Part shown: one piece after another, positions 1-64,000 of the stretch
How positions within the stretch are numbered: the first letter of the stretch is position 1
Layout: each line of letters begins with the position of its first letter
Source: Acorus gramineus
Lineage: Eukaryota > Streptophyta > Magnoliopsida > Acorales > Acoraceae
Direction of reading: 5' to 3'
Assembly (NCBI GenBank): GCA_030737835.1
Contig: CM060853.1
Location: 4,916,086 to 4,980,085, forward strand
DNA: 64,000 bases
Notes under the pieces: model-generated
The model's input: only the letters and a program-made list of their open reading frames with translations
Told to the model about the DNA's origin: nothing
Database searches by the model: none
Made by a program: the position numbers and the translations under genes

Positions 1-1626
1 GTGTTGTGGCGTAGCTACAACTTTTGTAGATCTCCTCGATATCTACCTCCAGTAAAAATTTCAAGCGATTCCGAGTTCGGGGCGCCATATTTTTACTAGC
101 CGGTTTTTCTGTAAATATTTGGAAATCTCAAATGGACCCTTCCGGGTTCATCGCTCTTGGAACGCGTCCGCCACCCGTTCTGCATCACTGATTCTTGTAA
201 CTCTTTTTGCAATCATCACGTCACTAACACAATATATAAATTTGCTTAATGCAGTATATGCTTCACTACCTCTGTATATAATCTATTAAAAAATGTAAAA
301 ACATATGCGTCCAATTCACACGAGCATATACTTTGTTTATATGGCCACATGAGACTGTTTGGGCCCTTGCCTCCTACATGAATTCCCTTGAATTATTGCA
401 AAAGATCAGTGACATTGGGACCATATTAGTGGTTTCTGTCATCCTCTCCCTTGTGATTAGGCAACAGAGATTACTGGCCTTGCTGCGTTGGTCCCAACAT
501 GAAGGACTCTCAGCCACTTAATTACTTCTTTTAATTCTGCATGTGCTTGTATATAGATTCCCCAAGACATTTGATGGGCATACATATAAACCAATACATT
601 TGTCCTTAAGGTTCCATACAACTGTCCTCCACATATAAAGAACCACAAGTGATTTTAAAAATGAAAAACATAAATGGAAACCACTTAATTTATATAATCT
701 GTCTATTCTAAATGGCTAGTCTTTGAAGCAAAGGACAATTGTATGTTCTTCACATGTATGAATTGTGCTTGAAAGAGGATCGTGGTCATAAAGTAGATGG
801 TTGTTTGATGATTTTAAGCCTAACTGAGAGATTATTGGTGTCTTGCTGAATAAGGGATGGGGTCTGGTTACTGCTGATCTTACTATTATAATGTAATTAG
901 AGAATAAAGGGTTGATAAATGATGCCTCACATGTCTAAAATGTGAGGTTCTAAAGAGAGCTATCACATGACATTAAGTTAGTAACCTGTAAATCTCTTCC
1001 AAAAGTTCCTACAGGGAAAATTAATTCCAAATATTTATTTTTTGGGTCCCTCAAATTTTTAACATGTTTTGAAACATGTTGAAAGAATATGATTTTGAAT
1101 AAGTAGCTTAATAAATTCAATTCATAGGAAGCTCATTTTCTGTGAAAATAAATATTTCTGTAACAAACTTATTAATTAAGTTTATTTTTGAGAAGACATT
1201 TGAAAATAGGTTTACACATTTCATTTCTTTTAAAAGAAAAAGCATGTTCAAACGTGTTTCCAAACATTATCTAACATATCCCTATGTCGTCGGCTGTATA
1301 TTTTTTTTCTAGGTCTTTCTGTTTTATGCTCTTATGTGCATGCTAGTTAATAATGTAAATGGGATGATTAACTGCGTATGCGATTTAACATTGTATATGA
1401 GAAACACAACAATGTACATGATTGACATAACAATAACAGTATACGAGTTACAATATACACAGAATTTATTATAATGTATAAATAATATATCACGGAGTAA
1501 GCTAGCAACAGAAAAGATGTATCACAGAGTAAGCAACAGAAAAGAAGAAAAGACATAAAAAATTGTAACAGCTAGCTCATGGATGTTTTCATTTGTTTGC
1601 TAAAGAAGTATTGGAATAAATACTTA
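1..1626. other. Intergenic, nothing recognised
   Basis: AT-rich sequence with only short open frames on both strands (for example 333-521). No conserved protein, RNA or clear transposon end was seen. Confidence 0.5.
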
Positions 1627-2024
1627 GAGTATCTCCAATGGATATGTTAACTAACATGTTAGTGTCATATTTTACATAACATGTATAAATGTTACTCCAA
1701 TGAAGATGTTAAGAGGGAGTTAAATGTGGGTCACACGCGTTAAGTGTTATCTTTCATGTTAACTGTAGCTAGTGTTTTAGCTAGTCAAATGTGGGCCCCA
1801 CGTGATAGTTCTTCTTAAAAAAATAATAAAAAAATACATTTAAGAGGTTGAGTGGGTGGAGAGGTGGGGCTCACTTTTGGTTTGGCTAGTTTATTTAGCT
1901 AGTCCATTGGAGCAACAACAACCAATTAAATATAAATGTAGTAAATGAGTGTGTAGTGAAGGTATAAAGTGCTGACATGACATTTTAACATCTTGTTTAG
2001 CTAACATATACATTGTAGATGCTC
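1627..2024. mobile_element. Tourist-like (PIF/Harbinger) MITE, copy A1
   Basis: TTA duplications at 1624-1626 and 2025-2027 flank ends GAGTATCTCCAATGGATATG and, inverted, GAGCATCTACAATGTATATG. 398 bp, no coding sequence. Same family as 2688-3090, in the opposite orientation. Confidence 0.75.
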
Positions 2025-2138
2025 TTATACTGTGGGCGCTTGGGACCTGTACAATATCCGCGTGTGCGGTGTGCCTGCATCTAATGCCCAACTTCACTGT
2101 ATAAAGCTACCATTGTCTCCACGTATGGGGTGACTTAG

Positions 2139-2562
2139 GTTATTCGCTCCCGATAGCTATACTGGGATAGATAATAATCCAGGCTGAATAAGCAACTTTT
2201 TGTTTGGTTGTTTTTTTGTTATTCTCATTAGAAAACATAAAAATGACTTTTTTGTTGTTTGGTTCACCTTGGATAAAGTGATGATAAATGGTTGATAAGG
2301 GATGAATAAGAGTTTATGATTTTTTAAATGACAATTATACCCCCTGGGAATAGTGTGACAGATATATGATTGATTTGATAGATGTGACAGTTTTAAAAAT
2401 CTGTGTGAGTCTGTTAGGTGAGATAAATTTTTTTAAAATGACAGAGAAAGATATTTTTATCCATTGGTATAGATAAGCCTTGATAAACAATTCCACAATT
2501 TCCTTAGAATAGTTATCAAGTCTTATCCTAGCTTATCCAGACATAACTATCGAGGTTTATTC
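2139..2562. mobile_element. MITE family B, copy 1
   Basis: Ends TATTCGCTCCCGATAGCTAT and, inverted, GAATAAACCTCGATAGTTAT are imperfect inverted repeats. The interior string GACAGTTTTAAAAATCTGTG and the end TTATCCTAGCTTATCCAGAC recur at 37534-37955. About 424 bp. Confidence 0.7.
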
Positions 2563-2687
2563 TCATATTCAAGACTTTTTTCTCTCATTCCCATGATTGG
2601 GAAAACTTTGTAGAAACCATGATACCAGGGAAAAAGCTTGATTTGCAATTTTCTTTTTTTTTTTTCTTACAAATGCTCATTGACTTG

Positions 2688-3090
2688 GAGCATCTTTAAT
2701 AGATAGATTAGTTTACCAAAAAATCAGAGTGTCATGTCAGTACTTTATATCTCAATTACACTTTCATTTACTACACCTATTTAGTTGGTTATTATTGCTC
2801 GAATAGACTAACTAAATAAACTAGTCAAAATAATAGTGGACCCCACTTCTCCATCCACTCAAACCTCCCACAAATGGCTCGAGTGCAAGTTTGGAGCTCC
2901 ATAAGCTTTTTTTTTTTTCTTCAAATGTTGGCTGGCTGGCTAACCACAATTTGTTTAAAAGATAATATCTGATAGGTAGGGTCTACATTTAGTTCACTTT
3001 TAATAGCTCCATTGGAATAACATTTTAACATGTTATGTAAAAACTTGACACTAACATCTTAGTTGACCTATCCATCCATTAGAAATACTC
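2688..3090. mobile_element. Tourist-like MITE, copy A2, inverted relative to A1
   Basis: Its right-end complement GAGTATTTCTAATGGATGGA and internal GATGTTAGTGTCA, TTACATAACATG match the left half of copy A1. The right flank is TTA and the left is TTG, so the duplication has decayed. 403 bp. Confidence 0.7.
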
Positions 3091-3430
3091 TTACAATACC
3101 AATATATATTGCTAACCCTACCAATGTTGTAAACCAGATAGAGCCCATAAGACAACCTTGTGATTTAAAGCCCACAATAACCCAGCCTAGCAGAACTCTT
3201 TTTTTTTTCTTTTTTTTTGAAAAATGCAGACACTCTTGTAACCATCACTTTCAATCCAAAGTGTGATTACAAATCCGAATTGAGGATGAGAGGAAACAGA
3301 AAATGTAAAAAAAAAAAGTACAAATAAACACATAAAATAACTGGATTTGTAATAACACATTTTGCTAAACCTCTCATAGAGCAAGGATCGAACTGAGGCA
3401 AGTCACAATAGTGTCCCTTAATCACATGAC

Positions 3431-3775
3431 TAGGGTCCGTTTGGAAACACAGATTGAAAAGTAGATTTTGGAATAAAGCTGTTTTTTAAGATGATTTTAG
3501 ACTTTGATTTTTATTGGGATGCTTTTTTTTTTAATTCAGAAATAAATATTTGAAAGCAGTTTATGTTTGGCAGAGAAATCTGCTTTTCAATTCAAAAAAT
3601 CGATTCGGACAAAAAAATGTTAATTTTGAGCTTTTCAAAACACAGATTTCGAGAGAAAAATTAAAGGAATCCAGCTTTCGATTTTTCAAAAAGCTGTCCC
3701 ATTTGGCTGCACGATTTTAACTTTTCAGATTTTTAAAAATCAAAAGCGGCCCCAAACGTGCAACCAAACAGGACC
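3431..3775. mobile_element. hAT-like MITE family C, copy 1
   Basis: Starts TAGGGTCCGTTTGGAAACAC and ends CAACCAAACAGGACC. Internal strings GATTGAAAAGTAG, TAAGATGATTTTAGACTTTG and GTTTGGCAGAGAAA recur at 62440-62761 and 63216-63561. About 345 bp. Confidence 0.75.
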
Positions 3776-3787
3776 GGTTGGGACCAG

Positions 3788-3879
3788 TTGAATTCTAATT
3801 GTTGCTATAGCCATCCATGTATAATCCATCCATTTGAATTCTAATTGTTGCTATAGCCATCCATGTATAATCCATCCAT
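3788..3879. repeat. 46-bp tandem duplication
   Basis: TTGAATTCTAATTGTTGCTA through TATAATCCATCCAT occurs at 3788-3833 and again at 3834-3879 without difference, directly after MITE C copy 1. Confidence 0.9.
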
Positions 3880-6800
3880 AAAGTGCATATTGTTTTTAGG
3901 AAAATAATACGTTCAGCTCTACTTGGAGGACCATCTACAATCTACATGATTTTTTTTTAAAAAAAAATCATACACTCTTCCATTAGAGTACATGTTATAT
4001 AAAAATAAAGTTTATACTGAGATACAATAGTATATTTTACTTGCATACTGAGATTAAATAGTATATTTTAAAAATAATGTTATATGTAGTTTTACTTGCA
4101 TGTTTTAACATGGGTGTTTCTCTTCTTTGTCATTAGAAAATTTTATGTATTTCTTCAATTTGTGTTAAAAGAGTTTACAATCCAAGTTTAATTTAAAAAA
4201 TTGGTGTTATTTTACCTTTCACAAAAAAGAGAAAAAAACAAAATTGACTCTCCAAATAAATGATTAGGTGGCTCTTTCACAAATAGGAAGATTGTGCATT
4301 TGTACTTGTCTTTTTAACATTTTTTTTTTCAGTATAAAGCAGCATTTGATTGTACGATTGAACAATTTTTATGTTTGTAGAAAGCTATTTCTGTAATCAT
4401 GTAGCAACTTCCTACAGATAACAACATTTACAAAAAAATCAATTTTACAATGCCCTTTCAAACTTTGCCAAGGTGGCATCTGATCTCAGACCATGACAAG
4501 CACAACCACGTACAGATGCATTAATACATTAATATATTTAGACTTACTTTAGTCTTTTGAGATTAAAGTATTTACATGTGCTAACATCATGATCGAATTT
4601 AAATGTGATGTCAAAATTGATGTAATAACTCAATCATTCGCCAGTGAAGACACCCTGGCTTAGTTAATGCATGCAAATGAATTCTCTCTCTTTGGATTAA
4701 CTTGTTGTTTGTAGGCCAACAAACAAAAAATAAAAAACAGTAAGGAAAAAAAAAATTAATGAACAGAGGTACCAACTTGTTCTGATCTAAATAAAGAAGA
4801 AACAAGAAAATAAATCTTGCAGGCCTAATTAATAATAGGGCCAATGTAGTCAGATTACTAATGTGCATGACATTGACACCCAATCCAATTTATTAGTTAG
4901 TAATCACTATGACCTATATGTGTACAATCTCCAGTAAGCAGACCCTCCTATGGATAAGCATTCAAGGTCCCTTTCATTGTATTTTTTTTTTTCTGGTGGG
5001 AAAAATGTAGATGATATGATAAAGATCCCCCTTTCATTGTTTTGAGCCTCTTCTTTGGAAGCATGTGGACATATGATTTTATAATGCTTGCTTGGATCAT
5101 CCTGATGGATCTCCATAAATTTGTTTTATCATCATTATTATTTTTTCTTGTTAGATCTTTTCCTATTCGTGTAAAAAAAAACTCAAACTCAAGAGCTCAA
5201 TCAACCTGTTAGAAGGTTATTGGTTTTTAATTAACTAGTTCTTTAACATGTTAACACAACTACACTTTTAAGGTTAAATCTCGACATCTGCACAAAGCCA
5301 GCCATGGGAGTAGACGATTAAGGCAACTGGCTAGAGTCCCTACCCCAATCAGGGTCCCAATCCTTAAAAATAATGTTGTATCAAGATCGTTTAAGTATTT
5401 ATAGGATTAAAATTTATTTTTTTTAAAAAATCATCCATATATTTGTCTCTATCTTTTTTTTTAGTTTTTATCCATTTTATAGAAATTTAGTTTTGCATTT
5501 AAATTTTTTTATTAACAGAACCCACATTATAAGGAGTTTGTTCTTGCTTTTTTAAAAAAAAAAACTTAATTAATAATCATTCTTTGTATCTATAACTTGT
5601 TTTTTTTGTTTTATTTTTATTTTTCTTGTTTTTTTTAAGAGCCCCATCTCATGAATTCGCCTAAGGCGCATTCCTATTAAATGAATCTCATGGCTGGTCC
5701 TGCACCTGCAGATCACAATAAAGAGAACAAAACCATATTCATTCATGCTAGAACACAAGATTTATATGGTTCAACAAAATTTACATACATCTACAAAGGA
5801 GAATAAAACATTATTTACTACTATCAAGTAATCAAGCTACATAATCTCTGAGCTTACTTCTCTTTAAGAAAAACTTTATACATGACTGTTTCCAATAGAA
5901 AAATAACATCTCTTAACTCTTAGAATATCTCATACAAGACTAAATAACTAGGGGTTGGGAATTATTAAAATATCCGTACAAAAATTCAAATCGAGGGTGT
6001 GCTGCCCTCGAATCCCATGGAGAATCAATGTATGGCTTATTTCTTTAGATCGAACTAGGCCTATTAGTTTGACCTTAGACCTCTGCGAGCATGCGAGCAT
6101 TCTCATTTATACTAACATGCAAGATATCTCACAACATACATTAATGTTGTCACTGTTGATAAGGCATGTATGTATATATTTTTAAAATTCATTACAAAAG
6201 ATCAGTTGGGGGGGGGGGGGGGACAACTTATTAATTTTTTTTAATGTTCCATAAAAACGTACACATCAAATTATTGATAGGCTCCATCCAGGTGTGGTGC
6301 AGGTGATAATTAATTTATTATCAATATTAAAGGTGTTGAGGACCACATTGAGCAGTATTGAATGCATCAATTCACAAAACGTGTTTTCAATTGTTTGTCC
6401 TGATTGAATGGATTCCATATCCACAGATTTAAAAAGATCTTCCGAATGAATAATGTGACGTGGGAGATTATATATACGTGACTTGGACACTTGCACAATC
6501 GAGGGTTAAATTTGTAACACCGTCCTCACGACATCTGACCGAGTGGTATGAGACAATACCTCTGAGGGGCATGTTTGTAGTTTAAGACCTACATGATGAG
6601 GAAAAAACTGTTTCATAATTTTTCAAGTTGGGTTTTAGTGGATTTTTTTTTCTTAGTCGAGTAAGTGATACGATTTGAACTCAAGTCTTCTTATTAAAGA
6701 TGGGGGTAACTCTCCCATCCTATCAAGAGAAGTTTTGATGGACTTTATTTTCTTGTATGTTTTAGTCTCATGATGGCCCTTATCTGACTAATCCTAGTTA

Positions 6801-7440
6801 GTGCTTTTCACAGTATAGTTGAAACTTTTGATTTATTCGAGCCTTTTGTATAAAAAAATAAAAAGAAAATAAAAGCCTCAAATAGTAACCTCACATGGAC
6901 CATGACCATAAAAATATGGGTAAAAAAAGACTCAGATAGAACCGACCCCAATAAAAACGAGCACAAGAGATTATTAATTTAATAAGAGAACAAATGGGTG
7001 CTCAAAAGAGGGTCCATGACATTGTATAAAACCCACACTCAGAGGTACGATTGGTACCACCAAACTCTGTTCAACCCGATGATGATGGTTGTGTTTGATT
7101 GCACGATTATAAAATTGATTTTATGTAAAATATAAGTTTAAAACTGATTTTTATATAAAATTGCTTCTCTACATCTTTTGAAAAACTCGAGTTTTGGATA
7201 TTTTTTCACAAAAATCTCTATGCAGCTTTTGATCCCACTTTTTCTATTTGAAAACAGATTTGAGAAAAACAATTTTCTGTAAGTCAAAAAGCTATCCAAA
7301 CTCATTTCCAAACAAGACTTATGATTTGGTAATTGGTGGGGTCATACAGATGGACTTTTCTAATTCAATACAAAATAATCCGGCCTTCAATCCGAGCCAT
7401 TCCACAGTGCTGAACAATCATTGATGGTTAGGTCATTGTA
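3880..7440. other. Intergenic, nothing recognised apart from the poly-G run
   Basis: AT-rich with poly-A and poly-T runs and short open frames. The stretch 7090-7320 (TGTTTGATTGCACGATTATA to CATTTCCAAACAAG) has hAT-MITE-like wording, but clear inverted ends were not established. Confidence 0.4.
6208..6222. repeat. 15-base poly-G run
   Basis: Fifteen consecutive G in AT-rich sequence. A shorter G-rich tract lies at about 21019-21041. Either could be slippage-prone or prone to assembly error. Confidence 0.9.
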
Positions 7441-7468
7441 TAATGGGTATAAAGCCATGGTACTGGTC

Positions 7469-7478
7469 TATTTATAGG
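7469..7478 (+). promoter_or_regulatory. TATA-like box before the candidate MIRNA
   Basis: TATTTATAGG lies about 30-40 bases upstream of the inverted-repeat 5' arm, the spacing expected for a pol II start just before the hairpin. A second TATAAA-like string lies near 7449. Confidence 0.4.
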
Positions 7479-7508
7479 CAAGAGGAGGTTCTGTGCAAGA
7501 GAGCATTC

Positions 7509-8195
7509 AAATGTTGAAGTTGAGAGATGAGGTTATGGAGGCGCTTGTCACAGGAGAGATGACACTGGTTTACTCTCCTTTGTAGCTAGTCAGGTCAAAA
7601 TCATGCTCTCTTTTCGCTTTTACATTACAAGATGGGTGTCGTTACACAAAGTCTCATTAACAGTCTTGTCTGTCGTTAGATTACACGATGTATATATCTC
7701 AGCAGGAATTTCTCGCATTTTCCATAAATAGGTCAGTATAATTCGTTGGAGCATATACCTCATATACATTATTAGGTGAGGTATATGCGGACTGTAATCC
7801 GGGCTATAAACGTGACTGTTCCCAACATTTTTCTTATACTTGTGTTTGTTTTTGCTTGACTAAATCATAAGGTTCTCATTTCATTAAATGGATGAAACTA
7901 TATACGATGATCATAGGTCCTTCTCATTTGATAAATCTTACACTGTTTCACTGATCGAAGTACCAAAAAAAAGAAACAAGCAGAGGTTCCCAATTCATTC
8001 CTTACAAGATATGTTAGAAACTACAAGAAATTGTAATATCTGTGTAGTTGCTGATGTTTTCAATTGCATGGCAGGTTTCCTAGAAAGAATAATACAAAGC
8101 AACTGAAGGGTGATGACTTGGTACAAGAGAGAGTAAACCAGTGTCATCTTCCTATGACAGGCTTCTCCAACCTCTTCTCTGAACTTTGATGTTTG
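7509..8195 (+). ncRNA. MIR3627: Candidate MIRNA precursor, miR3627/miR4376/miR5225-like (miR390 superfamily), long loop
   Basis: Arms 7509-7591 and 8112-8195 are reverse complements over about 83 nt with only scattered mismatches. Positions 7557-7577 and 8129-8149 pair perfectly over 21 nt. The 5' arm from 7545 reads TTGTCACAGGAGAGATGACA and continues CT. This differs at about three positions from the miR3627 sequence as remembered and shares the CAGGAGAGATGAC core of miR5225 and miR4376. The star would come from about 8141-8163. A TATA-like box (TATTTATAGG, 7469-7478) sits about 35 bases before the arm, as for a pol II start. The loop is about 520 nt, long for a plant miRNA. A good acceptor-like site (TTGCATGGCAG ending near 8073) suggests it might hold an intron. 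Known family members target autoinhibited Ca2+-ATPase transcripts; a target here is inferred. Either strand could be read, but motif orientation favours plus. Confidence 0.7.
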
Positions 8196-8628
8196 CCTTT
8201 TCTTCTTTATTTTTTTTTATTTTTTGGCTATGTTATCACAATGTTGTATGACCATTGACCACTTTCAAAAGCTAGTTCATCATCTCATGTAACAATAATG
8301 AAAATAAGTCTGAAATTGCAACCAGCCCCTCTTCTTGGTCTTATTTTAAGACATAAAACAACACACACTCATTTGAAAAGTGCATGAAGAGTCATATATT
8401 TTATTTGGAAGTGCGATATTTGTCTAATGAGACCATAAATACTACTGTAAAAAGTTCTACTTTTTTTTTACAATAATAAATTATCTTTTTAGAGACTCTA
8501 TCCCGATCATATATCAATCAGAATTTGGAGAGTCTCTAATACAAGAAAAAGATGGGAGAAGGACACACATTAGAAGAGAGTTCTACAACATGTGTCCACG
8601 CAAACCATTCACGCCATGATCCTTAGCC

Positions 8629-8960
8629 CTTGTTTGGATAGATAATTAAGTTATTTGCATAATTATTTTAATATAAATAAAGATAAAATGATTTTTTTTA
8701 TTTCGTTGTATTTTGAATTATTGTCGTTGAAAAACGTAATACTAAAATTTTTGTTGATTGGATAAAATGTGAATAAAGTATGTATAAAGATTTATAAAAA
8801 TTAAAAAAATGATGACAGATGATTTATAAGAGATGATAACGGATGATTTGATAATGTACCCATATATTCTTTTAGATGGAATAATATGAAATAATTTAAT
8901 TTTAAAAATTATCTAAAATTTATATATCACTTTATATCAGTTAATTATAATATACAAATT
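8629..8960. mobile_element. hAT-like MITE family D, copy 1
   Basis: Begins CCTTGTTTGGATAG. The internal strings TGTATTTTGAATTATTG, GGATAAAATGTGAATAAAG and CATATATTCTTTTAGATGGAATAA match the complement of 20472-20760. The right boundary is approximate. Confidence 0.55.
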
Positions 8961-10093
8961 CTTATTTATTTCAACACTCCAAAAATCTATTTTAAAGCAA
9001 TTTCTCCATATTTCAATTTATGCTTGATCTGATTCTCAGACCAAACTGAGGCTCGCCTGATAAGCATGACCCCCAAATCTTGAATGTAATGTAACCCACT
9101 GTCATATGTTGCATTTCAGATGAGGTCATGAAGTCTGAGTCATGTACCTGAGGTCATTCAGTCTTATGTAAATAAGCTGAGGTCATTATATGAGCCCTGC
9201 AATAATAGAGGTGTGATGTGACCCACTATATATTGATGCACTGAATCTGCCAGATGTCATGTCTATGTTTTTCTTTGGGTATCTTTTCTTTCCACTACAT
9301 CGACAAAAGGTGTCCTGGTCAAGAGGATGGCTAATTTTTTTATATATATATTTTATATAAAAAGGTTAATGTAATTTATTTAATTATATATTTTATTTTT
9401 TTATGTTAAAATATAAATCTCATTATATATGAGATATAATATAGACAATAAAATTAAAACATGTATAAACTATAATTGGAGTTGAAAACTAGATTGTATT
9501 GAGATATTCAAGAGATTAAAAAAAAAAAAAAAGAGTTTAATAACTACGAGACAATGTAAAATTAATTAAAATTCTATCTAGGATACGGTGTATTCATATC
9601 AAATGACCATAATGAAATATATTAGGATATAAACTTAATTTACAATGTTGATTAAGATTTGATTTTAACTAATTAGATACAATCAATCTCTTGATATCTT
9701 ATAAGTAAGATTAGTTGTTACAATTGCTAAGAATTTATTGGAGAGGTTGTTGAGATCCATCTCCATGAATATCTTTATTGGATAAAGGGCATTCTATAAT
9801 AGATTTGTAGAAAAATCCAAAAAGTCATTGAAAGGGTAATTAAGAGAAAAACTATTGAATGTGATTTAATAAATTCATATTTTCATGTAGTTTTATTTAC
9901 CTTGTACTGTAATTTTGAGTTTTGTAAAAAAGGTTTTTCAAATAGTCCCATATTGGTTAAAAGGTTTAGATAGGGGTGGTATATAAGGGAGGACAAAACA
10001 CACATGTTGTTGAAGTGTAGCAAGTACAAGTGCACATGGGTTTGCACGTGCATCGCATGTGTGCGTGCACGTGCATAAATTTATTCTTAACAC
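8961..10093. other. Intergenic upstream of the 10.1 kb tandem duplication
   Basis: Contains several GAGGTCAT strings at 9124-9200 and a TATA-like GGTATATAAGGGAGG near 9978. No gene is recognised. The part from about 9750 may be LTR-type sequence. Confidence 0.35.
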
Positions 10094-10757
10094 TTAGCGC
10101 AAGTCTAATAAAACTTTGTTGTTTTCGAGAGTGAGTTTGCAAAGAATCCCTATAGCAACTTCGTCAAGAAGTGGGTCACTTAAAGAAAGCGTATTCACTA
10201 ACCGCCTCGAAATCAAAATTATTCTTTTATGTTCCATTCCCTTCTATTCCAACAAAAACTTCATGGGAGTTTCATGAGTAACTTGTAAGTTTATATTTTT
10301 TTTTATATAATAATTATAATGGATGTTCTCATACTTGACTCAGTGTACGTCGTAGGTTTAAACAGAACCTAGTTAAGTATGTGTTTTCTTGTGTGATAAG
10401 TGTGATCTTGATTTTAGACTTTCGTTTTGCTGACCGCAAGTCTAATGAAGCTTCGTTGTTTCCGAGAGTGAGTTTGCAGAGAATCTCTACAGCAACTTCA
10501 TCAAGAAGTGGGAGCAAATATCGCTTAAAAAAAACGTATTCGCTAACAGCATCGAAGTCAAAATTGTTCTTTTATGTTCCATTTCCCTTCTATTCCAACA
10601 AAAACTTCATGGGAGTTTTATGAGTAACTTGTAAGTTTATATTTTTTTTTATATAATAATTATAATGGATGTTCTCATACTTGACTCAGTGTACGTCGTA
10701 GGTTTAAACAGAACCTAGTTAAGTATGTGTTTTCTTGTGTGATAAGTGTGATCTTGA
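10094..10757. repeat. Tandem duplication of about 330 bp
   Basis: Unit 1 (about 10094-10419) and unit 2 (about 10431-10757) are offset by 337 bases. Their 3' halves (from ACTTCATGGGAGTTT to TAAGTGTGATCTTGATTT) are almost identical, while the 5' halves differ at scattered positions. Just upstream, near 9980, is GGTATATAAGGGAGGACA, so the region may derive from an LTR-type fossil. No gene is seen. Confidence 0.8.
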
Positions 10758-11646
10758 TTTTTTATGACTTCCACATAATTTCCAAAGACCTTTACATACT
10801 ATTATATATTAGGTTAGGGGAAGCTAGGACTGGAATGACAACAAAAATGACCAAGTGTATCAGTACCCAAATTATGAAAAACCCATTTGTTTTTTTCTTA
10901 TAATGCAAAAGAGAGCACAACAAATTTCATCCAATATGGCAACAAGATGCATTCCTACTAACCCTGCAACATGGATGAATACTTCAAAATAACTCCATAG
11001 GAACTTGGCAAGATTGCTTTGTATGTCCAAAAGGGAATAGAGAGAACATTCTTAAAAAAGGGTGTATTCTGTTGCCATCCACTCTATATAGTGGCTGAAT
11101 AGAGTACAATTCTTTCTCCACATTGTATGGATGAGATAAAATCAGCAAAGATACTCTCCTCCCCAAAAAACAAAATTCTGTGCAAGAAACTCCTTGTAAA
11201 CATCAGGCTGTGCTGCCTATACAAGAATAAAATTCTGGCAAACAAATAATTTAACATTTCATCTTCAACAGAAAAACATGCCCCATGAACAACAGTGTGT
11301 CCTATGACCAAGATATAAAAAAGAATGATACAATATGGACTCCGTGAAGAAGATACAAGCAAGCATCATCTACATTTACAAACATGAACTCCCATATGAG
11401 TCTTTAAAGAATTCCTAGTCACCCAACCATTTATGAAAAGGAAAAATAAAACAAAAAGAAAGGAACTTATGAAGAAAAGAATGGTTATTTTACAGAAATC
11501 TGATCGATGTAGCCTCTGAGACCAGATGTTTGCGGCAAAAGAATTTGCATGCTCCAATTCAAAAGGAAATAGCAAGGAATTTTGTCTCGAGATTAGCACA
11601 ATTACTGCTTGGCCTTTCTAATATACAAAATGATGATAACTGCAGA
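10758..11646. other. 3' flank and probable 3' UTR of EXO84B
   Basis: Sequence immediately downstream of the EXO84B stop codon on the minus strand. Short open frames here show no family resemblance. Confidence 0.4.
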
Positions 11647-14600
11647 TTACAAACTCCCATGGGATCTGACAGATGACATGGATTGTGCGGATACAGATGC
11701 AGTAGGGCTGTTAAGCTCCCTCTCTCCATTGATAATTTTTCCTCTCCCGGATAACTTGTTTATGGTTTCCTGAGATATATCAGCAAACCATTCCTCTTCT
11801 GGAAGCACACTGCGTGGCAGAAATTTATATTTAGTTCCAGAAAATTAATGGACACTTCAGTTCAGTCAGAGACAAAGAAAGGAAAAACTTTGTGCATCAG
11901 CATGAATGAACACACTAATATTCTCTTTTCTTACAGCTTGGTGCGAGCACATCCTCAAGGCTGAAACCATTAAAATTCAACAAAAAATAAGGATTTTGGT
12001 TGAGGTATTTTCTACCATTTTATCCTGTCATTTGTGACGGGCACATTCCTTATATTCCCATCCTCCTCTTTGTAAAATTCTAGTGGACACCACCCTCCCT
12101 AAAAAATAATAAAAAAAGAGCGAATACATTGCTTTTTTGTCTAGCCACAGCACCAGTTACCACAAATCTGACAGTGACAGGTTCTTGATGTGATGACTGA
12201 TAACTTTCAATAATTATATTTTTTGCTTTGCCATCTTACCCTCTTCAAAGGTATTTGGTTGATCCAGAACCAAGTCATCTTCAAAGGTAGTAGTACATAT
12301 CACGAGAATATTTGGAAGGCAGCCACAAGTTTTATCAAGGATTGGGGGCTTTACTGTGCTAGGGCTAGCTGAGTTGAATTTGTTGGGGGAAACATTGTAA
12401 TCGAAGAATAGAGGATTTGGGGTGGTGGATCACACAAGAGTAGTAGATATCTCTTCTACTAACTCGGGTGTGACGATTGTGTTGGTTCATTTATCATGAC
12501 TTTGTACTAATATATATATTAATTAAATTGTGGAAGATTGTCTACCCTTCTTCAAAAGATTTTAATTATTTATTTATTTTGGGAAAAGAGGTGAGACTCT
12601 ACAACCCAAAGTTCTATTAAAATTAATATGGGGTACAGTTCCTGCAACAAAGATAAAAGAAAAAGAAAAAAGAAAAAGGGAAACAAAAAAAGGATCCCAG
12701 TAGATGAGGGATCAACTCAACATCCCTAAACAGAGTCCAGATCTGCTGATGGGGAAAACTCTTCTACCATCTAGGCCTGTCTGACCTGTAGCAAAACACT
12801 GCACACCTGCTTCAAACTATCACCACCAATCTTCATTGTGAGTCTTATGTGCCCCAACCAGGTCTTTGCTCCGTCTTTGAGGAAACAACTGGTGCTTTCC
12901 CATAGACTTTCTTCATATGGAATGGCTCCTTTGAATACCCTTCATTTCTCATGAGCTATATCACCTGACAACTGGCTGGAATACAATTTGGGATACCTCT
13001 GCTTTCATATTCCTATCCCCTTTTTTCTTTAGCTCCCTCCCTACCTTTCACATATCCTCGAGTGGTGAACTCATTTTAGACCCAATCATCTCACCACCCA
13101 CCTCCAAACTCTTTATTGAAAGAACATTAACAAAAAAGGTGAAATTCGTTGCCACTTCTCCCATTAATTCTATAAAAACTCCATTCTCCAAATGATGACA
13201 TGGTTAAGCCACCTGATCATGCAGGACATGACGGGATCTAATGCATCGTGAACTGAGGATCCATGGCCAATTAAATGGTAAGCTTGTCACAATTTTGGTT
13301 AATTCTGTTTCTACACATAATTTCATGATCCTAAACATGTTGAAAAGAGTGTGAGCTGAGGTAGTCCAAGGTGGTCATCATGCATGATGGAAAATGGAAA
13401 TCAACTTTAAAGTGAATGGCAATGTGATGATTTAAACCTGAATGCTCAAAGGCCGCTTATTACCGCTAATATGCTCATTCTTACTTTTGGTGAGTGTTCT
13501 AGTATTACGAGCTCTATGGCTCCAAATTTTGGGTCCGACTTCTCACAGATGAGGATGACATTCATTGTGGATGGACAACAATATGAACTAGGATGGTAAA
13601 AACCTTCATTATTCCACCTACAGGAAGGGATGAATATGAGAAGAATCTCTGCAAAGTTGGCAAGGGGATTGTGTTGCAGATGAACGGTATTGTGAGGCCC
13701 ACAGTCACAAATATGGCTTCTCTTTTATTAAAATTATTTCAAGATATTGTCCTTAAGATTCTTCCCTTTAATCAAGCTTAACAAATCCCTGCTTCACTGA
13801 TCTCCTAAAAATTGGATTCTGAAGATCTGGGCCATACTCTTTTCTTTCAACTCGACATTTTAGCAAGGGAGTTACGATATTTCATCACCAAATGCCAACA
13901 AAACTAGCAGTATTCTGTCTTTTGCAAGTTGAAAGTAATCATAACAATTCTTGCTGTATGTGTATCCTAAAAATTTTATTCAGAAGAGTTGGGCCTTGGT
14001 TCTTAACAAAGTTCAACCCCATTATATAGGAAGTTAGCCTATCCCAGGGTAGATGATTTTCCATAAATATATAATCCAAAAAATCTAACATTACTCTATC
14101 TTCTACTAGTTTTCTTTGTTCAATTAAACTCATTTGGATCCACAAAATCAATATGCAAAGAAGCAATACATAACAATTACTATCATCTTATAACTGTTGA
14201 TCAAAACATCCACATCAAAGCATTTTACCACATTCTTATAGAAATGACTCCAGAAAATATTCCAGTCCAAGGTCCCACCATTTGAACTGAATGTATAAAC
14301 ACGTGCATCCTCATTTAAGATTTTGAAATTTGGTTTATTGTTAAAGTGATGAACAAATATATAAAACACATATTACTTGTAACTGCACAGGGAGATTTTT
14401 TTTTTTTTTTTTGATATCGGAGGAACTCTCCGTGGTTGACCTTACGGTCAAGCTGGGAAAGCTACCTTCGCTTGTTTGTCCCTAATCCTACATAAAATGC
14501 TTTTAAATTTCGCCTAACAATAAGATATGTTACCTGTATGGATCCATTCCAGTAGTAGAAAATGCAGAAATTGCTCTTTCTATAATTTCTTTGATAACTT

Positions 14601-17600
14601 GATTCAAATGTCGAGATAAGTAACGGCCTTGGGACGAAAATTCAATGACAAATTCCATATCCAAATAGAACTACAAATAGCCCATGGAGTAAGATAAATG
14701 TCAGTTTCTCCAGTAATAAGCATGAATAATAAATACAAACTAATAGATATATATAACACCTGTTGTAGTCCAAAAGGACCTAACATTCTTGAACCCTCTT
14801 CAATATCTTCCCAAAAGGATTGATCTTCAGAAAGGCATATGATGACAGTTTCTGTAAGTCTCATCAATAACAAAGTAGCAAATCTTTCCCTACCGACAAA
14901 CATATCTGCGGCTATGCCTGCAATCCTATTGAGCTTTGCAAATAGTTCCTGTATTACAATTACACACATCAGAATTTATCTCAGATCTGATGCCAAAACA
15001 GCAATATGCCCACTGATAAATAAACAGCAAGCACAGCAATACATGAAACAAGGTTCAAAAGGAAAAATTGGCAGCGCAAAATCCATCAGCAATATGCCCA
15101 CCGATAAATAATCAGCTCTAGCAGATAGTACCTGAAATATCAATGATGGTGCCCACTCCGGTTCTGATATGTTTCCATCCATGTTTATATACATGTCTGC
15201 AGTTAAATTGCTATCACCATCTTCTGTGAAAATGAGATCTAGAGCATGCTGCCTACAGAAAAAATCTCGTAAGCCATCCACAGAACGCTGGAGCTTCCTC
15301 TTCCATTCTCTCTGTTCCGGCAAACGGTTTTGCCCGCCTGAAGCTCTTTTACGAGCATCATCTTTGTTGGAAACCTGGTACATGGAGGCAAGCTTCATTG
15401 CTGCACGAGGGAGTAGCTCGTCTGCTAACAAAGATGCATTTGCTAACAAAGCAATTTGTTGAGCCTCAGTCTCTGCCATTCTAACAATTTTATTCCCAGA
15501 ACCTTCTAAATTTTCCCCATCCTCAATTGAATTCGGCAAAGCATTTATAAGCAAGTTGATATATGACTTGAATACTTGTAAAAGACCATCCAATGTTCGA
15601 CCACCCAATTGCATAGTCACAAGTGGCCCTACATCTTCAAAGAATTCCTGTAAAAGAAATACAGAGGAAGAAATATGAGAATGCTCAAAGGATTCATTAA
15701 CTCTCTATGAACTGAACTCTAACAATTCAGGTTTAGGACATGAAAACACATAAAGGAAAAAAATTGAAATCTCCCAATAGTGTGCCTAGAAGAGAAGTTA
15801 ACTACAAGTTATATGGTAGAAAAAAGAAACATTGTTAACTGTTACTTTTTTTCCTCGTTACAGCACCAGTAGGAAGGAAACAAGTCAACTTTCTGATTAA
15901 CTACATCCATCACAGCAATCAGCTAATTTATGCTAATTAAATACTGCATCCTATATGATCTGATCAACTGCAAATTGTTCTTAAAGTAGCTCAAAGATAG
16001 TAAAGTCAAAGAGAGTCCCATCGTATATGAGATGGCACTGTTTGACACCATGATGAATGAACTGGAATCTAGTAATAAAATATATTTACCTGAACCATTG
16101 AATAGAAACGATGAGCACTGCTTGATAGTTTAGGCTGAAAGGCAGTTCCAGAACTAAGATGCACATTAGATGATCTACCGGATGGGCGTGTACCAGCTGG
16201 AGCATATGTAAGTACCCAATCGTCTGCAGCAGCTAGTGCAGCTGTGCTCTCTTCAATTCGTTTTAAGTTGGCATCTAATGCTTGTTCAACACTTGGCATA
16301 AACAGCTTCAAAATTACAGGACAAAGTGTCAAGCCCCATTCCTCCAACAAACTGCAATGACCCAAAGCAATTTGTACACATTCAGCAGCTGCTCTTAAGC
16401 CTCCGGCAGCGGCTGATGAAGCTAGTGCATTCCGCTTGACAAGTTGTGCAAATGCTTCTGTCTGCCTGATAGACCACACCAGTAGCTCAGATTTATATGC
16501 TGACTCTTCACCAAAAACAGCTTCAGAATCCCTAGCAGCTTGAGCAATAGCAGAGAATACTATTTGTGAGAGGGAGGCCGTGTAAGCTCCTCCATATGAG
16601 GTGTTTGATGGACGTATATTTTGCATGCTGGATTGATATTTTTTATAATGAGCATTAAGTAGCAAAATATGAGCCTGAGGGGCGTCCCCAAGTCTTTTAA
16701 GAGCAAAAGCAGCTGCACGAAGTTCAACACCACAAGTAGATGGCTGGCAAGCTGCTTCAGCAAGTTGATATGCTAATTTTTGTCTGAAGTATATTATAGC
16801 GGTCTGCAATGCTGAAAGCTCAGCTGCATTCAATGTATGCCCTTCTTCTGCTTCGGCCGCTAACCGATCCCCTTCATCAAGGGCAGTCAAGGCTTCATCA
16901 ACTCTTCTCTCAGCTAATAACACATCAAGAATGTCAGGAAACTCCATAGCCCATTTCTGTATATCAGATAGTTCTTTATCTTCAACATCATGTATTTCAC
17001 GTTCCATAGAACCTTCAGAAGCATTGGACAATGATTCAACATTAACTCCTTCAGCTAAACCATGAATAAGAGCTGCCTGAGTAGATAATAAATTTCTGAT
17101 GGAAAGGAGCTCGCCCTCTAGATCAGATATCTCCTTTGATGTGCTGTGGATAATTAGAAATATAAAACAAGATGCAAAATATGATAATTGGGCAAATATT
17201 GTATCTGTTGTTACTTCCAAATAAGAAAGTACAAACTAATTGAATATATTACATATGAAGCATTTAATATGTTATGCATCAAGCCTATTACAACATAATT
17301 CATAGTGGTTGTAGGAGAACAAAACCAAAAATAAATGCAATGCAAAAAGTTGTGAAATCATTATTTTCTGCTTTTTTTTTTTTTTTTTGCACATGTGTGT
17401 GGGTAGGGGAATGGACAAGTCATGCTGTGCCGCACCCTGACCTACTTAGACTCAAGATGTTTGAGCATTTCAGATACAAATAAACATTGAAGTGGATCGA
17501 TCCAAAAAAAATATTGAATGGGTAATTTTATTAAAGATACTCTCTTATGAAATATAATTATAATGAAATAACACGGACATATTTATTTATCTGCTCTGAG

Positions 17601-20112
17601 TCAAACACGATAGGTGGGCTGAGCAATTTTGCACTCACCGAATGAAAGCAGCATAGTTAGCATACACACTTTTACGCATTTCCTCTGCAGAAGCTTTCTT
17701 TAAATCTTGAAGATAAGAACACAAGTGCCTTATTTCCTGTCATAAAGCATACCACACTTTGAAGGGATGGGCTACACTATGAATGTAAGAATGAAACAAG
17801 TGAAGGAAAAGATTCTCATAGTTAGAAAAATTTAAATGCAAAGATAAAGCCATATTGGCATTGGCAGTTGGTTGATCAATTTTCATTGATGACCTATATG
17901 ATTAATTGCTCGGATACGTAATACATGAATAAGAACACTTATGCTTCTAGCACTCAGGACATTGCAGTGTAACCATAGCATGCTGTTATACAGTGTCTTA
18001 ATATAATGTATAAGGACCGTGTATATGGTCCTCCCCAAAAAGTACATACAGCCCCCCACTCATAAAAAGTAATTTTTACATGTCAGTATTGACATGTTAA
18101 GGCACATCTGAAATCAGCACAGAGATGTCACATGCTAATGACATATCCAAAGACATTCTTTTGTCATTTTGAATGGTCTGAAAATCTTTTCGAATAACCA
18201 TTGATTCAAAGTTCTTTCAAATTTAAATGTTTTAATGAATGGTACTACCAGATGACTACCATATTGCTGGCATTGGAACTGCCCATCAACCATTTTAGAG
18301 AACTTCTGAAGGATTTTTGTTTTTAACATTCATTTAGTGAAATTGAAAAGGATTTTTGTTTCACTTTTGAAATAGAATGAGAGATACTCAGAGATTCTTT
18401 GGTCCTCACTATTTATTCTAAAATGTGGATCAACTATGGAGGTGGTTCAAATTGAAAAAGACGGATGATCAGAGTGAACAAGTTAAGTTCATCATGATTA
18501 TAACCCACGTGGTGTGTTGGGGAATTTGGCTTATGCATAATGAAGTAATCTTTCAAAGTATGAGAGTACATAGGGAGAATACAAGGGCATGCCTTATTGC
18601 ATTATTTATTTCCTTAGGAATCTGGGAAATACATATTGGGGGTAGGGAATATAGCTTATGTGGTATTGGAGGATGGATGTCAAAATAAACTGCAATGAGA
18701 TTTCACTTAATGGGATTCTCTCGGTAAGCTTATGACAATGAAGTATAGATCTAAGTGGGCTATTGGAGATGCTACAACTTACCTCTTTGTTGCTGAGAAG
18801 ATGAGACAATGGTCTATTTATTTTGTGACCGTTCCTTTGCAAAGGATTTATGACAACGGTTGGGAGAGGCTGTGAGCAAATATCTCAAATTTGAGGTTAA
18901 AGTATCTCAATTTTGTATTCCATCAGGCTTTTGGGCATTCTGATTCAAGAGAAACGAGATGGTCTTCAAGGGATCCAAATCCACTCCATATACCAACATC
19001 ATCTCAGAGAGCTCAGTTTGTGGTATCAAAGACTGGAAAAAAAAAATTGCACGGGGACAGAGCATGTAGGTTTTGCTCAAGAATACTGGACATCACTGGG
19101 TGATCAGCTGTTTGGGATATTGCATTGGTTGACAGTACATTGATTGTGATTTTTTAGTTTACAATTTATTTTCTATATTTTGCTGTTTTTACTATTTCCA
19201 GGGTCTCTATTTGACCCTTCCCTTTTGCTTGCTACTTCTGGAACCGGCCGTCCGTACCCCAACCTGATGCTAATAAGATTTTGGTGGTAGATTTCCCACC
19301 TTATTTCAAAAAAAAAGGAAAAAGAAAAAGAAACTCGGTTTGTTTGTAGTCTCATTTGCAGTCGTCACATCACTAACGCAGTTTATGATATCGTCAAATG
19401 CAGCACATACTCCACTATCTCAAAATAAATTCCATTATGAAAAACAAAAAAAAATACATGCATTCAATTCACAAAGAGTAAATACTTCATTTTTTGACAA
19501 AAGATTATACTTTATTAGCTAAGTACATACTTCAAAAGAAAATCAAAACGTGTGTGGATTGCGTAGGTGGATACAAACGGGGCGGAACATATCATTTCCA
19601 CACACAAAAAAAGAAGGGATGGCGTGGATAATTTTTCCTTTTTTTTCCCTTATTTGCATGGGAGATCCCTCGTCTCCTTCGTACAAGAGGCATTCATTCA
19701 ATCATTAATTAATGATACAAAATCTCATCTTTTTCAACAAAAAAAAAAAAAAAAAAATCATTTTCAGGGCAAAGAAAACCCAATTAGCTTAACTATTACA
19801 AGACCAAAGATCAGATTTTTGTGGGAGCACTAAAAAAAAAAAAGGTGCTTCAATGATTTCCCTGTTCCACACCAAATGTATCAAGAACAGAATTGCCTCA
19901 GATGGTCAAAGAAAATAAAATTCGATAAGGACGCAGACCTTCTCATTCATGGTCAGACATTTGGACTGGACGTATCCGTCGGGGTCGAAGCCCTCGGCCC
20001 TGAACACCTTCAGCTTGTCCCCCAACTGGATCGCCTCCTCCCCATTCGCCACCACCGCCGACTCAATCGGCGGCGCCGCCGCCCTCGACCGAGACGATCT
20101 CCCCGACGACAT
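11647..20112 (-). CDS. EXO84B: Exocyst complex subunit EXO84B-like, complete, 7 exons
   Basis: Exocyst subunit that helps tether secretory vesicles to the plasma membrane. Exons on the minus strand: 20112-19939, 17736-17639, 17143-16090, 15647-15132, 14948-14760, 14670-14534, 11809-11647. All junctions are GT-AG and phase is kept, giving 776 codons, close to the roughly 750 usual for plant EXO84B. Residues about 25-130 (IQLGDKLKVF, then KKASAEEMRKSVYANYAAF, then SKEISDLEGELL) match the Vps51/EXO84 N-terminal region. The long third exon holds the helical Exo84 C-terminal-type core, and later exons keep LGPFGLQQ and SQGRYLSRHLNQ. The start ATG lies in a GC-rich first exon (MSSGRSSRSR). Intron 1 (about 2.2 kb) carries a LINE remnant. 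Intron 6 (about 2.7 kb) holds repeat-like sequence. Identification rests on remembered family sequence; the B rather than A or C paralogue is inferred. Confidence 0.93.
11810..14533 (-). other. EXO84B intron 6, 2.7 kb, with repeat-like content
   Basis: Contains short open frames (for example 13593-13781) and GC-richer stretches at 12690-13050 that look like old retroelement sequence, perhaps LINE. Nothing could be assigned with confidence. A poly-T followed by GATATCGGAGGAACTCTCCG at about 14400-14440 looks like a reversed retroelement tail. Confidence 0.4.
18420..19335 (+). mobile_element. LINE 3' remnant in EXO84B intron 1
   Basis: The translation WRWFKLKKTDDQSEQVKFIM, ITHVVCWGIWLMHNEVIFQS resembles the C-terminal zf-RVT/RNase H part of plant LINEs. 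It is followed by interrupted coding sequence, then TTTTGGTGGTAGATTTCCCA and an A-rich tail at about 19308-19332. Sense orientation is opposite to EXO84B. The upstream reverse transcriptase is absent, so this is a 5'-truncated copy. Confidence 0.65.
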
Positions 20113-20471
20113 TCGATTCCGATCTCAAATCGAACTTTTCAAGCTTTGATTTCGTCTTCTTTTTGTCTTCTTTTTTGACAGGAATGGTTTTTGGAGGGGC
20201 AGTTTGGGAAGGAGTGTGCAGAAAGTTTTGTTTTTGGTGGGTGGGGCTGGAAGATTCGGTGGGCGGATTAACGGGAATTTTTTATTGTTGTTGTTTCGGA
20301 TGTTGTTTTTTAAAATGTTTTTATTTTTATTTTTTATTTTTTATTTTTGTTGGGTGGATCTACCGACTCCGGTAGCTGTTTTGCGGCGGGAATGTCCAGG
20401 ACTTCAACTCCGGTTTGCATGTGAAATGATAACATGGAAGAAAGTGGAATAGAAAAATTTAGGTTTTTGGG

Positions 20472-20760
20472 TGCATTGAATGTTTAGGGACTTGATAAAT
20501 TGATATAAAATGATATATGGATTATAGTTAACTTTTAAAATTAAAGTTATTTTAAGTTATTCTATCTAAAGAATATGTGGGTCTACTTTCAAATTAATTG
20601 TGATCGTTTCTTATAAATCATTTGTCAAATCAACTATCATTATTTTTTTTTACATTTTATGAATCCATATCCACACTTTATTCACATTTTATTCAAATAA
20701 CAAAAAATTTACTATTATATTTTTCAACTATAATAATTCAAAACACAACCAAATGTAAAA
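20472..20760. mobile_element. hAT-like MITE family D, copy 2, upstream of EXO84B
   Basis: The complement reads TTTGGTTGTGTTTTGAATTA then AAAATGTGAATAAAGTGTGG, collinear with the copy at 8629-8960. It lies about 360 bases beyond the EXO84B start codon. A shorter related stretch is at 61340-61480. Confidence 0.55.
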
Positions 20761-21305
20761 TCATTTTATACCCGGAGTGTATGCACAAACACAAGAGAAA
20801 ACTACAAGAAAGGAATTTGAGTAAAAGGAAAATTAACAGAAAAGAAATCATTTTTTCTTTGACCAATTATTTGTTTTCATGTAATGAAAAGTGATGAAAA
20901 ATAAAAACTGCTGTTGGTGTGAAGAGAATCAGATTCTCTCATTTTTCTTCACTTCCTCTTTTCCACCGTTCTAAAGTGAGAAAAATTCTCCCCTCCTAAT
21001 AAAACAAAAAAGTAAAAGAAGGGGGGGAGGGGGGGGGGAGAGATTTTCCACCATGTTTTTAGGTTGTTAAAGAGAAAATTTTACTCTCTCATGTTTCCTC
21101 AATTTTCATGTGGTACAAACACATCCTTATGTATTAGGATCTATTGAATCGTTGTAAGCTATTCTAGAATAAATAATTATTATAGAAGAGAGAAAAATTA
21201 GTCATTTTTATTTTATTATGTTTGGTTATATTTTTATTTAATTTTGTTACGAATGAATTTTTTTTATTATTTAGTTTATCATAAATAAATGAAAAATTTC
21301 ATTAT

Positions 21306-21981
21306 AGTTCCCTCATCATAAACCCATATTAATTTTAAATTCCTGTAATTTTTCAACTTAACAATAGGTTCATGCATCCCAAAACCTATTATGTTTAGGT
21401 CCTTCCATCCATATTCTGTTAACCCCAACCATTTTTCTTCCCTTTTTACTCGAGCCTCTTCCTCTTTTTTGTGTTTCCCCTCTCTCCCCAACCCTCAAAC
21501 ACGACGGCCCTCCCCCTTCTCTCGTGCCCTTCCATCGCTTCCCTTATCCAATTTTACTCACACCCCACATTGTCCCTCCCATCTCTGTTTTCATCTTTCT
21601 CGTCTTTTTTTAACAGTGTACCCAGTGCAATTAGCAATGTACACCATTGTGTAGTTTTGCATTGAGCACCTTGTAAGCAATGAGACTGAAATTCTTTTGT
21701 AATCTCACTGCACTTTTGTTTATATTTCTTCGTCTTTGTGCATTTACAAATTTCCATAGTAATACAATCTTTACTAAGCGAAAAAAATTTAATAGTGTAC
21801 AAAGGCATTTTAAGGGTGTACACAAGACAGTTTTAAAAGGTAAAACGGAAATATTAAATGCCTCATCTAATGACGTTAGTTTCAGGGACCCAAAAAAATA
21901 TCTTGTACACTTTAGGTACTTAACAAAAGTAAAAAAAATCAAGGAACTTAAAATTAATACAGCGGTATCCCGAGAGACCCT
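21306..21981. mobile_element. TIR element of about 676 bp upstream of EXO84B
   Basis: Inverted ends: left AGTTCCCTCATCATA then TATTAATTTTAAATTCCTGT; right complement AGGGTCTCTCGGGATA then TATTAATTTTAAGTTCCTTG. No clear target duplication. The middle has a pyrimidine-rich stretch (21420-21600) with open frames but no recognisable protein. Possibly Mutator-like. Confidence 0.5.
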
Positions 21982-22680
21982 AAATTAATATTCCCTAAAT
22001 AAATTCTGAAAAAAAATAAATAAATTGTGAAGATAGATCCAATCCACAATATATAAATAATATAAAAGAGGGTGGGAAAAATAAACGAGTATACAGAGGA
22101 AATCTGTTTATCTCCAGACTCAAGCTGCATGTTTGGTGATACTAATAATCCAAAAATCATCTAATAATTTTTTTTAAAAGAATACACTCCATGAAAATGG
22201 ATTAAATAATCAAGAATCAAGAGATGCCAAAACATCAATGCTTTTAACATTCATTCAGTTGCAAACATAAATGAGTTCTAAGTTTAAACCATCGTAGTAT
22301 CCAAAATTGAACAGTAATCTTAACATGACATAATAAATATATTAACTATTATTAATAAATTAAAATTTTATAATAATGTAAAACAATTTATGAATTTTTT
22401 TTATGATTTTCAAATCTTAAAACACATTTTAAATTTTCATATAACATCACGAATATATTTTTGACTTTTTGTTATAAAACTTATCAGAATGAATAGTTTA
22501 AAAAATAATGAATACAATCCCATGAAATGAGATGGAATAAGGTAAAACAAAAGTCCATTTTTGACTTCACTCACTTTTTATTCTAAAAAAAAACCGATTC
22601 ATCCAATAGATCAACAAGTTTGGTCAACCCTCACCGATAACTCAGTATACCAAATATATCAAAAACCCCTATAACATACT

Positions 22681-23007
22681 GTTTTAAATATCGATTGATA
22701 TATCTATTTTTATGAGTAGATCGCTAAATATCAAACATATCGATATTTTAGCCAAATATTCAATTTCTCATCAATTTCTCACGAGAAATTCATTGAATTT
22801 CTCAACAATTTCTCACAATAAATTGACAAGAATTTTTGAATTTTTCTTTAAAAGAAAACGCATGATGTTCCCTCAATGTCAATATTTTAAAAATAGAATT
22901 TCATTTACAAAATAATAATAAATTTATAATGAAATTTCAATCAAATTTGTGAAAGGGTATATATTTCTAATGCTTTCATAACAATCATGAAATTTGTATT
23001 AATAATG

Positions 23008-23050
<43 letters not shown>

Positions 23051-23380
23051 CATGAAGTAGCTTATATAATATTATGAAAACTTATAAAATTCCTTGGATG
23101 TTTATTGTGATTTAACTAAATTTGATTAAAGTATTGAATTTGGATTTTTCAAATATTGAAATTTGAAATGTATTATTATATATAAGTTACTTTAATACTA
23201 TATAATGACAAACTAAAATATTTTCTATTATGCTATGTATGTAAACATTGTTTTAAATATGTATATTCTCTATTTTTCTATTTTTTTTCATTTTTTCTAC
23301 TGGTCTTAGAGAAAAAAAATCCAAATCGATATATCATTTTGAACCCTTTTTGATATATCGATAAAATCGATATTTTAAAC
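22681..23380. mobile_element. TIR element related to the Pack-MULE-like insertion, no captured gene
   Basis: Left end GTTTTAAATATCGATTGATA and right end complement GTTTAAAATATCGATTTTAT share the terminal motif of the element in CCR4 intron 2. The interior is AT-rich with no coding sequence and includes a (TA)19 run. Flanks TATAACAT and TATAATGT may be a degraded duplication. Probably a non-autonomous Mutator-like relative. Confidence 0.55.
23011..23048. repeat. (TA)19 microsatellite
   Basis: Uninterrupted TA dinucleotide run of 38 bases inside the 22681-23380 TIR element. Confidence 0.95.
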
Positions 23381-23454
23381 ATTATTATAATGTGTTAAAA
23401 ATTTTAAAAATCATTTTCAATAACAATTTTACCCCAATAAGGTTTTATAATATA

Positions 23455-23668
23455 TTTATTAGAAGAATAAAATCATCAAGATTTTTTACACTTTTAACAA
23501 ACTATAGGATAATCAAATGGCAAATGCACATAATTGTCAATGGAAGTTTAATTCAAAGGTAATTTAGATTTACATAGATATTTATTTTTAAGAGATTATA
23601 TGAATTTCAAAAAAAATTAGAGAATTATACGAATTTCAGACAATTTACAATGAGTAATTTGGATTTTT
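23455..23668. mobile_element. Terminus of the CCAAATAACCC TIR family, copy H1, inverted
   Basis: The complement reads GGGAAAAATCCAAATTACTC, then GAAATTCATATAATCTC and TTTGAATTAAACTTCCATTG, matching the order of motifs in copies H2 and H3. The left boundary is uncertain. Confidence 0.45.
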
Positions 23669-26369
23669 CCCATTTTGTATTTTAGAACGGTCCTTGGACA
23701 CTTATCTAGTTTTGAGAATTAATCAGACCCAAATCCATATCAGTCAGACAGTCCAATCAATTAAAGCAAAAATTTAACCATTAAAACATTGCAAAATGAA
23801 TAAATGATGCACTCATGGAAATTCTAAATGAATAATCAGATATTGACAACTTATAATAAAATAACCTGCACAGTTAAAAAAAGAAATGTTCCGAGTGTGA
23901 AACTTAAGATCCATTTGAAAATCAGTTTAAACTCGCAAAAAACACAAACGTGTTTCCAAACTATTTCAAAAAGCATGATTAATTATATATAAAACAAATG
24001 TTTTAACTTTTAAGTATAAAAAGCATACTTTTTAAAAAAGCAAAAAAATAGGGCTTCCAATAATTTAGTTTTATTAAGCAACTTTTTCAAGAATCATGGA
24101 TTTCCAAATGAACCATCAAAAGATAAATTAAGCTTCAAAAAATTAATTTGACGATCAACTACTAGAGTCCAGAGATATCTCAGAAAGTTCAGCACATGAT
24201 CCAGTGTAAACACGCAAAACTTGCGCTTTGACTTATATTGAGAACTCGTTGGAGTAACAATTCACTCTACATTAAGAAGAATCAAAACCCAAAATACCTA
24301 AAATTTCTGTACTTTATAATGAACATGATCAACTTTATACTAAGCAGCCTAATAAATATTTCATTCCCAAAGAAGGGGGAAAAAAGAGAGGATATACCCA
24401 TGACTATGATACATGCATTTGTTTTTGGAGGAGGGGGTGTGCTTATCTGCCTCCTCCCTGTATCCTCTTGGAGGAAAACTTCTCCTCCATATTCTCTTAC
24501 ACGCCAACATAAATCCTACAACTACATGACCTACACAAATATTGACAACAATTGGTGATCAACTTGTGCCTGTTCCAATATCGGTTCTTATTCCATCAAA
24601 ACAAAACATCTGAGAAGAATAAATACTGTTGAATAAACTCAGTCATTCACTATGAAGTGGTAAACATAGAAATGATAAAATAAGAGAGACAAATGAAAAC
24701 TAGAAATGAAAAGCAGATCCAGGATGTGTGTCTGTCCAAATCCGAATTAAATGATAAGATTTTGCACAGTCCAATCCTTGCTAAGAAATTGATTTGCAGT
24801 TCAAATGATAATATGTTGGACATATTTCACTAACTACAGTCCTTGAAAACATTGTTGCAATTGCCTTTAGAACTCAAAGAACAGAATCTTGTGGAGGCAG
24901 GCAACAGAAAGCTTAAATAGTATAATAAATCCATCTCATGATCAAAAGAATAAAGCGACATGGATAAGAAAAAGGTTTCCTTTATAAGAAAATCAGCGTC
25001 CCTTGCTTACATGGACTTTCACATATGAGATACAATCTAGTAGTGCAGGTAAATTATATGAAAACCAAACTAACTACAACAGAAAGAACCAAAATCATTT
25101 CTACTAATACATGACAAAGAGAAAACAACATGTATGATGAACTTGTGTATACCTTAAATCGAACACTCCACTTGCAAGGATCAATGTAGAATTCTCATAT
25201 GTAGTCATCCAAAAATTGATGAGCCCTCTTGTATGATAATAGAAGATCACTTCCCACATCTCGTGTCCCTCTTAAGCCTCAAATGCATGGATGAGTCTTC
25301 AATATCCTCTAATCATCAATTGCCTGAATGGAGTGCATAAAGTCCCAGGAGAAACAACTCAGAGGCATAGGCAAACTCGACTATGTGGAGCTAGTGCAAG
25401 TGTCTCACGGTCACAGGTCATTGGCTATAAATATATACCCATCCTCTTAGATCATGGCCTGGATGATGAGAATAACTAGGATAAATTTTGACCTGACATA
25501 CCAGACAAAGGGTTAAGTTCAAGGCTGTGGTTTAATGTCACATTTCAATTAAGATCATAAAATCATTGACCCGGTGAAGAGCCGTTCAGTTTCCAAGTCC
25601 ATAGAAAGACCAGTATAGATCCTGGCACTCATAAAGCATAATATAATTGTATTGTAAAATGTTTTGTTCTTAAACAATCTATTCTACCCCATTAGAAGAA
25701 ATAATTAAAATGTCAAGAAAACATCCAACCCAAGATCCTAATCTTGCAGTTTCTTCCTGCCCCTTCCTTTGAACATTTCCCTCCCTTCCAAATGCTATAT
25801 CACTGAACATAAATTGCCTGGTCATCTTCTCTACCAAGGATCCCATCTTCCCATACCCCTCCGTTAGTTCACCGGCCCCATCAACATGTTCCCCATCATC
25901 AACATCTTCCCCTCCTCTAGCTGGCCAACCCAATCCCCAATCTCCCCCCACACCCAGCATGTTTTGCTGATAAGTCAAATAGGTAGGACAGGGGCTTGAG
26001 CCCATAGCTAAATGGTTGTCCCAGAGCTTACCTAACAAAAAAATGAGTAGGACAAAGGCAGGTATCACATATCAGCATGTTCAGTTCAACCCTTGAAAAC
26101 TAACCCTTGCTGAGGTTATCCAAAGCTAGTTCACAACCTTTAATGAAGCAAACAAATTTATGTGAACAAACCAAACATATGTCTACACTAGTCACTAGGC
26201 AAGAATACAATGTGGGCATCTTACATCAAAAATATCTAATTGAATGATGGGGGCAGGGAAAAAAAATACGACATGATACTAGCTCCAATTCAGGCAAGAA
26301 AAAACTAACACATCAAATTGATAACATTGTAGAAGAAATCCATCATGAGTTTAACTCAATTACCTAATG
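23669..26369. other. Intergenic and 3' flank of CCR4
   Basis: AT-rich up to about 24200, then more mixed. The 129-codon minus frame at 25679-26068 was not recognised. The part next to 26369 is the likely CCR4 3' UTR. Confidence 0.35.
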
Positions 26370-29300
26370 TTAACGCCTAGCTCTCGGCACACATCGAAAC
26401 CCTGCTAAGAGTGCTATATGATCAGAGGACCACTCTGGAGATGGAAGTGCTGTGTCTTTCCGTAAACTGTCTTCATCCAAAAGTTCCAATAATGAATCCA
26501 CCATCAAAGAATCCGCTGAAATAAGTCAATATATGTGTGAACATCTTTATAATGACCCAACTTCTAAAGTGTCCAGTCAATTCCCACATGATAAAGGTGT
26601 TAAGTACAAGCATATGTAGGGCAAGAAATTTTTCTTTAAGGAGACTACCTGTGTAGAAAATGTAATCAAGTGTGCCAATAAAATCTCTCGTACAGTTTGT
26701 GAACAATGGCTCATTCGTTGTAGGGTCCATCTTCCTCCTATGTTGGTCCAGAGCCATTCTAACGAAAGATGAGTAAGCACTTACCTGTTAAAAGGAAAAA
26801 CATTAAGTCATAACACAAAAAAATGATAATAAAAAATACAAATTCAGGTCAACCAATCAAAAATACTAGTAATTAACTAGTAATTACCAATGGGAGCTGA
26901 TGAGTTAACTTGCTTGCAGGACGCAATATTCCAAGTGGATCTACTGCTAATTCAGGATGCATTGGATCTACTTTGCCCATTGCAAGTAATGCATGTGGGG
27001 AACTGCAATCAGTAAAGGAGAGCATCATAAACTGGTTCATGTGCTAAAGGATAAAAACAAACATAAGAAGAAAAAAAAATACACATACCTCCCTGGAACT
27101 GAATTAAAATCACCACAAACCAACATTGGGATGTCTGCACTAACAGCTATTTTCTCCAGTCCTTTTAAAAGAGTATGCACCTGATGACAAGTAACATCCA
27201 AGAGAAACCAAGTCAGAGGTGGAAATCTTCAAGCATAATTGCAGCTTTAGTAGGCAAGAAAAATGCTAGTAATAGAACCTGCCAGAGCTTAACATCTTTG
27301 AGATCATGATGAACATTTATATGAGTATTGGCCTGCACATCCATGTGATAGGAAGAAACACATCAAGATAAAGCATGCAAAGAGAAATATGCAAACATGA
27401 ATGAGATATCAGAGATGTTATGTGCCGACACACTTAAAATCATATGTAAAAAATGCTCAAAATTCACAGAGATAAAAAGGTCGACAGCAATGCATATGAG
27501 GAAAACAAACCATAAAAATCTACCTTAATAAATCATAAACAAACAATTATCCAACATCCACTACCAACGGCAAAACTAATCATTGATTCTACACATAAAT
27601 AGAACAATAGCTTATCGAATAAATCATTATTTGATTATCCTATGGAAAAAGAAGTCAGCAATTGAACTATGCCAAGCCACCTGATGCTAGGATTGGAAAA
27701 ATGAACAAAATGTCTTATATTAACAATTATGTAAAGAGCTTTTAATCAATTAAATCACAAAAGCATAATGTCCATGCAATATGCACAAGCACATTTATTA
27801 AAAAATAACAAGCACATGTGCATGCACATGCACATACAAGCAAACCATAAGCAGAATATGTATAAATGAAGACAAAAACCCTGATTCTTTCAATATCTGA
27901 ACTATCCAATGTAGCTTCAAATTGAAGTATTTTTTTAGAATAATATATATAAAATAGACTTTGAGAAATGCTCAGATACAATTTTCAAGAAAAATTATCA
28001 TATTATAAATCAATGCAAGATATGCTCCAGGAAAACAAATATGCCCATATTTACTACCAGAAAGCTATGTAAACATTGGCCCTATCACTTAAGTTTCAAC
28101 ATAAATCCAAAAGCTGGTCTGACAAAGAAAAAGGTTAAATTAATTTTTTTTCAAGAACAAGTCTGGAACATGCCTATGTTTAGAGAAATCAGTCACCATC
28201 ACAACATACAGAACTGAATTCTTTGTATCATTGATAATTGTATAGTGCATTCTTGTCTTCTCTTAAAAAATAATGCACTTTCTATGATACTCACACTGGT
28301 ATGCACACATCTTCACTACAGATGCAGCAAATGTACTAAGCAATTGGCATTCACAAGACCTCAAAGGAAGAACACCGAGGTCTATGAATGCCAAGTCGAA
28401 TAGGGTGTAGTGAAATTTATGGTGTAGCTAAACAACAGTGCACCACAAACACTTAACTATGGTCTACAGTATAGTTAATTTTATGAGTGCACATGTGAAA
28501 TTGTATACATTGAAGAAGTCTATATCTATAAAAACTATTAGCATGTTTTCTAACCACACAAAGAAGTTGTCGCTTCCCAGGTGTATCAGCCCCGTGGTTA
28601 CTAAATTTTGCTTCAAGCACCACAATTAGTGCAATGTTATCCTGCATGACAAGATATCCATATCATCAGCAAGTTGACAACAATATGTATAACAATATAT
28701 GAAAATATGGAAATCAAGAAAAAAGGGGATGTCAGCTGGTTACCTTAAGCAACCGATTGAGAGCATTTTTCTTTTGAGCAGTAGGAATCACTGCTTCAGT
28801 TAAAGACTGTGCTGCCTTGTTGAACTCAACCTAGACATATTGAACTACTCAGCCCAAATATTATTATTTTTATATGATGACGATAATGATCAAGTTAGCA
28901 CATGAATTAGCTACCCATACCTCATATTTCTTTACATGTGAGAAACGGTCCCTGCGGAAAAACGTAGCACATCCATCTATTGCATAGGGGCTCCCATTGT
29001 AAACCTACAATCAATAATTACACCTCACATCATAAATAATGGGATTACTACTCTCCATAGTTTTAATAAGAACTACAAACCTCTGTTGTTTTCTTCTTGT
29101 ATAGAGCTTGATAACCATGCTTATCTAACTCAGGGGCGAAAAATTCCTCAAAGTGATCGCTCTGGACCTGAAATGATAATGAAGTGCATTTTACATCATG
29201 ACCCAAGAACTGCTTACAAATTATCCATTATAACAGAAGAATAAATCAGATCAGTTCTGAAATGGTCCACTGATAAAAAAGATTAATTCTTCAATGTGTC

Positions 29301-32300
29301 CAGGGGACCCCCCTGACTAATCCTATAGGACTTCCCCATCCCGATCACCGAAAAAAGGAGACGAGGGATCTCCTTACAAGATAAAAAAGAAAGGGAAAAT
29401 ACAATGATTTAGAAGAGAGATAAGATTTTACTATCCCCTTCGCCATATACACACAGTTATATACACACACACATTCAAGGTCAAATCAGCATACAAAGTA
29501 CATTGATTCTGTGATCATTGTTGTTGTTGTCAAGGACCAAGTCTGATATGCATGACATCTAAATCAATCTAATTGACCAATGTGGGATCACAAACAAGAA
29601 AGAATATCGCTGCAATCATCAAAGAAATACAAAAAGAAAAAATAGAAGAGAAAGTTGCTAAAAAACTAGTCAGTACTGAATCTATAAGCAGCAACACTCT
29701 AACAAGTAGATTCCAAATATATAAAAAAAAAAACACTCCGTCCTCCAATAAAAAAAATAGAAGAGAAAGTTGCTCAAAAACTAGTCAGTATTGAATCTAT
29801 AAGTAATAACACACTAACAATTAGATTCCAAATTAATTTAAAAAAACACTCTTGACAATTAAATGACCAATAAACACATTCCAAAATAGTTTTAAATATC
29901 GATCGCGATCTCGATATATCGGTCGATATATTGAAATCGCCGATGAAAACGCAAAAATCGGGGGATTTATCGAAGTTTTAGCTAAACTCGCTGACGTCAA
30001 TCAGCGATATATCAACGATATATCGACTATATCGACCTTATATCGTCGATATATCGACAGGCGATGTCCCAAACGCGACGGGCAGGGACCGGCAGCCACC
30101 AAATCACATCCATCCGGCACCAGAAATGAGTAGACCCGGTGGCCGGGTCGGAACCGGGAGACGGAGTCGACGACGCCGGAGTAGTCGGATCCGGGGACGA
30201 AAGGCAGCGGCGGCTTCTCCTGGTACTTTCTGAGGATCTGGAGGTAGTTGGCGTCGTTGAGGCTCGTCGCCCTGACTCGAACTCGGACCGAGGTCGGCGA
30301 TTGAAGGACCGGGACAGGGTGGGAGAGGGAGATCGTCAGGGGCGACGAGGGGTCGGCGATCGGGACCGTCGGATCGCCGATCGAACGGCAGAGAAGGGCT
30401 TCCACGGATGGAGAGATGTAGAAGAGGCAGTGAAAGCGACTCCCGTTTGTGTGTATATATATATATATCATTAAATACTCTCTTATATTGTTATTCATTT
30501 TTATTTTTTTTCACAATTTTATATCAGTTTTTGCTGTTTTTTTTCAGTTTTTTTTTTTTGAAAAAGAGCCAATCGATATATCGATTGAACCCGAAATCGA
30601 TATATCGATATTTTCGATATTTAAAACACTGGCCAAATAAATTTCCATCCTCCTGTTAGATTCCACAAAAAAAACACTCCAATCAAAAAAATAGAAGAGA
30701 AAGTTAGTACTGAATCTATAAGTAGCAACACTCTTAACAATTAGATTCCAAATTAAAAAAAAAATAAACACTCCAATAAAAAAAAACAATCTAACAATTA
30801 AATGACCAATAAACACATTCCAAATAAAATTTCCATCCTCCCCTACATAACAACTAAGCACATCTCATTAACATCACTACTCACACTAATTTTTAAACAC
30901 ATCTCCCTTGCAAAGATTAGCCACAGAGTAATATGTCCAGAATGCACAGCATATAATTATGCACAATGTTTACAATTTTAAGCTCATCCTATGAATATTG
31001 GGTCAAAATTATGGGATTGGACTGATACAGGTGCAAGCATAAGCAACACTTTTAATGATATAGCACTCTGATCCCTTTAAAATTCCATATAAACAGGATG
31101 ATACTTCAAAAATGAAATGGGCGCATGATGGGAATGGTACTTGTGATCTTCGTAGGAGGAAGGGGGAAACAAGGATCATCTATTTTTGGATGCCCTTTTA
31201 GTGTTCAGATTTGGGAGAAGGTCAGGAAGGCATTAGAATCCAATTGCTCCTTTAGGGATCTGGAAGGCGCATGGAGATTCCGTAAAAGACACAAAAGAAA
31301 GTGATCAAAGTAATCTTGCTAAATTTCAATGGCTTATTTCTCACGTGGCATGTTGTATACAAATAATTCATGATGAATGCATTTTCCAATACAAGAGGAT
31401 ATATGTGGAGAATATGTGGACAACGATTATATCACTTATTCAGGCATATGTTGCTTGGATTATAGGAGTGGAAAATCCTTCCACTATAATGGGAAATGAT
31501 TGGTTCGGGTAGCAAGAGGGAATAATTCTCCTTCCAGTCGGTTATGTTTTGGAGGAGTTTTTTCTTTTCATTTGTTGACCATTTTTATTTATCTTTTTTT
31601 TTTTTGAAAAAAATAAATATAGGAGTATCTTATTAAATGAAACCCCCTGAATAGAAGGAGACAATGGATCTCCTTAGAAAAAGTCAGAAAAGAGAGAAGG
31701 GAATTAGAAAAAAATAGCCAAGAGAGGAAGACCCCGCCATCATAAGAACCAAGCTTCTTTTGTAAGGAGACCCTCATCTTTTTTTGCTTGGGGGTTTTCT
31801 ATTAATAGCATGCACCTACACTCTTTTCCAAAAAAATAAAAAAACAGATACTTCAAAATGAATCTACCATAATTGATAGTCTACTTCCAATATATTCAAA
31901 TTTAACAAAAATAAAATATAAATCCAGCAAAAAAAAATATTGATAACGAAGGCTTCCATGTTTAATTTAGAAGATGCACAAAAGAAAAAAGAAGAAATAA
32001 CAACTTTGAGGTACCTCCTGAAGACAGAGAATGTCAGCATGGTATCCAACAATTTCTCGTAACAAGTTCTGCCTGCGATAAGGCCATGAAAGTGCCCATG
32101 ATGGGCAATAGCTGTACAGATCGTTTGTTGCATTTACATCTGAAAGAATGTTATATGAAAGCACAGTGAAGGCCCCAGAAGAAATTCTGCTCTCTGAATC
32201 CAAGTGTGCCATCACATCTCCAACAGGGATTAAGCAACGGGGAATGGGAGAGGGTGCAGGAATAGCACGAGAGGTGAAGTATGGAAAAGAGTTCCCCACA

Positions 32301-33870
32301 GGTAGTCTTGTTTCTACATTTACTGGTATGCATTCAAACTTCAATACGTGACCAATATCATCAGCAGTTGGTGTATAAGTCTTAGTATGTGCAACTTCAA
32401 ACCACGTCTCACCGCCATTTCTTTCTGTAACAATTGCAGGGTATGAAGGTGTTGTAATTGTTGTTGTACCATTTATCATGCTTGGGCTCTGACCCACATT
32501 AGAGATTGAACCCAATTGCCCTGAGTTAAGACCTCCCGATCCAGAACTACCAAATCGCCCAAACAACTCCTCTTCCTCAGTTCCATTTTCATTTACAGCA
32601 CAACTTGCCCTATCATGTAAAACACGATGATGTTGCCAAGCATCTGAAAAGCACTTAGGAGAGCAATGGTAACTCTTAGAAATAGGTATTTTTGCCTTGA
32701 TACAACCCAAGCACTGCAATGTTGCTTGTTCAGTAGGGTGTACACTGCAGACTTGAACTTTTTTGTCACTTTGAATACGATACCTGAATCAGAAATCACC
32801 AAATATGTATTTCACATATATTGAAGGCACTTGAATAAACATCCATCTTCCAACCCAACAAGTATTAGTGATATTAAACAAATTGAGTTAAGGTCATGCC
32901 AATATGGTATTTACAGTGATCTCACTTGTAAATGATATATTGAAAAATCACTTCTTCAAAGAAAACACAACCTTTTAAATAGAATGATGTTCAACGCTAA
33001 TTAAAGTCCTGCGTCCTATGTAACAAAATTTACTACTTCTACCAAGAAAAAAAAATAACTTTTCGTCTTTTCCACAACATTTAGTACAGGAATAACAAGA
33101 AAATGTGCATTTTTTAACAAATTTTACTCTACTTCTACATTTGTGATGGTAACAGAAGCAACAGGGTACCTCAATGCAATCACTGACAGAATCACATTGG
33201 AATAACTTAATTAAAAAAAAAATGCATTGGGCCTTCTACACATTCAACAAGCATGGTTAAAACTGCAAGGCAATATATATATAATAAACTTAGTCAAGAA
33301 AGCAAGGTCCAAATTTGATGAACAAGGAACCAACTTGCCAGATCTATTAAAAACCCATTCCCTAATAAGATCAAATCAAGTCAAATTTTCTGCATTTCCA
33401 AATTTTCAAGTCGACGAAACAAAAAGGCTTGCATTAGCCATCAAAATTCATGCATTTATGCTATAAAAAAAAAGAAGAAGAGTATAGTCTAAATCCTAGA
33501 CTCAATTAAGACACTTAAATCAACAAAAGGTCGTAGCTTCTTGATTTAAGTGTAGCTAAAACAGATAATAAGTGTAGCTAAAACAGACTTCAAATGATCT
33601 TCTCTCGGGACCAAATCCACCCATTAATGCTAGTTCATTCGATCACTGATAAAAGGTTATCAAACAATGAGAGAAAAACATCAGAGTCTCGAAAACATCA
33701 ATGATAACTCACCACCGGTACCTCAAGAAGCAACCATCGACGGGCGACGCCTCGGAGACGTCCTCGGGGGACGCGGACCCGTCGAGGTGCTTCAACAACA
33801 CGTACGGCGTGAGCTCGCACCCCACAATGGGAATCTCCGACGGGAGGTGCACGCGGAGCACGCTCACCAT
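26370..33870 (-). CDS. CCR4: CCR4-type poly(A) deadenylase (carbon catabolite repressor protein 4 homolog), complete, 11 exons
   Basis: Catalytic subunit of the CCR4-NOT complex, which shortens mRNA poly(A) tails in the cytoplasm. Exons on the minus strand: 33870-33713, 32783-32015, 29167-29081, 29004-28921, 28830-28744, 28641-28555, 27332-27279, 27180-27089, 27002-26888, 26784-26649, 26515-26370. Phase is kept throughout and gives 604 codons, the usual size of plant CCR4a/b. Residues about 65-110 form a Cys/His finger (HPTEQATLQC, SYHCSPKCF, AWQHHRVLH), the MYND-like region plants use instead of the yeast leucine-rich repeats. The exonuclease-endonuclease-phosphatase domain follows, with Glu309 in CLQEV, Asp466 in CGDFN, and Asp588-His589 in SSDHI. 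All catalytic residues are present. Intron 2 (2.8 kb) contains a tandem repeat, a Pack-MULE-like insertion and a LINE remnant. The start ATG opens the conserved stretch VRVHLPSEIPIVGCELTPY (here VSVLRVHLPSEIPIVG). Confidence 0.95.
29889..30632 (-). mobile_element. Pack-MULE-like element carrying a quinone-oxidoreductase gene fragment
   Basis: The ends are inverted repeats: GTTTTAAATATCGA on the left and its complement TCGATATTTAAAAC on the right, each followed inward by CGATATATCG motifs. Flanks are CCAAAATA (29881-29888) and CCAAATAAA (from 30633), an imperfect 8-9 bp duplication. A neighbouring repeat unit at 30801-30845 shows the same host sequence uninterrupted, i.e. an empty site. The GC-rich interior (about 30060-30420, minus strand) encodes a piece of a host oxidoreductase. 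The element sits inside CCR4 intron 2. Long or sub-terminal TIRs, about 9-bp duplication and gene capture fit the Mutator superfamily; the transposase is absent. Confidence 0.75.
30060..30420 (-). pseudogene. Captured fragment of a zeta-crystallin-like quinone oxidoreductase (MDR family)
   Basis: The minus-strand translation has VEALLCRSIGDPTV, VRVRVRATSLNDANYLQI, LRKYQEKPPLPFVPGSDYSG and VVDSVSRFRPGHRVYSF, then VPDGCDLVAAG. This closely follows the N-terminal GroES-like half of plant NADPH:quinone oxidoreductase-like proteins (At3g56460-like, from memory). The usual initiator Met position reads GTG. The segment between VYSF and VPDGCDLVAAG found in the family is missing here, and the Rossmann half is absent. 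It is a gene fragment inside the Pack-MULE-like element, on the same strand as CCR4, and is not expected to encode a working enzyme. Confidence 0.8.
31085..31610 (+). mobile_element. LINE 3' remnant in CCR4 intron 2
   Basis: Translated pieces FGCPFSVQIWEKVRKALESN and CSFRDLEGAWRFRKRHKRK match the zf-RVT end of plant LINEs; the following frame is interrupted. A poly-T stretch at about 31589-31601 begins another, oppositely oriented, retroelement-like tail. Same LINE type as in EXO84B intron 1. Confidence 0.55.
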
Positions 33871-33887
33871 GCTTCACCACCACCACC

Positions 33888-33910
33888 GACGACGACGACG
33901 ACGACGACGA
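33888..33910. repeat. GAC/GTC trinucleotide run in the CCR4 5' leader
   Basis: About seven and a half GAC units sit 18 bases upstream of the CCR4 start codon, preceded by CAC repeats. They lie in the probable 5' UTR and are likely length-variable. Confidence 0.8.
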
Positions 33911-34123
33911 ACCCTAGAAGATCAAGCGACCCCGAAAACGGACCCGGCGGATCCGCCATCTACACCGCCCTGGACCTCGCCAGGGTTGGTTCGATCAGAA
34001 TGAGAAACCCTAAAAATCTTCTTAAAACCCCCCCAAAAATCACCCCTCTTGAGATGCTGGGTTTGAAAATAGAGAGGCTTTTTTGTTTTTTTTTTTACGA
34101 AGGGGAAGCCATTTCGGATCTCT

Positions 34124-34130
34124 CTTTATA
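34124..34130 (-). promoter_or_regulatory. Candidate TATA box of the CCR4 gene
   Basis: On the minus strand this reads TATAAAG followed by a purine-rich stretch, about 255 bases before the CCR4 ATG. A 5' UTR of about 220 bases would then include the GTC/GAC triplet run at 33888-33910. Confidence 0.4.
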
Positions 34131-34270
34131 AGGTCTACTATTCGGATATATATATATATTTTTTTTACAGTTATTTGTTATTACATTTTGTGGTGATTGT
34201 TTGATTGGCGCAGTAGATATTCTGACTTTTTACTTTTTATTTTGAGGATTGATTTACATCATGTGTAGGA

Positions 34271-35062
34271 GGCCTGTCAACGGGTCTGGTTCAGGATTGA
34301 TTACACCCCGATCCAATTTAAATCCGATTAAGTGGACCCGAACATACAAACGGTTTAGGTATTGGTTTACCCCGCCCTGATCTGTTAGATCAGAGACTCG
34401 ATTGTTTTATTATTATATGCTCATATATTACAAGACTATTAGTATTAATTGACCCATAATTTTATTTTTTATTTATCAAGTTACAAGTATAAGTTTTAAT
34501 TCATTTTTGTATCCATAAGTTCATAACCAAGCCCATAAATCATAACTCATAACCAACCAAACTCACCCGTTGACAAAAGCTTTTGAATTTGTATAATTAA
34601 TTGGTTTGTTGCATGATTTATGTTCATTATTTAGGTTAATATGTTAGTGTTTATTGTTTTAAATGGTGTTTAGATTAATATGTAGTGTCTATTGTTTTGA
34701 ACGTTTATTTTGTGACACAAATAACCATTAGCTCTCCATTTTAGTTAATTGTTATATTGTTTAGATTTTTGTTTACTTTGAATGTTATATGTAAGTATTT
34801 ATTATTTTGAATTGTATAAAAATATGTTCAAACATAATGTCAGAACACCAGTTTAGAAAGCTTAAAATTAATGCTTTATACAAAAAATTTTCCTAATGGT
34901 TTATTTAATTTGCACATCATGTTAGAAAATCGGATTGAGTTCGGGTTAGTCCAATTCGGGTTGAAAATCGGGTTGGGTCGGGTTAGGGCTAAGTAGTTTG
35001 AAATTCGGGTTGGACTCGGGTTGGGGTCAACTCGAACCCAACCTGCCCGAGTTACAGCTCTA
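34271..35062. mobile_element. MITE-like element with GGCCTGTCAACGGGTC end, upstream of CCR4
   Basis: Left end GGCCTGTCAACGGGTCTGGT; right complement GAGCTGTAACTCGGGCAGGT with many TCGGGTTGG boxes near the right end. Same terminal type as 38526-39114. No coding sequence; no clear duplication. Confidence 0.5.
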
Positions 35063-35318
35063 ATCACATGAACTCCAGATGTCAATCTTGTTATACTGGG
35101 TCCAATGTTGACTTCGTTTTACACTCTAGTGTTTTGAGGGACGTTTCAAAAATAAAATTTTAAATAAAGTGATTTAAATATACTTTAATTTAAAAAAAAA
35201 ACGTATTTTTTGTGTTTTTTAAAAAGCAATATTTTTTCACTGACTGAAAGTAATTTTTTAATTAAGTCTAATTTTTAAAATGTTTTTTTGTAACATGTTT
35301 GTGCTTTTAGCTTTATTA

Positions 35319-36118
35319 AAAAGGGAAAATGACTAAAACAGTCTCCTAAAAGTTAGAAATATCCAAATCAGTCACTTTTTAAAATTATTATACATAAAAA
35401 AGTTTCATTTCACAATTTTAGAAATACAAAAGATTAATATACCATTATGCAATTAGATCCTTAATACATTACATACATCTTAACTTTGTTAAAATATTTC
35501 ACCCTCTATTTTTGTTAATGTATTTCACACAGTTTCATGTAGATCAACTTTTTTTTATTCTAAATTCTTTGTGATTAGGTGGATTTTATGAAATATGTAC
35601 CAATATAATTTGAATTTTTTATGATGAACTCCATTAAATGTTGATGCTTCTTTAAAAAAATGGATATGTACTAATGACGTTATAAAAATATATAAATAGC
35701 CAAAAAATAAAAAATGTGAAAAAAAGATTTAAAATACTAAAATATTATCTGCTGCATTGGGATACAACACAGATTTAAATTATATATTATGATTATATAA
35801 AATGAAAAATGATAAACAGCATCAAGTAAGATATATATAAGAAACATACAATATGATATATAATAACAAAACCTCTAAAGGGATTGATTTTTGTTATATA
35901 TAGAGAGATTGTTGTTTTGTAGAAAAAATAGGTTTTTAGTGTGGAATAACTGAACAGGGTTAGAGGGATGTTAAGGATTTAATTACATAAGGGCATATTA
36001 GTCTTCTGTGTTTCCAAAATTGTGAAATGAGACTTTCTTAGGTAAAATTTTAGAAAGTGACTAATTTAAGTATTTCAAATTTTCAATAGATTTTTTTTTG
36101 TCATTTTCCCACAGAATC
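35319..36118. mobile_element. Long-TIR Mutator-like element, about 800 bp, nested in another repeat
   Basis: About 145-bp inverted ends begin GGGAAAATGAC. Both contain AGTCACTTT, TCATTTCACAATTTT and TAATTAGATCCTTAA-type strings (right arm slightly diverged). GCTTTATTA occurs at 35310-35318 and 36119-36127, a possible 9-bp duplication. The interior is AT-rich without coding sequence. The flanks look like halves of an older MITE (about 35128-36145). Confidence 0.65.
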
Positions 36119-36289
36119 GCTTTATTAAGCGTTTCTAAACACTCCCTCAGTCTTTTTTATAATCTCATATACAATATTTTACACATTATTAGCTTCCTTC
36201 ATTCGTTACATGTTTGATTAAGTTTTTTTCATAATTTCTATAATGATATTATCAATTTATTGAAATATATATTTCACATTTTATGATGT

Positions 36290-36705
36290 AAAAAAAAATC
36301 CAAATAACCCTCTATAAATTGTCCAAAATCCATATGACTCCCGATTTTTTCTGAAGTCCATATAATCTCCTAAAAACACCCGTCTAAATCCAAATAACCC
36401 TTTGAATTAAACTTCCTTTGATATAAGGAATATTATGTGAATAATCTATTTGGTTAACCCTAACTGAAAACATAGTATACAAAAAAACTCATACAATGTG
36501 TTAAAAATGTAAAAAACCATCTGTATATGTCGATTTTATCCATCTCAATAGATTATAAAACCACATCCGGAGGGGTATCATCATCATTTACAGAGGATTT
36601 TTCACATTTTTAACACATTGTAGGAGTTTTTGGTATATTATGTTTTCAATCAGGTTTAACCAAACATAAAATTCGTAAAATATTCCTAATTGACATGCTT
36701 ACCTC
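36290..36705. mobile_element. Foldback element of the CCAAATAACCC family, copy H2
   Basis: Arms 36418-36537 and 36588-36705 are inverted copies (ACAATGTGTTAAAAATGT against its complement; TTTGGTTAACC against GGTTTAACCAAA). The left outer part CCAAATAACCCTCT recurs at 59410 and, inverted, near 23650. The right outer part is shorter. Confidence 0.55.
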
Positions 36706-37533
36706 TACTCTAACCCAACATTGAAAGTATATGTCCCGAACCCATTTTGAACTTGATTTTCCACTCGGTGACCCCAACTCGAACTCAGCTTGTTGTAGAA
36801 ACTGGATTTTTAGTCCAAGTTCAGGTTGTGCACGTGTTAGATCAGGCTGACATACCCAATTTATACATGGATAAATGTTACATACAATCTTTTTTTCAAT
36901 TTTAATTCTAATCTACACGTGTATTGATTTTTTTTTAAAAATAGTATACCTTATTTAATGAAGTACATACTTCTACAAAAAATGAAGCATCTAGTCCAAT
37001 AAATTGCATGAATGCATTTATAGAAAATATTAAAAATTTACATCGGAGCATATATCATTTTAGTGTGAGTAAATGCTCCGTTAATTCACTATCAACGCAT
37101 ATGAGACTGGAATGGGTGCTGGAAAAAACTGTGTCCTTGGGTAAGAGGTTATGATTTTTGGGCTATGTAAATCATAATGTAGGGTAAAATGATATGTCTA
37201 GCTCCTTGTGCAGACACACACTGATTTTCTTTTTACAACCCGTTTAGCAGCCCACACATTATGATAACGTAGTATAAACTATGGTATAATAGTGTATGTG
37301 GTTCTATCATAATGTAGAGTAATTTTTTTTTATTTTTTCAATAAAAATATATTATTTTATTATAGTATATACTTCATTTCATTCAGTAATATTTGCTTAA
37401 ATGGAAGAGTGTATCCCATTACCACTTCACTACCCACCCTTCCACCATGAAACCCTTGATCTTGAAACCCCAAACCCTTGGCTTTCCCTCTGAGGCCTAT
37501 AAATAATAAACCCCTGTACGAGGTGTGACATTG

Positions 37534-37955
37534 GGTTATTCGCTCCTGATAGCTATACTAGGATAGATAACAATTCAGACTGAATAAGCGATTTTTTATT
37601 TGGTTGTATTTTCTGTTATTCTCATTGAAAAACGTAAAAATGTTTTTTTTTATTTGGTTTATTTTAAATAAAGTGATGATAAATGGTTGATAAGAGATGA
37701 ATAAGAGTTTATGACTTTTTAAATGACAACTATACCCCTGGGAATAGTGTGAGAAATGTATGATTGATGTGATAGATGTGACAGTTTTTAAAATCTGTGT
37801 GAGACTGTTAGGTGAGATAAATTTTTTAAAATGATAGAGAAGGGTATTTTTATCCATTGATATAGATAAGGCCTGATAAGCAATTCCAACATTTTCTTAG
37901 AATAGTTATCAGGCCTTATCCTAGCTTATCCAGACATAACTATCGGGGTTTATTC
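37534..37955. mobile_element. MITE family B, copy 2, inserted in an LTR-like fossil
   Basis: Nearly collinear with 2139-2562 (start TATTCGCTCCTGATAGCTAT, end ACATAACTATCGGGGTTTAT). It interrupts promoter-like LTR sequence that appears again downstream at 38200-38340. Confidence 0.7.
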
Positions 37956-38525
37956 TATCAAAACAAACAATTTTTTTTTACTATTCTCCTGTATTCTTCC
38001 TTATTCTAGGTTTATTTTTCACGCCGGGTAAAGGTTTGTGATGTAATGAACAACCAAGTATTGAGAATAAAAATCTCTCTCTTTATTTCTCTTCTCTCTG
38101 TGTTTTGTTTGCCATGTTTGTGTATCCTTAGGTTTGTTTAATTTATATCTAGTTTTACAAAAGGATCATCCCTATCTAACTTCTAAATCTCCTCACCACT
38201 TCAGTACCCACCCTAACTCCTGGGCTTCCACCATGAAACTCTTGAAACCCTTAACCCTTGGCTTTCCCTCTTAAAGCCTATAAGCAGTGAGGTTTGCAAT
38301 ATTGTAATGAACAACCAACAACTAAGAATAAAAATAAGAAGGGCTGCGGCTTAGCTTGGATTGGACTTTGCAGTTCAACAGGGAAGATACTCCGACATAT
38401 ATAGTAATTAGAATTGACACGGAACAACTTGTTTTGTTATTTCGTAGTGTGGATATGGGCCCCTATCAACTAAAGGTGTTTAACTTGCCGAGTACGAAAC
38501 AGAGTCTTCATACGAAAGATACAGG

Positions 38526-39114
38526 TAGGCCTGTCAACCGATCGGGTCCTGATGGATCCGGATTCGACATGGATCCGATTCATTTGATTATCGGGTCTTT
38601 CAAGTCTGGTCCGTATCAGATCTCGAATTAGGTCGGTAGATCCATTAACAAGTCCGGGCCAAACAAAGAGATGTTGAAGAACTTCTTAAAGGCCTACAAT
38701 GACTTCATTTTATGTCTTTTTCATAGATTCTAGTGTATTATAAATAGTTCTTCACTATTTTGATTTTTTAATGTTTTATGAGGGAACATTTGGAATACGG
38801 TTTGGATTATTATGCTTTTACGTGAGTCAAAAAGTTGTAAAAATATTTCAAATGTTTAAAATTTTAAATGATCATTCAATATTTAGTTATAAATGTTTAG
38901 TTGAATCATGTTTATTAGGTTGGATCATAAACTAAAAAAAATCACATAATATTTGGGTTGGATCAATCGGGTCCAACGGGTTCATAGGATCGGGTCGGGG
39001 TGGTTCTAGACCCGACCTGTTTTAATTATCGGATCCTTTAGATCAGATTACGTCTTTTATCGGGTCAGGTTCGGGTCAGGTCCAGATCGACTCGCGACCC
39101 GTTGATAGGGCCTA
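38526..39114. mobile_element. hAT-like MITE with 8-bp target duplication GATACAGG
   Basis: GATACAGG flanks both sides (38518-38525 and 39115-39122). Ends TAGGCCTGTCAACCGATCGG and, inverted, TAGGCCCTATCAACGGGTCG. Many GGGTC/GACCC boxes lie near the ends. 589 bp, no coding sequence. The exact duplication suggests a fairly young insertion. Confidence 0.8.
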
Positions 39115-39770
39115 GATACAGGTAATGTTACGATTTCGGATCTTGGGATGCAATCAATCAAAAGAAATAAACAAACAAATCGAAGCAAAGACACAAAAAT
39201 TTTATGTGGTTCGGCAAATCTTGCCTACGTCCACGGAGCACACCAGAGATCAATCCACTATCAATGAGAAGTTTTTACAATGGTCACACCGAAGATAAAA
39301 ACCCTAGGACCTAATGAAAAATATGAGATGCCCTTTTATACTGACATCTCATTAAAGACAAAAAAATCAATACACGAAAGACACCTCGTCCGACCCTGCA
39401 TAGTGCTAACAATCCTCTGCGTACATCATCATGCTCCACAATATATAACAGGGACGTAGTGCACAGACTACGCGAATGACGACCGACCTTTTTGGTAGAA
39501 GATTCAATTCGTCGAACTCTTACCACTTATGTAAATGATATTAGCCGAGGCTCCAAGATATTTTTGGTGGAGCACTTGGTGTTTGATGTACATCCATAGA
39601 GTGTTTTAAAATGCTCTGTTAACAGAGTCTTCATACCACCAAAAAAATAAAATAAAAATATCTCTCTCTACTTCTCTTTTCTATATGATTTGTTTGCTAT
39701 GTTTGTGTATTTTTAGGTTTGTGTAATTTATATCTAGTTTTATAACATAATATTATAGCCGATGAACTCA

Positions 39771-41380
39771 AACCATTTTTTTTTTCTTTAGAAACTCAAT
39801 AAGTTAGTCTTGTTATATAAACCACTTTCATCTTTGGTTCATCCTTGGGATAATCTATGTATTTTTAAATAATAATTCATCTAAAAAAATATGTATTAAT
39901 GCAACTATTTATTCTTAACGTTTTAAGATATTTTAAATATTAATTATGTTATTATATTACTTATCATTAATTCATTATTAATGATTTGTTACTACTACTA
40001 TTACTAATACTACTATTAACACTAGTGGTACGTTATTATGTACCATTAAGAGAGATGGATTAAGTTTATTGTAAAATAATTTAATATTATAATACTAATA
40101 ATATTATCATTATCATTATCATTATTATGATTATATTACTCCAAGTATTACCTTAATATTAGTAAAAATAAACCTTATTGTACTACTCATATTGGTAATA
40201 TCATTACTAGTTATAAATAATATGAATAATAGTTACTAATATAAACATTTCTAGTTGTTTGTTTGGTGGACTCCAAGAAACCATCATGATAAGAATGCAC
40301 TTCATTCTTCTTGCATGATCTAAGACCACTCTTCTTGCATGAACTTTTGGTTGTAAATTCATTCTTTTGATGTGAGCTTAGCCTAGCTAATATGAACAGA
40401 AATACAGTGTTTGTATGAATGTAATTAATCTCTGAGACAAACGTATCAAACCAATGGGGGATCCAAAATTTCTTCAAGAGGGGCTTGAGAAACATTTTTT
40501 TTTTTATAATGAGGAGCCCCAACATTAAATTTTTTCTTTAATGTTTGAAAAATCCCATATACACATAATCATTCACAAACCAAAACTCCATAAATGCATG
40601 ATATTCATCTTTCAAATACAAAGAAAGTTTTTTTTTTTTTTTTGAGAAGTGTAGTAATTTGCTATCCGATTCCATTACTGAATATTGAATTACAAAGAAA
40701 GTTAATAAAAATAGCAATTTAAAATGTCAAAATATAGATATCACATATTTAGTTAGGTAATGAGGAAATTATTTTGGATTTAAAGGGGAAATGAGGGACT
40801 TTAAGGCACCATTTGAGTGTACATTGTTGTAGCAGTGTTGGTGTTCTGGAATCAAAGAAAATGCGAAATACCTGCCTTTGGCTTATGTGGAATCAAAGAA
40901 AATGCGAAAGGTGTGTTTGTAAAGCCACAATATGATGATGATTTCTTGAGCTGTGTATCAATTTTTTCTATGGCAAAGGTGAAAAGATCACCTATTCACC
41001 AAAAAAAAAAAAAAAAAAAAAGAAAAGATTACCTGAATAAAAAGGGGCTATGGACATTGATTCCATCTTCCCCATTTTTTATGTATAATTTACTTCACAT
41101 GAACAGCAAAAGATAACAAAAGGTTCAGTCTTTTGGATTCATGAATTAAAGATGAGTCTCGTTATGATGGATGCAGAGTCACCCCACACAACTCAGGCTG
41201 ACAAAAAAGATGGTTTATGAAAGCATATTATATTCTACATTTTGTTCATAATATATTATACCACCGCACATCACACCAATTCAAATGAGCTAAAGGCTTT
41301 GGTTGTCCGAACTAAATTTTAAAGGGCAGAGCCAGAGATGACCGATGAGTGAGTTGGCCTCTATAAGGAACAAGGGGGGG
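39771..41380. other. Intergenic, nothing recognised
   Basis: Very AT-rich with (ATT)n-like wording at 39940-40150 and two long T or A runs. No coding or transposon signature was identified. Confidence 0.4.
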
Positions 41381-42646
41381 TTATATGCATATTCCCATTT
41401 TAAAGGGCTAATATAAGGTATGTAGTATATTCTAACAACTCGTGTGGATGATATATTTTAAAAAATATGAAAATTTTCAATATATATTAAACTAGAATAA
41501 CAAAAAAAAATCATATGTTATTTCTTAAGGCTCGTTTGTGTTGCTAAATAGGAGAAGAATAGAGAGGAATATGAGGGAATAAGTCTAAAAAGATGCTTGT
41601 TTGGAATGAATGAGTGAGTATAGTCATACCAAAGTGGGTGAGTATAAACTGATGTTTGAATTCTAAGTCCCACTTAGAAATTCTATTAGTTCATCCAATT
41701 CATTCTAATGATATAAAGGGGCCCCACTGTCATGTTATTACATCTTATAAATTAGGAGCCCACAAGTCAAATCATTATATATATATATATATATATATAA
41801 TCACAAAAGAGTTTTTTTTTTATTTTTTTTAAAAAAACTTTTAGACATATCTATTTTAATCATAAAATCAAAACAGATCATGTTCGAATTTGCGTACAAT
41901 GGGTGGGAGAGATAGAAAAAAGGAAAATGAAAATAACAAACCAAACAAAGTCTTCGGATCGGTAAGATGTCAACCCGATCCCAAGCTAACAAAAGGTTTC
42001 CTACTCCATGATATGGTATGTAGTAAATAAAGCCTTGTTTATATGCATATTCCCATTTTAAAGGGTTAATATAAGGTATGTAGTATATTCTAACAACTCG
42101 TGTGGATGATATATTTTAAAAAATATGAAAATTTTCAATATATATTAAACTAGAATAACAAAAAAAAATCATATGTTATTTCTTAAGGCTCGTTTGTGTT
42201 GCTAAATAGGAGAAGAATAGAGAGGAATATGAGGGAATAAGTCTAAAAAGATGCTTGTTTGGAATGAATGAGTGAGTATAGTCATACCAAAGTGGGTGAG
42301 TATAAACTGATGTTTGAATTCCAAGTCCCACTTAGAAATTCTATTAGTTCATCCAATTCATTCTAATGATATAAAGGGGCCCCACTGTCATGTTATTACA
42401 TCTTATAAATTAGGAGCCCACAAGTCAAATCATTATATATATATATATATATAATCACAAAAGAGTTTTCTTTTAGACATATTTATTTTAATCATAAAAT
42501 CAAAACAGATCATGTTCAAATTTGCGTACAATGGGTGGGAGAGATAGAAAAAAGGAAAATGAAAATAACAAACCAAACAAAGTCTTCGGATCGGTAAGAT
42601 GTCAACCCGATCCCAAGCTAACAAAAAGTTCCCTACTCCATGATAT
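41381..42646. repeat. Tandem duplication of about 0.63 kb
   Basis: Copy 1 is about 41381-42015 and copy 2 about 42039-42646. Both run from TTATATGCATATTCCCATTT to CTACTCCATGATATG with very few substitutions and length changes at TA and T runs. A recent local duplication. Each copy contains CTCGTTTGTGTTGCTAAATA and AACCAAACAAAGTCTTCGG, suggesting a MITE-like core. Confidence 0.9.
41780..41799. repeat. TA microsatellite inside duplicated copy 1
   Basis: A TA run whose length differs from the matching run near 42434-42452 in copy 2 of the tandem duplication, showing slippage since the duplication. Confidence 0.8.
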
Positions 42647-44214
42647 GCGTGGCATTCTCGCCCACCTGAATGCGAGCGACTCCAGCCAATCCCAATCCCC
42701 ATTCACAAAAGAGTTATGTGTGCTATTCTAGTGATCTAATTTGTGATATAAATATTTAATTAAAGGTTTGACCATGAAATAAGTTATAGGATAAGAGGTA
42801 ATTATAAAAATAAATAAGTGAGATGACAACTTATCCTCATTTAATATAAAAATCATTAGAATAAACTACAAATAATTGTTATAATGTTAAAATGAAAATA
42901 AAGATATTTTGTTCTACTTAAATACTGAGATAACATTCATCCATATTTTTTATTTGAATTTTGATAAATATAAAAAATTGATGAACATATGTCGAGATAT
43001 ATATAATATCACAAAAGAGTTGTGTAACGATCCAGTGATCTAATCTGTGAAACATTTAACTAAATTTATGTTAAATATACGAGAATATGACATCTCTGTT
43101 GGAATATTTGCTGTGAACCGTCAAATTCTAGTCAAAATTTAGTGGAAGTTTAGGTTATTAAGTAATTAATTTAAATTTTCTTGTTCAGACGTGTCACATA
43201 AACACTATGACACGTACACCCAAAATTAATTATCATTGGGAAGGAACACGCAAAAGAAAATACCAATTTTTTCTTTTAAGCGACAAGTGTTTTTATTTTG
43301 GATTTATTATTGAAGTTTCAAACGCTCTTTGAATGAGTGTTTGTTTTTTTATATTCAACGTTTCAATAAGTGGTTTTTGGGTTTTAGCGAACCTTTCAAG
43401 GAAGATAAAGCCAACGCGGCTTTGAAATCCAACGCGGCTTTGAAATCCAACGCGGCTTTGAAATCTGTCACCCAACTCACACTCCTCATCTATAGTCTAT
43501 ACCCCTTAACACAAGGTCGAAAAAAGAAAAAAAAAAACAAAAAATATTATAAAAATAACAAAAGTGAAAGAGAAAACACAAAAGATTATAGAAAATTATT
43601 CTTCAAGATATTTTTATTTCATTTCTATAGGGGAAATAACTATAATGACTCATTCATGTATTTTCAGCATACATGAATTTACAATAAATTTGGTACACTA
43701 ATGTATACATGCACTAAGAGGTCATTCATAATTACATGCATCTAGAATTACATGCACATTAATATGCATGTATTTACAACAAAAAGAACAAAAAACTATT
43801 ATTTTCAAAAAAGTTGATTTTTAAAAAGAAAAAAAAATCTATTTTTCAGAAATTAATTTTATTTAAATAACTTTATTCAAAATCTTATTTTTCATACGTA
43901 TTTTTAAATAAAAGTAAAAGATGAATTCATTCAACTAAAAATAGAATACTTTATTGAATAATATTTATTATTTTTAATTAGAAAGAAACAGGATATCTTG
44001 AGTTTTGGAATGTAATGGATGTGACATTTGCCTTTTCAAATACACTAACTTTAACTTCATGAGTCCAATCTCAAGTTCAGTTTTTCAAGTTTTTTATGCA
44101 TTGATTGTAAAATAAATTACTTTATTTAAAATTTTATTTTTCATATGTATTTTTTTGAATAGTTTGTGATTAAACTGATTGTAAGTTCTGGTATTTTTGG
44201 TGCATGCTGTGCAG
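42647..44214. other. Upstream flank of GALT exon 2; expected exon 1 absent
   Basis: AT-rich sequence with the 18-bp repeat and a MITE-like stretch (about 42725-43000) resembling 54470-54700. No frame resembling the GALT membrane anchor or first galectin half was found. Confidence 0.45.
43411..43464. repeat. Three perfect 18-bp units
   Basis: CCAACGCGGCTTTGAAAT three times in a row. The GC-rich unit stands out in AT-rich surroundings. In one frame it would read NAALKS repeated, but the surrounding frame is not a recognisable protein. Confidence 0.95.
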
Positions 44215-46936
44215 TTGATGGGCAGTTGAAGTGCGAGAAATGGATACGTGATGATGATGCGAGATCAGAAGAATCGAAGACCATATGGTGGTTGAACCGT
44301 CTGATCGGCCGAACAAAGAAGGTCACTATCGACTGGCCATTCCCATTTGTGGAGGACAAGCTTTTTGTTCTTACCCTTAGTGCTGGATTGGAAGGTTACC
44401 ATGTTAATGTGGATGGGAGGCATGTTACATCCTTCCCTTATCGCACTGTGAGTACTGATATTAAAATTTAGAATTTTGAAAATTGGGTCTCTGATTTTCT
44501 CTTGTTCTTTTTTTTTTTTTTTGAGGTTTTGTTTCCTGATATAAGGTTCCATTTTTTTCTTCTCAGGGGTTTGTTCTCGAGGATGCAACTGGGTTGTTTC
44601 TGAATGGAGACATTGATGTCCAGTCGATATATGCCGGTTCATTGCCCACTACACATCCAAGTTTTGCTCCTCAGAGGTATCTCAATATGTCTAAAGAATG
44701 GCAGGCCCCCCCTCTTCGTGATGGTCCTGTTGATCTTTTCATTGGCATACTTTCTGCGGGGAACCATTTTGCTGAGCGCATGGCTGTGAGGAAGTCTTGG
44801 ATGCGGTCTAAGGCAATCCAATCATCTAGAGTGGTGGCCCGATTTTTTGTTGCTCTGGTGAGTAGAGATGATACCATGGACTTCATTATTGTTTAAGGGT
44901 TGTTCGATTTTGAAAAGCTGTATCTGTTTTGCATTAATGGTGGATTGAACAGCATGGGAGAAAGGACGTGAATGTCGAGTTGAAGAAAGAAGCAGAGTTC
45001 TTTGGTGACATTGTCATAGTGCCTTTCATGGATAGCTATGATCTTGTTGTTTTGAAGACCGTTGCGATCTGCGAATATGGAGTGAGTATGAATAAGATTG
45101 TTGTTTGTGATGCTATTAGCCTATTACTAGAATTTCAGTGTGTGATTTTTTTTCCTACTATGCTTACAGATTAATGAAGTATCAGCAAGGTACATTATGA
45201 AATGTGATGATGATACATTTGTCAGGGTGGATTCTGTGCTTAGTGAGATAAAGAAGGTATCCCCTGGTAGTAGCGTTTATGTTGGGAACATAAATTACTA
45301 CCACAAGCCCTTGCGTAATGGAAAATGGGCGGTCACATACGAGGTAGAGAATCTACACTTACATCATGTTTCTTGTTGAATTCTTGTTTGTATTTTCTTA
45401 TCTCCAGTGATGTATATATTCCCATAACATATAATATACGAATTTAATGCTAGGTTTACAGCATTTGTACATATCCTTCCAATAAGCTTTTATTTTTATT
45501 TTTAATTTTTTAAAATTATTTTCTGTCATCTTTCCCTTATTAATATGTTAAGAATTGGGTACTGGTACTATATTATGCAAATGTGCTTAGTATTCAGGAT
45601 TGATAAATTGATGCACAATGTGTTTTTTTCCTTATTGGAAAATTGCCTGTAGATACCTGCGATAGATAGTACAAAGCAATTTTTGTTATACAAAATGTAA
45701 ATGTGACACTTATTTTATGATACTATATGATACTGGCTGATGGGTTAAACCACACCTTCTCTCAGGGAAACCATAAGGTGGAATGAATTTGATATGGATC
45801 AAGCCTTTTATTTAAGAAAAATATATCAATCCAGTCTTCTTTTTGAGCCATGCTGAATACATGTGCTCCACCAGTGGTGTGCCTGACATGTGAGGTTTAC
45901 TAGCAATTATGATATTTTGAATGTATTAGGATGATTTAAATGATATTTTACTCTTGGAAACCAGAAGTTGGATTCATTCTGAAATTGTTTTGTTAAAGAT
46001 GACTAATGTTATGTGTTATGTTCGTGCAACAAATGTATTGATTTTATGGTGCATGTGATGGTGGAAAAAGAGAGAGAGAGGAAAAAAAAGGTGAGTGATG
46101 AGAGAAGATTCATTGAACAGAAGGGAATGAGCAAAAGAAGATTCTGGGAGAATTGAAATTTTGAGGAATAGAAGAAAAATACAATCTAGGCAGCTGGTTC
46201 TACTCTGTCAATTTCCTTTAACCTCACATACATCATATGATACCAAAGATGCTATTTATGGATTCAAACTTTTTTAGCACCAATGTACTGCAGTACTAAG
46301 TTATAATAATAAGATATTCAGAGCTTACACTTTGTCTATTAAGAGAAGGTTGCCTTTGTGATATAAAAGATAAGAGTAATGCCTTATCGGTTTGCTTCTC
46401 ATTCGGGAAAAAAATGTTGCCTTGAGCTATCCATATAAAATTACCATCATTGATGTAATTTTGATTGCGCTCCAGTTTTGTCATATATGCCTGTATTTTA
46501 CCAAATTTTAATTTCTCCTTGTTTCAGGAATGGCCTGAAGAAGACTACCCCCCTTATGCAAATGGTCCAGGCTATATTGTATCCTCCAATATTGCTCGTT
46601 TTGTAGTATCTGACTTTGAAAAACATAAGCTAAGGGTGAGTAAGGAATCCACATCTAGTCAACCACAATCACTTCCTTTTCTTGATTTATGTCACAAAAG
46701 AATTCACATGTTGAATATTTGAAACACAGTTGTTCAAGATGGAAGATGTGAGCATGGGCATGTGGGTGGAGCAGTTCAACACCACGACGCCCGTCAAATA
46801 CATACACAGCCTCAAGTTCTGCCAATTCGGGTGCATTGAGGACTACTATACGGCACATTACCAATCACCCAGGCAGATGATCTGCATGTGGGACAAGCTG
46901 AAGATGGGCAAACCCCACTGCTGCAACATGAGATGA
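44215..46936 (+). CDS. GALT: Hydroxyproline O-galactosyltransferase (GALT, GT31 family), exons 2-7 only; expected exon 1 not found
   Basis: Golgi enzyme that adds the first galactose to hydroxyproline of arabinogalactan proteins. Six exons: 44215-44447, 44567-44857, 44953-45081, 45170-45343, 46528-46635, 46730-46936, all GT-AG and in phase, about 379 codons. The first visible exons encode the second half of a galectin-type domain ([40 protein letters not shown]). The GT31 catalytic domain follows with [21 protein letters not shown], the metal-binding [15 protein letters not shown] and [12 protein letters not shown]. The C-terminus HCCNMR is typical. The first exon should encode the cytoplasmic tail, membrane anchor and first half of the galectin domain. 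No such reading frame exists upstream as far as the divergent CCR4 gene, a span of about 10 kb filled with transposon sequence. It may be a 5'-truncated gene or one with a displaced exon. No internal break is visible. Confidence 0.88.
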
Positions 46937-48307
46937 TGCTGTGCAAATGATAGGCAAAATTTTTGCAGTTAGAGCAGCTGTCGTAGAAAAAAAAATGACG
47001 GCCATGTTTTCTGAGGGTCAGGGGACGCGAGAAGATGATGGGGCTGTTTGGTGGCCGTCATTTTCAATTCATTCATTCATTAACTTGTTTCCTCCTTTGC
47101 ACGAGAGCGGCAACGGCTGTTCGTTGCCTAACTTCTGTGTATAGCAGATCACTAAATAGACAGCTTGTGAAAGCCCTTAATTATGTAATCTCTCCGTTTC
47201 GCGATTATAGTAGATATATGAAAGAATTCGGTTTCATCTGCCCTTTTCTACATCCATCTGGGTTCTTGTATTCTCTTCGTAGAACTGTTATTCCGGAAAG
47301 AGTTGCAATATACTGTGGACAGTATCTTTCCATCTTGTGCATAATTGTTGGGTGGGCATGAACTCTGAGATGGAATGGCTGATAGTATTGCATGTAAGGC
47401 TCTAGCTGCTCTTTAGTTTGTGCAGCAAAACTATGTGTAGGATTAACATGTTTTACGTACATCTTAAGAGCATTGTTACACGCAGCCCTCAAAACATTCC
47501 TGCCCCCAGTCCCATATACCTCGATTGCTGACCAACAAGGTATATATCTCAATAAACAACGAGGCAAGGTATATGCATTGTTGGAATTTTTTTTTTCATT
47601 TTCAGTGAATGAGTCTTTACAATTTGTTAAACCATATATTTCACTTTTTTCTTCCATAAAAAAAAAAATCTCATTAGCTAAAATATATTATTTTAAAAAT
47701 AAATTAAAACATATGCAGACTGCAAGCGGGATTGTAAACAGTGTTGTATCTAACATTTTCCATATCTTAAACATGAATCCATATAAATATTTCTTACTTA
47801 ATTCATTAAATCTTTATAGAAGATACAAGTATCCGTACTTGATCCAAAAATTTGGATTTGGATTCGGATAATTATCCAAAATATAACATTCCCGTTTATA
47901 AAATAACAATAAAAAAATAAACATGCATTTAAATGTGGAGTTACAAAGAGTATCCCAATTAATCCCCATATAATGAAAATTTTAAAATGAAAATATGCGT
48001 TTGTGTCATATAATTCATTAATAACAATTTTTATTTATGTGAAAGAATTAGTTAAAACATGTTAATGTACATTAAAACCATTTTAATATTTATTTAAGAC
48101 TTTTGTAAAATTCGATAAGATAGATTTGGTGAATATCTAATATTATCTTTTATGTATATTGACATTGAAATTTTGAAGTAGACATGAACATGATGTAATT
48201 CAGTTTAAAACAATGTATTTTTATTTTTATTTTTTTACCTTTGATGTAAAATCAACATTCAATGTGGATCTTTGTTCATTACATAAAAATAGAGTTATGT
48301 TATTCTC
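46937..48307. other. 3' flank of GALT
   Basis: Includes the probable 3' UTR with CATTCATTCATTCATTAA near 47070. The 150-codon minus frame at 47205-47657 has no family resemblance. Confidence 0.35.
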
Positions 48308-48538
48308 ATGATGCGTTTGGATGTGCGGTTGAAATTATGAGATTTTTAAAATCTTATGTTTCAAACTAAGCTTTTGAAAAACTATGTTTTAATAGATTTT
48401 TAACCGCAAGATTTTTTTGGTATAAAAATGAAGATTGTAGTTTGAAAAGCTAAACGTTGAAAATGTTTTTGGATTGAAAATTTTTAGCTTTTCAAACGTA
48501 GAATCTATTTAAACTCATGTTCAAACGGACCCTAGACG
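48308..48538. mobile_element. hAT-like MITE, about 230 bp
   Basis: Begins ATGCGTTTGGATGTGCGG and ends CAAACGGACCCTA. The ends are imperfect inverted repeats of the GGGTCCGTTTG type, the interior is AT-rich, and no coding sequence is present. Confidence 0.45.
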
Positions 48539-48976
48539 AATGCTCCATTTTGATCCGCGGTGGGTGGATTTAGTAATAGAAAATTTAGAAACTCTTCAAT
48601 GCGAATTCCAAACGAGTTTGGATGTTCGGCGATTTGGACTTATTTCACACATCTTCTTCATAAGAAAACCAAGTGTTTGAAAAGTTGAAGAAATTTCTTT
48701 TTGAATAGTGAGTTTTAATTTCTCATTTTTAGGAATCACAAGGTTCCCACCGCATATTCAAACAAGTTTATAAGAATAGATATATTACCAAATATGAGGT
48801 TTGGATGCACTAAAAGAAGGTTAATTTCCAACCTCTTGTTAAATTTGAAGAAACCATTCTTTGGTAAGATGATAAGGGTGGTAAGTACTACATACATTTC
48901 TTCTTTCAGCATCTAGTAATTATTATGCCACAGTGGAAACAATTTCCTTTTGGAATTTAATTGGGCTTCTTTCTTA

Positions 48977-49177
48977 GAGTGTGTTTGGTTGCGTGATTGA
49001 GCAGCGTTTGTGATTGCAGGAAGCTGCGTTTGTAATCGTACAACCAAACAGTTTTACTGTAGCAGTTTTCTGTACACAGATTTTAGGCAAATAATACTTA
49101 AAAGCTACGATTTCAAAAAGTTGAGAAACTGAGCTTCCTGCAGAATCAATTTTACAATCGCGCAACCAAACGCACCC
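48977..49177. mobile_element. Tourist-like MITE with TTA duplication, 201 bp
   Basis: Ends GAGTGTGTTTGGTTGCGTGA and, inverted, GGGTGCGTTTGGTTGCGCGA, with TTA at 48974-48976 and 49178-49180. The interior also pairs (CAGGAAGCT with AGCTTCCTG). A compact, fairly well kept MITE. Confidence 0.75.
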
Positions 49178-49446
49178 TTAGCTTGTTTTCTTTTCATTGA
49201 TGCCCACGCTTTTGGGATTTATTCTTTTAAAAGATTGGTTGTTCTCAAGGCTCCCATCAGCTGTCAAATTCTCTTATCACTTTGTATAATTTATCAGCAA
49301 TTATCTATGTTAGTTTGAAAATATATATAAAAGATGTGTGCTTGATATGATATATGTGATATATATTTTTAGATGAAAATGCATATTTCATTAAATGTAT
49401 CATATAGTCTTTTGTGCGATGTATTAATGTATATACCTTTGTTAAA

Positions 49447-51550
49447 CAAGGGCGCTGTTATTGACACCCCCATTTTGTGGAAAATCACCCTGTAGGAAAC
49501 CCACCCTGTCCACTTTTTAAAATTTATAAAACCACCCCGTGTTAAATGTAAGGGTGTGAACAAAATAAAACCACCCCCAACTCATTTTGGTTTCTCTCTC
49601 TTTTCAACCCATCTCCCACCGTGACGCCCCTTTCGATCGCCACCATGACGCCCACCGATCACCACCACGACGCCCGTCGATCGCCTCCATGACGACCTCC
49701 GATCGCCGTCCCATCTTCCACCCGCTTTCTTCTCTTTCCTTGGCCACCTCCGGTATTGGTAAATACCCTTCTTCCTCCATCTTCTTCATCTTCTTCTTTT
49801 TCTTGTTGGTATTGTTTGTGTTATTTTTTTGTCCTTTAAAACTCTAGCTGATCAATTATTTTGTCATTTGAAATCCAAACTGATCAATGATTTTGTGTTT
49901 TGAAACCCTAAATTATCAATGAATGTTGATTCACATTCTAATTGGGAGTTTTTGGAATAGTTTTAGGATAGGTTTACTAACATGATCTTGGATGAGTTGG
50001 GGTGGTATGCGGAATTTATCTGTGTTTTGGTGAGGTTTTTGGGATGTGCTAAAGAGTATGGGCTTTTTTTGGGAGGGGGGGAGGTGGTTTAGATTATTTT
50101 GTAATTGGTGTTTTATTTAAAAGCATAATCTTTTTTTTTGTGTGTATATGATCCTTATGGGTATTCAAACAGGTGGGTATTAAAAATCATATCTTTATAT
50201 TGTTCAAACAAGTTATTATTTTAGAGCTTGAATAAATATGTTTATGTAGGTGTATATGTTTAAAAACACAAGACTAAGTCTATGTTGTTCTTTCTCAAAC
50301 AAATGTTACCCCACATTTATTTTACTATTGTTCTTTCATTATAATTATATCATCTTGGGTGTTTCCCCAGTCCATCTAGTTCAGGAAAAAAATCTTTATA
50401 TGATGTATCTTTAATTTCATTGGATTTTTAACATAGAAAGCTAGATAAATTAAGATATTATGAAGGGGATTAAGGCTTCAAGGTAGAGATGTGGTTGAAT
50501 CTCCGTATTGATTGGCATATGAATGATTGGTTGGAATATTGTTTTGATATAGTATTGAACACACCCTAGTATATGTCAATTCATCATGTGTACTTACTTA
50601 ATTTCTTGTATATGATTGAGTATTTTACTTATTTTTACAATGCAGTATGACTTCCAAGAAACATATTCGACCTACAGCTTCCAATAAAAAAATCATACCA
50701 ATGATGTAGCGTCGAGTTCTCAAAATGATGAAGTTCAAGCAAATCCACAAGAAGATCAATATGTATTGATGCACAAAATTTTGGGGTGTGTATTTGGCTG
50801 ATTAACAATGTTCAATGTATTTGGTTGTTTAATGTTGAATTTTCAACGTGTGTTTATTGATTATCAATATAAGTACTGATGCACAATTTTAAAGTGTGTA
50901 CTTGTATTAGGTGGTTGGTTTGGTGATGCAATAATAGAATTTGATGATTGTCTGTTCTTTGCAGCTTGTTATTTAATGTAATTTATTGATTTAAGTGTTA
51001 CATTTGATAGTGGAGCATCCTAAGGAGTAATATGGTTATCAAAGTACTTACAGAAAACAAATATGTGATTTTCTGTAAGGGTCGACACTCCAATTGTCGA
51101 CGTATGAAGATAATGTCGACACTTGTACTGTCGAACATGTTACATAAAACAAGTGTGTTATGTCCTGTAAGTATCGACACCCCAGGTGTCGACAAATGAA
51201 GATCTTATCGACAGTGCTATTGTCAAACATGTGACAGAAAATAAATGTTATGTTCTGTATGGATCGACACCCTAGTTGTCGAGAGATGATTTTTTCGACA
51301 GTTGTGTTGTCGAACATGTGATAGAAAATAAATGTATTTTTCTGTATAAATCGATATCACAAATGTCGATGGATGAAAATATTGTCGACAAATGTTATGT
51401 CGAACATGGGGTGTACAGTAGACGGGGTGGGTTTGATTTAAATGGGGTGACTTTGGTAGGGGTGGTTTTCCTTTGATCTCGGAGTGCATAAATTATATTA
51501 ATAATGGGGTGATTTTCTCATTGCATGGGGTGGGTTTATAATTGCCCTTG
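49447..51550. mobile_element. 2.1 kb TIR DNA transposon with CACCC subterminal motifs, non-autonomous
   Basis: Left end CAAGGGCGCTGTTATTGACA and right-end complement CAAGGGCAATTATAAACCCA begin alike. Both ends then contain GAAAATCACCC and repeated ACCACCCC or ACCCACCC boxes, in opposite orientation at the two ends. TTAAA flanks both sides (49442-49446 and 51551-51555). The interior has a GC-rich leader-like stretch (49600-49760), a probable intron ending in TACAATGCAG near 50645, a short start TATGACTTCCAAGAAACATA, then a minisatellite. No transposase is seen. Inverted subterminal boxes suggest a CACTA-, hAT- or Mutator-type element; the superfamily is not settled. Confidence 0.65.
51045..51412. 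repeat. Minisatellite, four diverged units of about 90 bp, with TGTCGA palindromes
   Basis: The marker TGTCGAACATG (or a variant) recurs at about 51132, 51224, 51311 and 51401, a spacing of 92, 87 and 90. Each unit has GACACC..TGTCGA and TCGACAGT..TTGTCGA half-palindromes and a TTTTCTGTA-like stretch. It lies just inside the right end of the 49447-51550 transposon. Confidence 0.85.
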
Positions 51551-51555
51551 TTAAA

Positions 51556-54500
51556 ATTTACCAACAGTTCGTTAAAAGGAATAAAGATAATTTATTATAC
51601 GAAGAACTTTCTATTTTAAATTTAATTACTTTTAGAAATGGGTTAAGTTAAATGCGCATTGGATAATATTCGTGATTGTCTGATCTTATCACTTCGATAT
51701 AGACATTGTGATTGAGATATTATGTCAGATTCTATAATTAAAATTATTATTTAATAAAATTCTAATGCTTTCTTTTTTAGGATTTTTCTCAATTTTATAT
51801 ATCTTGAGATAATACGATCGGATGACAACGAATACATTGAACAATTTAATTATCCAAAGTGTGTCGGATTTAACCCAATCCCAAATACCCTATCTTTCTA
51901 GTTTCCACAGTTAAACTTTTTATTTTGAATTTGAAAAACATTTTAATCAGATTTTAAAGAAGTATACAATTCTTAATTTCATGTCCGTACATATGTTTAC
52001 ACCTTCTTCACGGTACTTTGTATATAGAGAAATCTTGTGTGTATTTTTTACAGCGTCATTGAGCAATAGGGACTAATTAGGAAAATGTTAAACTCAAACT
52101 CCAAATCTAGTTCCAAATGCGATCAGCACTTTTTTTTAATAAATGGTATACCTTCTTTAATAAGATATGTATTTTTATAAAAATTAAAATATATCATCTT
52201 ATGAATTGTACATACTCATTTTGAGAACTTATAAAACAAAATTCTCTTACTATATATATATCTCATTACAGTAAGTTATGTTGCCTAACAAAGTATACAA
52301 GGGTTGAGTGTAATAATGCTTATTATTTTATGTTATGGATGTGTAATGCTTTTTCATTAGAAAAATAGAGAGGTTAGTAAAACACATCAATTTCGTTTGA
52401 TTTGATTTAATTTTTTTTTTTTTATTTATTGATAGAAAGGCTATGTATCTATACCAAGTGATTATCATCTCAATCAAACCGGAAAAGACTATAAATGATT
52501 ACATAGTCCTACTTATAGTTAAGGTTAAGATATGGGCCAAGGGACCCTAGACAAGTAGTGGGTCAGCAGCCCCATGAACTAGTCCAAAGGGGCTGCAGAA
52601 GTTGGGACATAGAAGCTCTGAACAGACAATGGCCCAGAGTCCAATAAAACCAACGTATAAAGGGCTTAATCTTTTTTTTTTTTTATTGTCGATACACTCA
52701 ATCCATACTGCATTTTATAAACGATTTCCCATCCATCTATACAGTACCTATCACAACGTATATTGCGCTATCACAATGCCTGAATTATGCTAGTCTATTT
52801 CAATATATATTTCAATTTTTATAATAATGTGTTCCTCCGTGTGTATTGTTTTTTTAAAGAAAAGACAACCGATGTGGATTGCGAATGAGCTGCGTAATTT
52901 TTATTATGTTTTTAAAGAAAAAATTTCATTAGTGTATCTCAGTGTATATTTTAATTTTTTAATCATACGTATTTCAATATGCAAATATAAATATTTTAAA
53001 AAAGAAAACTTGTGTAGATTCCGGATGAATTGCATGTTGGACATATACCATATTTGAAAAAAAAAAAGATAAGGTAAAATATTTATAAATCATTAACTTG
53101 AAAATATAATTTTTATGAATAAAAAAACCCAATACTTTAAGCCAATGAATAAAGTATTATGTAGGTGGAAAGCATACATCTCTGGAGTGTTTTCTCATAA
53201 AAACTGGGGCAATTTTTCAATAGAATAACGTTACTTGCAATTTTTTTAAAATAAAATAAAGTTCCGGCATTTACTTTTAATAAACTATATAATATTTTAC
53301 TTTTATCAAACTGATTCTTGTTTTAGTAAAAAAACTTTGTAATTTTGTACTTTCTTATATAATTTAAAGGGTTTATTATTTTTAAGTCCCTATAAACCAT
53401 CATATTTATTGATCGATCCTTCATTTCTTCGTATTTGGGTTTTAATCCCCAGATTTAAAGGATAATTTCTTTTTAGTCCCTATCAGGGACTAAAAAGAAA
53501 ATTAAATAATTTATGGATATGTCCCTCTCAGGGATTAAAAATGAATTATTCTTTAAATTTGGGGATTAAAACCTAAATTCGAAGAAGTGAGAAATCGACC
53601 ACTAAATATGATGGTTCGTGGGGACTTAAAAATAAAGAACCGTCATTTAAATTAAAACAAATCCTCATTTACTTACCGCAAAATAAAACTATTTAATATT
53701 ATATTTGTATCTTTAAATGCATGCATGTTATGAGTCCATCATGCATTCAGTTACAATTAACTAGCTAGTCTTTCCTATAAATAATTTAATTTTTTGTTCC
53801 TGCATGTGTGCTTCATCAGATTGATCCATCTGAGCTGTATCCGGATGTACTGTTATTGACTATCTGTGTGATTATTTTTTATTTTTTTGATTCACAAGTC
53901 GATGCATGCATCAGTGCATGCAATTATTGAAAAGTATATTAAACAAACCCACCATTGTTTTGAGGTTATATATTATATAAAATAAAAATTTAAAGAGTGA
54001 AAAAGGCATGGTTTGTGTAACTTGTAGCACCAGAAGAAAGTATGCGTTATTCTACCAAATCCTTCATTATTTATATCATTGGACAACGAAGCCAGTGTCC
54101 CCCCCTCCCAATCCCATCATTAATACTTGACTTTTGAAAAATATTATTTTATAATATTTTAACTATTATGATAAAATCATATCATGTTGAACATTGATTT
54201 ATCTGTATCGGATGATCATGATGAAATCATATTGTGTTGGACACTCAATTAACATGATTGGTTAAGATTTTATCTGTTATATTAAAAGATTACTTTTAAA
54301 AAAAAGTTAGAGATTTATATTTATATATAAATACCTTATAAACAATGTATTCCATAATAAGACAATGATGTGGAGATCCAAAAGAGATGGAGAGAGTGTT
54401 AACTTTATAAGAGAGTTTTGTAAGTCTCTTATTAGGGTTGATTTGGTAAAGGAATAAGTGTTGAGAAAAATGTATAATTGGGAATAAGTGATGGGATGAT

Positions 54501-55997
54501 AACTTATCCGTTTGATATAAAAAATAATTAGGATAAAGTGTGGATAATTGTTTCAATTTTAAAATGAAAATGAAGATTTTTTGTTTTACCTAAAAGTTAG
54601 AATAACATTTATCCCTACTTTTTATCCCAATTTTAATAAATCTATATATATAGACAAAATGGATGGAATTTTTATATCTTAAAATTAGGATAACTTATCC
54701 TCCAAACCTTAATCATTTGCTAAGTTAGTACATATATTTTGACATCTCTCTAATTATGTCTCGTGTTACCCGAGCATACGTTAAAAAAGAACCTAAAAAA
54801 CTGACTTTTAAACGGTGCATGAAACGTTTCTCCATAATTAGATTGAGACATAATATAATACAAGGTTCTGCTTTTAAGACTGAGAGATTAATTTGGGTGA
54901 GTACGCTTCATAGAAGCCACCACTTGATTGATGATAGAAGAATATATTCTCTGCCTTTAAGACACTTTTGCAATGCAACCCACTTTTCCTCCATCGAATA
55001 CCTTTTTTATCATACAAGTTTTGTTGGCTACACTCATTATATTATCTCAAATATAATGATATCTTTTATGGTCAGTCCCTAGCTTGAAGATATAATTCTA
55101 GGATTAAATTTGATTTTTTTTTGTTGGTTGTTAGAATAACTCTACTTTTTCTTTTCTTTTCTTTTTTTAAAAAAAGATTACGTTCTACATGATGAAATTG
55201 AATAAGTATATATATAGACATATTCCAATAAAAATCTAGACTCTTAGCTTGTTGCAAAGGTAAGGATTTAGATCCCATCAAACGTGGACAATCTCTAATA
55301 ATAATAAAAGCTTGACTGGTGATAATTTCGATCATATGCACAATTTCACATGCTATGCATGTAGACTGACACAAATTAGTCTCCAAGACAACATCAAACT
55401 GACCAAAGTTGATGATATATATTCCATCCTAACTTCATCTGATTTTAACATTTTTTTTAAAAAAAAATTATTAACTACTCGTCCACTTCACTAGGATAAG
55501 AGTTTGTGTGATATCATTACATGGATACGAGATCTAGAAATTTTTTATCTATCAATTTTTATCCGTGCCCATTTACAGATTGACATGTATTTAATATAGA
55601 CACAAAATTTCTAATGTTAAACATATGAACTGATATGTGGTGTTAGTTCCCAAAAACTTAATGTGATTTTTATCCTAGTCTTCTAGGTTGACATGTGTCT
55701 ATAATAGACATTAAACTTACATGTTAAATATACCAACTGGCACTGCTAAACTAATGTCATCTAACACTGAATCTCACCCTCACATGGTGGCGCTGACCAC
55801 CCCGGTAAAGCCGATCAAGTCGGTGACAAAAATTAATTTTTCATTTCCTAACACTAGAAGAAAACATTGTTCACAGTCAGTCTCATAAAAACCATGTTAT
55901 GCAACCAAAACCCTTCTAAAACAAATCCACAAATACTCCAAACAAAACCTTTTTTTTCTTTTTCTTCCTCCTCTGTCACACCCACTCCCATCTCCCA
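51556..55997. other. Intergenic between the 2.1 kb transposon and the GUB_WAK-type gene
   Basis: Apart from the foldback MITE at 53369-53642 and a MITE-like stretch near 54430-54720, nothing was recognised. The pyrimidine-rich 55948-55997 is the likely 5' UTR of the gene at 55998. Confidence 0.4.
53369..53642. mobile_element. Foldback Mutator-like MITE, 274 bp
   Basis: Almost the whole element is palindromic: GTTTATTATTTTTAAGTCCC at the left pairs with GGACTTAAAAATAAAGAACC at the right, and inner GGGATTAAAA and AGTCCCTATCAGGGACT also pair. Flanks TAATTTAAA (53360-53368) and TCATTTAAA (53643-53651) form a near-perfect 9-bp duplication. Confidence 0.7.
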
Positions 55998-58462
55998 ATG
56001 AAACAACCCAACTCATCCTCCACATCCCTCCTCCTCCTCCTCCTCTTCATACACTCTGTCTCCTCCCAAACATGCAGAAACACATGCGGACCTCTCCCCC
56101 TCCGCTACCCATTCGGCAGCGGCCCGGGCTGCGGCGACCCACAGTTCCAAACCTACCTAACCTGCAATGGCGACACCCTCCTCTTCAACACCCACACAGG
56201 CTCCTACCCTGTCGACTCCATCGACTACCCCAACAAGATCCTCCATGTCCAAGACCCCTCCATGACCACATGCACCACCTCCTCCACTTGCGCCACCACC
56301 CGCTTCGGCCTCAACTGGAACGCCCCCTTCACCTTCGTCGACGAAGAGGTCTTCGCCCTTTTAGGTAAACCTGTCTCAGATACGCTAATATAGGTATCCT
56401 TATTTTAATCTTTTAGATATGGATATTAATTTTCAGATTCAGATATCTTCAATTTTTTTTAGATAATTGACTTTTATAAATATGAATACTGATTTGATTA
56501 ATTATGTGATGTATTAAAATTTGAATTTTAAAACTTATTCTCTTTTGATCTCACGATAATTTTATAATCATAAAAAAATTTATAATTATTGTTGCGTCCT
56601 CTCTCTCTTCTAGTCCCTTTCTTTTACTACGATTTCTCAAAAAAACATCATACATAAGATAATAAATTTGAACAATACATAATATAAACATACATAATTT
56701 TATAATATATATATCAGATTTAGATATTTTTCAAATAAGATATCAGCACTACTCCATATATTCAAAATTTCAAGGAATCGGAGCGAGATATGGATTTTTT
56801 TTTTGGCTTAATTAATTACTTTCAGGGTGCTCCATCAACGGCGACACCACGAACCGGACCGTCCCTCTATGCGACACGAACGACGACGCGCGCATCTGTG
56901 ACTTCTTAAGCACATGCCCTTCCGTCACCGGCTTTGGGTCGTCGTGCTGCGTTTACAGCCCGGTGACTTTGGGTCCTTCGTTCGAGATGGATTTGGGGAA
57001 GCTGAAGTGCGGATCCTATGTGGGCATTTACGGCTTCAACGATCAGATGATGAATCCGCAGGCGTGGAAGTACGGGTTCGGTATCAAGTACAGGTTCAGC
57101 GTGGACAACGGGGTTCCCGGCGCGTGCGGCGATTGTGAGGCGAGCAATGGCGTTTGCGGGTATAACGGGCCGTACAGTTCCTTCGTCTGCAGCTGCGCGA
57201 ACGGGATCAACACCACCAACAACTGCTACTTCGCGGCTTCTTGGAATCGGGCGGATTTCGTCCGTCCCTTCTCCATGGGTTAGTACTTGGTAGTACCTAG
57301 AATTTTTTTTTTTTAGTGAAAAGTTTAGGCAGCATTTTGGAAACTTTGGCTTTTCAAAGAAATTGTCCAATTTTAATGGTCCGGATCCAGTCAGGTCTGA
57401 GTATCATTAGTATCATACTGCACAACTTATGAATCAAACTGCATAATTAATTGTTGATTACAGTATCACTATTTGTGCAATTCGATATTGATGGTATTGA
57501 TGCTACCAGGCCTGATTGGATCTGGACTCCAATTTTACAAAATCATTTAAAAATCCATATATTTTATTAGTCACTTACAAATATATATTTTGTTAGATTT
57601 TTTTTTTCATATTCTATAAATGAGTCCAGTTTATTAGAGCATATGCTTTGTCTTTTACTAAAATATATATCTTATTAGATGATGTATATACATATACACT
57701 ATTTAAAAAAAATTATAATGGGTACAAATTGTGTTTAGAGCTGAAAATGAGACTGAATCCACATTTTTCTTTAAAAAAAAATTGTCTAAACTCTAAATTA
57801 AGAGTATTCTTACACTCAACAAATTGAAGCATATATAGTTTATTTTACAAAGTACGTACCTCATTGCATGATGTTTTTTTTTTTACAAAAATAAAAAGGT
57901 ATGAACTGCATTTGTGGTTGGAAACAGGGCTGAGTCTAACATTGTCCCTAAATTAATCAATTTCAAACATTAGTTTCGATAAAGATGCTGATATACTCTA
58001 TTTATTTTACAGGATCATTTACAAACACCATGTCACTAATATAATATATAAAATCATTTAATGCAATATATTCTATATTATCTTAGTATATATTGTATTA
58101 AGTAAAACATATATATGTGTTCAATTTTATTATATCATGTACTTCATTTTTTTTATTTATAAAAACTATACTTCATTAGCTATATATATTTCTAAAAACA
58201 TTCAAAACCTGTGCTGACAGAAAAAGAAGAAGCACTAGTTCTGATTTACAGCTCAGCTTTTGTCCAATGACTTTTGTGTAGAAAAAATAAAGTCCTAAAA
58301 TAAAAAAAAGTTGACTTTCCAAATTATATACAATTGATATTTTAGATAAAGTTCTTGGATTTATGACTGAGATATCTTATATACTATTCTTTGTATTTGT
58401 TTATGGTGGTTTCAGGGATTGGGTTGATATCATTGTGGAGTCTGGCCAGGACCATGTTCTGA
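55998..58462 (+). CDS. GUB_WAK-type cell-surface protein without kinase domain, 3 exons
   Basis: Secreted or membrane-attached protein of the wall-associated-kinase galacturonan-binding family; the ligand is not known from sequence. Exons: 55998-56364, 56826-57278, 58416-58462; phase is kept and gives 288 codons. Residues 1-24 are a signal peptide with a poly-Leu core ending SVSSQ. The mature part starts TCRNTCGPLPLRYPFG, the classic GUB_WAK signature with paired cysteines, and continues with GPGCGDPQFQ and SIDYPNKILHV. Exon 2 adds CDTNDDARIC, SSCCVYSPVTLGPSFEMDL and an EGF-like C-terminal part (GDCEASNGVCGYNGPYSSFV, then CSCANGINTTNNC). The last exon is only 47 bases and encodes a short hydrophobic end (GIGLISLWSLARTMF). 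No kinase exon follows. The exons are GC-rich against AT-rich flanks. An AATAAA lies 56 bases after the stop. It resembles the Arabidopsis At3g17350-like kinase-less group, from memory. Confidence 0.85.
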
Positions 58463-58517
58463 TTTTATAAATTTAGATCAGACATTAATGGATGCTGAGA
58501 TGCTCTGCAGGTCAGGG

Positions 58518-58523
58518 AATAAA
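58518..58523 (+). terminator. AATAAA poly(A) signal of the GUB_WAK-type gene
   Basis: Canonical AATAAA 56 bases after the stop codon of the three-exon gene, followed by an AT-rich stretch. Confidence 0.4.
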
Positions 58524-59399
58524 AGTAGGGTGTCAAATTACGTAAAGCTTGGATGGATAACCTTGCCAAAAGGAATAAATTTTTTAGTTGGGAATCAATC
58601 AAAGGGAACTTTATGTTGATATGATTCCATTAGTAGATATTCAACCAAACTTGCAGAATTTTATAGATACTTATTAGTGTATATATAGATGGAACTCTTG
58701 TATTATTATGAGGCATTGAGGATTGGTAATTTTTTTCATGAATGTATGTGTTATTTTTTTTTTTTTGGTAAGTAATGATGACATTATTACTGATTAAAAT
58801 CAATCTCATGGATACCCAAATAAGGTTTGATGGAAAGATTATCATGTTAGTATGTATTGATAAGAATCTATCAGTACGTGTCTGGATGGATTACACACGT
58901 TCATCAAAAATTTAAAAGCATTGTTATACTCAATACTTTTTACAGTCCCAAATACAGTTCCATTTATCGAGGTATATATATAACTCATTGATTTTTTTTT
59001 TTGCATTTTCTATAAATAATAACATTCAATCCATTGTAATTTTATTTATATGATTTTTAAAAATAAAACCATTGAACTGGTTTTTCAACTGTAAATGTAC
59101 TGAGTATAACATTTTACAAAATTTAAAAATCTTTCATCAATTAAAAAGTTATCATTGAAATCTCATCAATACATTTTGATGGCACATGTCATCCATCTAA
59201 ATAAGTATATATTGATGGGATTTTAATGAAACACGTGCGTGTCACATTTCAAGTTTACTTATCTTTAGATAAGAACAATGAAGATCCAAATATGCACAAT
59301 AATTTCAAAACTCATTTTTTATGATACGGGACAAACAACTTATACACCTTTTAGAAAAAATAAAAGTTAATAAAATCAAATTTTTAATACGACATTATT

Positions 59400-59640
59400 A
59401 TAAAGGGAAAAATCCAAATAACCCCCCAGTAAACTGTAACATATAATCCCCCTGACTTTTCCTGAAGTCCATATAACAATCTGACTTTTTCAGAAGTCTA
59501 TATGACCCCCTGAAAACACCTACATAAATCCAAATAACCCTCTGAGTTAAACTTTTATTGACATATGAAAAATATCCACAAACATTCCATTTGGTTAACT
59601 CACAGTACACCAAAACCCCCTACAATTTATTAAAATGAGA
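59400..59640. mobile_element. Terminus of the CCAAATAACCC TIR family, copy H3
   Basis: Starts GGGAAAAATCCAAATAACCC and runs through CTGAAGTCCATATAA, CCAAATAACCCTCTGAGTTA and CATTTGGTTAAC, parallel to 36290-36480. It ends about 140 bases before the P4H stop codon. No opposite arm is obvious. Confidence 0.5.
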
Positions 59641-59782
59641 ATTCCTTTTATTTATATAAATGATGATTTTACTCTTCTGAATGGATTAGAAAACCTTGAA
59701 GTGTTTACAGAACTAACAGGCCAACAAAAAAAAGCATTTGGTCTCTTCCATATACATAGAACTACTACTAGAAGACACAACA

Positions 59783-62700
59783 CTACACTGAGCAAAGCTT
59801 GCAACTCTTTCTACAGAAACCAAGAGAAGCATGAGAGCCAACCATGTAGAGTGGATTCTTTTGACACTCACCACGAGAAGCCCATTTTGGGCAGAGAAGT
59901 TCATCATCATCTACACAGTTATCCCGGGTGGACCTGCGTGCAGGGACGGCTGATAGGCTTTCGAAGGACCTGACATGGATCCACTTCGTCGCCGACCATT
60001 TCTCTCCTTCAATCACAGGGCAGCTTTCATGCAAGCTATATGTATCAGTGCTTGTTGCATTTGGTTTCAGACTGAAGAACAGCACTGCATCACCTTTCTT
60101 TGGTTTCACTGCAGTACCAGGGGATTCATATTAATGGAGATTGTTTGATCATCAGAGTGTATTGGAAATGTTTAAGATATTCTACATCAATATAATGCAT
60201 ATATATGTTGTGTTTGCAGTCGTCATGTTATTGTTGTTTATATGAAATCTTTCAATGCAGTATATAGCGTTATGATGTGCATATTGTATGAGAAACATGA
60301 AATGTATGTGTTCAATTCATAAGTTCGAGCTTGGTTTTTGCTAGTCTAAGTATATACTTTTATGTCTCATTAGTCTCCTCGTTAGAAATTTTTTTATTCC
60401 TTCTATAAATAAATCCATACAATCCATTGAAGTATACGCTTCCTTTATTCAAAAGTGCATACTTCATTAGATGATCTATACCATGCATTTGGGGTTAGAA
60501 TCAAGGGTTAGAATCAAGATTGAGTGACTGAGTCTTAACATTTTTCTTTTTTCCATAATTTCACTTGTGATCATAAATGCATGCTCAAAATTCTGAAATG
60601 GATAGAAAATTCAACCACATTTCTCAAAACAAAATTTAACATTTATTCAACAAAAAATTACTATTCTAGAGATTAAAAAGTGTTTTTCCCAATCCTGAAA
60701 ATTACATGTAGAGAAGTCTATTTTGCATGTAATAACTAAAAAGAAAACAGTAGTGCACAACATTTGAAGACAGTGAAGTACCTGCATATCCCTTTTTGGA
60801 ACAATCAGACCAAGAGTCATCCTTCAATTGAGGATTATTTCCCTAGTGTCATGGTATTAGATCAATGAACAGGTGATTAAATTGAACTAACAATATGAAT
60901 GACCAAAGATATCAAATACCTTTGCATAAGGGAAGACAGTTTCCCCACCCTTCTGAACATCTGATAGGTACATGAGCACAGTAACAACCCTATTTCCTGA
61001 GGTTTCCAAGCTGCGGTGGTCTTGGAAAAAATCAAAATGGGGCTCATACTTCTGACCATCCTCATAGCGCAGTATTTGGAGTGACTCACCATTTTCTGAT
61101 CAATAAAGGGTTGCAAGTGTATATATGATCAAATGCATGTCCTATGTCTTCTTGTTTGGGTATAGGAAGAATCAATAAAATAGGTTGGAATATGGTTGAA
61201 TAAGCTTGAAACAGGTGTTTGCAGTTTGCGTGAAATAAAAGGGTATAGTTATGCTAGAATGGTTGGGCATAAGGCAGTATTGGTATTCAGACATTCCCTA
61301 GAATTGAATTATTTCATCTTTTGTATTCCACTGATATAAGGGTGTACACATATAAAATCACTTGTCATCACATTTTATAAATCAGGAGCTCATATATCAA
61401 ACCATTTTTTATCTTTTATAAATCATTATTCACATTTTATTCATATCTTATTCTTGGTCAATCGAACAACAATAACTTTTTTATTATGTTTCTTGAAGAA
61501 ATTTTCAAGTAAGAAATGATTATTCCACTGTCTAACTATTCTTGAATAGTTATCTATACCAAAATAACTTATGTCACTATTCAAATAAAACATAAGGTAA
61601 GTAAACAAATATGTTAGGGAATTAATTACCTTTTGGAAGAAATGTCCATGCAGCAATCCTGGCCTCAATTCTTGCAACAATTTCATCCTTCAAAAGAAGA
61701 GGAAAAAAATGAGACTCCATGTAAAATCATGAAAGTGTAATTTCTCCTTGTATTTGGAAATCCAGATAGATGTCTTTCTTCAATCCATTGGGCTTTTATT
61801 GAATCTAGTAGATCAGTAAGGTTGTTGGAAGTTTCCAAACTTGAAACCTAATTTGGATGTTACAAACCTGAAACATTAAGGTTAGATGTAACAAAATTGA
61901 AAGATTTCATGACCTTTAGTTTTTAATTTCGAAGTTGAGGGGGTCTTAAGCTAAAAACATTTTGGCAATTTGATTCATATAGGGGGTTTGTTTATCGTTT
62001 CTAACTAACATTGCTTGTAATGAATAAGCATTGAGTGGGTGAGTTACAAGAATGTAACTTTGATTTTATCAAGCAAAGCATCTTTAGCAAAATAGTTCAT
62101 TTGTCTTCACTATTTTTAAAATTACTTGTAACTCTATCTCTTACTGCGATGTCTTTTTTTGAACCCTCAATCTTACTGTTTTTATTTCGTTGGATTAAGA
62201 ATTGATTGTATATCTATTATATGAAAGAATGTGGTTATGTGAGAGGATGACTATTTCAGTCACCACCTAACATACATAATGTACTAACTAACTATAAGTT
62301 TTCATTATTGTTGGGACTGTGTCATCATGTCCAATCCTTCATATAAAAGCACAGCAAACAAAATAAAAATAAAAATAAAATGTACATGCATTTGATAAAA
62401 AGAAACAAAAGAAAACATCAGAGATACGCATTTTACTTCGGGTTCATTTGAAAACACATATTGAAAAGTAGCTTTTAGAATAAAGCTGCTTTTTAAGATG
62501 ATTTTAAACCTTGACTTTTTTAGGATGCTTTTTTTAAAATCAGGAATCAATATTTGAAAGGAGTTTAATGTTTGGCAGAGAAAGTTGCTTTTCAATTCAA
62601 AAAGTCGATTCTGAGTTTTTTAAAACACAGATTTCGAGGGAAAAATTAAAAGAAATCCACTTTCCGATTCTGTAAAAAGCTGCCCCGTTTGACTGCACGC

Positions 62701-62986
62701 TTTTAGTTTTTCAGCTTTTCAAAAAACAAAAACGCGTCCCAACACGCAACCAAACGGGACTTTCATAATTGATGTATCATAAAAATGCCCCCAACCAAAG
62801 AAATAAAGAAATTTTATAAATACATACCTGACTTTTATTTATTTTAAATAAATGGTATGCGACTACTTAATTATATAATTATACCTGGCGTTTGTTGAGA
62901 AACATCCCAGTGCTCGTCCGCACGTTGCTCACAATACTCTTTCCAGCACCACCCGCAACCATCGATTGCTCCAGCTTGTCTTTCGC
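59783..62986 (-). CDS. P4H: Prolyl 4-hydroxylase with C-terminal ShKT domain, 5' end beyond the window
   Basis: Iron- and 2-oxoglutarate-dependent enzyme of the ER/Golgi that makes 4-hydroxyproline in wall proteins. Visible exons on the minus strand: 62986-62885, 61687-61630, 61095-60920, 60842-60782, 60108-59783; all in phase, about 240 codons. Motifs in order: AKDKLEQSMVAGGAGKSIVS; DEIVARIEARIAAWTFLP; the iron ligands His and Asp in YEPHFDFF; MYLSDVQKGGETVFP; DDSWSDCSKKGYAVKPKKGD; the distal His in SLHESCPVIEGEKW with the 2-oxoglutarate-binding Lys in SATKWIHVRSF. After about residue 196 of the visible part comes a six-cysteine ShKT domain (CVDDDELLCPKWASRGEC to CRKSCKLC). The signal-anchor exon or exons should lie to the right of 62986. 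None is visible up to 64000, so the gene is cut by the window or has a long first intron. Introns around exon 62986-62885 carry copies of one MITE family. Confidence 0.92.
62440..62761. mobile_element. hAT-like MITE family C, copy 2, in a P4H intron
   Basis: Starts GGGTTCATTTGAAAACACAT and ends GCAACCAAACGGGAC. Shares the long internal strings of family C. It lies between P4H exons 62986-62885 and 61687-61630. Confidence 0.75.
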
Positions 62987-63215
62987 CTTCTCTCCAAAAA
63001 AAAAAAAAAAAAACAAACACATGTATGTTGGAAATCCATTTGTATAAGTTTTTGTTTTTATAGAAATTAAAAGAAAACAATGTGTTTCTAAACGGTTTTA
63101 AAAATATGTTTAATTTAAAGGTTTGTTTCAATTTTTGATACAAAAAATTAAGTATATATATATATATTTTTAAACTAGAAAATGAGTTTTATAGAAATCA
63201 AGTTTTCATTAACTC

Positions 63216-63561
63216 TAGGGTCCGTTTGAAAACACTGATTGAAAAGTAGCTTTTGGAATAAAACTGCTTTTTAAGATGATTTTAGACTTTGACTTTTTTA
63301 GGATGTTTTTTTTAATTCATGAATCAATATTTGAAAGGAGTTTAATGTTTGGCAGAGAAAGTTGCTTTTCAATTCAAAAAATCGATTCCGACCAAAAAAA
63401 CGTTGTTTCTGAGCTTTTTAAAACACAGATTTCGAGGGAAAAATTAAAAGGAATCCAGCTTCCGATTCTACAAAAAGCTGTCCCGTTTGACTGCACGATT
63501 TTAACTTTTCAGCTTTTCAAAAAGCAAAAACGCGTTCAAACGCGATACCAAACAGGGCCTA
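63216..63561. mobile_element. hAT-like MITE family C, copy 3, upstream of the first visible P4H exon
   Basis: Ends TAGGGTCCGTTTGAAAACAC and, inverted, TAGGCCCTGTTTGG. Very similar to the copy at 62440-62761 and in the same orientation. Probably lies in a P4H intron if the missing exons are to the right. Confidence 0.75.
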
Positions 63562-64000
63562 AAACATAATTGTATTTTTCAAAAGAATTTCCAAATAAGG
63601 CTTTCCCAGTATCCGACCACCGTACACACTCAAAAATGGTTTCCAAGAGGCTAAAAGAAAGAAAATCAAAGAACAAAAATATATGAAAAATGATATATCG
63701 AACACCTTAGTAATCTTCAACTATTTTGATTTTTTAAGGTATATGATCAAGTGCGTATGGAAAGGTTGGCTGGGCAGTCCATTTTTTTTTCTCTTTTTAT
63801 CATTTTTTTCTCTTTATAATAATATTTATATTTTATAGTATATAATTCTTATGTTTTTATATAAATTTTTTTTGAAATTATTTTAAATATAAAAATTCAA
63901 AATATAATCTCCTGTATCAATATATTGTTGTGAAAATGTTACATACAATCTCTTTGCAGTCCCAATCCCAATTCTTACATGTTTTGATTTTTTAAAAAAT
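63562..64000. other. Right edge, nothing recognised
   Basis: AT-rich sequence. If the P4H gene continues to the right this is intron; no exon-like stretch is seen. Confidence 0.4.

Follow-up and report, generated by a model that had tools for sequence, protein, structure and literature searches.

The locus at positions 7508–8195 of the analysed stretch of DNA (64 kb in length, here called the window) very probably represents a plant MIRNA gene, one from a known family directed against calcium pumps, and it possesses an unusual loop bearing repeats. More specifically, its sequence allows it to be assigned with considerable confidence to the miR3627/miR4376/miR5225 group, as a diverged tandem duplicate of a short-loop member and with ACA-type Ca2+-ATPase transcripts as predicted targets. 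Membership in this group is deduced from a paralog with matching TATA box spacing and a likewise bulged position 12 in the mature strand, from pairing with ACA genes, and from a site placement that is the same as in grapevine. The family had already been proposed in the initial annotation of this DNA, and it is now backed by the short-loop paralog 8.8 kb off together with the ACA sites. The separation of the two arms by half a kilobase is probably due to repeat DNA that landed in the loop, and splicing may therefore be needed before a microRNA can be produced. Founding work on the miR3627/4376/5225 family is reportedly that of Xia et al. 2013 and Wang et al. 2011.

Structure of the Predicted Precursor

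The following features were compiled for the locus:

7448–7453, plus strand: second TATAAA, recognized from the sequence
7469–7477, plus strand: TATA box TATTTATAG, 45 nt before TTGAAGTT of the 5' arm
7508–7592, plus strand: 5' arm of the precursor stem, from inverted-repeat detection and folding
7545–7566, plus strand: predicted 22-nt mature microRNA TTGTCACAGGAGAGATGACACT, from the fold and complementarity to two ACA genes
7594–8074, plus strand: candidate GT-AG intron of 481 nt, with donor CAG/GTCAAA, branch CTGAT at 8051–8055 and acceptor GGCAG/G
7625–7633, plus strand: left copy of TTACAAGAT, possible 9-bp target-site duplication
7634–7821, no strand assigned: repeat B, degenerate, right end uncertain
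7822–8001, no strand assigned: repeat A, judged MITE-like by eye; its right end is near 8001 and its left end uncertain
8002–8010, plus strand: right copy of TTACAAGAT, possible 9-bp target-site duplication
8114–8195, plus strand: 3' arm of the precursor stem, from inverted-repeat detection and folding
8142–8162, plus strand: predicted 21-nt star strand TGTCATCTTCCTATGACAGGC, from the fold with 2-nt 3' overhangs assumed

The initial annotation had described two arms of about 83 nt pairing across about 520 nt, 21 perfect consecutive pairs among them, a family-like mature sequence in the 5' arm and a TATA-like box upstream. All of these elements were recovered at the expected places. Inverted-repeat detection returned a pair of 36-nt arms (I1, 7557–7592 and 8114–8149; 89% complementary) with 521 nt between them, and folding of the arms around an artificial A spacer yielded a stem reaching from 7508/8195 to 7592/8114, the longest perfect helix of which comprises 21 bp (7557–7577). 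The family-like mature sequence corresponds to TTGTCACAGGAGAGATGACACT, and the spacing of the TATA box TATTTATAG is matched in the paralog, where it is 44 nt. The native sequence from 7490 to 8210 folded at -218.5 kcal/mol (z -6.75), a value that was equalled by none of 20 shuffles. Folded alone, the loop was no more stable than expected at random (z +0.39), with 32 letter shuffles out of 50 folding equally well or better, indicating that the significance of the fold resides in the arms.

Positions 7480–8220 of the window, which lies on contig C7, were searched against the whole genome (398.6 Mb), with 20 matches listed and 18 candidates scored. Among the 20 matches listed, the arms pair only with each other on opposite strands (83%, E 2.4e-11) and the remaining 17 fall inside the loop; the same search missed the diverged paralog, which was found by a pattern search, and further diverged copies of the arms may thus exist. 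The window gave no Rfam match at the gathering threshold.

Genes in the window are plant genes. Open reading frames of neighbouring genes gave the following Pfam matches:

16069–17220, minus strand: exocyst Exo84 C-terminal domain
30001–30498, minus strand: alcohol-dehydrogenase-like N-terminal domain
31967–32719, minus strand: exonuclease/phosphatase with AIR9 domain, CCR4-like as read
55998–56393, plus strand: wall-associated-kinase galacturonan-binding domain

Just 5' of the MIRNA promoter, positions 7079–7314 gave a 237-column match (75%) to a place on contig C9 (L014/L028). A two-mismatch match to the mature pattern was observed about 1.2 kb from the 75% stretch at that C9 locus.

Mature/Star Duplex and Family Assignment

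Plant MIRNA annotation calls for few mismatches in the duplex, a foldback not much longer than 300 nt, and reads for both miRNA and star strand. The predicted duplex contains one mismatch (7551/8154) and one single-nucleotide bulge, the G at position 12 (7556), and its mismatches are accordingly few. The unspliced foldback amounts to 688 nt and exceeds the length named above. A length of at most slightly more than 300 nt is cited for 98% of plant hairpins in PMC11706861. The group is characterized by a 22-nt strand and an asymmetric duplex able to trigger phasiRNAs. Here the duplex is predicted to be asymmetric: the bulge at position 12 appears in the folds of both paralogs, and the lengths of 22 and 21 nt rest on the assumed 2-nt overhangs.

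Like the miR3627/miR4376/miR5225 members of grapevine, apple and tomato, the locus encodes a predicted 22-nt miRNA on its 5' arm with the core CAGGAGAGATG. The comparison of mature sequences covered two published relatives. TTGTCACAGGAGAGATGACACT shares 18 of 22 positions with Populus miRn32, a sequenced small RNA named as novel in PMC3630063, and 16 of 21 with a primer for pear miR4376-5p (PMC4233070). The precursor of Populus miRn32, whose relatedness is our reading, spans 144 nt (PMC3630063), as compared to a loop of 521 nt here. A literature search using the mature sequence as a string gave no match, and related strings retrieved one paper. As a further observation, two exact matches to the miR390 sequence were located at C5:28450845 and C8:6466204. 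MiR390 has been proposed as the ancestor of the miR3627/4376/5225 superfamily.

The Short-Loop Paralog

The pattern search uncovered the paralog TTGTCGCAGGAGAGTTGGCACT at C7:4914839–4914859 (L011), 8.8 kb upstream of the locus and about 1.2 kb outside the window, which folds as a canonical short-loop precursor. Both copies begin their 5' arm alike and agree in TATA spacing, in the geometry of the duplex with its position-12 bulge, and in the target site, whereas the paralog differs by its short loop and by G at position 6, T at position 15 and G at position 18 of its mature strand. Among the 36 alignable stem pairs, 24 are identical in the paralog, four are changed on one side, one is changed on both sides and seven are broken, six of the latter lying below the duplex and one (7559/8147) within it. 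With these counts, covariation provides weak support and the retained duplex the better one. From their sequences, we read the locus and C7:4914839 as a diverged tandem pair. About 550 nt downstream of the paralog, an acceptor-like TTTTTTTGCAG was noticed by eye, which may belong to an intron of the paralog's own transcript.

Predicted Target Sites in ACA-Type Ca2+-ATPase Genes

Screening of the genome for the family pattern with up to three mismatches revealed 32 places, versus 14 for the reversed control. Seven of the 32 contain at most two mismatches, namely the locus, the paralog, two ACA sites and three others. The two ACA sites (C3:19964093 and C6:12428662) are antisense and lie immediately upstream of ACA-type genes, both of which are among the six matches, read as five genes, to the ACA N-terminal domain (PF12515). 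The start of the 22-nt site precedes the ATG by 35 nt on C3 and by 38 nt on C6, leaving gaps of 13 and 16 nt, respectively. Hence, Ca2+-ATPase transcripts, previously suggested from knowledge of the family, do carry complementary predicted sites ahead of the start codon in two ACA genes. For the other three ACA-type genes, no site with a penalty below 10 was found in the surrounding 3.1-kb stretches, outside of which their 5' leaders may lie.

Mature-to-target penalties for the two ACA genes are 3.0 and 5.0 with TTGTCACAGGAGAGATGACACT, the paralog reaching 2.5 and 4.5. At position 6, TTGTCACAGGAGAGATGACACT forms an A:C mismatch with both targets where the paralog is paired, and the C6 site has a second mismatch; at positions 15 and 18, TTGTCACAGGAGAGATGACACT pairs better than the mature strand of the paralog. 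An ungapped partner test around L009–L016 proved uninformative, since it missed even the two real hairpins with their bulged duplex. Furthermore, a 36-nt block (94% identical) was observed upstream of both ACA sites (L025, 1387–1422; L026, 1577–1612), perhaps representing a conserved leader or promoter element; no alignment between this block and the miRNA site was found.

The target site of the miR3627/4376/5225 group in the ACA 5' leader is thus present by sequence and is placed as in grapevine, where the site lies just before the ATG of an ACA-type Ca2+-ATPase (PMC6404619). In that article, miR5225/miR3627/miR4376 were reported to act 14–40 nt upstream of the Ca-ATPase10 start, within an annotated 5' UTR intron that the authors thought to be mis-annotated (PMC6404619). 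For Malus, ACA8 is listed as target of miR3627 and miR5225 in PMC4523022, where AT-hook proteins also appear among the targets of miR3627, and in an apple degradome study miR3627 was assigned an amino acid transporter (PMC3446319). In view of these additional targets, ACA genes need not be the only ones.

Repeat DNA within the Loop

Much of the sequence between the arms resembles repeats. One part (about 7832–8003; repeat A) resembles a dispersed repeat matching at least 16 other places of the genome, and a second part (7633–7763; repeat B) has a 71% match at a single further locus (L043). The two copies of TTACAAGAT are positioned at the outer edges of the repeat homologies, and a third copy is distant (29374). 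Direct repeats of at least 9 nt occurred by chance in 386 of 20,000 random pairs of 41-nt stretches (about 2%) and in 143 of 200,000 pairs of 13-nt stretches, the latter test having been designed after the repeat was seen. With moderate confidence, the TTACAAGAT pair can be regarded as a putative target-site duplication.

The inverted ends of the repeats are degenerate, being reached by 5 of 500 shuffles for B, 119 of 500 for A and 491 of 500 for the outer ends of B plus A. Accordingly, B plus A as a single inverted-repeat element is unsupported, and terminal repeats of A, judged from the copy in the loop, are not above chance. Without the insert the loop would comprise 144 nt. Folding of this repeat-free loop gave no more structure than expected at random (z +0.46), an equally low energy being reached by 199 of 300 shuffles, and a longer ancestral stem is therefore unsupported as well. 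Taken from the sequence, the loop was probably lengthened by insertion of repeat DNA at about 7634–8001, flanked by TTACAAGAT. Such an insertion, which the initial annotation had not considered, is a probable cause of the long loop and is compatible with splicing. No paper on transposon insertions in long-loop MIRNAs was retrieved from the literature.

Candidate Intron between the Arms

The initial annotation had noticed an acceptor-like sequence near 8073 and had suggested that the arms might be joined by splicing. The acceptor GCATGGCAG was indeed located, ending at 8074, and its side of the intron looks good, with the branch-point A of CTGAT 20 nt before the intron end; the window has 9 or 10 acceptors of such quality on its plus strand. 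In contrast, the donor CAG/GTCAAA is weak, as its score under general dicot base frequencies is equalled or exceeded by 5.8% of all GT dinucleotides in the window. Among 28 donors picked by eye from candidates in two ACA genes, with 14 introns per gene, none had C at position +3. Better scores are obtained for three donors within the repeat (7732, 7776 and 7781). Within the stretches available, a donor and an acceptor of this kind would coincide by chance in 0.1–2.6% of cases depending on criteria and strand, with criteria set after the site had been seen. Removal of 7594–8074 would leave a hairpin of 207 nt. Considering these signals, the excision of the loop as an intron is put forward tentatively and falls short of being probable.

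The literature on introns inside the miR3627/4376/5225 stem-loop was screened by title and no such title was found, although a passing mention could be missed in this way; the titles found for intron-containing stem-loops in general led to no plant case that was taken further. Two comparable systems are described in PMC11706861. In Solanaceae, MIRtop14 is intron-split, its arms being 700 bp apart until the intron is removed, and resembles the present locus by its distant arms and by the short hairpin left after most of the sequence between the arms has been removed. It differs in that another miRNA is encoded, LPR is targeted, and splicing was demonstrated there by RT-PCR, while it is only inferred here (PMC11706861). 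In MIR444 of grasses, an intron likewise separates the 5p and 3p strands, but this gene is monocot-specific and belongs to a different family (PMC11706861). The authors of this article knew only miR444 as a previous intron-split case, and hairpin predictors folding 300–400 nt were stated to miss such genes (PMC11706861).

Proposed Model and Alternative Interpretations

In the proposed model, RNA polymerase II would transcribe the locus from about 7500, DCL1 would release the 22-nt miRNA, and AGO1 would then cut the ACA 5' leader. Phased siRNAs may also be triggered, either by the length of 22 nt or by the asymmetry of the duplex. For an active gene, the likeliest route past the 521-nt loop would be to splice out most of its length, either as the intron 7594–8074 or from the better-scoring donors 7776 or 7781. 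This ranking follows from the one measured precedent considered, the non-spliceable form of miRtop14: from a pri-miRNA with about 700 bp between its arms, mature miRNA was almost undetectable (PMC11706861). Splicing is accordingly the likeliest route to activity, and the chief alternative is a dying duplicate.

According to that alternative, the repeat insertion would have silenced the locus and left the function to the short-loop paralog located 8.8 kb upstream, which is a serious contender without being the expected outcome. A functional-looking short-loop paralog is present, the mismatch of the mature strand at position 6 affects both ACA targets whereas the paralog is paired there, and the identical 9-nt flanks would fit a recent insertion after which the arms have not yet decayed. 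On the other hand, 21 consecutive pairs and a clean duplex persist, and the mature strand outpairs that of the paralog at positions 15 and 18.

It is rather unlikely that the long-loop precursor is processed unspliced. DCL1 processing in the base-to-loop direction measures from the base of a long lower stem, so that loop size would be irrelevant, and the stem below the miRNA is in fact long and nearly continuous; the weakness of the 7594 donor also points in this direction. However, this route is opposed by the almost undetectable mature miRNA of the non-spliceable pri-miRNA referred to above (PMC11706861).

Finally, a MITE or other transposon origin of the inverted repeat itself, which the initial annotation would have accepted had many arm copies been found, was rejected as highly improbable despite the dispersed MITE-like repeats within the loop, since the arms match only each other among the 20 matches listed and since a 22-mer with matching ACA sites and a short-loop paralog with like TATA spacing speak against it.

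Significance of the Probable Tandem Pair

Returning to intron removal, the complete scenario is somewhat doubtful: a member of a known family would have become intron-split through a repeat-enlarged loop, and splicing would gate a regulator of calcium pumps, with a tandem short-loop sister that is independent of splicing. If spliced, the locus would join a very small class comprising miR444 and miRtop14. If the scenario is true, it would represent a third kind beside these two, with an unsplit sister in the same genome showing the origin of the split. The tandem pair of short- and long-loop genes with common predicted targets would offer a natural test of loop length versus splicing as a control of microRNA output, and also of how the insertion of a repeat could create an intron-split microRNA.
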